Translations under genes and position numbers: made by a program
Source: Oligoflexales bacterium
GTDB taxonomy: Bacteria; Bdellovibrionota_B; Oligoflexia; Oligoflexales; JALZUQ01
Direction: 5' to 3'
Assembly: GCA_023301465.1 (NCBI GenBank)
Contig: JALZUQ010000035.1
Coordinates: forward strand, 1 to 64,000
Length of the DNA: 64,000 bases
Shown here: positions 1-64,000 of the stretch, piece by piece
Position numbering within the stretch: the stretch's first letter is position 1
Layout of the letters: every line of letters begins with the position of its first letter
Notes under the pieces: generated by a model
Databases searched by the model: none
Seen by the model: the letters and a program-made list of their open reading frames with translations, nothing else
What the model was told of the DNA's origin: nothing

Positions 1-374
1 ATCACCGCTCTTTGAGCTGATCACGATCACGGCTACGTTCACGTTAGAGCGTGAATCTAAATGATTCTTTTTCTTTGGAGTGTGTGCCCGACTGAAGAGC
101 ATTTCAGAGCATATTTACTCAGTTTGAAATATTGGCTATTTCGACAAAAGAATACTGACGGCGGTAGATTTTAGAGCCGCCCAATTACAGATCAAATTTT
201 AGCAAAAATTTTCTTTTTCTTTTCTAGTAAATGAACAAAAACATCTTGATTCTTTAGGCGTCCAATTTGAGGTAATATATTGTGATTATTCCATTAAAGA
301 AATTCTGCTTTAGATTCTTCTTTCATCTGACCCATAAAACTAATATTGACCGCGAATTAGCGGGTAGACCACAA

Positions 375-908
375 TCACTGACAAAGAGCCTGAGTGTCTT
401 TAGGTGCTTTGTGAAGCTTACTATTTTCTTTTAAAGCACGGTATTCAAGTAGAATTAGTTCTGTTGTTGATGTGTCTTTGTTTTCAATAAGCTTTTTACA
501 AAACATATAATAACTAAGATATTCTTTAGGCTGTAAGTCTTGGATTTGAAAAGGTAATACAAGTTTGATCTCAGCATGTTCTTCTTTTATTTTAACAAGC
601 TTAGATGTTAGCCCTTGACCAAAATTATTAGTCTGGTTTCTGAGAAAATTCATAAATGTTAACCCCTTGTCATAACCTGAGGTATCAACAACTTTTACTC
701 CGGAGTCTGTAGTTCGAAGCTTCAAAAGAATACTGGACTTGGAGAGTTCTACTACTTCAATATCATCTTTAACTTGAGCATATATTTGATAAGACTGTCG
801 CCCATTAAAAGAGCTATCTCGTTTATCAATAGCACTTAAATCAGAAGTATCTCGTTCACGGCATGAAGTATTTATAAATAGAATAAGTAACAACAACAAA
901 CGTAACAT
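375..908 (-). CDS. Putative lipoprotein of unknown function
   Basis: ORF with hydrophobic N-terminus and lipobox-like LFINTSC; no family recognised. Confidence 0.6.
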   Translation of the reverse strand: MLRLLLLLILFINTSCRERDTSDLSAIDKRDSSFNGRQSYQIYAQVKDDIEVVELSKSSILLKLRTTDSGVKVVDTSGYDKGLTFMNFLRNQTNNFGQGLTSKLVKIKEEHAEIKLVLPFQIQDLQPKEYLSYYMFCKKLIENKDTSTTELILLEYRALKENSKLHKAPKDTQALCQ

Positions 909-1063
909 CTAAAAATCTCCTTATTTTTAATACAATAAGACAGTGGAAACAGGTTTGCAAGTTAGTTAATGTTTGCACCCCCCACATTTGAAAGTAGAAA
1001 CACAACTGTTTTCATTTACAATATACGTCCGATTACTCAGGAATTTAAAAGCAACTGCTGTCA

Positions 1064-1174
1064 TCACCTATGACCTGCCTTGGATATTCCCATCGCTTGC
1101 AATCGACGAATAGCAGACGATCTGGACAGACCAACTTTGGCCGCAACTTTTTTTGTACTCATATCACTAGCCAG
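1064..1174 (-). pseudogene. Remnant of a helix-turn-helix (resolvase/recombinase C-terminal-like) coding sequence
   Basis: Minus-strand translation ...MSTKKVAAKVGLSRSSAIRRLQAMGISKAGHR*, HTH-like; no full-length gene around it. Confidence 0.3.
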
Positions 1175-1270
1175 ATATAAGTTTTAGTAACATGGACGCC
1201 CTTTAAGAACACACTTCCAAGAACTATCCGATAATTTAAAAACATCAAATAACAGCCTACAGGAGCACCT

Positions 1271-1741
1271 TTAATATCTAGTAAAGAAATTCTCAAGTTT
1301 ATCAGAAAAAATAAGAATCGCTAAACCAAACACCGTTGTAAAAATCGCTTTACCAAAATGCTCAAGACCAATAGCTGCACCTACCGCTGCAAGCATCCAG
1401 ACAACTGACGCTGATGTAATTCCTTTAATATTACCATTTTGGGAAAAAATAACACCACCACCCAAAAAACCAATACCTGTAATCACCTGACCTAACACCC
1501 TTGTTGGGTCTGCAACACCCCCAGTAAGACTCTTACCTATAGAAATAAAAAATGCTGTTCCCACACAAACTAAAATACAGGTTCTTACACCAAAGGGTTT
1601 ATCGCGTTTTTGTCTTTCTACTCCAAATAGAAAACCACATATACTTGCTAATATTACTTTAAGCATAAATATATTCGTCACATCACCAAAAAGGACGAGA
1701 AGAAGACTCTTTAAATCGAAGCTAAAGTCTTGCATGTTCAT
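1271..1741 (-). CDS. MgtC/SapB family membrane protein
   Basis: GVERQKRDKPFGVRTCILVCVGTAFF...GQVITGIGFLGGGVIF...GITSASVVWMLAAVGAAIG typical of the MgtC family. Confidence 0.85.
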   Translation of the reverse strand: MNMQDFSFDLKSLLLVLFGDVTNIFMLKVILASICGFLFGVERQKRDKPFGVRTCILVCVGTAFFISIGKSLTGGVADPTRVLGQVITGIGFLGGGVIFSQNGNIKGITSASVVWMLAAVGAAIGLEHFGKAIFTTVFGLAILIFSDKLENFFTRY

Positions 1742-1976
1742 TTCAATTCCTTGATTTAATCAATTCATGAGTTATATTTATTATTTTACAACATAAAGAC
1801 ATAATTAAGCAATAACAGTAAGAACACCCATAGGTTGGCTCTCTCTAAGCAGTCCACAAGAAGGATTGCAGAAGATGACAATAGCAAGATTCAAACAATT
1901 GACGACCTTTATCAATATATTCTTAAAATATTGAATTTTTTTAAGCTATGAAACCGCTACTGAACGAGAATAAAAA

Positions 1977-2705
1977 CTAGTTAAGCAGCCCAACTTCTTT
2001 TAGATCGTTTAACTGAGATTCACTTATTTTGGACGTGGTTGGATCTTGTAAATATTTGTAAACATTTTCTTCTATGCAATATAAATCTGGCTCATGTTGA
2101 AGTTCATTTCTAACAAATAATAAATACTGAGTTTCTTTATCAGGTCGAACATTTGTTGGTTGGTTTTTATCGTTTTTTGATGCTTCAACAGCCTTAGCAA
2201 TATTGAATTCTTGCTTTAACGCACGAAATGGTTTTTTGGTAAAAACTAAAGATTTACCTGAAATCTGATCAACACTAGCCTTACACATATCTAAAACAGC
2301 ATCTTCAAAACTTAAAAGATCTTTTAACCAAACTGAATATTCTTGAAATACATGATGGTTTAAGTTGTTTTTAATACACTCAAGAAACTGTCTAGAATAT
2401 TCATTTTTACCATTATGATCACTGCTAATACGAATAGCTGATGGTTCATATACAACCTGCCAAAAATCATATAATGCACCATTATCAATAAATCGAAATA
2501 AATTTGGTAGTCGCTTCCAAAGATCGTCCCAACGACCTTCTGCTTGCTCGTTTCCGTATTTATTAAGTTCTTCATCGTTTTTGAGTGATTCAATTGTGTT
2601 TTTTTGTAAACTATTCAAACCATCAAATAAAAGACTATCAGCTAATTCAAACCCAACTGGTTGACGAATTAACATACTCACACTTTTTAGTAGTGCATCA
2701 TTCAT
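1977..2705 (-). CDS. Orphan protein translationally coupled to the MNIO gene; putative RiPP partner/recognition protein
   Basis: 242-aa ORF; its ATG overlaps the MNIO stop (ATGA at 2702-2705). Its position matches the partner protein in other DUF692 RiPP operons, but no family was recognised. Confidence 0.6.
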   Translation of the reverse strand: MNDALLKSVSMLIRQPVGFELADSLLFDGLNSLQKNTIESLKNDEELNKYGNEQAEGRWDDLWKRLPNLFRFIDNGALYDFWQVVYEPSAIRISSDHNGKNEYSRQFLECIKNNLNHHVFQEYSVWLKDLLSFEDAVLDMCKASVDQISGKSLVFTKKPFRALKQEFNIAKAVEASKNDKNQPTNVRPDKETQYLLFVRNELQHEPDLYCIEENVYKYLQDPTTSKISESQLNDLKEVGLLN

Positions 2706-3574
2706 ACTACAGACACCCCACTTTTCATTTGATTTAAAGCATTAGGGTAAATAGTTATATCTGATTGATTTAGTATATTATTTGCAATATTTACTTCATG
2801 AATGAGTTCATTAAAGGTTGGAATATTTTGATCTCTTTCTACAATCGTAAATTGAGGTTTCTTTTTTGTAACTAGGTATTCATATAAATCCCATACAGGT
2901 TTTGGTATATTACTCCCGTGGGAATCATAAAGCACACCATCTTCTTCGCTGCCACCAGCAAGGTGTACACCCTCTACAGAGCCGAGATTAATTTCATCAA
3001 TCCATTTATAGGGATCGAAACCAAAATTAACACTATTAATATAGGTATTTGCAAGATCCATAATCATCTTACACCCAGTTTTTTCTAAGACTTTATTTAT
3101 AAATTCAGTTTCACTATATGGGCAATTAGGAACTATAAATCTATTGGTAATATTTTCTATAAGAAACGGAACCTGAACTTGATCTTGAATTCTTGAAATG
3201 TTTTCACACACTCCATTAAAAACATTATCTGTCCAAGGCAAAGTAGTTAACTGCCCCATCTCAATTCCATTGTACTTTGTAAAGCATAAGTGATCGCTAT
3301 AAAAAACGGTGTTCACCTGATTCATAACATCTTTGATTTTATCAAGATGGCTCTGATGAAACTCACCGACCGAACCAACCGACATTTCCACACTATGAAT
3401 AACAACTGGCACATTTGACCGTTGAAGCGTTTCAAGAAAAGAGGCTTTCTTACCAAAGAAAAAACTCTCCGGAATAAGCTCAATTAAAGGAAGTTGACTA
3501 ATCAGGTCATCCACTCCTTCTGTATTTGCGATTTCAAATGGCAGTTCTAAACCAACACCGAATTGTTTATCCAT
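2702..3574 (-). CDS. DUF692 / MNIO-family multinuclear non-haem iron-dependent oxidative enzyme (MbnB/TglH-like fold)
   Basis: Motifs VIHSVEMSVGS, FYSDHLCF, FLIENITNRF, CKMIMDLANTYINSVN, GVHLAGG, DSHGSNIPKPVW, TIVERDQNIP match the DUF692 pattern of metal-binding His/Glu/Asp/Asn residues. Confidence 0.9.
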   Translation of the reverse strand: MDKQFGVGLELPFEIANTEGVDDLISQLPLIELIPESFFFGKKASFLETLQRSNVPVVIHSVEMSVGSVGEFHQSHLDKIKDVMNQVNTVFYSDHLCFTKYNGIEMGQLTTLPWTDNVFNGVCENISRIQDQVQVPFLIENITNRFIVPNCPYSETEFINKVLEKTGCKMIMDLANTYINSVNFGFDPYKWIDEINLGSVEGVHLAGGSEEDGVLYDSHGSNIPKPVWDLYEYLVTKKKPQFTIVERDQNIPTFNELIHEVNIANNILNQSDITIYPNALNQMKSGVSVV

Positions 3575-3608
3575 TTTAATACCTAATTCTTATTTCTGAG
3601 ATGAAGTA

Positions 3609-3642
3609 GGTGTCATAAGTAGATTACTCAACTCATGACACC
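3609..3642 (-). promoter_or_regulatory. Hairpin in precursor-MNIO intergenic region (possible attenuator or processing structure)
   Basis: GGTGTCAT (3609-3616) / ATGACACC (3635-3642), 8-bp perfect arms with 18-nt loop. Confidence 0.45.
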
Positions 3643-3653
3643 ATCTACTAAGT

Positions 3654-3675
3654 TAGACAAACTTAGGATTGTCTA
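3654..3675 (-). promoter_or_regulatory. Hairpin spanning the precursor stop codon
   Basis: TAGACAA (3654-3660) / TTGTCTA (3669-3675), 7-bp perfect arms, 8-nt loop; includes the TAG stop of the precursor. Confidence 0.4.
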
Positions 3676-3807
3676 GCGACGACCGCATCTACGACCACAT
3701 CTACGACCACATTTACGACCGCATTTACGACCGCATCTACGACCGCATCTTGCAGCAGTAGTTTTTCCAGCTTCTGTGTTACCTGATAACGTGTTTAACT
3801 TGATCAT
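3673..3807 (-). CDS. Small RiPP-like precursor peptide with six tandem CGR(R/K) units
   Basis: 44 aa: MIKLNTLSGNTEAGKTTAAR CGRR CGRK CGRK CGRR CGRR CGRR*. Strong Shine-Dalgarno (ACGGAGGATAGAGTAATG). Lies between the ABC exporter and MNIO genes, same strand. Confidence 0.85.
   Translation of the reverse strand: MIKLNTLSGNTEAGKTTAARCGRRCGRKCGRKCGRRCGRRCGRR
3676..3747 (-). repeat. Six 12-bp tandem repeats (consensus TGYGGTCGTARA) encoding the CGR(R/K) core
   Basis: Directly visible: TGCGGTCGTAGA, TGCGGTCGTAAA, TGCGGTCGTAAA, TGTGGTCGTAGA, TGTGGTCGTAGA, TGCGGTCGTCGC. Confidence 0.95.
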
Positions 3808-3829
3808 TACTCTATCCTCCGTTGAGTGT

Positions 3830-5590
3830 TTAAATATATCTGTTCGATTCATCTGCAGTTGAATCGGCAAGATTGGGATTAATGTTCGAGACTTTTGAAG
3901 ACTCGAAATGAACATGATGATCTACATCCAAATTTTTTGGAGCAATATGAGAAACAAGACAAATTGATTTATCTTGTTTTATTTTATTGAGAGCATCTAC
4001 TACGTAGTTCACACTTAAATCATCCAGAGAAGCAAATGGTTCATCAAGAAGTAATATATTTCGATCGCTTAATAATGCACGAGCTAAGGAAATTCTATAC
4101 TTTTCACCTTCACTCAAATTTTTTCCTTGATCATGGATTAATGAATTTAACCCACCTTTATCCTTAAATCGCGGCATTAAGTTTAGTTGCTCAAGAACAT
4201 CAAGAAGTTCTTTCTCAGAGTAATCCTGACCTAACTCTATGTTCTCTCTTAGGGTGCCTTGAAACAAAAATGGAACTTGTTCAACATATGCAGCAAGTTT
4301 TGTAGGTAAGTAGTTGCCTTTTATTCCATGGTAACTAGAAGAGAATAAATTTTGTGTGCTGACTTTCATCGACGTAAAATCAGCACTACGCAAACCACTC
4401 AGAAACTCTAGAAAAGTTGATTTACCACAACCGGAGTGACCTTGAATTAACGTTGTTTTACCGTTTTTTAATGCAAAATTAAACGGCTCCATCAGCATCA
4501 AACCGTCAGTGGTATGCAACTGAATATTTTTAATTTCAATACTACAAACTTGATTATTATCTAAAAGATGATCTAGATCTTGATAAATTTCTTGCTTTGG
4601 AGGTTGAAGCAACAATGCAAGTCTTCCACCTTCAATAAAGTAAAGATTCCAATCAAAAATAGAACCAATCAATGAAAGAGCACTTGAATAAAACATTCCA
4701 ATATAAAAAGGAAAAACAAGAACTTCACTCAATCCAAGTTGACCTTGATTTAGAGACCATGCAGCTCCAGACAAACAAACCGTTAAAAGAACTTGAGACA
4801 CAAAAGAATTCGCACCCATTAATGACCCAATGATTTTCGCAACTTTCATGCTTGAAAAAATAAGACTGTCAATTTTATTTTTGAATTTTTTGTTCATAAA
4901 AGACTCTGCCGAAAAAGTTCGTACCGTTCGAAAACCTTCATAGTTTTCCATAAAGCCTTGAAATATTTCACCGTGAGTTGTTCTTAATGATTCTAAAAGT
5001 GGATTTACTTTGGTTTGAATCCACAGGTTAAGAAATGCAACTAAACTTGCAGTTATCAAACATATTGTCGCAGCAAGAGGACTATGAATATAAAAAAGAA
5101 TCGTAATTCCAATTACGGTGACAAAGCTCTGAATTTGAGAAGGTATGCTTACCGTTATGAAGTCTTGAGCACTCCGTAAGTCCATAGACAAACGAGTCAA
5201 CCAATCTCCACGTTGACTTTCGTCAAACGATCGAGCATTTGATTTTTGTATGGATTGTAATGCTTGTATTCTAAGACTTGCTTCGACCTTTAATGTCAAC
5301 CACTCCTCTACAATTTGACTAACCACTGATGAAACTAACAAACACCCAGCAATTACTAGACCAAAAACAATTAATGGTTTTAATAAACTAGATACATCTA
5401 GGGTTTGTCCATTTGCAATTAAGGTTGCACCATCGGTAAAGTAAATCAAAAGTCTCGGGGGTAAAAGCCCAACCAACGAACCCAGTGCTCCAATAACAAT
5501 TGCTAAACAATAACGTGATCCAAGTTGGGATACTTGTGATTTTAGGAGTTTTAAAGAAGCGGTTGTTTGTGGTGTGTGACTAAGTTTCAT
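3830..5590 (-). CDS. ABC transporter, fused permease and ATPase; putative peptide exporter of the RiPP-like cluster (no N-terminal C39 peptidase)
   Basis: Walker A GHSGCGKST, signature LSEGEKYRISLARALL, Walker B NILLLDEP, N-terminal TM domain; stop lies 22 bp upstream of the precursor start. Confidence 0.85.
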   Translation of the reverse strand: MKLSHTPQTTASLKLLKSQVSQLGSRYCLAIVIGALGSLVGLLPPRLLIYFTDGATLIANGQTLDVSSLLKPLIVFGLVIAGCLLVSSVVSQIVEEWLTLKVEASLRIQALQSIQKSNARSFDESQRGDWLTRLSMDLRSAQDFITVSIPSQIQSFVTVIGITILFYIHSPLAATICLITASLVAFLNLWIQTKVNPLLESLRTTHGEIFQGFMENYEGFRTVRTFSAESFMNKKFKNKIDSLIFSSMKVAKIIGSLMGANSFVSQVLLTVCLSGAAWSLNQGQLGLSEVLVFPFYIGMFYSSALSLIGSIFDWNLYFIEGGRLALLLQPPKQEIYQDLDHLLDNNQVCSIEIKNIQLHTTDGLMLMEPFNFALKNGKTTLIQGHSGCGKSTFLEFLSGLRSADFTSMKVSTQNLFSSSYHGIKGNYLPTKLAAYVEQVPFLFQGTLRENIELGQDYSEKELLDVLEQLNLMPRFKDKGGLNSLIHDQGKNLSEGEKYRISLARALLSDRNILLLDEPFASLDDLSVNYVVDALNKIKQDKSICLVSHIAPKNLDVDHHVHFESSKVSNINPNLADSTADESNRYI

Positions 5591-5651
5591 GTTATTTTTA
5601 TATCACGGCAAAATTACTTTTTGCAATATGTCAAAACGACTATGTCATACC

Positions 5652-5674
5652 GCCAAGAATTCGGCCGATTTGGC
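5652..5674. promoter_or_regulatory. Dyad-symmetric element upstream of the ABC exporter (possible operator)
   Basis: GCCAA-gaat-TCGGCCGA-t-TTGGC: outer GCCAA/TTGGC arms around a perfect TCGGCCGA palindrome, about 60-85 bp upstream of the exporter ATG. Confidence 0.3.
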
Positions 5675-5848
5675 ATACTAAATATAGTTATCTCTAAATA
5701 GTACTCTTAGGCTGTAAAGTAAATTTTGTCTGGCACATTTTTTATTTTCATTAGAACTTAAATTAAAGCACAAAAGCTACCTTCTACTTAAGATTTTATA
5801 AATACCAAAACACCCAATTGAAAATTGCCAGATAAACACCTTAGAGTC

Positions 5849-6330
5849 TTATGCACTCGCAAATGCTCCAAGCTCTAAAATAAAACCATGAAAGTTGTAT
5901 CCAAAATTTACTCCGAGCAGATAACCTACATCATTATCACTACTGTTATTAACATTTGAAATTGTTGAAATATTTGCAATCTATATAGGTGAAAGATGAA
6001 AGGCGGCAACGTCTGATAACTCATCACCATCAAAGCTATAACTACTTGAATAATAAACCAGATCCAAACCAATACCGAGAACATGCTGTTTGGCAGAAGG
6101 TTGGGACAACATATATTTATCATCTAAACCTAACAAAAAGACAAAAGCATACTTAAGCATTAGGTCAAATTGAGGCGTAGATCGGGCTCTTACTCCAGCT
6201 TTAATGATAGGTACATAGACATCTTCTAAAGTCTCTTACGCATCACAACTACTATCATTTATAAATCTGATATTTTGAACAGCTATGGCATCAAAACTTA
6301 TCCATTCACCTTATCCAGTTAATGATACGC
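5849..6330 (-). pseudogene. Degraded outer-membrane beta-barrel-like protein gene
   Basis: Continuous minus-strand reading ...EWISFDAIAVQNIRFINDSSCDA*ETLEDVYVPIIKAGVRARSTPQFDLMLKYAFVFLLGLDDKYMLSQPSAKQHVLGIGLDLVYYSSSYSFDGDELSDVAAFHLSPI*IANISTISNVNNSSDNDVGYLLGVNFGYNFHGFILELGAFASA*, with two internal stops and no intact start. Confidence 0.65.
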
Positions 6331-6519
6331 GTATTAATCGCTCTAAGTTTCAATAACTCATACAAGCAGTTTATCTTAATTATAAAACAACCTCAGAAAA
6401 ATAGGAATCATTGATACGGAAAATGTTTATAAGCATTTGAGTTAGCACTCAACTTGTTATCTGACGCACTCCCTGATATAAATATAACTACTATTTTATA
6501 AGATTAGGAGTTCAGTATA

Positions 6520-7281
6520 ATGCGTCATCTATTCGTTTTAAGTATGTTTCTATTTAGTTCTATTGGTTTTTCACAGTTCGACCATGAACATAAAGCCTTA
6601 ACTTCCGTACTATCAAAATACATGGACTCAAAAGGCCTTGTTAAATACAAACAACTTAAAAAAGACACTAAAGCGAGCAAAAGTCACCAATTTAATAAGT
6701 ACCTAAACTCAATCGCAGCAGTAAGCGTGAATACATATGGGACTTGGAACAAAAACCAAAAAATGGCTTTTCTCATCAATGCATACAATGCATTTACTGT
6801 TAAGTTGATCATCAATAATTATCCGGTAGACAGCATCAAAGATATTGGAAGCCTCTTTAAAAAACCTTGGAGAGTTGAGTTTTTTAATTTATTGGGTGGA
6901 AAAATTAAAGCACTAGATCCAATCGAACACACATATCTTCGACCTATGTACAAAGACTATAGAATTCATGCTGCAGTGAACTGTGCATCTATCTCTTGCC
7001 CACCTTTAAGAAATGAAGCGTTTGTAGCATCAAAGCTAAATAAACAACTAGACGAACAAATGACAGCTTGGTTGGTAGATACCACGAGAAATCAGTTTTC
7101 AAAAAAATCCATAAAAATATCCAAAATATTTAGTTGGTATGAGTCGGATTTTGCAAAATGGGGAAAAGGTGTAAAAAATGTATTAAGAAGACATTTACCT
7201 GATAACCTTAAAGGGTTTGTCACTGAAAAAATTGACATCGACTATATGGGATATAGCTGGGACTTAAACGAATCAAAGTAA
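6520..7281 (+). CDS. DUF547 domain-containing secreted protein
   Basis: Signal peptide; MAFLINAYNAFTVKLIINNYP, IHAAVNCASISCPPLRNEAF typical of DUF547. Confidence 0.85.
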   Translation: MRHLFVLSMFLFSSIGFSQFDHEHKALTSVLSKYMDSKGLVKYKQLKKDTKASKSHQFNKYLNSIAAVSVNTYGTWNKNQKMAFLINAYNAFTVKLIINNYPVDSIKDIGSLFKKPWRVEFFNLLGGKIKALDPIEHTYLRPMYKDYRIHAAVNCASISCPPLRNEAFVASKLNKQLDEQMTAWLVDTTRNQFSKKSIKISKIFSWYESDFAKWGKGVKNVLRRHLPDNLKGFVTEKIDIDYMGYSWDLNESK

Positions 7282-7292
7282 TACTTTTTATG

Positions 7293-7323
7293 ATAGTACC
7301 GATTTATAATAAATCGGTACTAT
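7293..7323. terminator. Bidirectional terminator between convergent genes
   Basis: ATAGTACCGATTTA-TAA-TAAATCGGTACTAT, perfect 14-bp stem. Confidence 0.75.
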
Positions 7324-8045
7324 AGATTTTGATTTTTAATCCACTCCATTAAATTCATCTGAGAACCATGAGTTTTCATATTCGATAGATAACTAAGGAG
7401 AGGATTAAGATCCTCAACATGATCAACATCTGTTAATGTTTCATCCAACAAGCCAACTTTACCTACTGTTTTTAGTTTAGTTTCTAGTTCATCAAGTGTC
7501 GTAGACTCACTATAAGACACGCCTTGCCATAAACTAGGTTCTAATGCTTTTTTACCGCCAAATAAATAAAAACCACCATCAGAAGCAGGGCCAAAAACAA
7601 AATCTTTTGAATTGATCAATGCATTATGTGTTGATCGCAACTGTTTTACACTTAACTGAGGGGCGTCAGATCCTAGAAAATATACTTGCTCATGCAAAGG
7701 CTTTAACTGAGAATAAATTTGACCCAAGCGATCACCAAGCCCGCCTTCTGGTTGATAAATCAATTCAAAATTATCCCAATACTCTTCACCACCTTTTTTT
7801 GCAAGACACCAATACAAAGAGCATTCTATGCCATCTTTATGCAATAATGATTTAAACTCAATTAAAGTTTCTTGAACTGCTTTGATAGAACGGTGATAAA
7901 ACTCTAAAGCGTTTGCCTTCCCAATCCCCTTAGCAAGCCTAGTTTTGATGGGTGAGATGTCTGGAGTCTTTACAAAGACAGCAATTGCAACACTCATAAA
8001 TAACTCCTTTTCGAATAGCCCATGCTTTTTCTTAGGTCTAAGCAC
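7320..8045 (-). CDS. TIGR04282/DUF2064-type glycosyltransferase
   Basis: VAIAVFVKTPDISPIKTRLAKGIG, VYFLGSDAPQLS, FGPASDGGFYLFGGKK. Confidence 0.8.
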   Translation of the reverse strand: MLRPKKKHGLFEKELFMSVAIAVFVKTPDISPIKTRLAKGIGKANALEFYHRSIKAVQETLIEFKSLLHKDGIECSLYWCLAKKGGEEYWDNFELIYQPEGGLGDRLGQIYSQLKPLHEQVYFLGSDAPQLSVKQLRSTHNALINSKDFVFGPASDGGFYLFGGKKALEPSLWQGVSYSESTTLDELETKLKTVGKVGLLDETLTDVDHVEDLNPLLSYLSNMKTHGSQMNLMEWIKNQNL

Positions 8046-9367
8046 ATGATTAAAATAATGAAAGAATACACTAGGTATCTCAATACATAAGGATCACTTC
8101 CAATGATGTAATATATAATACTCAATAAAGATAATATTGACCAAACCCAAATAAAGTTTATTTTCGAAATAAATGGAAAACCTCCTGCCAATAAAAGAAG
8201 GAGGTACCATGGGTGCAAAGTTGGAGAACAAACCAGAAGACCAGTAGACATCAACAAAATAGATGCTTTGATTGATAGTTTGTTTTTGCAGTAAAAGTAA
8301 AATAAAGTAGCAGCGTAAATCAACCCAAGAAAACTAACCGCAATTCGAGCCTTATCAACTCCAATACTGTTATCCATAAACGTTGACAAGAAATCAGCCA
8401 AAAACCTATGTAGAAAACCAAAAAAATACCAGTGTTTTGAAAAATGCATCGCAGAAGACAAAAAATTACCTCCTGAACTTGAATAATAACTAAAACACAA
8501 CAAACCAGCCGCAACAGCGATCATTAAAAAACTATAAACATTCTTTGTGAAACCATATTTTCTATGACCATATATGAATAAAAACGGGAAAAAAATCAAC
8601 GGATACCACTTGATAAGCACCATGGATAATATAAGAGAAAAATACAGAAGAGGTTTTTTAGTATCAAGAACCTTCTTCAAAAAAATAATGAGTAAGATAC
8701 AAACGACTACATCAAGATGACTATTAGCCAATCCTTTCAATAAAAAAAGTGGGTTGAAAATAATTAAATGCCAGTCAAAATCTCTGATGATATAAATCAT
8801 CAGACTTGCCAAAACACCGACTAACACCTTCCAGCCAATATATATTTGCCATGTGTGTGTTGGCACAAACTCATCAAGACCAGCACCACCCAACAAAAAA
8901 GGCCAAAAGTATGGATTTAAATAACTACTAATATGAAACAATACTTGTGCTAATGGTGGGTAAATAGTTGGTAAATGTGGATGATTAATATATTTTGCCC
9001 AAGACACTTCGTAGAATTGCTCCAAATTTTTTGGAGCAAAAGCATAAGGGTTTATACCGTTTGCTCCATTCAGTCCGTCCCAAATATATCGAATGTGATC
9101 TGACTCCAGAACAAAGGGGACTCCTAATGCAATTGCCATTGTGAAAACGACACCTGTTTTCCAACTTGGCTTTTCGATAGATTTAAAAACAACAGGTATA
9201 TAAGAAAAACCTAAAACGAAAATAAAAGAAATATAAATGAAATAAGAGTTTTTTAGTTCACCAAAAAATTGATCCGAAATTTTCCAAGACATGAACACCC
9301 AGTAGGATAAGGCTATCATCAACCAAGAATAGTAGGTTCTAAGAGGTGTGTTTTTTAGTTTTCGCAT
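7994..9367 (-). CDS. Multi-span membrane glycosyltransferase (mannosyltransferase-like)
   Basis: Many TM segments; LESDHIRYIWDGLNGANGINPYAFAP, NHPHLPTIYPPLAQ resembles GT-C mannosyltransferases; start revised to MRKLKNT. Confidence 0.7.
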   Translation of the reverse strand: MRKLKNTPLRTYYSWLMIALSYWVFMSWKISDQFFGELKNSYFIYISFIFVLGFSYIPVVFKSIEKPSWKTGVVFTMAIALGVPFVLESDHIRYIWDGLNGANGINPYAFAPKNLEQFYEVSWAKYINHPHLPTIYPPLAQVLFHISSYLNPYFWPFLLGGAGLDEFVPTHTWQIYIGWKVLVGVLASLMIYIIRDFDWHLIIFNPLFLLKGLANSHLDVVVCILLIIFLKKVLDTKKPLLYFSLILSMVLIKWYPLIFFPFLFIYGHRKYGFTKNVYSFLMIAVAAGLLCFSYYSSSGGNFLSSAMHFSKHWYFFGFLHRFLADFLSTFMDNSIGVDKARIAVSFLGLIYAATLFYFYCKNKLSIKASILLMSTGLLVCSPTLHPWYLLLLLAGGFPFISKINFIWVWSILSLLSIIYYIIGSDPYVLRYLVYSFIILIMCLDLRKSMGYSKRSYL

Positions 9368-10084
9368 GTATTGCAACTTTATTAAAGATCTCTGAAACTC
9401 CATAATAAAATACACAATACAATATTTTAATTCCAGCCTTAATAGAGCCCGATAGTGATCCGCTTATTTTTGATTTTCCATATTTTCTTTTTTTGTAGAA
9501 AATATCAATCTCAAGGATTTTTACTCTTCGAAAGATAGCTTTAATTTGCATTTCGACATTCCACCCCCAGTTCTTATCTTGCAAGCCTAACTGCTGATAA
9601 ACCCTGTATTGCATAGCCCGCATGGGCCCCATATCACTATAACGATAACCAGTAACTACAGAAATTAAAAAAGTTTGTAGCCAATTTCCAAACTTAGCAT
9701 GAGGTGGCATAGCTCCTTGCTCCTGGCTTGTGCGTTGCCCAATCATCAACGTGTTCTCTTGGTCTTTTACAGTTTGATAAAAATGATCTAATTGATCCTC
9801 AGGTGAGCTTCCATCAGCATCGAAAACAATTAATACACTATCGTGTCGTATGAGGTGTTCAGACTTTAGATAAGACACACCTGCTTGAATTGCTCCACCG
9901 TAACCCTTTACTGCACAAGTAGTCGTATGAAGCTCTGGAATTGATCTAGCGTATTCTAACCCACCGTCTGTACTACCATTATCAATCATCACAACTTGGT
10001 AGTGAGGTAATATCTTAGGAAATAGCCATTTGAGATTTTCAATCTCGTTTAAGACTGGCAATAAAATAAAGCAGTTTTTTGCAT
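9339..10084 (-). CDS. GT2 family glycosyltransferase (DPM1-like); start region apparently frameshifted at a poly-A tract
   Basis: ILLPVLNEIENL, VVMIDNGSTDGG, VLIVFDADGSSPED; in-frame upstream sequence encodes ILLPVLNE but the only ATG (10084, TAATG overlap) is in another frame across A6. Confidence 0.75.
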
Positions 10085-10986
10085 TAGAGTTTTCGATAGC
10101 TCAGCCCAAATCCAAAAGTGTTTTCTGTTTCTTGACGTTCATCGCTTTGCATCATTAATGCATATTCAGCCTCTATTGCTAAGCCTTTGAAAACCGTAAC
10201 CCCTAAACTAGCTGTTAGACTTGTCTGCTTTGAGTTTCGAACCTCCTCGCTTGAGCCACCAATGGTATCTCCAGGTGTAAAAGTTCTTTTTGCACTCAAT
10301 TGAAACCAAGACTGAAACGGCAAACCAGCTCCTATCGAGGCTGATACGTTATAAGAGCTAAAAGTTCCATCCGCTAATGGATTGACTCCATGCCCAAAAT
10401 TTAGCCAATAAGATTGATAGCCAAATGTCATTCCAAGTTCGTAGTTAAAGCCAAGCTTGCCACGATCTACAGAAGAGATCAGGTGTTCACTACCCGAAGG
10501 CACTTCATTAAACCTCTCAGACTCCATTCCAATCCTCAGGTTTTCTGAAGAGGTGGGAAGGCTGAGGCCATAGGTTAGTGCGACTCTTAAATTAATTTTT
10601 GTTCTAGGGATTCTAGTGGAAACCACTTGATTCTTATGAAAAATCGAGAGATCTGTAAACCCACCAGTTGTATGTTTATGATTTAAAGTCGTAGAATTTC
10701 TTTCTATAGCTTTATACGAATATGATAAAGCAAAGTGAGAAGTCCAAGGTAAAAAACCAAGCCCTTGTTCTGCGTATAGGCCAGCAGTCTCTAGAGTTTG
10801 ATCAAAACCAAGATTAGAATCATCGCTGATAAATGATCCCGTTGTATGGGCATATGAAAGTTTAAAGTAATAATCATATTTACTTTTCACCCATCCATTA
10901 GAAAATGCACTTTCGGCAAAAAACAAAATTACAAATATGGATAAAATGTTTTTGAAGTGGCAAACTTTACGTCTAGGGTAGTTCAT
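10084..10986 (-). CDS. Outer membrane beta-barrel-type protein
   Basis: Signal peptide; alternating amphipathic strands ending FGFGLSYRKL. Confidence 0.6.
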   Translation of the reverse strand: MNYPRRKVCHFKNILSIFVILFFAESAFSNGWVKSKYDYYFKLSYAHTTGSFISDDSNLGFDQTLETAGLYAEQGLGFLPWTSHFALSYSYKAIERNSTTLNHKHTTGGFTDLSIFHKNQVVSTRIPRTKINLRVALTYGLSLPTSSENLRIGMESERFNEVPSGSEHLISSVDRGKLGFNYELGMTFGYQSYWLNFGHGVNPLADGTFSSYNVSASIGAGLPFQSWFQLSAKRTFTPGDTIGGSSEEVRNSKQTSLTASLGVTVFKGLAIEAEYALMMQSDERQETENTFGFGLSYRKL

Positions 10987-12479
10987 GCTGTTAAATTTTC
11001 CGTTTGTTTTGTTGTTTTCACAAAGTCAATATTCAAATACTCTTTAAATAAGACATAAAGAATAAGGGCAATATTAAACATTAAGACACCAGCAATAAAG
11101 TACAATTTTTGGCTTAACGCCAAAGCACTGCTCACCACAAAAATCATTGCAACAAAAGATGAAACCATCATGTCTGACCTTTTAAATACACTGCCTTTAC
11201 GCCCTTTAGGTGTTCGATGAAACACAAGCCATTTTTTATGTTTTTTAGTAGAAGCGAAAAGCCCTCTCCAATAAAACATAGCTATCTGCGTAACCAACAA
11301 AGGAAAACACAAAAAGAGTACACATGCACGGTAAAGCCTCTTAGGAATACTTGCAGTGTTGGGTTGTGCTCTTTTTGAAGCAAACAAAAGAAAATAAACA
11401 ACACTAAAGATAACCCAAACACTTAAGTCAACCACAGCGGATAAATTTATATTGGGGCTTTGGGCCATAAAGTTTGCATAATATAAAATCCAAAACGGCA
11501 AGCAAATGATCATCAAACCAGCGATTGTAGAAATTGCATAGCCAAATAAGTTAAAAAGAACATCTAGTTTTTGGTAAAGAGACCATTGTTGATGTTTCAC
11601 AATTTTTTTGCCTAGCAACCTAAGTACTTGACCTGAGCCAAGAGCCCACCTTCTTTGTTGGATTAAAAAAGCATGAAATGTCTCTGGCAGTTCTGAAGAG
11701 CATCTATAATGATCGGCGAACACAAGCTTAAAACCTTTCATTTGTGCTTTGTAGCTTAAAAGTAAGTCTTCGCAAACGGAATTTGAAGACCAACCATTTA
11801 GTTCTTGAAGTGCTTTTTTAGACCATATTCCCGCGGTCCCATTAAAATTAAATGCCAGTTTACGATGAAACCTACCAAAATGTTCAATATGAAAATGGAT
11901 ATTTAAAAGTATTTCTTGAATTTTGGTAAGGTAGTTTTTATTTTGGTTATAATAACTCCACGCAGCTTGTACTGCGGCCACTTTAGAGTTTTTAGACTCA
12001 AACAATGGCATCATCTCATAAAGAAAATCACTTGCAGGCCTAAAGTCTACATCAAAAATAGCAAAGTAATCTGCACCGCTTTTTTTAAGCCCGTGGTTCA
12101 AAGCTCCAGCCTTAAAACCTTCGCGATTTGAGCGGTGAATATGATTTATTTGTACAGAGTCTTCTGAGTTTTCTTTTCTTCGAATAAATTGCTGAATCAG
12201 CTTAGTTGTTTCTTCATCGTTTGAGTCATCAAGAATCTGATATTCAAGCCTGCTCTTTGGCCATTCAATTTTTAACGCCGACTCTAAAATTCCTAAGATA
12301 TGTTTTGGTTCATTGAAGACTGGTATCTGAATACAAACTAAAGGCACTTCTTCTGTGTTACTGAAGTTGAAACTCCATCTGACTAGTTTGCGTTGTGGAG
12401 TCTTGGACAGGCTCAACCGATACAACATGGTGGAAATAAGCAAACTTTTTAAAACCCAAAATCCTATAATCAGAAGCAT
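10983..12479 (-). CDS. Cellulose synthase-like GT2 membrane glycosyltransferase
   Basis: CIQIPVFNE, FAIFDVDFRP, SVCEDLLLSYKAQMKG, QQRRWALGSGQ (QxxRW). Confidence 0.85.
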   Translation of the reverse strand: MLLIIGFWVLKSLLISTMLYRLSLSKTPQRKLVRWSFNFSNTEEVPLVCIQIPVFNEPKHILGILESALKIEWPKSRLEYQILDDSNDEETTKLIQQFIRRKENSEDSVQINHIHRSNREGFKAGALNHGLKKSGADYFAIFDVDFRPASDFLYEMMPLFESKNSKVAAVQAAWSYYNQNKNYLTKIQEILLNIHFHIEHFGRFHRKLAFNFNGTAGIWSKKALQELNGWSSNSVCEDLLLSYKAQMKGFKLVFADHYRCSSELPETFHAFLIQQRRWALGSGQVLRLLGKKIVKHQQWSLYQKLDVLFNLFGYAISTIAGLMIICLPFWILYYANFMAQSPNINLSAVVDLSVWVIFSVVYFLLFASKRAQPNTASIPKRLYRACVLFLCFPLLVTQIAMFYWRGLFASTKKHKKWLVFHRTPKGRKGSVFKRSDMMVSSFVAMIFVVSSALALSQKLYFIAGVLMFNIALILYVLFKEYLNIDFVKTTKQTENLTA

Positions 12480-12645
12480 GTCATATTCCTAGTGTTTAGT
12501 GCTAGAAAAATATGCAAAATAATAAGAACTGTAAAGCTTTTATTGCTATTTATAGGACTTTAGCGGGTTTAGTGCATGATTTTAAGACGTTCATAATCAC
12601 GGGTTTTCTTTAACTGGAGAAGTTGTATGGCTTTTCGTCAAATAG

Positions 12646-13737
12646 TTAAATATTTTTAATATCATTTACAACCCAGTTATAGCCCCACTCAGCCAGGTCT
12701 GAGCTTCTTAAGCTGCTATCAATCACCGCTTTATCATTTCTGCACTCACTCAGTACATACTGGCTCAAATTTCCTAAATTTCCACCACTTAGCCTAAGAA
12801 AGTCTTCTTTGTACCAACTTGCAAACAAACTTGAGATACTAGTATTAGACCCAGAGACCCTCACTTGATTGAAATCATTAAAAAATAAGAATAAGTTTTC
12901 TTGTAGAATTTGGCTTAAGTCAGCTGAGTTATTTGGGTACATAAAGTTTCTAAGTTTCGGGCATGCCACTGCACCACATACCAGTGCCACATGGAGTTTT
13001 GGCTCTTTTCTTTGAACAACTTCTTCATTTGGAAATGGTTGTTTTGGTGTTTCACCGAGTCTCAATATTCCAGTTTCAATACCATTCAAGGAAACATTAT
13101 TATTTCCACCTATTTCATCAGGGATTTTTGTGTCAAAAACTTCCCACTCAGACCCAACAAGTAAATTTGACCTTGTTGCTGAAGGGTTATTTACAATAAA
13201 TTGAATCATGGAAAGGTTATATGCATTTGTCCAATAGGATATTTTTTGATCAGTGCTTAACGAATCAGGCTTTAAAATCGAGAGCCCTTTTATAAGAGCT
13301 TTCCATTGAGATGAAAATTGACCACGCAGTGCTGAGTAATTTACAAACCCAGAATTGGGCTCTACAACTTCCCCAAGAATTAAATTCCCGAGAACTAAAA
13401 ACTGTTCATAGGTTCTTATAGAGTCAATGTCGATAAAGTCACTTAGGCTGCTAGCTGTTTTTGGTGGTTCGTAAGTTCCACGATTATTGTTTTCTAGATA
13501 CTCTTTGACACATGGGGTCAATCCAAAGCTTGAAGAATCCGCTAAAGAATCAGCCTCAGAATTGCTTGGTGCCTCAGAGTTTTCATTAAAAGGAACACCT
13601 TGCCCTTGGTTGCTACCGTTTATATTAGTATCTCCAGCATTACCATCTTCAAACTTAGAAAACTCTAGTGATTGGCATTGAGCTATAAATAAAGCAAAAG
13701 CACCTGTTATTAAATAAGACAGCGATTTCCTGATCAT
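12646..13737 (-). CDS. DUF547 domain lipoprotein
   Basis: Lipobox FIAQC; KISYWTNAYNLSMIQFIVNN, LHVALVCGAVACPKLRNFMY. Confidence 0.8.
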   Translation of the reverse strand: MIRKSLSYLITGAFALFIAQCQSLEFSKFEDGNAGDTNINGSNQGQGVPFNENSEAPSNSEADSLADSSSFGLTPCVKEYLENNNRGTYEPPKTASSLSDFIDIDSIRTYEQFLVLGNLILGEVVEPNSGFVNYSALRGQFSSQWKALIKGLSILKPDSLSTDQKISYWTNAYNLSMIQFIVNNPSATRSNLLVGSEWEVFDTKIPDEIGGNNNVSLNGIETGILRLGETPKQPFPNEEVVQRKEPKLHVALVCGAVACPKLRNFMYPNNSADLSQILQENLFLFFNDFNQVRVSGSNTSISSLFASWYKEDFLRLSGGNLGNLSQYVLSECRNDKAVIDSSLRSSDLAEWGYNWVVNDIKNI

Positions 13738-14008
13738 TAAAAAACTCCTCTGTATATTGGTATCAGCGGGCTCTCACTGGCTGAAATGTTTTGTTAAAGC
13801 AAAAAAAGATATTCTAAGTATAAGCTATCTCGTAGCAGATCTCCAAATATGAGCAAATATTCAATTTCATTTTATTGAAAATCACTCATTAAACCTGATA
13901 AAATAGAAAGATATTAAGGAAATAAAGATCTATCCAATACCTTTCAATTCGAAAGAATTAAAATAATTATTGTGATATAAAATTTATTCAATACAAAGGA
14001 GGCGTAGA

Positions 14009-15355
14009 TTGAAACACATTGTGGTTATTGGAAATGGAGTGGCAGGAAGCACTGCCGCAAGGCATGTTCGAAAACGTTCGGATCATAAAGTCACAATGAT
14101 TTCTGACGAAAACCCCCTATTTTATTCTAGAACAGCTCTTATGTATATTTATATGGGACACATGACTGTCAAAGACACTCAACCATATGATTACGATTTT
14201 TGGAAAAAAAATAGAATAGACCTTATTCAATCAAGAGTTACAAATATAAATACAAAAGACCAAGTGCTCACACTCTCTAATAAGCAAAGTGTTGCTTACG
14301 ATAGTTTAGTCATTGCTACGGGGTCATGTTCTAATAAGTTTGGTTGGCCAGGTCAAGACCTAGAAGGTGTTCAAGGGCTTTATCACCTCCAAGACCTAAC
14401 AACGATGGAGAACAAAACAAAAAATGCTAAGAATGCTGTTGTTGTTGGCGGGGGACTCATCGGCATAGAAATGGTGGAAATGCTTTTAACTCGTGGCATC
14501 AAAGTTACTATGCTTGTGAGAGAAAATGGTTTTTGGACCAATGTTCTTCCAAAAGAAGACTCTGATTTTATTGGTAACCATATCTCTAAACACCATGTTG
14601 AAATGCGTTATGCTACAGAATTAAAAGAGATCATTGATGATGGTAGTCGTCACGTAAAAGCAATCGTTACAAATAAGGGTGACACCATCAATGCTGATTT
14701 TGTTGGACTTACCGTTGGAGTGCACCCAAACACTCAAATTGTAAGTGGCACTGAGATTGAAACAGATCGCGGAATACTTGTAGACAGCAACCTCCAAACT
14801 AGCATCAAAAACGTCTACGCTATTGGGGATTGTGCACAGATACGAAAACCGGTAGCAGGTCGAAGACCTATTGAAGCCGTTTGGTATACTGGAAAGATTA
14901 TGGGTGAAACTGTAGCATCACATATTTGCGATCAACCCAAAGAGTATGATCCGGGGATTTGGTTTAACTCTGCAAAATTCTTTGACGTGGAATACCAAAC
15001 ATACGGAACCATATTACCAAACCCACCTGAGAACCAAGAATCGTTTTTCTGGAAAAGCTCAACAAAAGAAGTTGCCATCAGATTAAATTTCGAAAAAGAC
15101 ACACAACATTTTGTTGGAGCAAACCTCTTTGGAATTAGAGGGAGACATCATGTATTTCAAGATTGGATTAAAAACAAAAATACAATAAAAGAAGTTCTAG
15201 AACAGTTTGGCCACGCTAATTTTGACCCAGAGTTTTTTAAGAAGTATGAACTAGAGATCATTGCTTCTTTCAATACAAAGTACGGTAAGAATATTTCTTT
15301 AAAGTCAAAAAAAGGTCTAGGGTTTTTAAAAGGTTTGCGTTTCTCAGGAAGATAA
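14009..15355 (+). CDS. NAD(P)/FAD-dependent pyridine nucleotide-disulfide-type oxidoreductase
   Basis: VVIGNGVAGSTAARHVR, NAVVVGGGLIGIEMVEML, NVYAIGDCAQI; SD aaaggagg with TTG start. Confidence 0.85.
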   Translation: MKHIVVIGNGVAGSTAARHVRKRSDHKVTMISDENPLFYSRTALMYIYMGHMTVKDTQPYDYDFWKKNRIDLIQSRVTNINTKDQVLTLSNKQSVAYDSLVIATGSCSNKFGWPGQDLEGVQGLYHLQDLTTMENKTKNAKNAVVVGGGLIGIEMVEMLLTRGIKVTMLVRENGFWTNVLPKEDSDFIGNHISKHHVEMRYATELKEIIDDGSRHVKAIVTNKGDTINADFVGLTVGVHPNTQIVSGTEIETDRGILVDSNLQTSIKNVYAIGDCAQIRKPVAGRRPIEAVWYTGKIMGETVASHICDQPKEYDPGIWFNSAKFFDVEYQTYGTILPNPPENQESFFWKSSTKEVAIRLNFEKDTQHFVGANLFGIRGRHHVFQDWIKNKNTIKEVLEQFGHANFDPEFFKKYELEIIASFNTKYGKNISLKSKKGLGFLKGLRFSGR

Positions 15356-15385
15356 TTTCGTTGATTGTAATACAAAGGGGTCGTT

Positions 15386-16726
15386 GTGAATTCAGTAGTT
15401 AGTGATAAGAAGTTTATTGAGTTATCTAGTCCACAAAAAATATGGCTTAGTGTCTTTGCATTAAGTTTATTTATGTTATTCGTGGCTTTATTTGGTGGAG
15501 GAGCTAAATACCCAAAAGTATTTTTGATCTCTACTTTTGGAATTGGCATGTTGAGCGGGATCGTTTTTATTCGCAAGACATATGCTTATGAAACAGCTGG
15601 AATTAAAAATAATTTCATCATGATGATGAAACACACCGCAAAAGGCAGCACTGCTTGGTTTTTTGGAATACTATTTACAAGTTTTTATGTTTGCCTCTAT
15701 TGGCACGCAGACCTATTAGAAAACCTTGTGCGAATGGTAGACCCTATCAGTTACATGCTCAGAGCTAAAGCTGCTGACCAATGGTTCTTATATGGAACTT
15801 TTTATACAGCATGTGTGTTGGTGATGGGCTACAGAATGCTTCTCAAATACCGTCATTCGAGGTATCAAACTGTCAGAACATTATCCGTGATGTTTTTTCA
15901 ATTAGTATTTTCTTATCTTATCCCAAGCTTTTTAGCTAAATTAAATCAACCAGAATTTTATTTCACATATTTTTGGCCTTTAAAATATGACGCCTTATTT
16001 CCAGGGAGTGTAGCTAGCTTAAGACAATCGGGAAATGTCGGTGTTTTTATGCTTTTTTGGAGTGTCGCCATGATTGCTATTGCAACTCCATTACTGACTT
16101 ATTTTTATGGGAAACGCTGGTATTGCTCATGGGTTTGCGGCTGTGGTGGCTTAGCTGAAACATTAGGTGACCCATATAGACAGTTGTCTGATAAAAGCTT
16201 AAAAGCATGGAAAACCGAAAGAGTTATGATCTACTCAGTAACTGTCTTAATAACGATTACTACAATATTAGTTTGGCTCGATTCAGTTTATGGCGGTGGC
16301 ATTTTAGGAACTTTGTCAGCTAGCATGAAAAAATGGTATGGATTTTTTATTGGAGCAGCATTTTCTGGAGTCATTGGTGTTGGTTTCTACCCGCTACTTG
16401 GCAGTCGAGTATGGTGTAGATTTGGATGCCCGATGGCAGCAATCTTAGGGATTCTACAAAAATGGTTTTCAAAATTCCGCATCACCACAAATGGTGGCCA
16501 GTGTATTTCATGCGGTAATTGTTCTACTTACTGCGAAATGGGAATTGATGTAAGGTGGTACGCACAACGAGGTCAAGATATCTCTAGAGCTTCTTGCGTA
16601 GGTTGCGGAGTCTGTTCTTCGGTGTGTCCTCGCGGCGTTCTTAACTTAGAAAACGGACCAAAAGCGACTAGGGTTTTAGATGAAGTTTCTCTAGTCAACA
16701 TGCTCCACGATAAAAACAAAGCATAA
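15386..16726 (+). CDS. Membrane 4Fe-4S binding protein (NapH/CcoG-like)
   Basis: CISCGNCSTYCEMGID and CVGCGVCSSVCPRG ferredoxin motifs, RWYCSWVCGCGG, RVWCRFGCPM, several TM helices. Confidence 0.8.
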   Translation: MNSVVSDKKFIELSSPQKIWLSVFALSLFMLFVALFGGGAKYPKVFLISTFGIGMLSGIVFIRKTYAYETAGIKNNFIMMMKHTAKGSTAWFFGILFTSFYVCLYWHADLLENLVRMVDPISYMLRAKAADQWFLYGTFYTACVLVMGYRMLLKYRHSRYQTVRTLSVMFFQLVFSYLIPSFLAKLNQPEFYFTYFWPLKYDALFPGSVASLRQSGNVGVFMLFWSVAMIAIATPLLTYFYGKRWYCSWVCGCGGLAETLGDPYRQLSDKSLKAWKTERVMIYSVTVLITITTILVWLDSVYGGGILGTLSASMKKWYGFFIGAAFSGVIGVGFYPLLGSRVWCRFGCPMAAILGILQKWFSKFRITTNGGQCISCGNCSTYCEMGIDVRWYAQRGQDISRASCVGCGVCSSVCPRGVLNLENGPKATRVLDEVSLVNMLHDKNKA

Positions 16727-16768
16727 AAAAAATGCCGAGACTCAAAAAATAGAGTCTCGGCATTTTTT
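16727..16768. terminator. Bidirectional intrinsic terminator
   Basis: AAAAAATGCCGAGACTC ... GAGTCTCGGCATTTTTT, 17-bp stem with A/T tracts, between convergent genes. Confidence 0.9.
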
Positions 16769-16793
16769 ATTTAGATTCCTACCAAATATTCAT

Positions 16794-18116
16794 TTAATAT
16801 AAATCTGAAATAGAGTAACCGTGAATTTTTTCGGCTAATTCACATAATTCTTTTTGATAAGCATCAAAGTCCATTTGTTTTTTAGCGACTTTTTCTTCTG
16901 AGGCTGCCCTTGCAATAGCCATCGACACGTCAACTAAAACTCTTGGGTCGTTTGGTTTTGGAATCAAATAGTCTTTACTTAATTCAAATACTTCGCCCTT
17001 GCCATAAAAATCTTTTACACGTGGCGGAACCGGTTTTTTTGTTATTTCTGCAAGAGCTTTAACAGCTGCCTGCAACATTCCATTTGTAATATGAGAAGAA
17101 TGAGTATCTAGAGCACCTCTAAAAATATACGGGAAACCTAAAACATTGTTTACTTGATTTGGATAATCAGACCTTCCAGTCACCATTAAAGCATTCGGCT
17201 TTACTTCTAGTGCATCTTCAGGAAGGATCTCCGGATCAGGATTTGCCATTGCAAAAACCAAAGGTGCTTCCGCCATTGCAGAAACCATTTCTTTTGTCAG
17301 CACACCACCCACTGAAACTCCAATAAATGCATCAGCAGACTCCAAAGCTTCAGCTAATGTTCGCTTTGGTGTGTTGATTGCAAATTTTTGTTTGTGCTCG
17401 TTCATGCCATTGGTTCGGCCTTGATAAATCACACCCTTACTATCGCACATCAAAATATTATTTGGATTAACTCCGAGCGTGATTAATAGGTTCGTACAAG
17501 CAGTTGCAGCTGCTCCTGCACCATTGACGACAAGTTTTACAGTCTTAATGTCACGTTTTGTAATTTCAATAGCATTTAAAAAAGCAGCGGCTGTAATTAC
17601 CGCTGTCCCATGCTGATCATCATGAAATACAGGTATGTTCATCAGTTTTTTTAGTTGTTCTTCAATATAAAAACACTCAGGAGCTTTAATATCTTCGAGA
17701 TTAATTCCACCGAATGTTGGTTCTAAAGACTTCACAATTTCAATAAACTTATCAGGATCAGACTCATCTACCTCAATATCAAAGACATTAATATCTGCAT
17801 ACTTCTTAAAGAGCATGCCTTTGCCTTCCATCACAGGCTTCGAAGCATAAGGTCCAATATTACCTAGGCCTAATACTGCTGAACCATTACTAATAACACC
17901 AACGAGATTAGACCGACTTGTATACCTATAAGATAAATTTTTATTCTCAAAAATTTCCAGACAAGGTGCGGCTACTCCTGGAGAATAAGCTAAACTTAAA
18001 TCCTCTTGAGTATCAACAGGCTTTGACGGGATTGTTTCAATTTTTCCTGCGGGGCACTTGCTATGATATTTTAAAGCTTGTTCTTTTAACTCTTCTGCAC
18101 TTAATTTTTGACTCAT
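16794..18116 (-). CDS. Malic enzyme (NADP-type, without a PTA domain)
   Basis: LAYSPGVAAPCLEI, GNIGPYASKPVMEGKG, FHDDQHGTAVITAAA, NGAGAAATAC. Confidence 0.9.
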   Translation of the reverse strand: MSQKLSAEELKEQALKYHSKCPAGKIETIPSKPVDTQEDLSLAYSPGVAAPCLEIFENKNLSYRYTSRSNLVGVISNGSAVLGLGNIGPYASKPVMEGKGMLFKKYADINVFDIEVDESDPDKFIEIVKSLEPTFGGINLEDIKAPECFYIEEQLKKLMNIPVFHDDQHGTAVITAAAFLNAIEITKRDIKTVKLVVNGAGAAATACTNLLITLGVNPNNILMCDSKGVIYQGRTNGMNEHKQKFAINTPKRTLAEALESADAFIGVSVGGVLTKEMVSAMAEAPLVFAMANPDPEILPEDALEVKPNALMVTGRSDYPNQVNNVLGFPYIFRGALDTHSSHITNGMLQAAVKALAEITKKPVPPRVKDFYGKGEVFELSKDYLIPKPNDPRVLVDVSMAIARAASEEKVAKKQMDFDAYQKELCELAEKIHGYSISDLY

Positions 18117-18389
18117 TAGAGGAAACTTTCTTTATTTTATAAAGTAGAGATTATAACAGCTACTCCTAAAACTTCATGGTTTAATTCAATAAAAAACTCA
18201 TATAACGTCTATCCACCAAAAAAGGAATACTTTTCATAAAGCCTCACTCATTTAAGACATGACACCAAAAAAGAAAACACCAATAAATTCAGTTGCTTTT
18301 ATCCATTATTTGGTTTTTTAGGACAGAAATAGCTTGGTATGAATAAAAACACTTACTTCGATTGTTCGATTACAAACCTAACAAAAACA

Positions 18390-19010
18390 TCAATTACGCC
18401 TAAAGTGGCCCGTGATTTTCCAATCGTACAAAACATCTTCAGAAACAGTACCTGAACCAATATTATGAACAATCAATAATCTATCATTTCTGCGTTCATC
18501 TGACACAATACCTATGTGTTCTCTACCATTTAAGAGAGTCCAAGTAACGATATCACTCGGCAAAAAAATTGAACTCTCTGTCACCTTCAAAGACCACCCT
18601 AACCTTTTAAAATAGATTCTTAAATTGGGTACACGTCGATGATCTATGTTCTTATCTGTTTTTTTTAAACCCCATATTTTAGGGTATAAATTAAAATGAT
18701 TTTTCATATCAAGATGCACTTGTTTTTGTAGATCTATATCAACAGCTCTTAAAGAACGAATAACAACATCTGTGCAAACACCTCTTACAACCGGTAGATC
18801 ACCATTAGGATAATTTAGTTTTTGATATGATGGATCATAGATTAAGGTTTTACCTACCTGCGATTTAGCAGCCTCTACAATTAGCTTCGTTTTACCAGTC
18901 AATTTTTCAATTTCAAGTGCCAGCACTTGATTTTCTGAAGACCAAAATAAACCAATATTAGCTATAAAAACAAAACCACTCAATACTGAAAATATCGTCC
19001 ATTTCTTCAT
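18390..19010 (-). CDS. DUF1287 family protein
   Basis: YDPSYQKLNYPNGDLPVVRGVCTDVVIRSLR, GREHIGIVSD typical of DUF1287. Confidence 0.8.
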   Translation of the reverse strand: MKKWTIFSVLSGFVFIANIGLFWSSENQVLALEIEKLTGKTKLIVEAAKSQVGKTLIYDPSYQKLNYPNGDLPVVRGVCTDVVIRSLRAVDIDLQKQVHLDMKNHFNLYPKIWGLKKTDKNIDHRRVPNLRIYFKRLGWSLKVTESSIFLPSDIVTWTLLNGREHIGIVSDERRNDRLLIVHNIGSGTVSEDVLYDWKITGHFRRN

Positions 19011-19168
19011 GATTATAGAGTAACATTTTTGAATGAGAAAAAATTAAGTACAGATTAATAATTAACGTTTATCTAAGCAAAATAAATACACATATATATA
19101 AATTTCTTAGGTGAAAATTGGTAAATAACACTCTCCTAAATTACCATAAAGAAATACGTGAGGTTAAA

Positions 19169-20545
19169 ATGCAGTATTTAATTTTTGGTGGCACAGGGTT
19201 CTTAGGGCAACATCTTGGACAAAAAATTTCTAGTGATAACCCCAATACAAAAATTATTGTAGTCAGTAGAAAACCTAGTCAATATAAAGGTTATTTATCT
19301 TACCCTTGCGAGATTGTTTCATTAGATAGGTTTCTTGAAAAACCAGCTTCTATCATCGATAGACCTACTCATGTCATTAACCTAAGCGGTGCTGGTGTAA
19401 TGGACAAAAGATGGAACTCCTCTTACAAGCAAATTCTTAGAAATTCTCGCATTGATTTTTCAAAAAAAATCATTGAAGCCACAGAAAGCATTTCACAATA
19501 TATTCTAAGCTGGGTACAAGCTTCTGGCATTGGCTACTATGGTAATGTCAGTAAAAAAGTGACAGAAAACTCTCCAGCAGGTAAAAGTTTTTTAGCCCAA
19601 CTAAGCGTCGAGTGGGAAGATACTCTAAACACACTACCCCGAACCATCCCATGTTCAGCTATTATCAGATTAGGAATGGTGCTTGGTAGGTCTGGTGGGC
19701 CTTTTCCAATCCTGGCTGATGTTTACCACCTTGGCTTAGGGGCAAAGTTTGGAAGCGGTAAACAGCACCTTGCATGGATACATATACAAGATGCCGTCGA
19801 TCTATTTCTACATGCATCTAAACAGAATAAACGAAATCAAGTCTATAATGGTTGCAGCCCGGAAAGCACTTTACAAAAAGACTTCCACTTAGAGATGACC
19901 AAAGCAAGTGGAAGAATCAATCCTACTATTCTTCCAAAATTTATCGCAAGAATAGTTATGGGTGAAAATGCTGAGCTTGTATACTCAGGTCAAAATGCAC
20001 AACCCGAAAATGCGGTATCTAGCGGCTTTAAATTCACTCACACAAAAATATCCAACACACTAAAAAACATCTACGGAAAAGCCTATAAACAAAAAAACCT
20101 TATTCTGGAACTACATCAATGGCTTCCTAAAAACCAAGGTGAAGTGTGGGATTTTTTTAGTGATGAAATGAACCTTGAAAAAATAACACCTGCTCAATTA
20201 AATTTTAAAGTATTGGGTAAATCAACGAACAATATTGAAACCGGCACTCTCATTGATTACAAACTCAAACTACACGGTATACCTGTAAAATGGAGAACAA
20301 AAATAACTGATTGGGAACCTGTCACCACCTTTGTTGACATGCAACTTAAAGGACCATATAAAAAATGGCATCACACTCATGAGTTTAAAAAGATGTCTGA
20401 AGGCACACTTATGGTAGACCGAGTATTGTATAAACTTCCACTCGGATGGATTGGAGCCTTTTTTGGCTATTTACTCATAAAATGGGATTTAAAAAAAATC
20501 TTTGAATACCGAAGAAAAGCATCCAAAGATTTTTTTTCGAAATAA
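19169..20545 (+). CDS. TIGR01777 family SDR/epimerase with C-terminal SRPBCC-like domain
   Basis: YLIFGGTGFLGQHL, VINLSGAGVMDKRW, SSVEWEDTL-like LSVEWEDT; C-terminal FKVLGKSTN...KWRTKITDWEP SRPBCC-like. Confidence 0.8.
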   Translation: MQYLIFGGTGFLGQHLGQKISSDNPNTKIIVVSRKPSQYKGYLSYPCEIVSLDRFLEKPASIIDRPTHVINLSGAGVMDKRWNSSYKQILRNSRIDFSKKIIEATESISQYILSWVQASGIGYYGNVSKKVTENSPAGKSFLAQLSVEWEDTLNTLPRTIPCSAIIRLGMVLGRSGGPFPILADVYHLGLGAKFGSGKQHLAWIHIQDAVDLFLHASKQNKRNQVYNGCSPESTLQKDFHLEMTKASGRINPTILPKFIARIVMGENAELVYSGQNAQPENAVSSGFKFTHTKISNTLKNIYGKAYKQKNLILELHQWLPKNQGEVWDFFSDEMNLEKITPAQLNFKVLGKSTNNIETGTLIDYKLKLHGIPVKWRTKITDWEPVTTFVDMQLKGPYKKWHHTHEFKKMSEGTLMVDRVLYKLPLGWIGAFFGYLLIKWDLKKIFEYRRKASKDFFSK

Positions 20546-20554
20546 CTCTTTGGA

Positions 20555-21547
20555 CTAAAATCTTAAATTAGATATTTCATCAATAACATCAGGAAGAGCT
20601 GACGAATTCTTTAAGCCGATGAGTATTCTTTTTCTTGTAATGTTCATGTTTCGTCTAGTATTTTCTACAAATGCAATCTGCACCCATTTAGGCATCCTAG
20701 CTAATAAAGCTGATATATACACCTGATCAGAGTCGGAAGCATAACGATCAAAAATTTCAAAAGTTAACTCGGAAAATGCCGGGTATCTTGAAACAGAATA
20801 ATAAAATAAATAAGAAAACATTGTACTCGAGATACTAGGAGGAAAAGATTTCATATGTTTAAGGATATAGGTAGCCGTCAAAGGATTTACTTTTTTGATG
20901 CTCAATTGTCTCAACTCTTCTGGTGAGGCTTGAATTAAGTACTCTAAAAATTCTCGAGAAGAACCTTTTTTCTTCATATAAACCATAGCTTTTGCAAACT
21001 CAATGTCACCTGTTTCCATTAAACCAGATTTTAAAATTGAATAACTTGATTTCACATCATTTGCTGCAATAGCTTTTGCTAACTCTGGAATTTTAAGTTC
21101 GGCATCACGCTCATTGATAATCAAGTGACTAACTTGTCTTTCAATAAACTCACGAACTTCTTTAGTGGGAAGCTCTGCAGCAATAGTCCATCCTGCTTTC
21201 TTAGATTCTTCTTGTGATGAGTTGACCATATCGTACATCAACCGAATAGAAGCTGGGTGTTGAATGTATGTATATAAATGAGCTGAGTTGCGGAGTAAAT
21301 TCTTAGGTAATCTCGGATGGTGTGTTGCAAGGTATTGGTAGAGAATCGACTGTGTCTCCTTCCAGTTTTTATTTTTTGAAATCCATTCTTTAGCTTTTAT
21401 CATTTGAGCACCACTTTTAGTAATCGCACTCCATATGACTTTCTTTAAAGGACTATTTGTATCAATTTGAATAGAACGCATATTTTGTTCTTGTACTGAA
21501 ACGCACCCAAACATCATTAACCCTAAAGCTAAAAGTAGCATTCTCAT
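20555..21547 (-). CDS. Putative lipoprotein, unknown
   Basis: Signal peptide with MMFGC lipobox. Confidence 0.55.
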   Translation of the reverse strand: MRMLLLALGLMMFGCVSVQEQNMRSIQIDTNSPLKKVIWSAITKSGAQMIKAKEWISKNKNWKETQSILYQYLATHHPRLPKNLLRNSAHLYTYIQHPASIRLMYDMVNSSQEESKKAGWTIAAELPTKEVREFIERQVSHLIINERDAELKIPELAKAIAANDVKSSYSILKSGLMETGDIEFAKAMVYMKKKGSSREFLEYLIQASPEELRQLSIKKVNPLTATYILKHMKSFPPSISSTMFSYLFYYSVSRYPAFSELTFEIFDRYASDSDQVYISALLARMPKWVQIAFVENTRRNMNITRKRILIGLKNSSALPDVIDEISNLRF

Positions 21548-21990
21548 TTATTTTTCTCCTCAATAAAGTTTATTTCAAACTTGGTTGGTTTTAAAAATCT
21601 AATCTTATTTTTTAGACTGCTCTCATTTATCTGTGTTCTTCCATAAACACTCAAAGCAAGTATTCCACTTTCTGACTTTAGCTTAAAAGCTCTTGGAGCA
21701 CTCCGTTTAATTTCACGCACCCAATTTCCTAAGCTTAAAATACATGTCTGACTATGTTTTAAGTCACACACCAACTCAATTTGTAGATTATCGCAGACTT
21801 GAGTTAAGAGTTTACTAAAACTGCCACTTACTTTGATATTTGCATCAGGCATTAGTATTGATTTCATCAATAATTTTTGGAACTTCATTCTCTTTTGAAG
21901 CTTCACAACCCAAAGAATCAAACCAATAGACCCTAGGCCAGCAATAATATGTAAAACTAAGTTAAATGATTCTGCCATAACACCTATCAT
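21544..21990 (-). CDS. Membrane-anchored hypothetical protein
   Basis: N-terminal TM; overlaps downstream lipoprotein gene by 4 nt (ATGA-type). Confidence 0.5.
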   Translation of the reverse strand: MIGVMAESFNLVLHIIAGLGSIGLILWVVKLQKRMKFQKLLMKSILMPDANIKVSGSFSKLLTQVCDNLQIELVCDLKHSQTCILSLGNWVREIKRSAPRAFKLKSESGILALSVYGRTQINESSLKNKIRFLKPTKFEINFIEEKNK

Positions 21991-22192
21991 AGCCTATTTG
22001 TTACATCAGTGAATCTAGGTAAAATCACCAAAAACATAAACAGCTAATAACATTAGATTTTTTTTGTTTATTTTTACACCATTTTCATTTTTGGCGAATG
22101 TAATAAATCTCATAAAAATAAGTTTATAAGAGGACAAAATCAGCCGAATATTGTTATAACGACATTTCAATTTTTACCTAAAGGACTGCCTA

Positions 22193-22870
22193 ATGAAGAC
22201 CAGCATTAAAGGCATTGATCAAATTTTTATAGTTTCTGCCCCCTCTGGCACCGGTAAGACCTCCCTTAATAAACGGCTAATGGAAAACCATCCAGAATAT
22301 AAAATTGCGACCTCGCATACGACTCGATCAAAAAGAGGCGTTGAAGTAGACAATGTGGACTTTCATTTTGTCCATCATAAAAAATTTAAAAAGCTCATCG
22401 CAGATGGTGAAATGATTGAATGGGCCAATGTGTTTGGTGAGTTTTATGGCACGTCAAAAGAAATGATCGAAACCGAAATCAAAGAAGGCTTTAAACCAAT
22501 TTTGGAAATTGATGTCCAAGGGTATCAACAAATAAAAAACTCCATTGAGAATCAAAAGAGTATTTTTATCCTGCCTCCTAGCATTGAAGACTTATGGACT
22601 CGACTAGAAAACAGGGGCACTGACTCCTTTGATAAAAGGTGGAGAAGAATTAATACTTCTAAAAATGAGCTGAAGTTCTCATTTTTATATGATTTTTTTA
22701 TTATTAACGACAAATTTGAAAGTGCATACAAAAGTCTAGAAGACATAATTATTCACAATAATACTTCAAAACTAATTTCAAAATCACAAGGAACAGAACA
22801 TTGCGAAAAACTCATCTCTGAGTTTAAAAATTCAGAGTTACTAAATTCATTGAGACCTAAAAAATCATGA
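22193..22870 (+). CDS. gmk: Guanylate kinase
   Basis: FIVSAPSGTGKTSLNKRL, SHTTRSKRGVEVDNVDFHFV, FGEFYGTSKE. Confidence 0.9.
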   Translation: MKTSIKGIDQIFIVSAPSGTGKTSLNKRLMENHPEYKIATSHTTRSKRGVEVDNVDFHFVHHKKFKKLIADGEMIEWANVFGEFYGTSKEMIETEIKEGFKPILEIDVQGYQQIKNSIENQKSIFILPPSIEDLWTRLENRGTDSFDKRWRRINTSKNELKFSFLYDFFIINDKFESAYKSLEDIIIHNNTSKLISKSQGTEHCEKLISEFKNSELLNSLRPKKS

Positions 22871-25101
22871 GTGTTATCCAAAAAGAAAAAAGTTATGACT
22901 TCAGACACAAAGCGATAGATTTCACCGACCCAGACCTTGCTTTTGATTATTTAAGCGAACAAGTAGCTTCATATATGTCATCTCATGAACTTGAGAGTAT
23001 TAAAAAAGCTTATCAGTTTGCGGCTGATGCTCATTGTGGACAAACAAGAAAAACAGGTTGCCCTTACATATCTCACCCTGTAACGGTCGCAGGTATTGTT
23101 TCTCAACTGAGACTAGATATTAGTTCGGTTCTTGCTGCAATTTTGCACGATACCGTTGAAGATACTAGCGTCACTCTCGAAGACATTGAAAGAGAGTTTA
23201 ATAAAGAAGTTGCTGATTTGGTCGCTGGATTAACAAAAATTTCAAAAATTAAGTTCAAATCTAACAAAGAAAGACTAGCCGAAAATTTTAGAAAAATGAT
23301 TATCGCAATGGCTAAGGATTTGCGTGTCATTGTTATTAAGCTCTCAGATAGACTACACAACATGCGGACAATCAATCATCTAAAACCAGAAAAACAACTT
23401 CGAATAGCAACGGAAACACTCGATATCTACGCTCCTCTTGCAGGGAGGTTAGGAATCTATGGAATTAAGGGTGAACTAGAGGACTTATGCCTTCGGGTTA
23501 TGAAGCCTGAGTTTTATAATGAAATTAAAACGAATGTTGCAAAAAAGAAATCCGCTAGAGAATCTTATATACAACAAATTATAGACCTTATTGAAATCGA
23601 ACTAAAAAAATATGGCTTTGAAGATTTTAAAGTTTATGGAAGACCAAAACACTTTTTTTCTATTTATAAAAAAATGACTGAAAAACAAGTGAGCTTTGAA
23701 GATATTCACGATTTATTTGCCTTTCGAGTTATTGTCCCCACAGTAAAAGACTGCTACGAAGCGTTGGGCATTATGCATTCTATGTGGAAACCAATGCCTA
23801 ATCGATTCAAAGATTATATAGCAATGTCAAAACCAAATATGTATCAATCACTTCATACAACTGTCATCCATGAAAGTGGTGATCCCGTTGAAATACAAAT
23901 CCGAACTAAAGAAATGCATGAGATTTGCGAGTTTGGAATTGCTGCACATTGGTCTTACAAAGAAAAAACAAAAAACACCGCTCTAAATGCAGAAAAATTT
24001 AGCTGGTTAAGACAAATTATGGAATGGCAAAATGATTTAAAAGATCCCAGTGAATTTTTAGAAGCCGTAAAAGTAGATTTATTTGAAGATGAAATCTTTG
24101 TCTTTACACCTAAAGGTGATGTTATCTCCCTCTCTAGAAAAGCGAGTTGTTTAGATTTTGCATTTGCAGTTCACTCTGATGTTGGCATAAAAACGACGGG
24201 TGCAAAGATTAACGGAAGAATGGCACCGCTTAAAAAACACCTAAAGTCTGGAGATATTGTTGAAATCATCACGTCAAAAAACCAAAACCCGTCCAAAGAT
24301 TGGTTGAATTTTGTACACACATCAAAAGCAAAAAATAAAATTCGATCTTTTTTACGTGCTGAACAGCGAGAAAAAAGCAAAGAACTCGGGCATCAACTAT
24401 TAGAGCAAAGCCTTAAAAAGATTAATGTAAATATTGATACAATTAAAAGTCTAAAAGAAGGCAATAATTTAGTAAAATATGCTCGTGAAAGTAATTTTGA
24501 AGACCTACTTATTGCAATTGGTTACGGCAAAATAAACTCTGAAGAACTTATCAAAAAGTCTGCTGCTACTAATAAATGGGTCATCAAAACTGAAGAAATG
24601 GATATTTCTCGTGCGATTAAACCAAATATTCAAAAAAGCAAAAACTCTCAAATTACGGTATCTGGCATAAAAAATGTGCTAGTGAATTTTGCAAGGTGCT
24701 GTGATCCGCTGCCGGGTGAAGATGTTATTGGTTTTATTACTCGTGGCAGAGGTGTAACCATACATAGAACAGACTGCAAAAAGGGCTTAGTCTCTGATCC
24801 AAAAAAAGCAGTGGAAGTAAGTTGGGGAGACAAACAACAATCAAGCGGCAAACACTTTGCGAGTATTAAAGTAATTACCGAAGAAAACCCCGGGATTTTA
24901 GCTCAAGTAACTTCAACAATTGCAGGATGTGGAGTAAATATAAGCCGTGCAAATGTTAAGCTTGACGAAGGTGTAACAGGTCTACTTGTCTTTGAATTAT
25001 CACTTACAAGCCTACAGCAGCTTCAAATGGTCATTAATAAAGTTGAGCAATTAAACTTTGTTTTAAAAGTCGAACGAACTCAAGGATCTAAAAAGCATTA
25101 A
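22867..25101 (+). CDS. RelA/SpoT family (p)ppGpp synthetase/hydrolase
   Basis: HD AAILHDTVEDT, synthetase DLFAFRVIV...NRFKDYIAMSKPNMYQSLHTTV, TGS and ACT domains. Confidence 0.93.
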   Translation: MSVIQKEKSYDFRHKAIDFTDPDLAFDYLSEQVASYMSSHELESIKKAYQFAADAHCGQTRKTGCPYISHPVTVAGIVSQLRLDISSVLAAILHDTVEDTSVTLEDIEREFNKEVADLVAGLTKISKIKFKSNKERLAENFRKMIIAMAKDLRVIVIKLSDRLHNMRTINHLKPEKQLRIATETLDIYAPLAGRLGIYGIKGELEDLCLRVMKPEFYNEIKTNVAKKKSARESYIQQIIDLIEIELKKYGFEDFKVYGRPKHFFSIYKKMTEKQVSFEDIHDLFAFRVIVPTVKDCYEALGIMHSMWKPMPNRFKDYIAMSKPNMYQSLHTTVIHESGDPVEIQIRTKEMHEICEFGIAAHWSYKEKTKNTALNAEKFSWLRQIMEWQNDLKDPSEFLEAVKVDLFEDEIFVFTPKGDVISLSRKASCLDFAFAVHSDVGIKTTGAKINGRMAPLKKHLKSGDIVEIITSKNQNPSKDWLNFVHTSKAKNKIRSFLRAEQREKSKELGHQLLEQSLKKINVNIDTIKSLKEGNNLVKYARESNFEDLLIAIGYGKINSEELIKKSAATNKWVIKTEEMDISRAIKPNIQKSKNSQITVSGIKNVLVNFARCCDPLPGEDVIGFITRGRGVTIHRTDCKKGLVSDPKKAVEVSWGDKQQSSGKHFASIKVITEENPGILAQVTSTIAGCGVNISRANVKLDEGVTGLLVFELSLTSLQQLQMVINKVEQLNFVLKVERTQGSKKH

Positions 25102-25664
25102 TTTCCATTAAATAGTTTTCCAAGACTTAGATATATTGTTCCATAATGAAAGCTATTCGTTACAGTATTGTAATTGTATGCAACTTGTATTGAATAGAAA
25201 AAACCTGAGTGATTAAAATATGTTATCCCCACTTCTGGAGAGGTGTAAAATAAGTATGAAGAGTCCTTTGAAAAGTCACTTTTTTCATTCAATGACAAAA
25301 CACTGAATTTAAATGAAGCACCAACACTCAAATAAAAAGGGTAATAAAGACGCCATAAAAATTGATTTCTATGAAGTACAGAATACAAAAAAGCATCCGT
25401 ATTTTCTGTTTCTTTTAATAATGAAAGGTGATCAAATTCAACACCTATACTAAGCTTCCATTTTTTTTCTTGTATATACCCAAAGCTCAACCCAACATTT
25501 GGCACTAAAACCTGCTCTTGAATATTTCCTTGAGTAGGAATAAATTTTTTTAAGCCTAGCCCCACACTTCCAAAAGAGTTTGAAGCAAAGTGCATCTCTT
25601 CTGCAAAGGTTGTGCTGTTTTGCACTGTGAATATTACCAATAAAAGTAAAAAAAGAACTTTCAT
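25098..25664 (-). CDS. Outer-membrane beta-barrel-like protein
   Basis: Signal peptide and amphipathic strands; convergent 4-nt overlap with relA/spoT. Confidence 0.5.
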   Translation of the reverse strand: MKVLFLLLLVIFTVQNSTTFAEEMHFASNSFGSVGLGLKKFIPTQGNIQEQVLVPNVGLSFGYIQEKKWKLSIGVEFDHLSLLKETENTDAFLYSVLHRNQFLWRLYYPFYLSVGASFKFSVLSLNEKSDFSKDSSYLFYTSPEVGITYFNHSGFFYSIQVAYNYNTVTNSFHYGTIYLSLGKLFNGN

Positions 25665-25812
25665 TCATCTCTCCGTAACATTCTAAAAACTTAACCTTTA
25701 TATGTATAAATTGCTATTTTCTAAAATGATTCAACATAAGTAGCGTTGTGAACTTGGACTATTTTTTATACAGAGCATATAATAAATACAAGGATCATAG
25801 GGAGTTTCATTC

Positions 25813-27588
25813 ATGAAACAGATTACACTTTTTTTTATTTTAATTCTTATCCACGCTAACCTGTTGGCTCAAAATGAGTTGAACAGCGAAGATGAATTAA
25901 ACTTTGTAGATGACTCTGAAACAGAAGAAGCCCTTAATAGTTCAACAGTCTCCTCTAAAGACGATGAATCTGAGTTGCTCCAAGGTGAAAGCATTGACGA
26001 TGACTTTGATAACAGCGAGCAAGAAGAACAACAGCAGCAAGAAGAACAACAGCAGCAGCAGCAGCAGCAGCAGCAAGAAGAACAACAGCAGCAGCAGCAG
26101 CAAGAAGAACAACAGCAACAGCAGCAGCAAGAAGAACAACAGCAACAGCAGCAGCAAGAAGAACAACAGCAAGAATACTCTCAACTAGAGAACGATGAGT
26201 TAATTAATGAGAATACTGAAAACTCGGATATAGAGTCAGCATCAAGTGTTTCAGAAAATATTGAAAACGAAAATGTAAATAATACCATAGAAAACCTAAA
26301 TCCAGAGGTATCTAACAGTTCAAATGAGGATAACATTTCAGAAAGTTTTAGTTCTGAAAGTAATATCTACGATAATGAGTCGACCGAACTGGTTCAAGTT
26401 GATGATAGTACTCCCCCACCCTCAAGCCAATTACCTGAACCAAATGAGTTTGGTGGTACTGCTAGCATTCCGGGAACGGCACGCTTATTAGCTGTAGGTG
26501 AAGCTCCAATAGAATACATTGTCAAACCTGGAGATACCCTTTTTGATATTTGCGATCAGCTACTAGATGAACCAAACTACTGGAAGAAACTCTGGGCACT
26601 TAACACAAATATTAGAAACCCTCATTTTATATACCCCGGTAAAGTATTACGCTTTTTTCCCGGTGATAATTCTAGACCACCGTCTATGGAAATTGTAAAT
26701 AATCAAGACACAAACCCTATTGACAGCGATAGGTTATCAAATAATGAATTAATAGACGAAAATGTCGCAGCAGTAGACCCTCTGGATGTAAGTGATTTTG
26801 AAAAGAAACTTGTTGAATTAGACGATATTAATGTTAGTTCAGATATCTTAGAAAAATTTATTTTTGCTGGTGGTTTAAGTAATAAAGATACTATTAAAGT
26901 ACGTTTACCAGCAATTGTGTTTCCAGAAACTCCCGAAGTGTTAGGTGTTCATGTTGGATCTCTTGATGGGAAGCCCATTTCTGTTATTCGTAGAACTGCT
27001 ATTTTTCAATCACAAAATGATAAAATAAAAATTGGAGAGACATATAATATTCTTCGACAAGAAGATGATGTTGAAGATAGAAATGGGTCTGACGTTGGCA
27101 AATATTATACAATTGTAGGGCAATTTAAAGCTAAGAAAAAACTCAACGACGATGGCTACATGACAGGAATGATCACAGGAAATAATAATGCTGCCATCTT
27201 ACCTGGAGATATTGTGTCGCCATACTTTTCAGTTGTAAGACAGGTAAAAGCAAAGACAATGTCTGAAATAAGCGGTGATGATATTGATGCTAGCATCATT
27301 GGGTTTAGCTCACCAACACACATACTAGGCGGCAGAGGTGATTTAGTAATCATTGACAGAGGATCAAATGAGGGCGTTAATGAAGGTCAAATTATAAATA
27401 TTTATACGCATTATGGACGCTATAAAGGAGTTGGCCTAACTGAAGAATACCCAGATAAAGAAGCTGACGGTTATAGAATTGGAATTTTTCAAGCTTTATA
27501 CACCACAAAAGATGTGTCTATAGGATACATTTTAGATGTCAAAGAAGAGGTCACGATTGGTGACAGAACAATCCGTTTTGCAGGCTAG
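25813..27588 (+). CDS. LysM domain secreted/periplasmic protein with acidic and poly-Gln/Glu low-complexity N-terminus
   Basis: Signal peptide; EYIVKPGDTLFDICDQLLDEPNYWKKLWALN..IRNPHFIYPGKVLRF LysM; (E2Qn) tract. Confidence 0.8.
   Translation: MKQITLFFILILIHANLLAQNELNSEDELNFVDDSETEEALNSSTVSSKDDESELLQGESIDDDFDNSEQEEQQQQEEQQQQQQQQQQEEQQQQQQQEEQQQQQQQEEQQQQQQQEEQQQEYSQLENDELINENTENSDIESASSVSENIENENVNNTIENLNPEVSNSSNEDNISESFSSESNIYDNESTELVQVDDSTPPPSSQLPEPNEFGGTASIPGTARLLAVGEAPIEYIVKPGDTLFDICDQLLDEPNYWKKLWALNTNIRNPHFIYPGKVLRFFPGDNSRPPSMEIVNNQDTNPIDSDRLSNNELIDENVAAVDPLDVSDFEKKLVELDDINVSSDILEKFIFAGGLSNKDTIKVRLPAIVFPETPEVLGVHVGSLDGKPISVIRRTAIFQSQNDKIKIGETYNILRQEDDVEDRNGSDVGKYYTIVGQFKAKKKLNDDGYMTGMITGNNNAAILPGDIVSPYFSVVRQVKAKTMSEISGDDIDASIIGFSSPTHILGGRGDLVIIDRGSNEGVNEGQIINIYTHYGRYKGVGLTEEYPDKEADGYRIGIFQALYTTKDVSIGYILDVKEEVTIGDRTIRFAG
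26017..26175 (+). repeat. CAR-rich tandem repeat (GAAGAACAACAGCAGCAG...) encoding E2Qn units
   Basis: Directly visible in the sequence. Confidence 0.95.
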
Positions 27589-27602
27589 ACAAATGTCTCT
27601 TC

Positions 27603-28526
27603 ATGACTTTTAGAGTCGATAGTACTTTCAAGGTCATGAATAATTGCCTTACAAAAAAAATAGAACTCCTTTTTATTTCAAAATTTCTTACGCCCAATAA
27701 ACGTGAACAATGGGCAAAGGTTTTTACACAACACGAGCACCCATTTTTAAATGAGAATATTCAAAATATCGTTTTTGACATCTGCAGTAATCCAGCAAAA
27801 TACTTCTATAGATTTGAGGAAGATTCAGAACAACAACACATAAAGAATTTTATTTGCTGCTGCAAAAAAATATTGAACCAATCTTTATATTGGATATTCC
27901 CATCACATCCTCATTACCCTTCTCAGCTTAAAATAAACCACAAACATCAAAGTTTTTTTGCTATTGGAAATACTAGCGTCCTTACTAAAAAAATCTTCAC
28001 AGTCATCGGCTCGAGAAAAACTTCTAGCACATCGCAGAAAATTGCTAGTTTACTAGGTTTTTATATAAATGAGACCAACCACACGATTGCAAGTGGGGGA
28101 GCCATAGGCATAGATATTGCCTCGCAATTACATACTTTTAAAAACTCAGTTCAAAAAAATATATTAGTTGCACTACCTAGTGGGGTTTGCAACATTGTAC
28201 CAAAATGCCATGAGCGTATTATTAGAAACATTTCTCTAAGCGGTGGCTGCATTATCAGCACCCCCCACCCTTTTGCAAGTGCTCCAAGGTATTCGTATAT
28301 TCTTCGAAATCAATTTCTTGCTCATATTTCAGAGGCTGTTTATGTCGTTCAAGCAAACAATAAGTCTGGTGCACTTTCTACAGCTGAATATGCCATAGAC
28401 CATGGCATTGATGTAACGGTATGGAATGGAGAGTTAAACGATATACGATCAAAAGGATCACGTAAGCTTATTGCCGATGGCGTGCAACACTTTTCGAATG
28501 CTAAAGACTTTCCTTTTATTGTATGA
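27603..28526 (+). CDS. DprA/Smf-like DNA-processing protein (divergent)
   Basis: FTVIGSRKTSSTSQKIA, IASGGAIGIDIASQLHT, ILVALPSGVCNIVPKCHERI, YILRNQFLAHISEAVYVVQANNKSGALSTAEYA. Confidence 0.8.
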   Translation: MTFRVDSTFKVMNNCLTKKIELLFISKFLTPNKREQWAKVFTQHEHPFLNENIQNIVFDICSNPAKYFYRFEEDSEQQHIKNFICCCKKILNQSLYWIFPSHPHYPSQLKINHKHQSFFAIGNTSVLTKKIFTVIGSRKTSSTSQKIASLLGFYINETNHTIASGGAIGIDIASQLHTFKNSVQKNILVALPSGVCNIVPKCHERIIRNISLSGGCIISTPHPFASAPRYSYILRNQFLAHISEAVYVVQANNKSGALSTAEYAIDHGIDVTVWNGELNDIRSKGSRKLIADGVQHFSNAKDFPFIV

Positions 28527-29365
28527 GTAACACCACATCAGAAATTGAAATCTTCATTGAATACTCGTTTAAGAAAGAAGCTGAAGCCTCAGAAATCATG
28601 ATTCAAAGCAATAAATCTATCATTTATATTACAGCGAGTAATGAGTATCGAACCCTTAAAAAAATTAATCCATTCAACATTAATGATATTAATAAATTTA
28701 GTTTAAGCCAAAATCAAATTGCGTCTAAAAAAAACCCTAGTATTGGTGGAATTTTAAATAATAATATCCGTTGGCATTTGATAGCTCACCCAATAACGAT
28801 TAATGACTACTGTATTCAATTTCGGAAATTGAATTTTAGCCGTTTTAAACTTTCATCATTATTAAAAACAAAAACTTCACATTTTTTAAGTCATTCTATA
28901 GCAATGAAAAAAGGTTGCATTTTTTTTGGTGAAACTTTCTCTGGAAAATCGACACTCTTACATGCAATGGTTAACCACTACCATGAATTACACAGGGTGA
29001 TAATTCTTGAAAAATTTTCAGAGATATCTTCTTCGAACCCGCTATGGACTAACTTAAATTGTCACCAAAACCCTTTATCTGGCGGTAGTTCTTTCGACTT
29101 TGAATACTTACTCAAACAAACCCAAAGACTCCGCCCAGACGTCATTGTAATCGGTGAAATTACTTCGTTTCAAAGTGATTTCTTTAAGCAACTGATGCAT
29201 TCAGGGTTTCAAAAAATATTCCTGACGGTACATGGATCCAACTTAGACGACGTCACTACAAAACTTCAAACCTCTGACAAAGAGTTATTAAAGTCTTTTT
29301 TGTTGTTTCATACAAAAAGAACTCGAGAAATTAGCTGCCTAAACCAAAAAGAATTGGAGAAGTGA
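28523..29365 (+). CDS. CpaF/TadA/VirB11-like secretion ATPase (divergent)
   Basis: GCIFFGETFSGKSTLLHAM (Walker A), LRPDVIVIGEI (Walker B), KIFLTVHGSNLDD. Confidence 0.7.
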   Translation: MSNTTSEIEIFIEYSFKKEAEASEIMIQSNKSIIYITASNEYRTLKKINPFNINDINKFSLSQNQIASKKNPSIGGILNNNIRWHLIAHPITINDYCIQFRKLNFSRFKLSSLLKTKTSHFLSHSIAMKKGCIFFGETFSGKSTLLHAMVNHYHELHRVIILEKFSEISSSNPLWTNLNCHQNPLSGGSSFDFEYLLKQTQRLRPDVIVIGEITSFQSDFFKQLMHSGFQKIFLTVHGSNLDDVTTKLQTSDKELLKSFLLFHTKRTREISCLNQKELEK

Positions 29366-29434
29366 AAGCCAGGCTTTTCAAATTCAATCGCATAAAACAA
29401 TATAAACACCTGTATTTAAAGAACTATTGCAAGC

Positions 29435-29462
29435 TTGCACATACACTGAAAGTCTATATAAT
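29435..29462 (+). promoter_or_regulatory. Candidate sigma70 promoter for rnc-der
   Basis: TTGCAC-16 nt-TATAAT, about 70 bp upstream of rnc start. Confidence 0.5.
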
Positions 29463-29534
29463 GAGCAGCGGAAACGGCTCTTCACCATCAAATTTCATGA
29501 GAGATTCGATCGTAAAGGGCAGTAGGAAATAAAG

Positions 29535-30410
29535 ATGACTGCTGCGAATAAAACAAAAAAACTAAATAAATCAAAAATTTACGACCTCGTTGAGTCACGG
29601 TACGCTAGCACCTTCAAAAACATCTCAAAACTAAAAAAACGAATTAAATACCAATTTAAAAACGAACACTTACTTATTGAGTCTCTAACCCATAGATCCG
29701 CGATCATTGAACTCCGATCTTTTTTAAAACAGAATATGGAAACCAAAGCAGATCCACTAAAAATCAGCAATAAGTTTGAAATTCCAAACAATGAACGCCT
29801 CGAGTTTTTAGGAGATTCAGTTCTCGGATTACTCATAAGCGATACACTTCTAAGAAGAATTGAGAGTTTTCCTGAAGGCGATCTTTCTAAAATACGAGCC
29901 TCTCTTGTAAATGAGCGAGTGCTTGCTGGGATTGGAAGAAAACTTGAAATTGGCCAATGCCTCATTCTTGGAAAGGGAGAATCAAAAGGAGGAGGACGAA
30001 ACAAAAACTCTCTTCTTGCCGATGCACTAGAAGCTGTCATTGGAGCCGTTTATATTGATGGTGGAATTGGACCCTGCCATAAAATCATCAAAGCACTCTA
30101 CAAGGATCAATTTTCTGGAGCTATAGACTTCCTGAGTAAGCTTGATTATAAAACTAGGCTACAAGAACTATCTCAGCAACTCTATAAAGAAACTCCAAAA
30201 TATAAGATGATTGATAGCACTGGACCAGACCATGCAAAAATATTTGAAGTAGAAGTTTCGATTCTTGGGCAAGTATACAGCACCGGAAACGGAGCCAGTA
30301 AAAAACTAGCCTCTCAGATTGCAGCTGAAAAAGCATATAAAAAACTTAGCAAAATTCTTGCAAAGAATAGTCCTTCAAAAAAAACGAATAAGAAATCGGA
30401 GAAAAAGTGA
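29535..30410 (+). CDS. rnc: Ribonuclease III
   Basis: NERLEFLGDSVLGLLISD, LLADALEAVIGAVYIDGG, C-terminal dsRBD. Confidence 0.92.
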   Translation: MTAANKTKKLNKSKIYDLVESRYASTFKNISKLKKRIKYQFKNEHLLIESLTHRSAIIELRSFLKQNMETKADPLKISNKFEIPNNERLEFLGDSVLGLLISDTLLRRIESFPEGDLSKIRASLVNERVLAGIGRKLEIGQCLILGKGESKGGGRNKNSLLADALEAVIGAVYIDGGIGPCHKIIKALYKDQFSGAIDFLSKLDYKTRLQELSQQLYKETPKYKMIDSTGPDHAKIFEVEVSILGQVYSTGNGASKKLASQIAAEKAYKKLSKILAKNSPSKKTNKKSEKK

Positions 30411-31792
30411 GTTTAGGATTAGTCAGTATTATTGGTAGACCAAATGTAGGTAAATCTACTTTGTTCAATAAAATAACCAAATCAAATAAAGCATTAGTTG
30501 ACGACCAACCCGGAGTCACAAGAGACACTATCTTTTCATACGCAAAGCACGATGACAAAGAGTTCTTACTTGTAGATACTGGTGGATTTGAAGAAGGCGA
30601 TTTTTGTTTCCAACCCTTTTCGACTAACCTTGTCTGGCAACAAACTGTCGCTAGTATTGAACAATCTGACATGCTCATATGTTTATTTGATGGAAAATCA
30701 GGATTAAACGCTCATGATGCAGAACTTGTTAAAATTGCTAGAGAGTCCGAAAAACCCGTCATCTACGCTGTCAATAAGCTTGATTCTGAAAAACTAGAGC
30801 ATCACGCATTAGAGTTCTATCAACTTGGCATAGATAGTTTTGTACATATTTCTGCAGCTCATAACCGTGGAATCTATGAGCTATGCGATCACATTATTGA
30901 AAACTTTGAAAAGCTAGATAGAGTAAATGACTCTGGTTCATCTAGTGAAGAACTCAGAAGAATGTCTATTGTGGGACGACCAAATGTCGGAAAATCATCA
31001 CTTCTTAACAGGTTAGTGGGTACAACGCGATCAATTGTAAGCCCAGTATCTGGCACAACAAGAGACCCCGTTGATACAGATATGAAATATAATAATAAAA
31101 AATATCGTATTGTAGATACTGCTGGTATGAGACGTAGAACAAAAATTCATGATAAACTAGAAATTCTCAGCTCTATTCGTAGCTTTCAAAGTATTAAAAA
31201 CTCCGACCTAGTTGTTGTCGTCATTGACGCACAAGATGGCTTTACTGACCAAGATGCAAGACTGGTGGGCTTTGCAATGCAAGAACATAAACCCACAATG
31301 ATTATCATCAATAAATGGGACTTAATGACAAACAAAACCACAAACCTTCAAAAAGAAGTCGTGAAATCTATTAAGCTGCAATTAGGGCAATATCAATATA
31401 TTCCTATTTATTTTATGTCATGTATTAATAACTACCGTGTCCATCAAACCATGCAATATGTAGAAAAACTGTGGAACGAATCTTCAAAGAGAGTTCAAAC
31501 TGCAAAAGTAAATGAAGCTTTATTAAGCATTACAAACAAACACACGCCAGCAATGAATAAGAGTATGCTCAAACGCCCACGTTTTTATTATGCTACTCAG
31601 TTTGGAACCATGCCTCCACGGTTTATCATTAAATGTAATGTTGCTAGTCTTCTGCAGGAATCTTATAAAAAGTTTATTAATAAGCAGTTCAAACAAATGC
31701 TACAGTTTCCTAACGTGCCGATTAAGCTTGTCTTCAGAGATAAGAAAGCAGATAAAGTTCGTGCTGAGAATAAGGTTCCCGCGAGACGTTAG
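30407..31792 (+). CDS. der: Ribosome biogenesis GTPase Der (EngA)
   Basis: Two G domains: IIGRPNVGKSTLFN and IVGRPNVGKSSLLNRL; DTGGFE, DTAGMRRR. Confidence 0.95.
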   Translation: MSLGLVSIIGRPNVGKSTLFNKITKSNKALVDDQPGVTRDTIFSYAKHDDKEFLLVDTGGFEEGDFCFQPFSTNLVWQQTVASIEQSDMLICLFDGKSGLNAHDAELVKIARESEKPVIYAVNKLDSEKLEHHALEFYQLGIDSFVHISAAHNRGIYELCDHIIENFEKLDRVNDSGSSSEELRRMSIVGRPNVGKSSLLNRLVGTTRSIVSPVSGTTRDPVDTDMKYNNKKYRIVDTAGMRRRTKIHDKLEILSSIRSFQSIKNSDLVVVVIDAQDGFTDQDARLVGFAMQEHKPTMIIINKWDLMTNKTTNLQKEVVKSIKLQLGQYQYIPIYFMSCINNYRVHQTMQYVEKLWNESSKRVQTAKVNEALLSITNKHTPAMNKSMLKRPRFYYATQFGTMPPRFIIKCNVASLLQESYKKFINKQFKQMLQFPNVPIKLVFRDKKADKVRAENKVPARR

Positions 31793-31881
31793 GATTCGAA
31801 CTACTGAAGAACATAAATGATTATCACCTTCAAACCTCCTTACTATTTATATAGAATGATATGGTGTCATAACTAACTAGG

Positions 31882-32403
31882 ATGAATTTCACCATGCGTG
31901 TATATCTAGCTGAAACCACAGAAGACGAGTGGCAGACCCTCACCTTTGAAGGAAATGCCGATCAACAGCTTAAAACCCAAGTGCCTGAAATAATTGATTA
32001 TATAATTGACAAAACCATACTGGATATTGGCAAGGTACAATCCATGGACCAAGACGGCATTCATAGCTGGCTTGAAATAATACATACGATGGATCCTGAA
32101 AAAAGAGTTTCCATTAGTAATTGCCCAAGCCACTTCATAGACAAAGTAAACCTCATCCCCCAACTGTTAGATAATCTGCAGTTAACATCTTTATATTTGC
32201 CTGTTAATTGCACAAGCTGCAAAGGGCAGTTTGAAATTCTCTTCGAAGATTTTGAGCTCTTAAGCTCAGAAGAAGCTAGTGAGTTTATTTCAAAAGAAGA
32301 GTGCTCTAAGTGCAATGAAAAAAACCTAAAACCAATAGTCGATTTAAAAATTTTCTTAGGTTTTCACACAACAAAAAAAAGGAATCCTAATGCAAAAAAA
32401 TGA
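31882..32403 (+). CDS. STAS-like domain protein with C-terminal zinc-ribbon cysteines
   Basis: IDKTILDIGKVQSMDQDGIHSWLEI STAS-like; CTSCKGQ and CSKCNEK. Confidence 0.55.
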   Translation: MNFTMRVYLAETTEDEWQTLTFEGNADQQLKTQVPEIIDYIIDKTILDIGKVQSMDQDGIHSWLEIIHTMDPEKRVSISNCPSHFIDKVNLIPQLLDNLQLTSLYLPVNCTSCKGQFEILFEDFELLSSEEASEFISKEECSKCNEKNLKPIVDLKIFLGFHTTKKRNPNAKK

Positions 32404-33067
32404 AAACCCTCTCATTAGCATAGTATTTAATATTGTCATACCATCGCTTATTTTATCAAAACTCAGTGAACAGCTTGGACCTTTACTTTGCCTCATTGTA
32501 GCCCTTCTTTTTCCTTTAATTTACGGCCTTATCGACCTATGGAAACAAAAAAAGACCAATATGATTTCAGTATTGGGAATGCTGAATGTTTTACTAACTG
32601 GAGGGATTGGCTTGTTTCAGGTTGATAACTTTTGGTTTGCTGTCAAAGAGGCTGCTGTTCCAGCATTAATTGGAATTTTTGTTTTATTTACGGCTTCTTC
32701 AAGCAACCCGATCATGAAAATGTTTATTTATAACGATTTATTATTTCAAAAAGAAAATATAGAAAACAAACTACAAGAGCTATTTCAAATGGAAAAATTT
32801 GACTCGTTACTTGTAAAGATAACTTACTGGATCGGAGCATCCTTTTTTCTAAGTGCTATCTTGAACTTTGTATTTGCTAAATACTATGTAGTGAGTGCTC
32901 CCGGCTCCGAAGCTTTTAACAACGAAGTTGGAAAATTTATGATTGTGAGTTTTATTGTTATTTCACTGCCGTGTACAGTCATTTTAATGATTGCTTTTTG
33001 GAAACTCATAAAAGGTATCCAAAGTTTAACTGGAATGAAGCAAGAGGAAATTTTAAAGGTTAAATAG
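32390..33067 (+). CDS. VC0807-like integral membrane protein
   Basis: Several TM helices; PLIYGLIDLWKQKKTNMISVLGMLNVLLTGGIGLF. Confidence 0.6.
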   Translation: MQKNENPLISIVFNIVIPSLILSKLSEQLGPLLCLIVALLFPLIYGLIDLWKQKKTNMISVLGMLNVLLTGGIGLFQVDNFWFAVKEAAVPALIGIFVLFTASSSNPIMKMFIYNDLLFQKENIENKLQELFQMEKFDSLLVKITYWIGASFFLSAILNFVFAKYYVVSAPGSEAFNNEVGKFMIVSFIVISLPCTVILMIAFWKLIKGIQSLTGMKQEEILKVK

Positions 33068-33068
33068 C

Positions 33069-33311
33069 CTAAACTGCTACTTTAGAATCTGAAGATTGAG
33101 TAAAAACTCTACCAACAAGACCATCAATTTCTTTTGAGCGATCTATGAGTACTTCACGTAAATCCCAGTAACACTCTTCACACATTGGAGATTCATGATC
33201 TGTAAATGAGACTTCTTCCCACGCAACTAATACAGACCATGCCGTAGAAGAAAATTCTCTAGAAATTGATTTTTTTTGCTTTGAGCATACTGCACAACAT
33301 TTAGCTCCCAT
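33069..33311 (-). CDS. Small Cys-rich (zinc-binding-like) protein
   Basis: CCAVCSKQ..., CEECYWDLRE. Confidence 0.5.
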   Translation of the reverse strand: MGAKCCAVCSKQKKSISREFSSTAWSVLVAWEEVSFTDHESPMCEECYWDLREVLIDRSKEIDGLVGRVFTQSSDSKVAV

Positions 33312-33478
33312 TTTATCCCCCTAAATGAGCAAACTAACCCGAATTACATTAGTCATGTGAAACGATCTAGAAAGAATATGAAGGACATGAGGATTATTGT
33401 CAATAAAAAACTGACTGGCCGGTCAGCAAAAGAACAAGCAGCCAAAATACTATATGCCATAGCTTACGAGAAGGGCTA

Positions 33479-35797
33479 TTAGTTATACACCTTAATATCA
33501 ACATTTTCCACTGACGCAGGCTCACCGTAATATAGTCTTAAAATATCTTTTTTAAACTCGTGTTCTTTTATTGAGTCTACCTGAGAAGAGATCAAAGGCT
33601 TCCATATTTTTTTGCCCACATCTTGTGATCCTGACCTCATATGAAATAAACCTTTAATGTATTTATTGGTAAAGCTCTCAGAATGTAACTCATGTAAAAC
33701 AGGTTTTACTTTTTTGGTTTGACCTTGTTTTAAATAACATAAAGCCAATGTTTGATATATATTTTCTCTATCAGAGTCTGTTGCCTTATCGTGCTCGATA
33801 CACATCAATGAATACTCTATCGCTTTTTGAGTTTCACGCCCCATCATCATTAAGCATTCAGCCATACTTGCATATGTTTTATAAAAAACATAATCATACT
33901 TATCTCTAGAAAAATCAAATATTAACTTAAACCAGTTATAAGCACTTTCTAACTGATTCATAGATTTATAAAGCATACCGATCGTTAGGTATAAACCTGG
34001 ATGATCATAATTTGTATTCAGTAATTTTGTAAGATCGCTGATACATTTATCTTCGTAAAACTCCTTCGCACACATTAAAAGTAAGTCTAAACTATTATCA
34101 TTTCCTTTTTGATAAAGAAAAAATAGTTTTGACCGGAGATAAGCTAATTGAAAATGCCTATGTTCAAATACAGTACAAGTTTCTTTATAATAGTCTTCCC
34201 AGTCCATTGCTTTTAAATACTTAAAAATCTCAGGGTCAGATTTAAAGGTTTTTTTTCCATCAGTGTACGAGTCTTCAGAAGCTAGTTCTAAATTGTCTAT
34301 TTGGTGCTGTAAAAAAGCTATATTCCAAGGGTCTTGTTTTAAATTTATATCCATTAACTGAATAGCTTCAGTATATTTACCAACACTGTTATAACATATT
34401 GATTTTACCCAATTATATCTATCAGAAGCTTCCGTTGATTTTATAAACTTCACGTCAACTTCGTCTAGAACATCCATTGCTTCAGAGTAAAGTGACTCAC
34501 CAAGCAAATACTCTGCAAAATTAACTTTCGTGATAGAGCCAAGAGGATCACAATCTAGCATTTTCTCAAAATGAAATTTTCTTTTTACTTGGCTTTGCAA
34601 CCTAGTAAAAACTTGAGCAGCTGCAAAATGAACTTCATAATCTTTATCATAAAGCCGCATCAATTTACTCACATCTTCAAGTAAATAAAATCCATTGGAT
34701 TCTGTATCCAATGCAGTTAGCAATTTGTCACGAAGATAGAGATATTCTTCAATGTCAACATTCTGCTGCTTTAATCTTGAAATCAATAGACACAATCTAA
34801 TGCTATCATTATTTGGGAATTCTTTATAAAAATTTATAAAAATTTCTTCAGCTGATTTTGGAGGAATACTAGTAAGTATTTGCATTGCCATTTTTGACAC
34901 AAGAGCATCATTTTTAATATCGTATTTTATGATACATTTATAAATATTAATCGCTTGATGTAAAAAGTTATTCTCTTCTAGTATTTTTGCTACAAAAACA
35001 GCTACATTAAACTGAGACGGCTCATAGTATTGCACCAATGAATTAACTTTATCAAACGCCTCTAATTGAAAAGATTTTGATTCTTCGACATTACCATTTT
35101 TAAAAGAGATCTTACTTAAGTAAAGAGATTCGAAAATTTTAATTTCATCAGGACAGTAATTTTTATTATCTTCCCACCACTTCGATAAACTTAAAATTGC
35201 TTTTTTAGCATATGTAAACTCTTCTCTTTCCATGAAAAACTTTGCTAAGAAACGATGTGTTTCAATATTTCCGTAAACACTATATGGGGATTTTTTTTCA
35301 TACATATAAAAATAATTATCGCCTTTTTTCATATCCCCTAATTGATAATGAATTTGTGATAAAGCAAAAAACGCTGGATACCATTCCTGGTTTATTTTAA
35401 TAACTTCACCGTAGCACTTTTGTGCTTCATTTAATGATTTCATTTTTTCAAAACAAATCCCACGGCAATATTGCACGACTGCTTGATCAAATTGATCATC
35501 ATTTAATATGTTTTTATTGATGTCATCTAAAATAAAATCAGGGTCTTGATGAGCACTGACAAGAGAAACCATATGATTTACCAAATCATTTGACCAAGCT
35601 TTTTCTTTTATTTGTTGTACAAATAATTCAAAATCACCTAATTTATTTTCTAATTCGGCAAGTCGTAAAATCACTAAATAGTTTGGTGAATCCATGCTAC
35701 TTGATATAAGCTCATACAAAATCTCTTTTGCTTTCTTATACTCTCCAACAAAAATCAACTTATTGGACTCTTCTAATTTTTTCTGCCAGCTATCCAT
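33479..35797 (-). CDS. Large TPR-like repeat protein
   Basis: Multiple helical TPR-like repeats (AQKCYGEVIKINQEWYPAFFALSQIHYQLGD). Confidence 0.7.
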   Translation of the reverse strand: MDSWQKKLEESNKLIFVGEYKKAKEILYELISSSMDSPNYLVILRLAELENKLGDFELFVQQIKEKAWSNDLVNHMVSLVSAHQDPDFILDDINKNILNDDQFDQAVVQYCRGICFEKMKSLNEAQKCYGEVIKINQEWYPAFFALSQIHYQLGDMKKGDNYFYMYEKKSPYSVYGNIETHRFLAKFFMEREEFTYAKKAILSLSKWWEDNKNYCPDEIKIFESLYLSKISFKNGNVEESKSFQLEAFDKVNSLVQYYEPSQFNVAVFVAKILEENNFLHQAINIYKCIIKYDIKNDALVSKMAMQILTSIPPKSAEEIFINFYKEFPNNDSIRLCLLISRLKQQNVDIEEYLYLRDKLLTALDTESNGFYLLEDVSKLMRLYDKDYEVHFAAAQVFTRLQSQVKRKFHFEKMLDCDPLGSITKVNFAEYLLGESLYSEAMDVLDEVDVKFIKSTEASDRYNWVKSICYNSVGKYTEAIQLMDINLKQDPWNIAFLQHQIDNLELASEDSYTDGKKTFKSDPEIFKYLKAMDWEDYYKETCTVFEHRHFQLAYLRSKLFFLYQKGNDNSLDLLLMCAKEFYEDKCISDLTKLLNTNYDHPGLYLTIGMLYKSMNQLESAYNWFKLIFDFSRDKYDYVFYKTYASMAECLMMMGRETQKAIEYSLMCIEHDKATDSDRENIYQTLALCYLKQGQTKKVKPVLHELHSESFTNKYIKGLFHMRSGSQDVGKKIWKPLISSQVDSIKEHEFKKDILRLYYGEPASVENVDIKVYN

Positions 35798-35900
35798 GTA
35801 ATGGTTCCTTTTTTCCTATAGGAACTATCGACCTAGCAGCAATATTCTTAATAAATTCGCTAAATTAATTTTTTGATAATTGAAGAAAACAATGGAATTA

Positions 35901-36773
35901 TTAATTAAAATTGGTCCATTTGTGATATTGCCAAAGCCACTGAGCGGGGTACTCTTTTACTTTTTTTTCGAATTCTGAGGCCAAAAATTGTGTCATTGCA
36001 TTGACATCATTCATTTTATTACCAAGATCGAGGTAATTCGAGTGCAATGAATACTTAAAGCGACCTTCTCGAAGACAATACATCTCACCAATCTCAGCAC
36101 CCGTTTTTCTAGCAAATAAAGCCGGCCCAGAAACAAAGTCTGTCTCATAACCTAAAAAATTAACTTGCGGACCTTTTCTATTTTTAGATTTTTGATCAAA
36201 AACAAACCCAACTGCTTGATTGTTTTTTAAAGCTTTCAAAATTGATTTATAAGAACCAAGATCAGACTCTACCCAAAGTATACGAGTCGCATTCTTTGAT
36301 CTCATTTTATCTAAAACGTAGTTTGCCCATAAATATTTTGTTGGCTTTGCCAGTAGCAACGGGTTTTTAAACCCCTCAAGTAAATCACTTAAAAGCTCCC
36401 AAGCTCCTATATGGCCAGTAATGAGAATAGTGGGTTTCTCCGTAGGAATATGTTCAGAAATTTTGTGGTTTGATTTATCAAACTTAATTTTATTAGACCA
36501 CATCATCCCAACAAATGATTCTATGGTGCAATGTACTTGGTGTTTTATATATTCTTTTTTAAATTGATAATATTCTCGGCTCTTAGGTTTATAACCGAGA
36601 ACATGAAAAACATTTCTATCAAAGTAACGAGAAGGACTAAAGTCAATCATAACAAGAAGGCTTGAAATGCAACATGCTAAATATGAATATAGAACACTAG
36701 GTAAACAAGTACCTATCTTCAATAGTAGAAAAACTATTTCACCAATAAGCTTGCTAAGAAAAGGTGTTTTCAT
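35901..36773 (-). CDS. LpxL/HtrB-like lysophospholipid acyltransferase
   Basis: ILITGHIGAWELL, AVGFVFDQKSKNRKGPQVNFLGYETDF, PAQWLWQYHKW. Confidence 0.8.
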   Translation of the reverse strand: MKTPFLSKLIGEIVFLLLKIGTCLPSVLYSYLACCISSLLVMIDFSPSRYFDRNVFHVLGYKPKSREYYQFKKEYIKHQVHCTIESFVGMMWSNKIKFDKSNHKISEHIPTEKPTILITGHIGAWELLSDLLEGFKNPLLLAKPTKYLWANYVLDKMRSKNATRILWVESDLGSYKSILKALKNNQAVGFVFDQKSKNRKGPQVNFLGYETDFVSGPALFARKTGAEIGEMYCLREGRFKYSLHSNYLDLGNKMNDVNAMTQFLASEFEKKVKEYPAQWLWQYHKWTNFN

Positions 36774-37647
36774 AGAATTCATTTGCTTTATAAGAAGACC
36801 TAATGAGCGGACCACTCACAACACCAGCAAGTCCCTCGCTTAACGCAAACTCATTTAACACATCAAACTCTTCAGGAGAATACCACTTTTTAACCGTCAA
36901 ATGTTTTGGTGTCGGCCTCATATATTGACCAATGGTTAATAACTTAACTCCAACACTTTTTAAGTCTTTAATGGTTTGTTTGATTTCATCATCTGACTCA
37001 CCAAGACCCAGCATGATACTTGATTTTGTAACAAGGTTTGGTTTTTGAGTTCTAACATAATTTAATACATCCAGAGTTTGCTTGTATCCAGCACGTGCAT
37101 CACGAACTCGGTTTGTTAATCTTTCAACTGTTTCAATGTTTTGAGCAAAAACAGTGAGCGGACTTTCAATCACTGTATTCAAGGATTTTTTATTAAATTT
37201 GAAATCTCCAGAAAGTAATTCGATTTTAATCTTAGGGACTTCTTCTTTTGTTTTTGAGATGACCTGTTCGAGATGTGAGGCACCTCCATCTGGTAAATCA
37301 TCTCGATTCACCATGGTTAAAACCACATAGTTTAAACCCATTTTTTTGCAATTACTTGCGACTTCTTTTGCTTCTGATTGATCTAAAGAGGGAGGTGTTG
37401 AAGAGGTTTTAATATGACAAAACCTACATGCTCTCGTGCAAGTATCTCCCATCACCATAAAGGTAGCGGTTCTAGTATTCCAGCACTCGCCAATATTCGG
37501 GCATTTTGCTTCTTCACACACAGTATGGAGCTTTGACTCCCGTAATGAGCGTTTAATTTCAAAATATGTTTTTCCAGTTGGAATTTTTGTCTTTAGCCAC
37601 GCGGGCTTACGAGCCTCTGGACCTCTACCGTTGTTCATGATATCCAC
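36754..37647 (-). CDS. lipA: Lipoyl synthase
   Basis: CEEAKCPNIGECWNTRTATFMVMGDTCTRACRFC. Confidence 0.95.
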   Translation of the reverse strand: MDIMNNGRGPEARKPAWLKTKIPTGKTYFEIKRSLRESKLHTVCEEAKCPNIGECWNTRTATFMVMGDTCTRACRFCHIKTSSTPPSLDQSEAKEVASNCKKMGLNYVVLTMVNRDDLPDGGASHLEQVISKTKEEVPKIKIELLSGDFKFNKKSLNTVIESPLTVFAQNIETVERLTNRVRDARAGYKQTLDVLNYVRTQKPNLVTKSSIMLGLGESDDEIKQTIKDLKSVGVKLLTIGQYMRPTPKHLTVKKWYSPEEFDVLNEFALSEGLAGVVSGPLIRSSYKANEFYENTFS

Positions 37648-37668
37648 ACCTTGTTATAAGGATAAAAT

Positions 37669-38712
37669 ATGTCTTCTTCAAAGTCTCTTCATACCACATT
37701 TACAGATATTATTCTGAGCAAATGGCTAGAAATTGCAGACCATTTGCCCAAAAAGTATCAAAATAGCCAGATTGATAACATCGAAACCTTGTGGGAAATT
37801 TATACAAGACAACAAGGGGGGATTAGAACAAACCTCCTCAATACAGAGAAACATGCATGGGCCTATTTTTTTGGCTTCCACCTCAGTAACTGCTGGAGAT
37901 TATTGAACTTATTAGACAGAGGCCTTCCCCCAAAACACGAGTCTTTTTGGCAAAAAAGTATGGATATCATTGATTTAGGAGCTGGGACAGGTTCAGGAAC
38001 ACAAACACTCCACGCATGGCTCAAATCTCATAAATATAGTGGGGAGCTGAGATCTACTTTAGTGGACTCTTCAAAAATTCTCCTCCAAAAAGCAAAACTC
38101 ATTAATAGTGAGTTAAACTCAAAAACGATACGCTGTCTCATTCAAGATTACGATCTTAGAGCAAATAGGCCTAACACAACTCAAGTTTATATCTTGTCAT
38201 ATGTTTGTAATGAAATCACAAAAGATGAAAAGTTGAGTGCTAGGCTCATCCATCAATTTAAAAATAAAATAAAATCTGGAGATGATTTTCATATCATTAT
38301 TCTTGATAGTTCACATGATGCAACTCATCGTGGAATGATTCATTTTAGAGATGCACTATGTGATATCGGATTAAAAATTCAATTTCCCTGCCCAAAGTCA
38401 GAAGAGTGTCCCATCATTAATAGAATTCATTATCGCGACAGATGTTTTATGAACGCACATACAACTCCACCAAAAAAACTTTTACAGACACTCAAAAAAT
38501 ATAATCGTGATTCTTTAAATTTTGATTTCATGGGTTTTGTTTTTTCTTCTAATCAAACTCAAAAAGCGATCCACAATAAATTGATAGGTCAGGTTGGCAA
38601 TGAAAAATATATGGAATGCAATGGTTCCACAATTGAATACACCAATATCAAAAATCTTGATTTTGTTCGCGGAATGGACACTCCATCACCAGAATCAAAA
38701 CCCAAGAGCTGA
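37669..38712 (+). CDS. Rsm22-like SAM methyltransferase family protein
   Basis: MDIIDLGAGTGSGTQTL motif I, VYILSYVCNEI; late cysteine region CPKSEECPIINRIHYRDRC. Confidence 0.55.
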   Translation: MSSSKSLHTTFTDIILSKWLEIADHLPKKYQNSQIDNIETLWEIYTRQQGGIRTNLLNTEKHAWAYFFGFHLSNCWRLLNLLDRGLPPKHESFWQKSMDIIDLGAGTGSGTQTLHAWLKSHKYSGELRSTLVDSSKILLQKAKLINSELNSKTIRCLIQDYDLRANRPNTTQVYILSYVCNEITKDEKLSARLIHQFKNKIKSGDDFHIIILDSSHDATHRGMIHFRDALCDIGLKIQFPCPKSEECPIINRIHYRDRCFMNAHTTPPKKLLQTLKKYNRDSLNFDFMGFVFSSNQTQKAIHNKLIGQVGNEKYMECNGSTIEYTNIKNLDFVRGMDTPSPESKPKS

Positions 38713-38965
38713 ATCAAAAAGAAGCTCTGAACCCCATAAAACAAGCTCTTAGCATGAGCTTATAAAGTTTTGATCGCTTTTTATGAACTTTGAATAGCCC
38801 ATTATCTTTAGCTTTTTTACCCTTATTTAGGGCTTCGTGGAATTTGAGAGAGTTTCTCATTTGATTCTCAATTTCTAACAGAGGTATAATTAAGTATATC
38901 CACTTTAACACAACTTATTTGGTTACTGAGAACTTCAGTTCCAAGCACTAATTTTTCGGAGCATC

Positions 38966-40051
38966 ATGTCGTTTCAAATGAAAAATGAAAATTCTATGAT
39001 CAATCAAAACATTGAAAACGTAAATTTGAAACGTACATTCCCAGAAATTATTGGAAACTCATCTGCAATTAAAAAAATCATGAGTGCTATTATTAAAATT
39101 GCTAAATGTGATGCAGCTGTTTTAATTTCTGGTGAAAGTGGAACAGGAAAAGAACTCGCTGCTGCTGCACTACATCGTCTTTCTTCAAGGCGAGATAAAT
39201 CATTTATCGCATTAAACTGTTCAGCTATTCCAGAACAACTTTTAGAAGCTGAACTATTTGGGCATGAAAAGGGAGCTTTCACTGGAGCTGATAAGAAAAG
39301 AGAAGGCCTACTTGAAGCTGCAAATGGTGGTTGTATTTTCTTGGACGAAATCGGTGATATGCCTTTAAGCTTACAAGCAAAACTTTTGAGAGTTCTACAA
39401 CAAAAACAATTCACGAGACTTGGTAGTAACTCTGTTATCAATACAGATATTCGTATTATCGCCGCAACTCACGTTAATTTACGCAAAGCCATAGAGGAAG
39501 GTCGCTTCAGACAAGATTTGTATTACAGATTAAATGTTCTGCCCATTGATTTACCACCACTGAGAGCAAGAGCTGATGACATCGAACCTCTAGCACAAAC
39601 GTTTCTACAAAGTTGTAATAGAATCCACATGACACATAATCCATGTTTTTTTAACGAAGAAGTTTTAAAAGGATTTGCTCAGTATAATTGGCCTGGAAAT
39701 ATTCGAGAACTACAAAATGTTGTAGAAAGAATGGCTGTTTATGCAGGAGGTGGAGCACTTACAAAAGAGCATCTACCTCATGAAATTACAGACTACGCAC
39801 TAGATAAATCAACTCCTCCAAATACTAACCCGAGCGAAAGATTAACTCTTTCTACACCGCAACACACAATTTCAACAGAGGACCTACCCTCTGAAGGCTT
39901 TAGCTTAAGCCAGCACATCGAAGAGCTAGAGAACCAATATATTCTTGCTGCATTAAGTAAGACCAATAACAACAAAAACCAAGCAGCAAAGCTACTTGGT
40001 TTGAATAGGACAACACTGGTCGAGAAAATAAAAAGACGAAATCTGGGTTAG
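38966..40051 (+). CDS. Sigma54-dependent transcriptional regulator (AAA+ and Fis HTH)
   Basis: GESGTGKELAA, ELFGHEKGAFTGADKKR, GGCIFLDEIGDM, C-terminal NKNQAAKLLGLNRTTL. Confidence 0.93.
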   Translation: MSFQMKNENSMINQNIENVNLKRTFPEIIGNSSAIKKIMSAIIKIAKCDAAVLISGESGTGKELAAAALHRLSSRRDKSFIALNCSAIPEQLLEAELFGHEKGAFTGADKKREGLLEAANGGCIFLDEIGDMPLSLQAKLLRVLQQKQFTRLGSNSVINTDIRIIAATHVNLRKAIEEGRFRQDLYYRLNVLPIDLPPLRARADDIEPLAQTFLQSCNRIHMTHNPCFFNEEVLKGFAQYNWPGNIRELQNVVERMAVYAGGGALTKEHLPHEITDYALDKSTPPNTNPSERLTLSTPQHTISTEDLPSEGFSLSQHIEELENQYILAALSKTNNNKNQAAKLLGLNRTTLVEKIKRRNLG

Positions 40052-40608
40052 ATACTCATAATTTCTTTTTCTTTTACAACAATTCTCTCATCAATTTTTT
40101 TAATAAAACTATCCGTTAGCTTTTGAATATCTCCTTGGAAATCTTTACTTTGATCTTCTGAAATCTCTTTTGCTTTTTCACTCTTTTTAATTTTATCGTT
40201 AATATCTTTTCTGATTTGTCGAACACTTACTTTTGCGTCTTCGCTCATTTTTTTGACCGATCTTACAATTTCTTTACGACGCTCTTCAGTCAGTGGAGGA
40301 ATTGGAATTCTTATAATAGAACCATCGTTGTTTGGTGTTAAACCAAGATTTGATTTAATGATAGCTTTCTCTACTTCACCTAATAATGCTTTTTCAAAAG
40401 GTGCAATAGAAATGGTTCTAGCATCGGGAGTCGCTAAAGTAGCAACCTGATTTAAGGGAGTTGGAGCTCCATAATAATCAACTTTGACACCATCAAAAAC
40501 AGAAATAGACGCTCTCCCGGTTCTAACTCTTGCCAAGTCACGGGATAGACCCTCTAAACGCTTTTCCATCTTTTCTTCGCATACTGCTTGCTTTTCTTCT
40601 AACATCAC
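40048..40608 (-). CDS. frr: Ribosome recycling factor
   Basis: GLSRDLARVRTGRASISVFDGVKVDYYGAPTPLNQVATL. Confidence 0.95.
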   Translation of the reverse strand: MMLEEKQAVCEEKMEKRLEGLSRDLARVRTGRASISVFDGVKVDYYGAPTPLNQVATLATPDARTISIAPFEKALLGEVEKAIIKSNLGLTPNNDGSIIRIPIPPLTEERRKEIVRSVKKMSEDAKVSVRQIRKDINDKIKKSEKAKEISEDQSKDFQGDIQKLTDSFIKKIDERIVVKEKEIMSI

Positions 40609-40617
40609 GGTCCTCCT

Positions 40618-41331
40618 CTAGCTTACGATTGTTCCATCATACTTGCCGCAAACAGCGTCACGGACACAACCCGGTTTTTCTAACTTGAAAACAATAATAG
40701 GAATCTGAGATTCCATACACATCGTCATTGCTGTGGCATCCATAACCTTAAGGTCTCTCGATACCGCGTCTAAGTACCCTAGCTTATCAAACTTGCTTGC
40801 CGTTTTATCTAAGTTTGGGTCTTTGTCGTAAATTCCGTTAACTTTTGTAGCCTTTAAAATCACATCTGCATTTATTTCACGTGCACGTAAACTAGCGGCC
40901 GTATCCGTTGTAAAATACGGATTTCCTGTGCCAGCAGAAAAAATAACAATTCGATTTTTTTGGAGATGCTTGATCGCTTTTCTTTGAATGTATGGCTCAC
41001 TCAGTTGAGCCATATTGATAGCAGACATGACACGAGTGCGGTGCTTAAATTTACTTTCAAGAATATTTTGTAACGCCAGTGCATTAATCGCAGTAGCCAA
41101 CATTCCCATATGATCCGCTGCCGTTCGTTCCATTTCCATTTTGGCTGCCCGAGCACCACGCCAAATGTTACCGCCACCAATGACAATTCCTATTTGTATA
41201 CCAAGCTCTTGGACAAGGTTAATTTCTTCAGCGATTCTCTCCATTGCAGAGCCATCAATACCGTACCCTTTTGTTCCTCCAAGCATTTCACCTGAAATCT
41301 TTAATAAAATACGTTTATATTGTGGCTCCAT
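40618..41331 (-). CDS. pyrH: UMP kinase
   Basis: RILLKISGEMLGG, IVIGGGNIWRG, ADHMGMLATAINALALQ. Confidence 0.95.
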   Translation of the reverse strand: MEPQYKRILLKISGEMLGGTKGYGIDGSAMERIAEEINLVQELGIQIGIVIGGGNIWRGARAAKMEMERTAADHMGMLATAINALALQNILESKFKHRTRVMSAINMAQLSEPYIQRKAIKHLQKNRIVIFSAGTGNPYFTTDTAASLRAREINADVILKATKVNGIYDKDPNLDKTASKFDKLGYLDAVSRDLKVMDATAMTMCMESQIPIIVFKLEKPGCVRDAVCGKYDGTIVS

Positions 41332-41354
41332 GGACTCTCGCTTTCTTAAGAAAA

Positions 41355-42248
41355 TTAGGCCTTACTTAACTGAGCAACTTCTTCTGCAAAGTTATCTACT
41401 TTTTTCTCAACACCTTCACCCAAACCAAATCGTTTAAACGAGTCAATTGCAAGTTCTTTATTAAGATTAGTAACTACTTTAGAAACGCTTAAAGACGGAT
41501 CTTTTACAAATGGTTGATCAACCAAACAAATTTCTTTGTAGAATTTGTTCATTTGACCCACAAGGATTTTATCAATCATTGCTTCAGGCTTGCCCTGCTC
41601 CAATAACTTTTTCTTTGCTAAATCTTTTTCTGTATCAAGCTCAGAAGCATCCACTTCATCTGATTTTAAATATCTCGGTGAAGACGCAGCAATGTGCATT
41701 GCAATGTCTTTAGCAAGAGATTTTTCTTCATCATTACTAGCTTTATTTAACTGGATCATCGTTCCAATTTTGCCACCCATATGACTATAAACCTCGATGT
41801 ATCCACCAGAAACCGTATGCAGTCTACGAATCTGCATGTTTTCACCTACTTTTGCAATCTTAGCAGTGATTTCAGCAGCAACAGTTGTAGAACCGTCAAT
41901 AGACATTTCTAAAAGTTTTTCTATAGAGCTTACATTATTATCTAATGCATACTTACAAACACGCTTACTAAAACCTTGAAAGTCATCTGACTTGCTTGCA
42001 AAATCAGTCTCACAGTTTAGCTCTAATAAAATTGCTTTAGAGTGATCATCAGAGGTCATAACTTGAACGACACCTTCTGCCGTTGCTCTTCCAGATTTTT
42101 TTGCAGCTCTTGAAAGTCCACGCTCACGCAACCAAAGGATCGCTTTATCCACATTTGCGTCTGATTCTTGTAATGCTTTTTTACATTCCATCATAGGAAC
42201 ACCGGTTTTTTCTCTTAGTTCCTTTACCATTATTGCTGTTATGGTCAT
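41355..42248 (-). CDS. tsf: Elongation factor Ts
   Basis: VKELREKTGVPMMECKKAL, LELNCETDFAS, KEICLVDQPFVKD. Confidence 0.95.
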   Translation of the reverse strand: MTITAIMVKELREKTGVPMMECKKALQESDANVDKAILWLRERGLSRAAKKSGRATAEGVVQVMTSDDHSKAILLELNCETDFASKSDDFQGFSKRVCKYALDNNVSSIEKLLEMSIDGSTTVAAEITAKIAKVGENMQIRRLHTVSGGYIEVYSHMGGKIGTMIQLNKASNDEEKSLAKDIAMHIAASSPRYLKSDEVDASELDTEKDLAKKKLLEQGKPEAMIDKILVGQMNKFYKEICLVDQPFVKDPSLSVSKVVTNLNKELAIDSFKRFGLGEGVEKKVDNFAEEVAQLSKA

Positions 42249-42290
42249 TGCTATTCTCCGTGTCTTTATTCTTGGTAAGTTAAATTAAAA

Positions 42291-43106
42291 TTAAGTTGCA
42301 GCACCGGCTGTTTCTTTAGGGCCACTCTTTTTTTCTACGGCAACTTGATGCCCTGCTTTGTCTTTAAATCGACCGGCGTTTACACCTGTTGGTTTGCTAT
42401 CATCTTGTGACTTGTCTTTGCTACGTCTACGACCAGCAATACATGAGGCTGCAGCAGCACCAACAAAGATTGAAATTGATTTTGTACTGTCGTCATTACC
42501 CGGAACAATATAGTCAATTCCTGCAGGGTCAGCGTTTGTATCCGTAATTGCAACAATTGGAATTCCTAAACGATTCGCTTCTTTTGCAGCGATTTGCTCT
42601 TTATGAGCATCAACGATAAACATCGCACTTGGCATGCCCGGCATGTCTTTAATACCACCAAGGTTTCTTTCTAGTTTGATTCTTTCACGGTCTAAGTTCA
42701 GAGCTTCTTTTTTTGTAAGCTTCTGAAATGTTCCGTCTTGAGCCATCTTCTCTAGTCTTTTTAGACGGTGAATACTTTGTCTAATCGTTTGGAAGTTTGT
42801 CAATGTTCCACCTAACCAACGATGGTTAATGTAGTACATGTTAGACTTATCAGCCTCTTCTCTCACGAGATCACGAGCTAGCCTTTTTGTTCCTACAAAC
42901 AATACGTGACCACCTTTTGCAGTAACATCTTCTAAGAAAGCACATGCTTTGTTAAGCAAACGCACAGTCTTTTGAAGATCTACAATGTGGATCCCGTTAC
43001 GTGACGTAAAAATGTAGGGTTTCATTTTAGGATTCCAGCGTCTGGTCTGGTGACCGTAGTGAACTCCTGCCTCAAGTAATTCTTTCATCGTGACTTTAAC
43101 AGCCAT
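42291..43106 (-). CDS. rpsB: 30S ribosomal protein S2
   Basis: MAVKVTMKELLEAGVHYGHQTRRWNPKMKPYIF; start revised to the internal ATG behind GGAGAT. Confidence 0.95.
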   Translation of the reverse strand: MAVKVTMKELLEAGVHYGHQTRRWNPKMKPYIFTSRNGIHIVDLQKTVRLLNKACAFLEDVTAKGGHVLFVGTKRLARDLVREEADKSNMYYINHRWLGGTLTNFQTIRQSIHRLKRLEKMAQDGTFQKLTKKEALNLDRERIKLERNLGGIKDMPGMPSAMFIVDAHKEQIAAKEANRLGIPIVAITDTNADPAGIDYIVPGNDDSTKSISIFVGAAAASCIAGRRRSKDKSQDDSKPTGVNAGRFKDKAGHQVAVEKKSGPKETAGAAT

Positions 43107-43477
43107 AGTATCTCCTTGCCGAAGGTTTGTTGGTTTAACCCTCTGTTGCCCAGTGATGAAACTAAAGTTCACACCCTCGAACTAGAAACAACAGATCGTT
43201 GCAAAATCCTAAAAATAAGGACTGCTCACACAATAAGCATTGCCACATCACAATAGCTGTGTTGCCCTGTAATCTCAATAGAATTTGCGAAGAATATCTA
43301 AATTTCCATATCACTACGACATACCCCTAAAAAACTGAATAGATGGAAGGTATTGAGCTTGACGTAAGTAACTGTAATAAATAAGAAAATAATTTGACTT
43401 CTCCAGCTTATCAACATGCTCACCGAAACGCATATATCTAAGATTGTTTACTTTTTAATGGAGACACTACAAAAAAC

Positions 43478-44926
43478 TTGAAAGATCTCTACTACATTTT
43501 CTCAGAGCATGGGAAAGTTGGTCCACTCGATTCGTTCGAGATACGTGCAGCACTTCGTGTTGGCGAAGTGGATCCTTTTGACCTCGCGTCAAAAGAAGGC
43601 TCAAAAATAAAAAGAGCCATTGTTGAGATCGATGAAATTTTTGCTACACCTGAAAACCAGTTTTCTCATGAAGATCATGTCGAAATAACTTTAAACAGAG
43701 CTGTTGGAGACAACCAAGACAGAGAAGTTAGCTACCGCCCCACTACTTCCCTTATTAAAACTGCTCAGGCTGTCCCTCTTAAACAGGTAAAGAAAAAAGA
43801 ACAACAAGACGCAAGAAAAGCAAAAATACAGGCTAAAAAAGTAAAAGTTGAAACCAACAAGATAAATCGAAAAGATCAGAAAAAATATCATATTCACACC
43901 CAAAAAGCTAAATATGGCCCCTTTAGTGCCAGAGACATTATTGCAAAATATAATCTCGGAGATTTAGCTTCAACAACAACCGTTCAAAAAATTGGCGTCA
44001 AATTAAAGATACCAATTGGCAAGTTTGTCAAAATATATCAAAAAAACAAAAACCCTAATATTAAAGCTAGAAATTATTATATTTCTTCATTTTTTGAAGA
44101 CAAAACTTTAATAACGAAGGCCCTTTGGATTATGGTGGGGGTCGCAGCTGCTTTATTATTTTACTTTACTCTTGAAAAGGCAAAAGAAACTAGAAATATA
44201 AAAACTAAACATAAAAACAAGACGCAAGTAAATCAGAGAACCATTAAACCTGAGCCAATTAAAGCAACACCTAAAAAAACGACGATTCTTAAATCGAGGC
44301 AAAATCGTTTTGAGATAATCTCAAATAAACCAACTAAAACTATAAATGAACCAAGACAAATCATAAAGAAAGCTAAACCCAAAAGAGTACCACGCCCCAA
44401 AAGAGTAAAGAGAACTGCTACCACAAAGAAGAAATCAAAGGCCGTAAAACGGACAATAAAAAGATCACCACCCAAACGGATTGTTGCGAGACTTAAAAGT
44501 AAACCAAAACCATATAAACCCCGAAGCAGCTTAAATGTTAAATCAAGACCTGAGAAGTTTACTACGATTGCAAAGTACTCAACGAAGCCTACTAAGAAAA
44601 AAGTTGTAAAGGCTAAACCAGTTGTTAAAAAAACTCCTAGCCGAAAAAACAAACCTTCCACTTCAAGCTCACTTGGGAATATTCCAAGCACCTCGGGTAA
44701 GGTGGGACAAAAAATGAGGTTTGGCCCTGTTTCCTACTCCACGTCGGCGGTAGCAAGCTGTCCAGCAAAATGCGTATTGACGTTTAATGGCCGAGGAGGG
44801 ACATCTATAAGAGCTACTTTTTTTAAAGCTCGGTTTGGGTCTCTGCTATCCAGAAAAGGAGGGAAAGCCACTATTTCAGGCCTTGTATCCTCTGGAAATC
44901 GCTTTCTTCTTCAAAAAGTCGATTGA
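43478..44926 (+). CDS. Protein with two GYF_2/DUF4339-like modules, a TM helix and a long Lys/Arg/Pro-rich region
   Basis: YYIFSEHGKVGPLDSFEIRAAL and YHIHTQKAKYGPFSARDIIAKYNLGD; TM ALWIMVGVAAALLFYFTL; basic KPKRVPRPKRVKRTATTKKKSKAVKRT. Confidence 0.65.
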   Translation: MKDLYYIFSEHGKVGPLDSFEIRAALRVGEVDPFDLASKEGSKIKRAIVEIDEIFATPENQFSHEDHVEITLNRAVGDNQDREVSYRPTTSLIKTAQAVPLKQVKKKEQQDARKAKIQAKKVKVETNKINRKDQKKYHIHTQKAKYGPFSARDIIAKYNLGDLASTTTVQKIGVKLKIPIGKFVKIYQKNKNPNIKARNYYISSFFEDKTLITKALWIMVGVAAALLFYFTLEKAKETRNIKTKHKNKTQVNQRTIKPEPIKATPKKTTILKSRQNRFEIISNKPTKTINEPRQIIKKAKPKRVPRPKRVKRTATTKKKSKAVKRTIKRSPPKRIVARLKSKPKPYKPRSSLNVKSRPEKFTTIAKYSTKPTKKKVVKAKPVVKKTPSRKNKPSTSSSLGNIPSTSGKVGQKMRFGPVSYSTSAVASCPAKCVLTFNGRGGTSIRATFFKARFGSLLSRKGGKATISGLVSSGNRFLLQKVD

Positions 44927-45018
44927 TTACAAAACCTTATAAACAAAAGTTTCCGATTGACGTTCGTGCTCTCAAAGCTTATCTATATCTTCTAATGTTT
45001 TTAGTGGAGAAATAGAAC

Positions 45019-45246
45019 ATGCCAGTACCTAAGTTTAGAACCTCAGCATCCAAAAGAGATATGAGAAGGTCGCACCACGCATTGAAAACTCCGGGCATGT
45101 CTTCTTGTGACAACTGTGGAAATATCCGCATTCCACATAGAGCTTGTTCTAGTTGTGGTTTCTACAGAAAAAAGCAAGTCCTTACGGCAAAGTCTGAGCG
45201 TAACCTAGACAACTTAGGTTTCACAGACGCAGATATGAACAAATAA
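45019..45246 (+). CDS. rpmF: 50S ribosomal protein L32
   Basis: MPVPKFRTSASKRDMRRSHHAL...CDNCGNIRIPHRACSSCGFYRKKQV. Confidence 0.93.
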   Translation: MPVPKFRTSASKRDMRRSHHALKTPGMSSCDNCGNIRIPHRACSSCGFYRKKQVLTAKSERNLDNLGFTDADMNK

Positions 45247-45264
45247 CTTTTTTAGTTACAGCCC

Positions 45265-46188
45265 ATGCCTAACAAAAAAAAGCTTCTAGTAATGTTTCCC
45301 GGCCAAGGTTCCCAAAAAATTGGGATGGGTCGGGATTTTTTTGATCAAAGCAAAATAGTTCAAGACTATTATGCGACTGCATCTGAGATATGTGGTGTAG
45401 ACATTCAAAAACTTTGTTTTGATGGTCCAATAGAAGAGCTCACCTTAACAGAAAACCTCCAGCCAAGCTTACTTACGGCGTGCATGGCATATTGGGAAAA
45501 CCTCAAACCAAACCTTAATGAATATGAACTACACTTTGCTGGGCATAGCTTGGGTGAATATGCAGCTCTTGTCGCAGCTGGTAAAGTCGACTTTCAAAAA
45601 GCCGTATCATTAGTAAGAGCACGTGGAAAAGCAATGCAATCTGCCGTTCCAGTTGGTGAGGGTGCTATGGCTGCTGTCTTAACGACAGAACAAGATCACG
45701 TTATTGAAGTTTGCAATTCAATATCTCAAGAATTTAAAGAAGCTTGTTCCCCAGCAAATTACAATTCATCTTCGCAGTTGGTGATTGCCGGTAGCAAAAA
45801 AACCGTAACTGAAGCCGTTGACCGTTTAAAGGCTCAAAAGATTAGAGCCATCCCATTAAAGGTCAGTGCTCCATTTCATTGCTCCTTAATGAAGCCAGCT
45901 AGAGATAGAATGAAATCACTTTTAGAAGATACACAAATTACTTCTAATTCTATAAAAGTTGCAGCAAACGTATCTGCTAAATTTCAAAGTGAGTACTCCT
46001 CTGAGTACTTGATTGAACAAATTGACCAACCTGTTCTTTGGGCTCAAACTATCCAAAACGCCATTGAAAATGACGTCACTCATTTTGTTGAATGCGGCCC
46101 TGGGACCGCCTTATCTGGCATGCTCAAACGCGATAAACTTTCGGTTGAAATCTTAAGCTATGATGAACTCTGCTCAACTAACGATTAA
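45265..46188 (+). CDS. fabD: Malonyl-CoA:ACP transacylase
   Basis: MFPGQGSQKIGMG, FAGHSLGEYAALVAAG, APFHCSLM. Confidence 0.93.
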   Translation: MPNKKKLLVMFPGQGSQKIGMGRDFFDQSKIVQDYYATASEICGVDIQKLCFDGPIEELTLTENLQPSLLTACMAYWENLKPNLNEYELHFAGHSLGEYAALVAAGKVDFQKAVSLVRARGKAMQSAVPVGEGAMAAVLTTEQDHVIEVCNSISQEFKEACSPANYNSSSQLVIAGSKKTVTEAVDRLKAQKIRAIPLKVSAPFHCSLMKPARDRMKSLLEDTQITSNSIKVAANVSAKFQSEYSSEYLIEQIDQPVLWAQTIQNAIENDVTHFVECGPGTALSGMLKRDKLSVEILSYDELCSTND

Positions 46189-46283
46189 ACCCTTCGGGTC
46201 TTAGCCTTAAAAAATAACTTCTTACACTCAAACATTAAAATTAGTATAAATACATATTAGCCCATAAACGAGGAGGAAGTATT

Positions 46284-46682
46284 ATGTCATCTAATCAAGG
46301 TTCATGTCTTTGTAAGTCAGTTCAGTATAAACTTGAAGGTGAACCAAATAGTTTCTACTTATGCCATTGCACAAGATGTCGTAAAGTTAGCGGGACAGCA
46401 CATGTAGCAAACTTATTTTTTCAAGATACTTCCATAGAGTGGGTTTCTGGAAAAGAAAAAGTCAAAACATATGCACTAGCAGATAGCCATTTTAAAAATT
46501 CATTTTGCACACAATGTGGTAGCCAAGTGCCAACAACTCTCAGTAATAGTAAAGTCATGGTTCCAGCTGGAAGCTTAGACACTGATGTACACATTAAACC
46601 AAATGCTCATATTTTTTGTGACAGCCGTGCAAACTGGGAATCTAGTATTGAAAACACACCAAAATTTAGTGAAATGCCATAA
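46284..46682 (+). CDS. GFA family protein (glutathione-dependent formaldehyde-activating enzyme-like, CENP-V/GFA domain)
   Basis: GSCLCKSVQYKLEGEP, CHCTRCRKVSGTAHVANLF, FCTQCGSQVP. Confidence 0.85.
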   Translation: MSSNQGSCLCKSVQYKLEGEPNSFYLCHCTRCRKVSGTAHVANLFFQDTSIEWVSGKEKVKTYALADSHFKNSFCTQCGSQVPTTLSNSKVMVPAGSLDTDVHIKPNAHIFCDSRANWESSIENTPKFSEMP

Positions 46683-46703
46683 AATAAATAGAATTATCCA
46701 ACT

Positions 46704-47948
46704 TTATTTAAAAGAAGCATGACAACTATCTGTTGCTTGCAAGCTCTCGATTTTTTGATCAATGAGTTTTGATAAATCATTTATGATGTCCTCTAGAGTC
46801 ACAGAGCTCTTCATTTTTTTCATAGCAGAGTGCTCAGGAACAATTTCTATGTAAGGGATGAAAGTATTAAAATCATGTTCTTCTTCACCCAAATATGCAG
46901 CTGAGAGCATTAATCCTCTTAACCTATTTAGAGTTGCTGATTTTATCTTATTTGCTTGTAAGCTTAATTTCACTCTAAGATAACCTCCCCCACTTTCAAC
47001 TGCAGCAAGCATCGCTTTTATTCTTAAAAGCCCCAACAATCTAATCTTCGCTAATACTGGAGTAGTAAAGCCATGATTTAAATGTATTCCATCAAAAAGA
47101 TTTCTGCCTTTAAATTTTACAGTCTGTGAAGGGTTACTAAAAAAATAGGGTTTATCCATCAAAACCCTATTTTGCTCGTAAGAAAAACGAATAAACTTTG
47201 CAACAATTACTTTAAATAAGTTAAATTTATCATTACTTGCTAAAAGATCGTCACTTAATATATCAATTGTTTCAGTTTCAGGGGGTGATACCCATCTTTG
47301 AACTGAAGTTGAGATAGGTGGGGTTTCAATTAGCCCGCGAGAACCCAGTTGAATAAGAGCGGATTTTGTTAATAAGTGATACATTTCATGTCCAGCCTCT
47401 TGACTAAGATAATGTAACCAAAAACTTTTATCAGAAAAAACGGATAATAATTCAGCTTCAAATTCATTTTTAGCAAAAGAGATTAAAAAACGATAAACAT
47501 CTTCTATCTTTCCTTTGACTAAGAATGATTTGCGGTAGTTGTATTCAGGAGCATCTTTTATAAATAAGGGCACACCTTCTATATTTATTAGTTCTATTGA
47601 AAATTTTTCAATAGAACTACTCATAAAATTTTTCCAAAACGGTTTTATCTCTCGAACTGTTAGAAATTTACTTTTAGCTATAAAAACAAAGCTAATTTCT
47701 TGTCCGATCTTTGCACTGGTTAAAACTTTAAAAGTAGCTCTTGGTGTTCCTGACCCAACCACCGCGATTGAAGAGAGTAGCTCATCTGGGATTGTTCTTT
47801 TTATATGAGGGTCTAAATCAACATCGGTATTTCTACTTTCTACAATGTCTTCATTCATTTGTGATAGTAAATCATCTGCAAAAGTAGATGCAGAAACACA
47901 AAAGAAACTAAGATACAAAAAGAGTGATAAACATATTTGACTCATCAA
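46704..47948 (-). CDS. Secreted/periplasmic hypothetical protein
   Basis: Signal peptide; no recognised domain; contains HEMYH. Confidence 0.5.
   Translation of the reverse strand: MMSQICLSLFLYLSFFCVSASTFADDLLSQMNEDIVESRNTDVDLDPHIKRTIPDELLSSIAVVGSGTPRATFKVLTSAKIGQEISFVFIAKSKFLTVREIKPFWKNFMSSSIEKFSIELINIEGVPLFIKDAPEYNYRKSFLVKGKIEDVYRFLISFAKNEFEAELLSVFSDKSFWLHYLSQEAGHEMYHLLTKSALIQLGSRGLIETPPISTSVQRWVSPPETETIDILSDDLLASNDKFNLFKVIVAKFIRFSYEQNRVLMDKPYFFSNPSQTVKFKGRNLFDGIHLNHGFTTPVLAKIRLLGLLRIKAMLAAVESGGGYLRVKLSLQANKIKSATLNRLRGLMLSAAYLGEEEHDFNTFIPYIEIVPEHSAMKKMKSSVTLEDIINDLSKLIDQKIESLQATDSCHASFK
47590..47618. repeat. Perfect inverted repeat (14-bp arms, 1-nt spacer) inside a CDS
   Basis: AGTTCTATTGAAAA-T-TTTTCAATAGAACT. 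Confidence 0.9.
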
Positions 47949-48136
47949 AAAGCCTTTCCAAATAGATTTAACTTAAAGGGGGCGACAAAAGAGGTAGCAT
48001 TTAATCACAACGACTGCAAATTAAATAGGCAAATCAATGGGTGGTTATATTTTTAAGGCAATGAAGTTAGCTACTTAAAGAAGACTGTTATAGAAGATGA
48101 GATAACTCGACTCTTAATCGCTATATTCCAAATGAA

Positions 48137-48550
48137 ATGTTCACTGAACGAGACAACATGACCAAAGCATCAGCGACAATACGCATTAACGCACTTCTTA
48201 TAGATGGAATTACTTTATTTGTGTTTATTTATATTTTATTACCTATTGCACTACCATTACTCTTTCAGAGTAATGAGATAAGAGGTCGTGTGGGTGCAGG
48301 GTTACTTTTGCTTATATTTTTATATGAACCGTTCATGGTTAGATATTTTGGTGCAACAATTGGCCATAAATTTTTTGGACTATATGTAAAGTCTGTAAAT
48401 GGATCCAATTTAACAATGCTTCAAGCTATGATGAGGAGCTTGATAAAAGGGTTTTTCGGCTTATTTTCTTTTATGACTTTTTATAGAAGCGGTAATACCA
48501 TTCATGACTATTTTACAAACTCATGTGTTTACTTAAAAAAATCAAATTAA
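48137..48550 (+). CDS. RDD family membrane protein
   Basis: ASATIRINALLIDGITLFVFIYILLP, GATIGHKFFGLYVKSVNG. Confidence 0.75.
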   Translation: MFTERDNMTKASATIRINALLIDGITLFVFIYILLPIALPLLFQSNEIRGRVGAGLLLLIFLYEPFMVRYFGATIGHKFFGLYVKSVNGSNLTMLQAMMRSLIKGFFGLFSFMTFYRSGNTIHDYFTNSCVYLKKSN

Positions 48551-49927
48551 TTTTGCTTCTAATGCTGTTTTATTTGCTTTGATTATTTCGACATTCACAC
48601 TTTGACCAATGATATCTCGGTTACTCACAACCTTCGTCAGTCGAAACTCATTCGTACGCCCATAGTAAGTGTTCTCATACTTATCTGAACGGTAAGTAAC
48701 TAGCATTTCCGTTTGCTTCCCTACTTCGGCTTGATTCAATTCAGATGTAATTACATCTTGAATTTCGTTTAATTTTTGCAGTCTCTTCGTTTTAACCGAT
48801 TCTTCTATTTGATTTCTAAATCGTGCAGCTGCAGTATTTTTGCGTGAACTATACTTAAATGCATATACAAAACAATATCTCATTTTCTTAACAAGATCTA
48901 AAGTCTGTTGAAAATCCTCGTCAGACTCTCCTGGAAAACCAACGATCAAATCTGTAGAGATGGCAAAATCAGGCTTTACAGAGCGTATCCAATCAACACG
49001 CTCATAGTATTCGGCAACTGTCACTTTTCTTTTCATGGATTTTAAAATGGTATCTGAACCAGATTGAACTGGTAAATGTAAATAATTTCCAAGCTTGGGC
49101 TCAGATAAAAATAAATCGGCAAGCTCACGACTGAAATCATGTGGGTTAGAAGTTGTAAAACGCAATTTATATAGATCATCTAACCCTGCAACTTGCTTTA
49201 AAAGATCAACGAATGGAGTTAATTTTGTATCCACGAGACCTTTTTCAAGTAAATCAAGACCATAGCTATTCACGTTTTGGCCAAGCAAGGTAATTTCTCT
49301 TGTTCCATGGGTCAAAAATGCTTTTACCTCTTCTACAATCGTAGCAGGCATTTTTGATACTTCTTTTCCCCGAGTAAAAGGAACCACACAAAAAGTGCAG
49401 AAGTTGTTACAGCCTTGAGCAATATTAACAAATCTAGAGATAGAGTTCTTTCCGGCAATGGTTGGTTTTTCTTTTTTGAGTGCCGGATTTTGAATTGGCA
49501 TTGCTTTTTGATCTTTATGAAATCCAACTGACATTTCAATTCTGTTGGATTTTATAGATTTATTGTAGAGGTCATGAATTTCAGAAATTTTTCCGGGACT
49601 TAAGATGATATCAATTCCTCGGTTTGCTTTGGCGAGACGCTTTGCCTCTGCTTGTGCAACACAACCTGTAACTGCAATTTTTAATTTAGGATTTTGTTTT
49701 TTGAGCTCATCTAGGCGGCCAAGTCTACTGAGTACTTTTTGAGTTGCTTTTTCTCGGATGTGACAAGTGTTTAAAATAATTAAATCTGCATCTGCTTCTG
49801 AATTAGCGGTTTTGAAGTTTTGATTCTGTAGAATAGAAATCATCTCTTCACTATCAGCAACGTTCATTTGACAACCCCAAGTCTCTACATGGAACTTAGG
49901 GGTAGAATTTGATACTAATTCACTCAT
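48542..49927 (-). CDS. miaB: tRNA-2-methylthio-N6-dimethylallyladenosine synthase
   Basis: VETWGCQMNVADSEEM, NIAQGCNNFCTFCVVPFTRGKE, C-terminal TRAM. Confidence 0.93.
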   Translation of the reverse strand: MSELVSNSTPKFHVETWGCQMNVADSEEMISILQNQNFKTANSEADADLIILNTCHIREKATQKVLSRLGRLDELKKQNPKLKIAVTGCVAQAEAKRLAKANRGIDIILSPGKISEIHDLYNKSIKSNRIEMSVGFHKDQKAMPIQNPALKKEKPTIAGKNSISRFVNIAQGCNNFCTFCVVPFTRGKEVSKMPATIVEEVKAFLTHGTREITLLGQNVNSYGLDLLEKGLVDTKLTPFVDLLKQVAGLDDLYKLRFTTSNPHDFSRELADLFLSEPKLGNYLHLPVQSGSDTILKSMKRKVTVAEYYERVDWIRSVKPDFAISTDLIVGFPGESDEDFQQTLDLVKKMRYCFVYAFKYSSRKNTAAARFRNQIEESVKTKRLQKLNEIQDVITSELNQAEVGKQTEMLVTYRSDKYENTYYGRTNEFRLTKVVSNRDIIGQSVNVEIIKANKTALEAKLI

Positions 49928-51468
49928 TTTTTTCTGTTCTTCTTTCTTGATTTTTTTGCGGCTTTTCTAGCCTTTTTAAGACGGTCTTTATCTATAGATC
50001 TTTTGGCAGGTTGCGGAGCACCGCCCCCTCCCATTCCACCAAACAAATCACCTAATCCACCGAGACCACCACCAGCTCCACCCATAGATTGAGCTAGTTT
50101 TTTCATTTGGCCTAATTGTGACAATTGACCAAGGCCGGGAATTTTACTCATGAGGCCTTTGCCCATCATTCCCATCATTTTCTTCATGCCTTTGAACTTT
50201 TCTACTAGCTCAAAAACATCTTTGTCTTTTCTGCCGGCACCCTTAGAAATACGATTGATACGGCTATTGTTTAAAACCGCAGGCTTTAAACGCTCTTGCT
50301 CAGTCATGGAATCAATAATACTTTTGATACGCACCAGTTCTTTATCGTCAAAATCTGCGTTCTCAGGGATCATATTTTGAAAAGGCAACTTTGCAGCAAC
50401 GTCTTTTAATGAACCCATTTTTTGAATCATGCTGATCTGTTTATAAAAGTCTTTAAAGTTAAACTCACCTTGAAGCATTTTCATGGCATCTTGTTCTTGA
50501 TCTTTGTCTGCAACTTTTTCGAAGTCTTGCATCAAACCAACAACATCACCAAAACCTAAGATTCGGCTAGCGAGACCTTCAGGTCTAAAGACCTCAATTT
50601 GTTTGAGGTCTTCCCCTATACCCAAGAACTTAATTGGCTTACCAGTTACTTCTCGAATACTAAGTGCAGCACCACCTCTGGCGTCACCATCAAGTTTCGT
50701 CATGATGAAACCATCAAGCTCTAACTGAGCGTTGAAAGCATCAGCAGTTGTCACTGCATCTTGTCCCATCATCGCATCAACCACTAATAGAACATGGTCC
50801 GGCTTTGTGGTTTCTTTGACAAGTCTCAGCTCGTCCATCAACTCACTATCAATGGTCAAACGCCCTGCGGTATCAAACAAAACCGTATCGTGACCATGCT
50901 CATATGCATACTTCACTGCATTCTGACAGATTTTATCAACGGGAGTATCAGCTTGATGAAATACCTCAACACCAATTCTATCACCTAAAACTTTTAGCTG
51001 GTTCACAGCAGCTGGCCTATAAATATCTGCAGCTACCATTAATGGTTTGCGTTTTTTTTGTTCTTTAAAAAGCTTTGTGATTTTTGCAGTTGTAGTTGTT
51101 TTACCAGTACCCTGCAAACCAACCATGAGAATAATTGTTGGTCGATTACTTACAAACTTAATACTTGCAGATTCTTCGTCTCCAAGTAAACCCTCTAAAG
51201 ATTCTTTACATGAATTAATAAAATGATCTTGCGGGGTCACTCTCATTTTTTCAGATTTTTTACCGGCACTTAACTTTACTTGTTCGCCCAAGCACTTTTC
51301 TTTGACAGAGCGAACGAATTTTTTAACAACGGAATACTCAACATCAGCATCGAGCAAACTACTTCGAATTGCATCAATCGCCGGTTTGAGATTTGCTTCG
51401 TCAAGCGTGGTGACACCAGTCAGTCTTGACTTAGCCTGTTTAAACCCATTTGAAATTGAATCGAGCAT
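49924..51468 (-). CDS. ffh: Signal recognition particle protein Ffh
   Basis: GLQGTGKTTTTAKITKLF, VLFDTAGRL, TKLDGDARGGAALSI, Met-rich M domain. Confidence 0.95.
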   Translation of the reverse strand: MLDSISNGFKQAKSRLTGVTTLDEANLKPAIDAIRSSLLDADVEYSVVKKFVRSVKEKCLGEQVKLSAGKKSEKMRVTPQDHFINSCKESLEGLLGDEESASIKFVSNRPTIILMVGLQGTGKTTTTAKITKLFKEQKKRKPLMVAADIYRPAAVNQLKVLGDRIGVEVFHQADTPVDKICQNAVKYAYEHGHDTVLFDTAGRLTIDSELMDELRLVKETTKPDHVLLVVDAMMGQDAVTTADAFNAQLELDGFIMTKLDGDARGGAALSIREVTGKPIKFLGIGEDLKQIEVFRPEGLASRILGFGDVVGLMQDFEKVADKDQEQDAMKMLQGEFNFKDFYKQISMIQKMGSLKDVAAKLPFQNMIPENADFDDKELVRIKSIIDSMTEQERLKPAVLNNSRINRISKGAGRKDKDVFELVEKFKGMKKMMGMMGKGLMSKIPGLGQLSQLGQMKKLAQSMGGAGGGLGGLGDLFGGMGGGGAPQPAKRSIDKDRLKKARKAAKKSRKKNRKK

Positions 51469-51517
51469 ACTACTACCTGTGCAAGTTGAATCACAGGGCA
51501 GGTTAGTACAAAAAGCA

Positions 51518-52666
51518 CTATAATTTAACCTTAAAAACCCTCTTTTTACGGTCCCAGAGGAGGTCTTTTTGTATTTTTTGAGATTTTATTGCAGGTTTGC
51601 CTAAATTTTGTGCTTTTTTGACTTGAACCCTTACCTTCCCAATGGGGAGGCGGATGTATTTTCCTCGGTTCATACTCACTTCAAACTCACCATCACTTGC
51701 AGCTAGACCCCACAATAACTTTAAAGAATCTTTTACCGCCTCTGGAGAAACTCTTTCATGTTTACATCTTGGATGAAACATCCCTAAAGATTTTAAATAC
51801 TCAACTTGTTGAGCATTCGGAGTTAGATATGGAAACTTACAGCCTCTTGCAAAACTTTTTGCTTCTAAGGGGATTTTCAAGAGAAACTCCGGAGCAGGGC
51901 TTACAGAAACAACGTAATCTTGTTTTTGTATCGGGCCTACAAGCTTAACGATTCCAAGGTGTGTGTTTTTTTTAATATAATTCACTAATAAATTTGCTTC
52001 AATTCCTATCAGACTAACAAAGTAAGACCTGATGCCTGAACCTTTATTACAAAACAAATCTTGGTTCGATTTTTCTTTCAATATTAAAGGGAGCTCTTTC
52101 GAGTCACTTGAACGAATTTGTATACATATCTCGTTAACAGATTTTTGATTTAATAAGTTTGTTTTTAATATCTGTTGACTCAGCGAAGTCATTCTACTCA
52201 CACGGTAAGACTGACGTTTTAATGCGATCAAATTGGCGTTCAAACTCTTTTTAAAACCTTGGTTTATTTGAGTTGCTGTGCACACTAGGCCTCTTTTCTT
52301 TTCAATGCGAACCGAGCAAGCAGGTAATGCTTTTTTAATTCTACTCATAATAGTAGATAGTGCGTTTTCCTTTATTTTGAGCTGGTTTCCATCACAGAGA
52401 CGATTAATGAATTTTTTGTCGTCTTTAAATTCTAGGCCAACATCATCAAATATTAATTCTGTAGAATTTTGTTTTTTTTGAAAATACAAATGGATAAAAT
52501 CAGATTTTGATTGAGAGAAAAATAATGTAAAGGTTGCAAAACTTTTATCTTCACAAAAAGTTTCAGGAACTTTTCCTATCATGGTTTCAACTGAAACAAT
52601 TTGAGCTGATTTAGCAAATGTAAAATTTGTTAAAGTAAAAAAAAGAAAACAAAATCGAACAAGCAT
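51518..52666 (-). CDS. Secreted hypothetical protein
   Basis: Signal peptide, no recognised domain. Confidence 0.45.
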   Translation of the reverse strand: MLVRFCFLFFTLTNFTFAKSAQIVSVETMIGKVPETFCEDKSFATFTLFFSQSKSDFIHLYFQKKQNSTELIFDDVGLEFKDDKKFINRLCDGNQLKIKENALSTIMSRIKKALPACSVRIEKKRGLVCTATQINQGFKKSLNANLIALKRQSYRVSRMTSLSQQILKTNLLNQKSVNEICIQIRSSDSKELPLILKEKSNQDLFCNKGSGIRSYFVSLIGIEANLLVNYIKKNTHLGIVKLVGPIQKQDYVVSVSPAPEFLLKIPLEAKSFARGCKFPYLTPNAQQVEYLKSLGMFHPRCKHERVSPEAVKDSLKLLWGLAASDGEFEVSMNRGKYIRLPIGKVRVQVKKAQNLGKPAIKSQKIQKDLLWDRKKRVFKVKL

Positions 52667-52670
52667 TGGT

Positions 52671-53093
52671 TTATTGTTCTTTAACTTGAAAAGCTAACTC
52701 TACGGACTCAAAATATAAATTGTTTTTATTTTTTACAAGCTTCCACTTGAGTGGCTTACAATCAATAAGCCTTGTGGACTCAACAACTCTACCGCTCGTA
52801 TCTTTTTTAATGAGAGTAACTTTTGAGTTTGCTAAAGAGGATTGATCTGAAGTTGATTTTGCCCAATGATAAAGAGATGCTTGATCATCAGAGTACTTTT
52901 GAAGTTCAACGGTTTTTTGTTGTTCTCCAATATACTCAACATCTTGATCATTGATGAGACGTCCATATGGAATACCATCAATTTCTAAATGATACTCCAT
53001 TTGTACTGGTTGGAAATTTGCGAACATCACAAAAGAACCCAAAGACAAAACTAGGGCCGCAGCAATTCCAACTTTTAAAATAAAACTTTTCAT
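52671..53093 (-). CDS. Membrane-anchored hypothetical protein
   Basis: MKSFILKVGIAAALVLSLGSFVMFA N-terminal anchor; adjacent to the next gene. Confidence 0.45.
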   Translation of the reverse strand: MKSFILKVGIAAALVLSLGSFVMFANFQPVQMEYHLEIDGIPYGRLINDQDVEYIGEQQKTVELQKYSDDQASLYHWAKSTSDQSSLANSKVTLIKKDTSGRVVESTRLIDCKPLKWKLVKNKNNLYFESVELAFQVKEQ

Positions 53094-53179
53094 TCTTATC
53101 TCGATAGTACCAACTAAGTCTATAAAAAACAACGACTTACTTGATTTCACAAATGAGAAGTTTGTAAGAGTTCTTAGGG

Positions 53180-53554
53180 TTATATTCGAGCGATTGCTTC
53201 TATTTCTACAAGAACATCTTTTGGTAATCTTGCGACTTCAACACATGCTCTCGCCGGATATGGTTTTTGAAGATAACTTGCATAAACCTCGTTGACTGCA
53301 CCAAAGTCCTTTAAGTCTTTTAAGAAAATTCCCATCTTCACGACATTTTTGAAAGAACCGCCTGCCGCTTCTAAAACAGCAGCAAGGTTTTTCATGACTT
53401 GCTCAGTTTGTTCGGTGGCATTATTACCAACGATTTCACCTGACTTCGGGCAAAGTGGCACCTGCCCTGATAGAAAAAGCATATCGCCAGTCAAAATACT
53501 TTGAGAATATGGCCCAACCGCAGCTGGGGCATTACTTGTTTCAATGGGTTTCAT
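53180..53554 (-). CDS. RidA family deaminase (YjgF/YER057c/UK114)
   Basis: APAAVGPYSQSILTGDMLFLSGQVPL, YPARACVEVARLPKDVLVEIEAIA. Confidence 0.93.
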   Translation of the reverse strand: MKPIETSNAPAAVGPYSQSILTGDMLFLSGQVPLCPKSGEIVGNNATEQTEQVMKNLAAVLEAAGGSFKNVVKMGIFLKDLKDFGAVNEVYASYLQKPYPARACVEVARLPKDVLVEIEAIARI

Positions 53555-54443
53555 GATTAAGTTCCTCTATTTCTTGTTTAATGGATGAAAGTATAGGCTT
53601 CACAGAAAGCGGATGTCCAGATTTTTCTAGAGCTTCATAATATTTCTTAGAGACGGCCACGTCTTGTAACGCAAGCCCAGCCTGGCATGCATGAAGAAGG
53701 ATCTGCCAATTGATATACTGTAGCTTGTTTTGAGCCTGCCATATGATCTTCAACATTTTATCAAATTCACCTTGTTGCCCAAGTTGCCCCGTTAGCTCAA
53801 TGATCAGCTCATTGTCGTAATTGCCTTGCTGGAAATACGACATCAACAATTCAACTTTTGTTGATGTTTCAGATTCCTTGAGGTTTAAAACCAAAAGTTT
53901 GCCCATCCAAGAATCAAGTTGTTTTGCAGATATCTCTATCTCATCAAGTTCCATCGCGTTTTGTTGGTGAACCTGTGCAATGACGGTCCAGGCTGTACCA
54001 TGATCTTTATAAATTTCTAGTGCTCTCAAAGCATTCACCTTACTTGCTTTTAAATCGCCTTGCTTAAAATCAATCATGGCCAAGTTGGTAAAAACCGATG
54101 GCTCACCAATTTGTAATTTTTCAGCCATCTGATAATAAATCTTTGCTTGAGGTAGTTTTCCACAAAAGTGATAAGCGTTGCCCAGTGCAAGTAGTGCTCT
54201 TGGGTTTGATAAATCAAACTCCGAAGACTTTGTATTCAAAATCACACAAGCTGCTTCTGCTTGATCCATGGCACAAAGCTCTTCGATAAGATCAACCTTT
54301 TGCTCTTTTGAAAGAGTATCTAAAGCCAAAGACGGCCCTATTTCTGATAATTGGGCAACCGTCTGAGGTGAAAATTCTTGAATATTGTTTAATTTCAACA
54401 TCTTAGAAACTGTTTGTGGCACTTGATATTCTGCTGAATTCAT
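53541..54443 (-). CDS. TPR-like protein
   Basis: ALLALGNAYHFCGKLPQAKIYYQMAEKL TPR-like repeats. Confidence 0.65.
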   Translation of the reverse strand: MNSAEYQVPQTVSKMLKLNNIQEFSPQTVAQLSEIGPSLALDTLSKEQKVDLIEELCAMDQAEAACVILNTKSSEFDLSNPRALLALGNAYHFCGKLPQAKIYYQMAEKLQIGEPSVFTNLAMIDFKQGDLKASKVNALRALEIYKDHGTAWTVIAQVHQQNAMELDEIEISAKQLDSWMGKLLVLNLKESETSTKVELLMSYFQQGNYDNELIIELTGQLGQQGEFDKMLKIIWQAQNKLQYINWQILLHACQAGLALQDVAVSKKYYEALEKSGHPLSVKPILSSIKQEIEELNHETH

Positions 54444-54545
54444 TGTAATTCTCCAATAGCTGCTTATTTGTACGTCATCCACATAAGATGGTCAATCCTC
54501 TAAGCTTAGAAACCAGATTCTATTTTCAAATAAGAAAGTCACTTC

Positions 54546-55436
54546 ATGAACCCAATTGATATAACCATCGCCAACTGCCCAAAAAAAGAACGGCTCGATA
54601 TTGCCCTCACTGGCCAGCTACCTGAAATGTCTAGAAGAAAAATTAGAAAAATCATCGACTCAGGTGGGTGCTACTTAAATAAGAAGCGTGTTCGTGTTGC
54701 CTCAAGATTAGTGTCAAATGGAGACCAGCTAAAACTTTACCCTCCTAATATCAAAAAAAGAGTCATCGCACCGATGAGCAAAAAAGACCTCCTCTTTCAA
54801 AATGATGATTATTTCATTGTTTGCAAACCAAGATATTTACCCAGCCAAGCGACGAGGTCTGACTCAAAAGTGCATTTATGTGCTTGGGTCGCTGAGTACT
54901 TCCCAGAGTTCAAGTCCAAGCTCAAGCTTGTACATAGACTTGACATCGAAACAAGTGGCTTAATGATAGTTGCCTTAAATATAAAAACTCAAAAATATTT
55001 TTTCGAACTTTTTAAATCTAGAGAAATTCAAAAAGAGTATTATGCTTTATGTCACGGTAAAGTGTTTTGGAAATCTAAAAGTGTCGTCGACTACCTTAGT
55101 AAAATCTCTCAACATAGCGGTAAAGTAAGAATTCTCACATCAGACGATGGATTGTTTGCAAAAACCTACTTTGAGACCATTGACCAAAAAGGTGACTTCA
55201 CTCTCATGAATTGCAAGCCCTCTACAGGAAGGTCTCATCAACTTCGCATTCAACTAGAAAATCAAAGCCTACCCATCGTTGGGGATAAAAAATACGGCAA
55301 CGTCATACAAAATAAAAGTGCTGACTCCCTCTATTTACATGCAAAAAAACTCAGCTTTATAGATCCAGACCAAAAAGAACAAAGTTTTGAGATAGATGTA
55401 CCCAGTTACTGGGACTTAAAAAAATACTTTGCTTAA
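54546..55436 (+). CDS. RluA-family pseudouridine synthase
   Basis: S4-like N-terminus; KLVHRLDIETSGLMIVALN, TGRSHQLRIQL. Confidence 0.9.
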   Translation: MNPIDITIANCPKKERLDIALTGQLPEMSRRKIRKIIDSGGCYLNKKRVRVASRLVSNGDQLKLYPPNIKKRVIAPMSKKDLLFQNDDYFIVCKPRYLPSQATRSDSKVHLCAWVAEYFPEFKSKLKLVHRLDIETSGLMIVALNIKTQKYFFELFKSREIQKEYYALCHGKVFWKSKSVVDYLSKISQHSGKVRILTSDDGLFAKTYFETIDQKGDFTLMNCKPSTGRSHQLRIQLENQSLPIVGDKKYGNVIQNKSADSLYLHAKKLSFIDPDQKEQSFEIDVPSYWDLKKYFA

Positions 55437-56605
55437 TGCTCTGCAGGAAGTAAAAACTCTTTTGCATCCTTTTTCAAGGTCCAATACAAATTAGAGAAAG
55501 TATAAATAGCCATTGCTAAAGTCATTCCAATCAATGCGTATTTCGGCTGCATAAACATCACTGATAATGCTGTGACACCAATACAAACTACAGAGTTTAC
55601 GACATTATTTAAACGGTACGTAGGAAAATAAACGAAATAGCTAAACTGTTTCCCAATATAAAAGAGCGTCATTCCAACAATTGCTTGAATCTGAAAATCA
55701 ACAACACTGATCTTCGAAGTGATTGTTAATAAAATCAAGTTTGCAAGCATTGCTAACCCAACACAAAACGCAAAATGAGAATAAACCAGAGCAAAGCCAT
55801 GACCAAATTTTCTTGCTCTTTCTAAGTACGGAAAACTATCAAAGTATATCCACCAAATAAAACCAATCAATGTAAAGCCAGTAACAGTTGTCAATATACT
55901 CATGTTTTCCCATTGAGCCCCCCGCAGACCACCTACTAGTGCAATTATTGATTCACCTAACAAAATAATAGATAGTAAACCAATTCTTTCGACGAGGTGA
56001 GACTGATGTGCTCTCATAATTTTTGAGTTTTTTGTTACAAAATAAACACCGATCATTTCACAAACAATAATTCCAACCAGAAAGTATGCTTTAAGATTTT
56101 CCTCTAAAAACATCGTTGGTACCGCAAGCAATGCACCTACTGTGATAACAACAACCATTCGTTTTGCAAAAGCTTGAAACTCGCCAGCTAAAGACGAGAC
56201 ATAAAAGTACTTTGCCGCTTGAATAAACCTAATAAAAGCATAAAAAATAACAAACCACTTGTATTTATAATGACCCAGAATATGATCACTAAAAACCGCA
56301 GCCATCAAGGTAAATAAGAGCATGATTGACAGTGTCACAAGCCTCATACCTCGTGTGTCCGTATCAAATTTATTTGAAAAACAAGTATGAGTAGACCAAA
56401 TCCACCACAGTGGCGTAAATGAAACAATAAATGCAACAATACTCCCCCACTCGATATGCCCTGAATGAGTATGGGCCAATATATGGGCTGAAGAGCCAAT
56501 ACCAGCAACAAAGACAAGGTCAAAGAACAGCTCCAACCATGTTGCGTGTCTATTTTTGTCGTAGTACTTTAACCGAGCGAAGTTTACTTTATCCACAGAA
56601 TTCAC
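55433..56605 (-). CDS. Low temperature requirement protein A (LtrA) family membrane protein
   Basis: ATWLELFFDLVFVAGI, GLLSIILLGESIIALVGG. Confidence 0.88.
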   Translation of the reverse strand: MNSVDKVNFARLKYYDKNRHATWLELFFDLVFVAGIGSSAHILAHTHSGHIEWGSIVAFIVSFTPLWWIWSTHTCFSNKFDTDTRGMRLVTLSIMLLFTLMAAVFSDHILGHYKYKWFVIFYAFIRFIQAAKYFYVSSLAGEFQAFAKRMVVVITVGALLAVPTMFLEENLKAYFLVGIIVCEMIGVYFVTKNSKIMRAHQSHLVERIGLLSIILLGESIIALVGGLRGAQWENMSILTTVTGFTLIGFIWWIYFDSFPYLERARKFGHGFALVYSHFAFCVGLAMLANLILLTITSKISVVDFQIQAIVGMTLFYIGKQFSYFVYFPTYRLNNVVNSVVCIGVTALSVMFMQPKYALIGMTLAMAIYTFSNLYWTLKKDAKEFLLPAEH

Positions 56606-58647
56606 CTATCTATTGCATCTTGAGGCACACGAATCTCAATACGTACCTGACCAGTGTGTTTGAATTCCCTTGATATAAAACACAACTCACCTACAGATAA
56701 GTATTTCGTACTCTTAGATACAACTACATTGCCATCGCAGTCAATATTACTCCATTGCCACATCTCTAAAAACTCATCAGCACTCTTCCAGACTAATGAG
56801 TCTTCATCAAGCTGCTCCGTTTGATACGAAAGAGTCAAAAAGTCTGAGGTGTTTTTCATTAATAAATTAGTCGTAAGCTGAGAGTCATACAATGCACTTA
56901 ACTCTAGATCACATGCGTAAATAATTTTACCTCGAAACTTATCATCAATATCGAATTCTTTATCTAAAGTGATCAAATTATCTTGTTGAGGCGAGTTCTT
57001 TGCACTGCTACTAGCAGAACAAATCATTTTTATTCCTTGACGAGCACTTTCATAAACAAAGAAACGATCCGTTCCATTTACCTTCAAGTCACTAGCAGCA
57101 TATGAGTCAATCATTTTTTTTGTGTTTTTTTGATGACGTAATTTTATATGAAATACTCCATCATCATCGTAATAATAAGAATTTTCTCTTTTGCCTTCTA
57201 AGTTAGGTAAAATAATCTCATTAGGTTCTCGATCACTCATCACCTCACCATCTTCGGTGAAAGTCACACTATCCCCGCGGAGAAGTGGGATCGTATCACC
57301 GTGTTGAGTGAGATATCCAAGCTTAGATCGTTGACAAATGTTAGCTGTAGTAATTTGACCGTTAGCATAAAATTTTGATGTAGATTTCTGAGAAATATCA
57401 CAAAGACAAACAGACTGCCTACAGCTTTCGGTTCTATCAAATAAACTCTCAATCTGAGCTTCTTTCACAACACCGGTTTCATGAAATTCAACGGCTGACT
57501 TTTGACGAATACTTTTCGCAAACATCACCACACCTAACTCACTATGGCATACAGGCACAAAATCTTGGCCCACAAAGGAAGGGAGAATTTCTACATACCT
57601 ATCAGACTCAGCAACAAGTTTCAAAACGACACCGCTATCAGAAAAAGTAACGATAGTATCTTGATTTAAATAACCAGAACATTGCCTTGATACTCCTTTG
57701 ATAAATTGAAGAGAATGCTCTTGATCACTTCGATCTTGTTTTTTTAGATGCAAAATGATGTTTGTGCCTTGTCTTTCAATAACCTGCCTTGATAATAAGT
57801 ACTCTGAACCAAAAATTTTTATTTTTGGATTTTTTTCATTACTGGCATCATTTGCAGTCAAAAATCCATATTTTACGTAGCCATTTTCACCATAAAGGGT
57901 CTGACTGGTTCGGTATAATTCTCCAGCTATTTTTAACACACCTGGAAAACGTATCTCATCAATTAAACTTGTGTATGTCTCATGGTTTATACTTTCAAAT
58001 TTTTTAGAAAAAAGTTCTCCAGTAAAGTATCTAATTCTAGGAGATGTTGTAATTCCGTACTCTAAAACTTCGCGGTAAACAATCTCATGAATAATGACGC
58101 CTGCTTGGTGCAAGGGATTCAGTTTTTTCCAATGTGATTCATCTATATTATATCGACCTTTGCCAGACGACCGACCTTTTTGAGACAGAAGCAATTTTTC
58201 TGGTAATTGCTGTACAAGTTGAACTAACTTACAATCACTACCCGGCAATTCTAGAGGGCCATTGTCTGGTATTTCAGGTAAATGAGCATTGGTTAAATAG
58301 AGAGTTTCTGAATCAAACTCATCAAGGTAGTTGCTATATATTTCATATCGAACCCTGTCGACACTTTTTAATTTCTCAATGATTTTTTTTGCAATAGAAA
58401 ACGGATTGCTTTCTTCGAAAGACCTAATTTCTAAACCTCTTTTTTGCATTTCAAAAAAATCTAGAAAACCAAAATTTTGTCCACCAAGTAATTGGTAACC
58501 AGAATCACATTGTATTCCATCTGCTCCATTTCCAATAACAAAGGTTCCATTTTTTTCTTTGTCACCCTTCTCACTTGGTGCAAGAGTGCTTGTCTCTGCA
58601 CAAGCAATCATAAAACACCAGATCAATACATATTTAATTGTTTTCAT
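56602..58647 (-). CDS. Large lipoprotein with repeated F/V-x-x-x-G-x-V/I motifs
   Basis: FMIACAETS lipobox; VTFSDSGVV, VEFHETGVV, KFYANGQI, VTFTEDGEV repeats; no known family recognised. Confidence 0.55.
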   Translation of the reverse strand: MKTIKYVLIWCFMIACAETSTLAPSEKGDKEKNGTFVIGNGADGIQCDSGYQLLGGQNFGFLDFFEMQKRGLEIRSFEESNPFSIAKKIIEKLKSVDRVRYEIYSNYLDEFDSETLYLTNAHLPEIPDNGPLELPGSDCKLVQLVQQLPEKLLLSQKGRSSGKGRYNIDESHWKKLNPLHQAGVIIHEIVYREVLEYGITTSPRIRYFTGELFSKKFESINHETYTSLIDEIRFPGVLKIAGELYRTSQTLYGENGYVKYGFLTANDASNEKNPKIKIFGSEYLLSRQVIERQGTNIILHLKKQDRSDQEHSLQFIKGVSRQCSGYLNQDTIVTFSDSGVVLKLVAESDRYVEILPSFVGQDFVPVCHSELGVVMFAKSIRQKSAVEFHETGVVKEAQIESLFDRTESCRQSVCLCDISQKSTSKFYANGQITTANICQRSKLGYLTQHGDTIPLLRGDSVTFTEDGEVMSDREPNEIILPNLEGKRENSYYYDDDGVFHIKLRHQKNTKKMIDSYAASDLKVNGTDRFFVYESARQGIKMICSASSSAKNSPQQDNLITLDKEFDIDDKFRGKIIYACDLELSALYDSQLTTNLLMKNTSDFLTLSYQTEQLDEDSLVWKSADEFLEMWQWSNIDCDGNVVVSKSTKYLSVGELCFISREFKHTGQVRIEIRVPQDAIDR

Positions 58648-59533
58648 AACGATGGCTCTCCAATGAAAATAATGTGGTACTTAAGTTATAAATCAAATTC
58701 CCTTGCTCTGATTTTCCAGCGAATTTTTTTGCAAAACTTTTGTTGAATTCTGCAATAAACGCTTTTGCTTCTTGAACCTGGCCTGAAGGGATTGAAAATA
58801 TAGTGCTTGTAAAATCTCTGGTTGCGACTGGTTGTGTTTGCAAACTTTTTTTTGCTTTATCTAACAAAAGCAAATGCGACTTCTTAATTGCTTCAGAAGG
58901 AATATCGTGCGAAGTATGAATAGAAGTTTCTGGAATAAACTCGCCAGATTTCTTTTTTAATAATCCTAATCTTTGTAGCCTTAAGATTGCACCTTCAACA
59001 TGTATTACAGGCAATTCCAATCTAGCACAAATTTCAGAAATCTCCATTTTAGGATTACATTCAAAAATTTCTAAAATTGCAAAGTGGTACCAGTCTTTCA
59101 CTAATGAAAAAACATCTTCTTTAATCTTTATAGTTTTTGCAGAATCTAATTTTTGCTTTAATCTTTTTAAGGCAGACTCACGAGATACTTTTGACCTCCC
59201 GTGACATGATTCCACTTGATCACAAAATAATACTTTTTTATCTTCTTCAAAACCCAAGATTCTAGCGATGTTACTTGCCTTTTTCTTTGATATCCCATGC
59301 TTAGATTTTAAAACATCAGATAAATGAGAAGGAGTCATATCAAGCTCTTTTGCAAAACTTCTCAAAGAGTAGCTTTGATCAAAGTACTTTCTGGATTCAA
59401 GCTCTTCTAATAAGATCTGACGATAATCCACTGAGGCATTCACTACTATTTTTTCCCTTGTTATCCTTTCACCATACAGGTTTCCAAAAACCCGTACAAA
59501 TCTCAGCGAACATAGTGTTCGTTTAAAAGCCAC
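58634..59533 (-). CDS. TIGR02147 family protein (HTH N-terminus)
   Basis: YRQILLEELESRK...YSLRSFAKELDMTPSHLSDVLKSKHGISKKKASNIARILGF...DWYHFAILEI. Confidence 0.85.
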   Translation of the reverse strand: MAFKRTLCSLRFVRVFGNLYGERITREKIVVNASVDYRQILLEELESRKYFDQSYSLRSFAKELDMTPSHLSDVLKSKHGISKKKASNIARILGFEEDKKVLFCDQVESCHGRSKVSRESALKRLKQKLDSAKTIKIKEDVFSLVKDWYHFAILEIFECNPKMEISEICARLELPVIHVEGAILRLQRLGLLKKKSGEFIPETSIHTSHDIPSEAIKKSHLLLLDKAKKSLQTQPVATRDFTSTIFSIPSGQVQEAKAFIAEFNKSFAKKFAGKSEQGNLIYNLSTTLFSLESHRYENN

Positions 59534-59669
59534 TTATTGAATCAAATAATTCATATCAATCAATAACTATAAGTCATTGATATTAATATATATTCTTTTA
59601 AAATTGTTGTTTTTTTATAATATTTATAGTATTTAATTAAAAATAAATTGTTTTTTAAGGAAAGCACCT

Positions 59670-61094
59670 ATGTCAGATCTAAAAGGCCTAAAAGTATTAG
59701 TAGTTGAGGACGACGAAGTTCTTAGACTTTCCTTATGTGCAACACTTCGCGACATGGGACATCACCCGGCCCATGCAAAGAACGGAGCCCAAGGAATTGA
59801 CTACATCAAAGAGAACCCAAACGTTGATGTGGTTTTCTTAGATGTAAACATGCCGGTAAAAGACGGCATCGAAGCTCTTGAAGAAATCAAAGAGATTAAC
59901 CCTAGGTTAGTTTGTTTTATTATTACCGCTTACACAAATATTCAAGATGCTGTTCGAGCGATTAAGCACGGTGCTTTTGACTACATAGAAAAACCTCTTT
60001 CTAGAGAAAAAATTTCGAATGCTTTAGAACGCTCCGTAACTGCAAACGCATTAGTTGAAGCCATCGCCCACTCAGCACCTCAGTTAAACTTTGCGAAAGA
60101 TAGAAGTATTATTGGTAACTCTTCTTCTATTGTCCAAGTTTTTGACATCATCAACAAACTCTCAAAAGTTGAAACCCCAGTCCTTATTCGAGGCGAAAGT
60201 GGCACAGGTAAAGAGCTCGTTGCGAGAGCAATACACTTTAATTCTCACCGCAAAAAAGGTCCTTTTGTTGCAGTAAACTGTGCAGCTATCCCAGAGAATC
60301 TTATTGAATCTGAGTTGTTTGGACATGAAAAAGGTGCTTTCACTGGTGCTGATAAAAAGAAAATTGGTAAGTTTCAATTTGCTGAAGGCGGCACACTTTT
60401 CTTAGATGAGATTGGCGATATCAGTGCAGCCATGCAAGTAAAACTTCTTAGAGTCCTACAAGAAAAACAAGTCACTACCATTGGTGGAAACAAAGAAGAA
60501 GCTACGGATGTACGCATCGTCTCAGCTACAAATAAAAACTTAGAAAAAGCGATTGCTGACGAATCTTTTAGAGAAGATCTTTTTTACCGCTTAAATATTC
60601 TTCCAATTGTCCTCCCACCGCTCAGAGACAGAAGAGAAGACATCCCCGCATTAGTGGATTTCATGATTGAGAAATTTAATAATACTCATAACCGCAAAAT
60701 GAAAAAAATCGAAAAAGACGCACTTGCAGTTTTAAGAACGTACAGCTGGCCCGGAAATATTCGTGAGCTAGAAAACGTCATTGAGCATGCGTTTATTATT
60801 GAAAACTCTGACATTATTACTACAGCTGCTTTACCCGGAAACCTCATTGATAGACAAGGTGCATCTAGTAGTGGTGGAACACCGGGTGATGATGTAATTT
60901 TTGGCAAAGACACTGCATTAAACTATCCTGCACTTAAAGAAAAGTTTGAGCGTGAGTTTATTATCCGTGCACTAAAAGCATTTGGTGGCAAAATCAACCA
61001 AACCGCTGAGCACACAAAAATGACAAAAGTGACCCTGCTCAGAAAATTAGATAAATTTAAGATTAACCCTAAAGAGTATAGCCAACCTCGATAG
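59670..61094 (+). CDS. NtrC-type sigma54 response regulator
   Basis: Receiver VLVVEDDEVLRL...VVFLDVNMPVKDG; AAA+ GESGTGKELVARAIH, GAFTGADKKK. Confidence 0.93.
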   Translation: MSDLKGLKVLVVEDDEVLRLSLCATLRDMGHHPAHAKNGAQGIDYIKENPNVDVVFLDVNMPVKDGIEALEEIKEINPRLVCFIITAYTNIQDAVRAIKHGAFDYIEKPLSREKISNALERSVTANALVEAIAHSAPQLNFAKDRSIIGNSSSIVQVFDIINKLSKVETPVLIRGESGTGKELVARAIHFNSHRKKGPFVAVNCAAIPENLIESELFGHEKGAFTGADKKKIGKFQFAEGGTLFLDEIGDISAAMQVKLLRVLQEKQVTTIGGNKEEATDVRIVSATNKNLEKAIADESFREDLFYRLNILPIVLPPLRDRREDIPALVDFMIEKFNNTHNRKMKKIEKDALAVLRTYSWPGNIRELENVIEHAFIIENSDIITTAALPGNLIDRQGASSSGGTPGDDVIFGKDTALNYPALKEKFEREFIIRALKAFGGKINQTAEHTKMTKVTLLRKLDKFKINPKEYSQPR

Positions 61095-61142
61095 ATATTT
61101 TAGAATGTGTTACTCTTCAATTTGAAGTTGGAGGAGTAGCGT

Positions 61143-61655
61143 TTGAGAATACTTGGCATTGATCCGGGATCATCAATATGCGGCTATGGATGTATTGAAA
61201 TAGCTGATACTGGTTTCCAGCACCCCAAAAATTTTCGCATCATTGAAGTTGGCACTATTAAACCACCTTCAAAAGAATCTTTTCTCCAAAGACTTTTAAT
61301 CATTCATCAAGAAATCGATTCGCTCATGCTTAGGCTTAAGCCAGAAATTGTTGCTATTGAAAAAGTTTTCGCCAAAATCAACATAAGCTCCACGATAAAA
61401 TTATCCGAAATTAGAGGAGCAATTTTTTCTAGTATTTTAAAACACACTGATCAGGTTTTCTCTACAAGTCCTGCATCTGTTAAAAAAGCTATTACAGGAC
61501 AAGGTCATGCCAGCAAGGATCAAGTTGAACTTGCACTAAAGAGCCTCATGCAATTTGACCGAGGCAAACTAAGTCAAGACGCTTCGGATGCCATGGCTAT
61601 TGCAGTAAGTTGTGGACTTGATTACCAGCAAACAAATATGAAAGCGGCATTATAA
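61143..61655 (+). CDS. ruvC: Holliday junction resolvase RuvC
   Basis: RILGIDPGSSICGYGCIE, AIEKVFAKINISSTIKLSEIRGAI, QDASDAMAIAV. Confidence 0.93.
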   Translation: MRILGIDPGSSICGYGCIEIADTGFQHPKNFRIIEVGTIKPPSKESFLQRLLIIHQEIDSLMLRLKPEIVAIEKVFAKINISSTIKLSEIRGAIFSSILKHTDQVFSTSPASVKKAITGQGHASKDQVELALKSLMQFDRGKLSQDASDAMAIAVSCGLDYQQTNMKAAL

Positions 61656-61658
61656 TAT

Positions 61659-62894
61659 ATGAAATTTTCAAGTTTTACGGCACTTAGATATATTAACTCA
61701 TCTCACAAAAATTATTATTTTTCTTGGATCACTGCACTTTCCATTTTAGGGATTGCTATCGGGATCAGTGCTATGATTCTTGTTATCTCTTTGATGAATG
61801 GCTTTGAAACAGAATTAAGAGATCGTTTTCTGGCCGCGAATGCTCATATTCTTGTTTTTCGCTATCCTTCTGGCATTGAAAACCACGAAGAAGTGACGAA
61901 GTATCTCACAGAAAAAGCTCCTTTCAAAAAAGACTTAAAAGGCGTATCGCCGTTTGTGCACTATGAGACGATGGCGAAACACGGATCTTATTCTAAAAAT
62001 GTTCTAGTCCGAGGGATTGACCCCGCAAAAAGAAGCTCCGTACAAGACCTTCAAAAATTTATCCGCCCATTTAAAAGTGCAAAATTTTTGTACCATCAAA
62101 CTGGAAAAAATAATTACAATAAATCAGTGATCATTGGTTCAGGGCTTCAAAAAGAACTCAATATTAAAATTGGCGACACCATTAAACTAGTTTCCCCAAA
62201 ATCTAGTAGCATCTCTGTCTTTGAGCAATTTACAGTGAGAGGAACCTACGACTCCGGATTAGATCATTACGACGAAAAACTCGTACTTATGAATGTTCCA
62301 ACCGCTCAAAAGTTTTTTAATATGGGTCAATACGTTACCGGTTTAGAGATTGGGCTTCATGATCCGTCAAAAAGTATTGGAATCGCAAAAACTATTCGTA
62401 AAAAAATGAGCGTACAAACCAAACCTTGGCAAAGTTTTAATTCAGCAATATTTAATGCACTAGAGATGGAGCGAGCTGTCATCGCAATGATCGCTGCACT
62501 TGTCGCTCTTGTTGCCAGCTTTAATATTTTTACAACACTCTTTGTTTCCGTAAGCCAAAAGCAAAGAGATATTTCTGTTTTTAAATCTCTAGGAGCAAAA
62601 AACCACCAAATTTTAATGATGTTCTTAAAGCAAGGGGCTATCATTGGGACTCTCGGAGGGGTTCTTGGGGTAAGTTTTGCTTACTTATTTGCTAAAGCTC
62701 TTGTGAAATACCAGTTTATTAAGCTACCGGACCTATACCTCGTGACTGAATTACCCATGGAGTTTAACCCTGCTGTATATTTAATCATTGCTGTTGGCGG
62801 TGTGTTTGTCTGCCTTATCGCTGGGTTATACCCGGCATGGCTTGGATCAAAGCAAGATCCCGGGGCAGGCTTTCGTAGCAACCTTTACGACTAA
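61659..62894 (+). CDS. LolC/LolE-type lipoprotein-releasing ABC permease
   Basis: ALRYINSSHKNYYFSWITALSILGIAIGISAMILVISLMNGFETELRDRF. Confidence 0.9.
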   Translation: MKFSSFTALRYINSSHKNYYFSWITALSILGIAIGISAMILVISLMNGFETELRDRFLAANAHILVFRYPSGIENHEEVTKYLTEKAPFKKDLKGVSPFVHYETMAKHGSYSKNVLVRGIDPAKRSSVQDLQKFIRPFKSAKFLYHQTGKNNYNKSVIIGSGLQKELNIKIGDTIKLVSPKSSSISVFEQFTVRGTYDSGLDHYDEKLVLMNVPTAQKFFNMGQYVTGLEIGLHDPSKSIGIAKTIRKKMSVQTKPWQSFNSAIFNALEMERAVIAMIAALVALVASFNIFTTLFVSVSQKQRDISVFKSLGAKNHQILMMFLKQGAIIGTLGGVLGVSFAYLFAKALVKYQFIKLPDLYLVTELPMEFNPAVYLIIAVGGVFVCLIAGLYPAWLGSKQDPGAGFRSNLYD

Positions 62895-62907
62895 TACTTA
62901 ATCGTAA

Positions 62908-62932
62908 AAAATTGCCTTTTTATAGCAATTTT
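62908..62932. terminator. Possible terminator hairpin downstream of the lolC/E-like gene
   Basis: AAAATTGC ... GCAATTTT 8-bp stem in an intergenic region. Confidence 0.4.
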
Positions 62933-62979
62933 GGGTGTACGATCGGCGTATTTAATGTAGTATCCGATGTCTATATTTT

Positions 62980-63681
62980 TTGCAGCGTTTAACAGGCTTG
63001 ATAGAGATGACTGAAGCAAAACAAATTAAAAAAATCCCAGCAGACTCCCTTCCGCTGATCTTTGCAGGTGACCTCGTCATGAGTAAGTGCCCTAACAAAG
63101 ATTGGAGCGGTTTGTTTAAAAGATATGGTTTTATTCTAGAGCACTTAGCTAACGAAGATAAAACCACCAGAAATATAAAATATAAGATCATCACAGCACT
63201 GGCATTAGGATCACACGCAAAACACACGGAAGATGCCGACGAAAGAAAACATCTTTACGATTTAAAAAATGATTTGTTCTTTTCATTAGTAAGCAACAAA
63301 GAGCTCGAAGATCAATTTAAAATCAGATACCTAGCCACAAACAGGTTTCTCGTCACAAAATTTTGTGACTCATCCAAAGAAGAAAACTCTGGAATTACAG
63401 AGAAATGGAAATGGAAACACTGCAAAAACTGTGAAGTAGATAGAAACTTTTTTAATGTCTACGCTCTTAACTACCGCTCAAAAGGTTTTGCCGCTTGCTT
63501 GTTTGCAAGCAACGACCAAAAGAGCCGCTTCGAAAAAGCGAACTTTAAAAAAGACAAACTAGAAAAGTACGCTGAAGAAATTCTTATCGGTAACTATACT
63601 TACAACTCCAAAAACATGAGTGCCTTTGAGCTAAAAGGCTTACTTGAACTCAACAGCAAACTCATAGAAAGCAAAGCATAA
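62980..63681 (+). CDS. Hypothetical protein with clustered cysteines
   Basis: KWKHCKNCEVDRNFFNVYALNYRSKGFAACLF; no family recognised. Confidence 0.45.
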   Translation: MQRLTGLIEMTEAKQIKKIPADSLPLIFAGDLVMSKCPNKDWSGLFKRYGFILEHLANEDKTTRNIKYKIITALALGSHAKHTEDADERKHLYDLKNDLFFSLVSNKELEDQFKIRYLATNRFLVTKFCDSSKEENSGITEKWKWKHCKNCEVDRNFFNVYALNYRSKGFAACLFASNDQKSRFEKANFKKDKLEKYAEEILIGNYTYNSKNMSAFELKGLLELNSKLIESKA

Positions 63682-63682
63682 A

Positions 63683-63895
63683 ATGATGACTGAATGGACC
63701 GGGTACCTTGCTTCTTTTTTGGTGATGCTCTCTTTTTTAGCTAAAGATGTGCGTAAACTACGTATTATTAATTCTGTTGGGTGTTTGTGCTTTGTGATTT
63801 ATGGAAGTCTTTTGATCCCCGTGAACTGGCCAATTATTATTACGAATGTTTTTATCATGTTGATTAATGGCAAGTATCTGTTTTCAAAAAACTAA
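63683..63895 (+). CDS. Small membrane protein, YgjV-like
   Basis: TEWTGYLASFLVMLSFLAKDVRKLRIINSVGCLCFVIYGSLL. Confidence 0.55.
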   Translation: MMTEWTGYLASFLVMLSFLAKDVRKLRIINSVGCLCFVIYGSLLIPVNWPIIITNVFIMLINGKYLFSKN

Positions 63896-64000
63896 CTTCT
63901 GTTAAGCCCTACATAGAAAACCAAAAACCTGCCATACCGTCTATCTATTCTTTTTTGACCTCTTGTCAAAAACATCGACACTCATTCAAATAAAAGACAT

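Follow-up and report, generated by a model that had tools for sequence, protein, structure and literature searches.

A highly diverged, probable MNIO partner protein of the DUF2063-RRE/TglI superfamily in a cysteine-repeat peptide cassette of an Oligoflexales bacterium

In the TglHI complex, TglI docks on two TglH loops through its helical N-terminal domain and holds the peptide with its C-terminal RRE; alone it is insoluble, and the complex is required for activity (PMC10880893). TglI ends at residue 269 (PMC9016710). MNIO-PME1 pairs convert the Cys of Lys-Cys-Gly repeats to 5-thiooxazole, with the loss of four H per Cys (PMC13097082). A second group of partners, PME-type 2, is described by Antoine et al. 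2025 (PMC12452194) as DUF2063-like proteins that are missed by Pfam and tied to precursors without a Sec signal, having an N-terminal helical domain that is followed in some members by an RRE-fold domain.

The locus described here lies in a 64,000-nucleotide stretch from an Oligoflexales bacterium (contig JALZUQ010000035.1, positions 1 to 64,000; hereafter the window), on the minus strand of which an ABC exporter, a Cys-repeat precursor, an MNIO and a partner protein are encoded in that order. The exporter (3830..5590, minus strand; 586 aa) is a fused permease and ATPase (PF00664 and PF00005), and the precursor (3673..3807, minus strand) is a 44-aa peptide, MIKLNTLSGNTEAGKTTAARCGRRCGRKCGRKCGRRCGRRCGRR, containing six Cys, one every 4 residues. 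The MNIO (2702..3574, minus strand; 290 aa) matches PF05114 at 1.5e-71, its nearest NCBIfam models being BufB (211.8 bits) and HvfB (172.2 bits), each under its cut-off, and keeps all of the family-invariant candidate iron ligands (H60, H95, E140, N176, H204, D217, H219 and E246), those among them that bind iron being assumed from family knowledge. The last gene (1977..2705, minus strand), which starts with an ATG at 2705 and encodes 242 aa, very probably specifies a non-catalytic subunit of this MNIO and a highly diverged, PME-type 2 member of the DUF2063-RRE/TglI superfamily.

Among 58 genomes of the phylum, the partner was found only in the window's genome and in two others, an Oligoflexales MAG (G001, corresponding to JALZUO010000105.1; 51% identity) and a 'Deltaproteobacteria' bog MAG (G040, corresponding to PLEQ01000397.1; 28% identity). 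The order of exporter, precursor or precursors, MNIO and partner is identical in 3/3 genomes, with the ABC exporter conserved in every cassette. When 84,980 species genomes were scanned with patterns from the alignment of these three orthologues (the trio), nothing beyond the G001 and G040 orthologues was returned; requiring one of two conserved motifs, the scan would let more diverged relatives escape. No match was obtained in genome contigs with the single partner sequence, in viral contigs with the partner and the MNIO alignments, or in the plasmid collection with the partner as tblastn query. The host genome encodes three MNIOs but only two DUF2063 genes. Each of these neighbours one of the two MNIOs outside the cassette, where a BufA-like precursor is also encoded; the third MNIO stands alone without a DUF2063 neighbour, and by elimination the partner fills the vacant DUF2063 slot.

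The first-pass annotation had placed the start of the 242-aa protein inside the MNIO stop codon, and this is borne out: four bases, ATGA (2702..2705, minus strand), are shared by the MNIO stop and the partner start, the minus-strand junction reading ...TCT GTA GTATGA ATGATG... and the MNIO ending in S-V-V-TGA. The ATGA overlap is also present in both orthologous loci, and so in 3/3 known loci (L002 in G001, MNIO 632-1504 and partner 1501-2241; L003 in G040, minus strand, MNIO end 2172 and partner start 2175). Stoichiometric co-translation, which had been read from it, stands only in part, as the overlap is compatible with translational coupling but is no proof of stoichiometry, and 4-base overlaps also occur in ordinary BufB-BufC pairs of the host genome and the phylum (L009, 5211-5214; L022; L018). 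Comparison with the G001 orthologue over 242 aligned codons, with 87, 64 and 134 differences at codon positions 1, 2 and 3, indicates that the partner ORF is under coding constraint.

The partner has no match in Pfam, NCBIfam or PDB sequences, and PF09836 (DUF2063) matches none of the three orthologues even at E 10; the two BufCs of the same genome match it at 1.9e-14 and 1.1e-7. An unrelated housekeeping family, named at first pass as the match that would speak against a partner role, was not found. When the trio profile was compared in hhalign with 25 DUF2063-RRE (BufC-type) partners from MNIO loci of phylum genomes and plasmids, the local alignment gave E 1.6e-4 over 170 columns and the global alignment E 2.1e-5 over 224 colinear columns, with a hhalign probability of only ~51%. 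None of 400 column-shuffled profiles, which averaged 13.0 (sd 2.3) and peaked at 24.1, reached the score of 34.3, and a reversed trio profile scored 10.7. Of 60 window ORFs, the partner came first with an HMMER model of BufC (E 1.9e-4; runner-up 0.044), and the homology rests on this result and the trio profile because hhalign, given the single window sequence and the BufC profile, ranked it third of 60, not set apart from other ORFs. The trio-conserved motif ELNKYGxxQAxGR aligns in hhalign with the Tyr/Arg-bearing helix of DUF2063, FExAxL with the 'l.d.a.lE.a' segment and LLFVR with an RRE strand. When MAFFT was used to align the trio with BufCs, the N-terminal half came out misaligned, and this alignment was left out of folding. 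The initial impression that the protein is unlike DUF2063 is therefore correct for Pfam but not for profile-profile comparison, in which the similarity to DUF2063-RRE partners is colinear and full-length.

These comparisons bear on two other readings of the gene. It is very improbable that the partner is a separate tailoring enzyme for a second modification step rather than a structural partner: the trio has zero invariant Cys or His, making catalysis unlikely, the similarity to non-catalytic partners is colinear and full-length, and the cassette offers no other partner candidate, although inserted genes without an assigned function do occur in some MNIO cassettes (adjamnio-VI; PMC12452194). 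Convergence of an unrelated new fold on leader binding and MNIO partnership would suit the lack of a direct sequence match, the low model confidence and a second fold search without a clear match, but is the least probable of the readings considered, since the profile score lies far beyond the 400 shuffles and the reversed control and the alignment is colinear over nearly the full length.

A subunit of the DUF2063-RRE/TglI type is also suggested by the Foldseek comparison that the first-pass annotation had proposed. With an AlphaFold model of the window partner (pLDDT 50.9, three-sequence alignment) as query against 350,542 PDB chains, 8hi7_A ranked first (prob 0.97, E 0.013) and 8hci_A second (prob 0.95, E 0.032), the next fold match having E 1.5 and the others, among the matches listed, prob <=0.11. 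At 269 and 268 residues, both top chains are those of TglI, the TglH chain being the one with 304. With the model of the G040 orthologue (pLDDT 47.5, again from a three-sequence alignment), 8hi7_A ranked 15th (prob 0.16). The TglI fold match is thus suggestive and unreplicated by the second model, and weighs less than the profile comparison.

The models and alignments point to two domains. A predicted helical, DUF2063-like N-terminal domain (approximately residues 1-154, with an inferred boundary; 2244..2705, minus strand) is drawn from the trio alignment, hhalign and the low-confidence AF2 model, and agrees with predicted secondary structure at pLDDT ~50; the ELNKYGxxQAxGR motif lies within it. 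The predicted C-terminal RRE-like domain (approximately residues 155-242; 1980..2243, minus strand) is drawn from AF2 secondary structure of low pLDDT, with strands at 193-199 and 206-211 and helices at 213-220 and 229-237 in the window model, and strands at 158-163, 168-173, 196-201 and 208-212 and helices at 215-230 and 235-243 in the G040 model. In both models, at pLDDT ~50, the C-terminal strands precede the helices, an order that fits the RRE (three strands, three helices) and is the reverse of that in MbnC (PMC12710340). An MbnC-like partner, with its C-terminal sheet in the MbnC order and MbnC-type docking, is for this reason very improbable; MbnC too is encoded beside an MNIO, and the short leader to which it binds likewise has no Sec signal (PMC12710340 and family knowledge), but no MbnC family match arose in the Pfam and NCBIfam searches and the fold search with the first model returned TglI instead. 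Between the identities initially suggested, a leader-binding RRE-like protein or an MbnC/TglI-like subunit, hhalign and Foldseek best support the TglI/RRE-like one, and the MbnC part is not upheld.

Assignment of the partner to PME-type 2 follows from its gene lying directly after the MNIO, the absence of a Pfam signature and a remote DUF2063/RRE-like similarity (hhalign, and the Foldseek match to TglI at 0.97, which the second model did not reproduce), and also from the precursor, which lacks a Sec signal, as PME-type 2 precursors are reported to do. Calling the protein an orphan or new was accordingly an overstatement, since Pfam-missed DUF2063-like partners are known as PME-type 2 from PMC12452194. 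It is a helper of a known kind and a diverged member of a known superfamily, but the cassette is uncommon. The main texts of the literature consulted contain no description of this subgroup, of its 44-54 aa Arg-rich precursor with a Cys every four residues or of the linked ABC exporter.

The partner resembles TglI of Pseudomonas syringae (8hi7, 8hci) in being its closest fold match with the first model, in length (242 vs 269 aa) and in the arrangement, predicted at low confidence, of a helical N-terminal and an RRE C-terminal domain. It differs in having ~12% identity to TglI in the structural alignment, in the lack of a PEARL ligase or other tgl genes, no PEARL-like gene being present in the cassettes, where the neighbours are ABC exporter, precursor and MNIO, and in substrates with 6-9 encoded Cys, in contrast to the one appended Cys of the tgl system. 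With BufC/PME-type 1 (PF09836; NGO1945, 3dee) it shares gene position and a colinear profile alignment over 224 columns, but it has no PF09836 match and carries its own conserved ELNKYGxxQAxGR motif, and the window precursor lacks the typical Sec signal of bufferins. The captophorins (fontiphorin, oxazolin and bufferins; PMC13097082) likewise have basic residue-Cys-Gly repeats encoded beside an MNIO and an RRE-type partner. The window repeat, however, is four residues long and Arg-rich, compared with EGKCG; the cassette has no Sec signal and no DoxX, with an ABC exporter instead; its partner lacks the DUF2063 signature; and modification of its peptide is a prediction only.

Every Cys of the window precursor sits in (R/K)-C-G, the C-terminal part consisting of (R/K)CGR repeats behind the leader MIKLNTLSGNTEAGKTTAA. 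Nine Cys, each in a CS or CG unit, occur in the G001 precursor. In G040, two precursor genes of 46 aa stand in tandem (L003:3182-3517), differing at few residues and with seven Cys each; in all precursors of the trio, which are 44-54 aa long, the Cys spacing is exactly four residues. A simple hydropathy test, which is not SignalP, found no strongly hydrophobic stretch in the precursors of the window, G001 or G040, in contrast to the host genome's own BufA, which has one. Between precursor and MNIO lies a strong hairpin without a T-run (3609..3642, minus strand; fold z -4.0, 0/200 shuffles), with a counterpart in the same gap of G001 (z -2.5) and none above chance in that of G040 (z -0.8). It is possibly a partial terminator or an RNA-processing stem, and may hold enzyme expression down relative to the precursor.

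By analogy with TglHI, a mechanism can be inferred in which complex formation would involve docking of the partner's helical N-terminal domain on the MNIO, helping to close the iron-bearing active site, and leader binding would involve the C-terminal winged-helix RRE holding MIKLNTLSGNTEAGKTTAA. The C-terminal (R/K)CGR repeats of the bound precursor would then pass by the iron centre, where the MNIO would oxidise their regularly spaced Cys, and the ABC exporter would secrete a product that may bind copper or another metal. The (R/K)-C-G setting of all the window precursor's Cys makes 5-thiooxazole, known from the K-C-G repeats of fontiphorin and oxazolin, the first guess for the modification, one with a slightly better than even chance of being right; this is countered by the phylogenetic position of the trio MNIOs, a long branch of their own that groups, weakly, with TIGR04222-associated actinobacterial enzymes (87/73) and not with the bufferin type. 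The cassette might even represent a new class of MNIO peptides, Arg-rich and ABC-exported, with an oxidised Cys at every fourth residue, a lineage-specific partner and a leader unlike known ones, although this is rather doubtful. If so, the exported peptide might serve as a polyvalent metal binder or else as a cationic antimicrobial, and its Cys might carry a modification other than 5-thiooxazole.

The present results indicate that MNIO partners can diverge far while gene position and, apparently, fold persist. Standard HMMs miss the partner in 3/3 genomes, so that DUF2063-based annotation pipelines will overlook such cassettes. The association of Sec-less precursors with PME-type 2 gains one independent case, and the compact four-gene system with a regular short substrate, in which six near-identical Cys sites occur within 44 aa, would be useful for studying how an MNIO and its partner move along repeated sites and the role of the RRE in directionality.

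No protease gene lies within the cassette, and no C39 peptidase domain was detected in the exporter. A match to a CGRR DNA pattern in a further genome (G053) was rejected as an Ala-Pro-Ala-Thr repeat protein in another frame, and matches in another (G054) were set aside as simple repeats with other codons. The plasmid MNIO loci yielded DUF2063 partners, one TglH-like enzyme and one TIGR04222 locus, with no close TglI homologue among them and hence no direct sequence bridge to TglI. The TglH-like MNIO (L053:2117-3744, Burkholderia stagnalis plasmid) shares 60% identity with TglH in the stretch compared and is followed directly by a methyltransferase in place of a TglI-like gene. Three PLSDB 'plasmids' are of chromosome size (L055, N. 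gonorrhoeae, 2.17 Mb; L056, Nonomuraea, 11.85 Mb; L059, Aeromonas caviae, 4.94 Mb) and are probably mislabelled chromosomes. In the two bufferin-type loci of the host genome (L009:4086-5723 and L010:7175-8787), BufC is just 170 and 164 aa long, too small for a full RRE, PME-type 1 being reported tightly at 250-260 aa.
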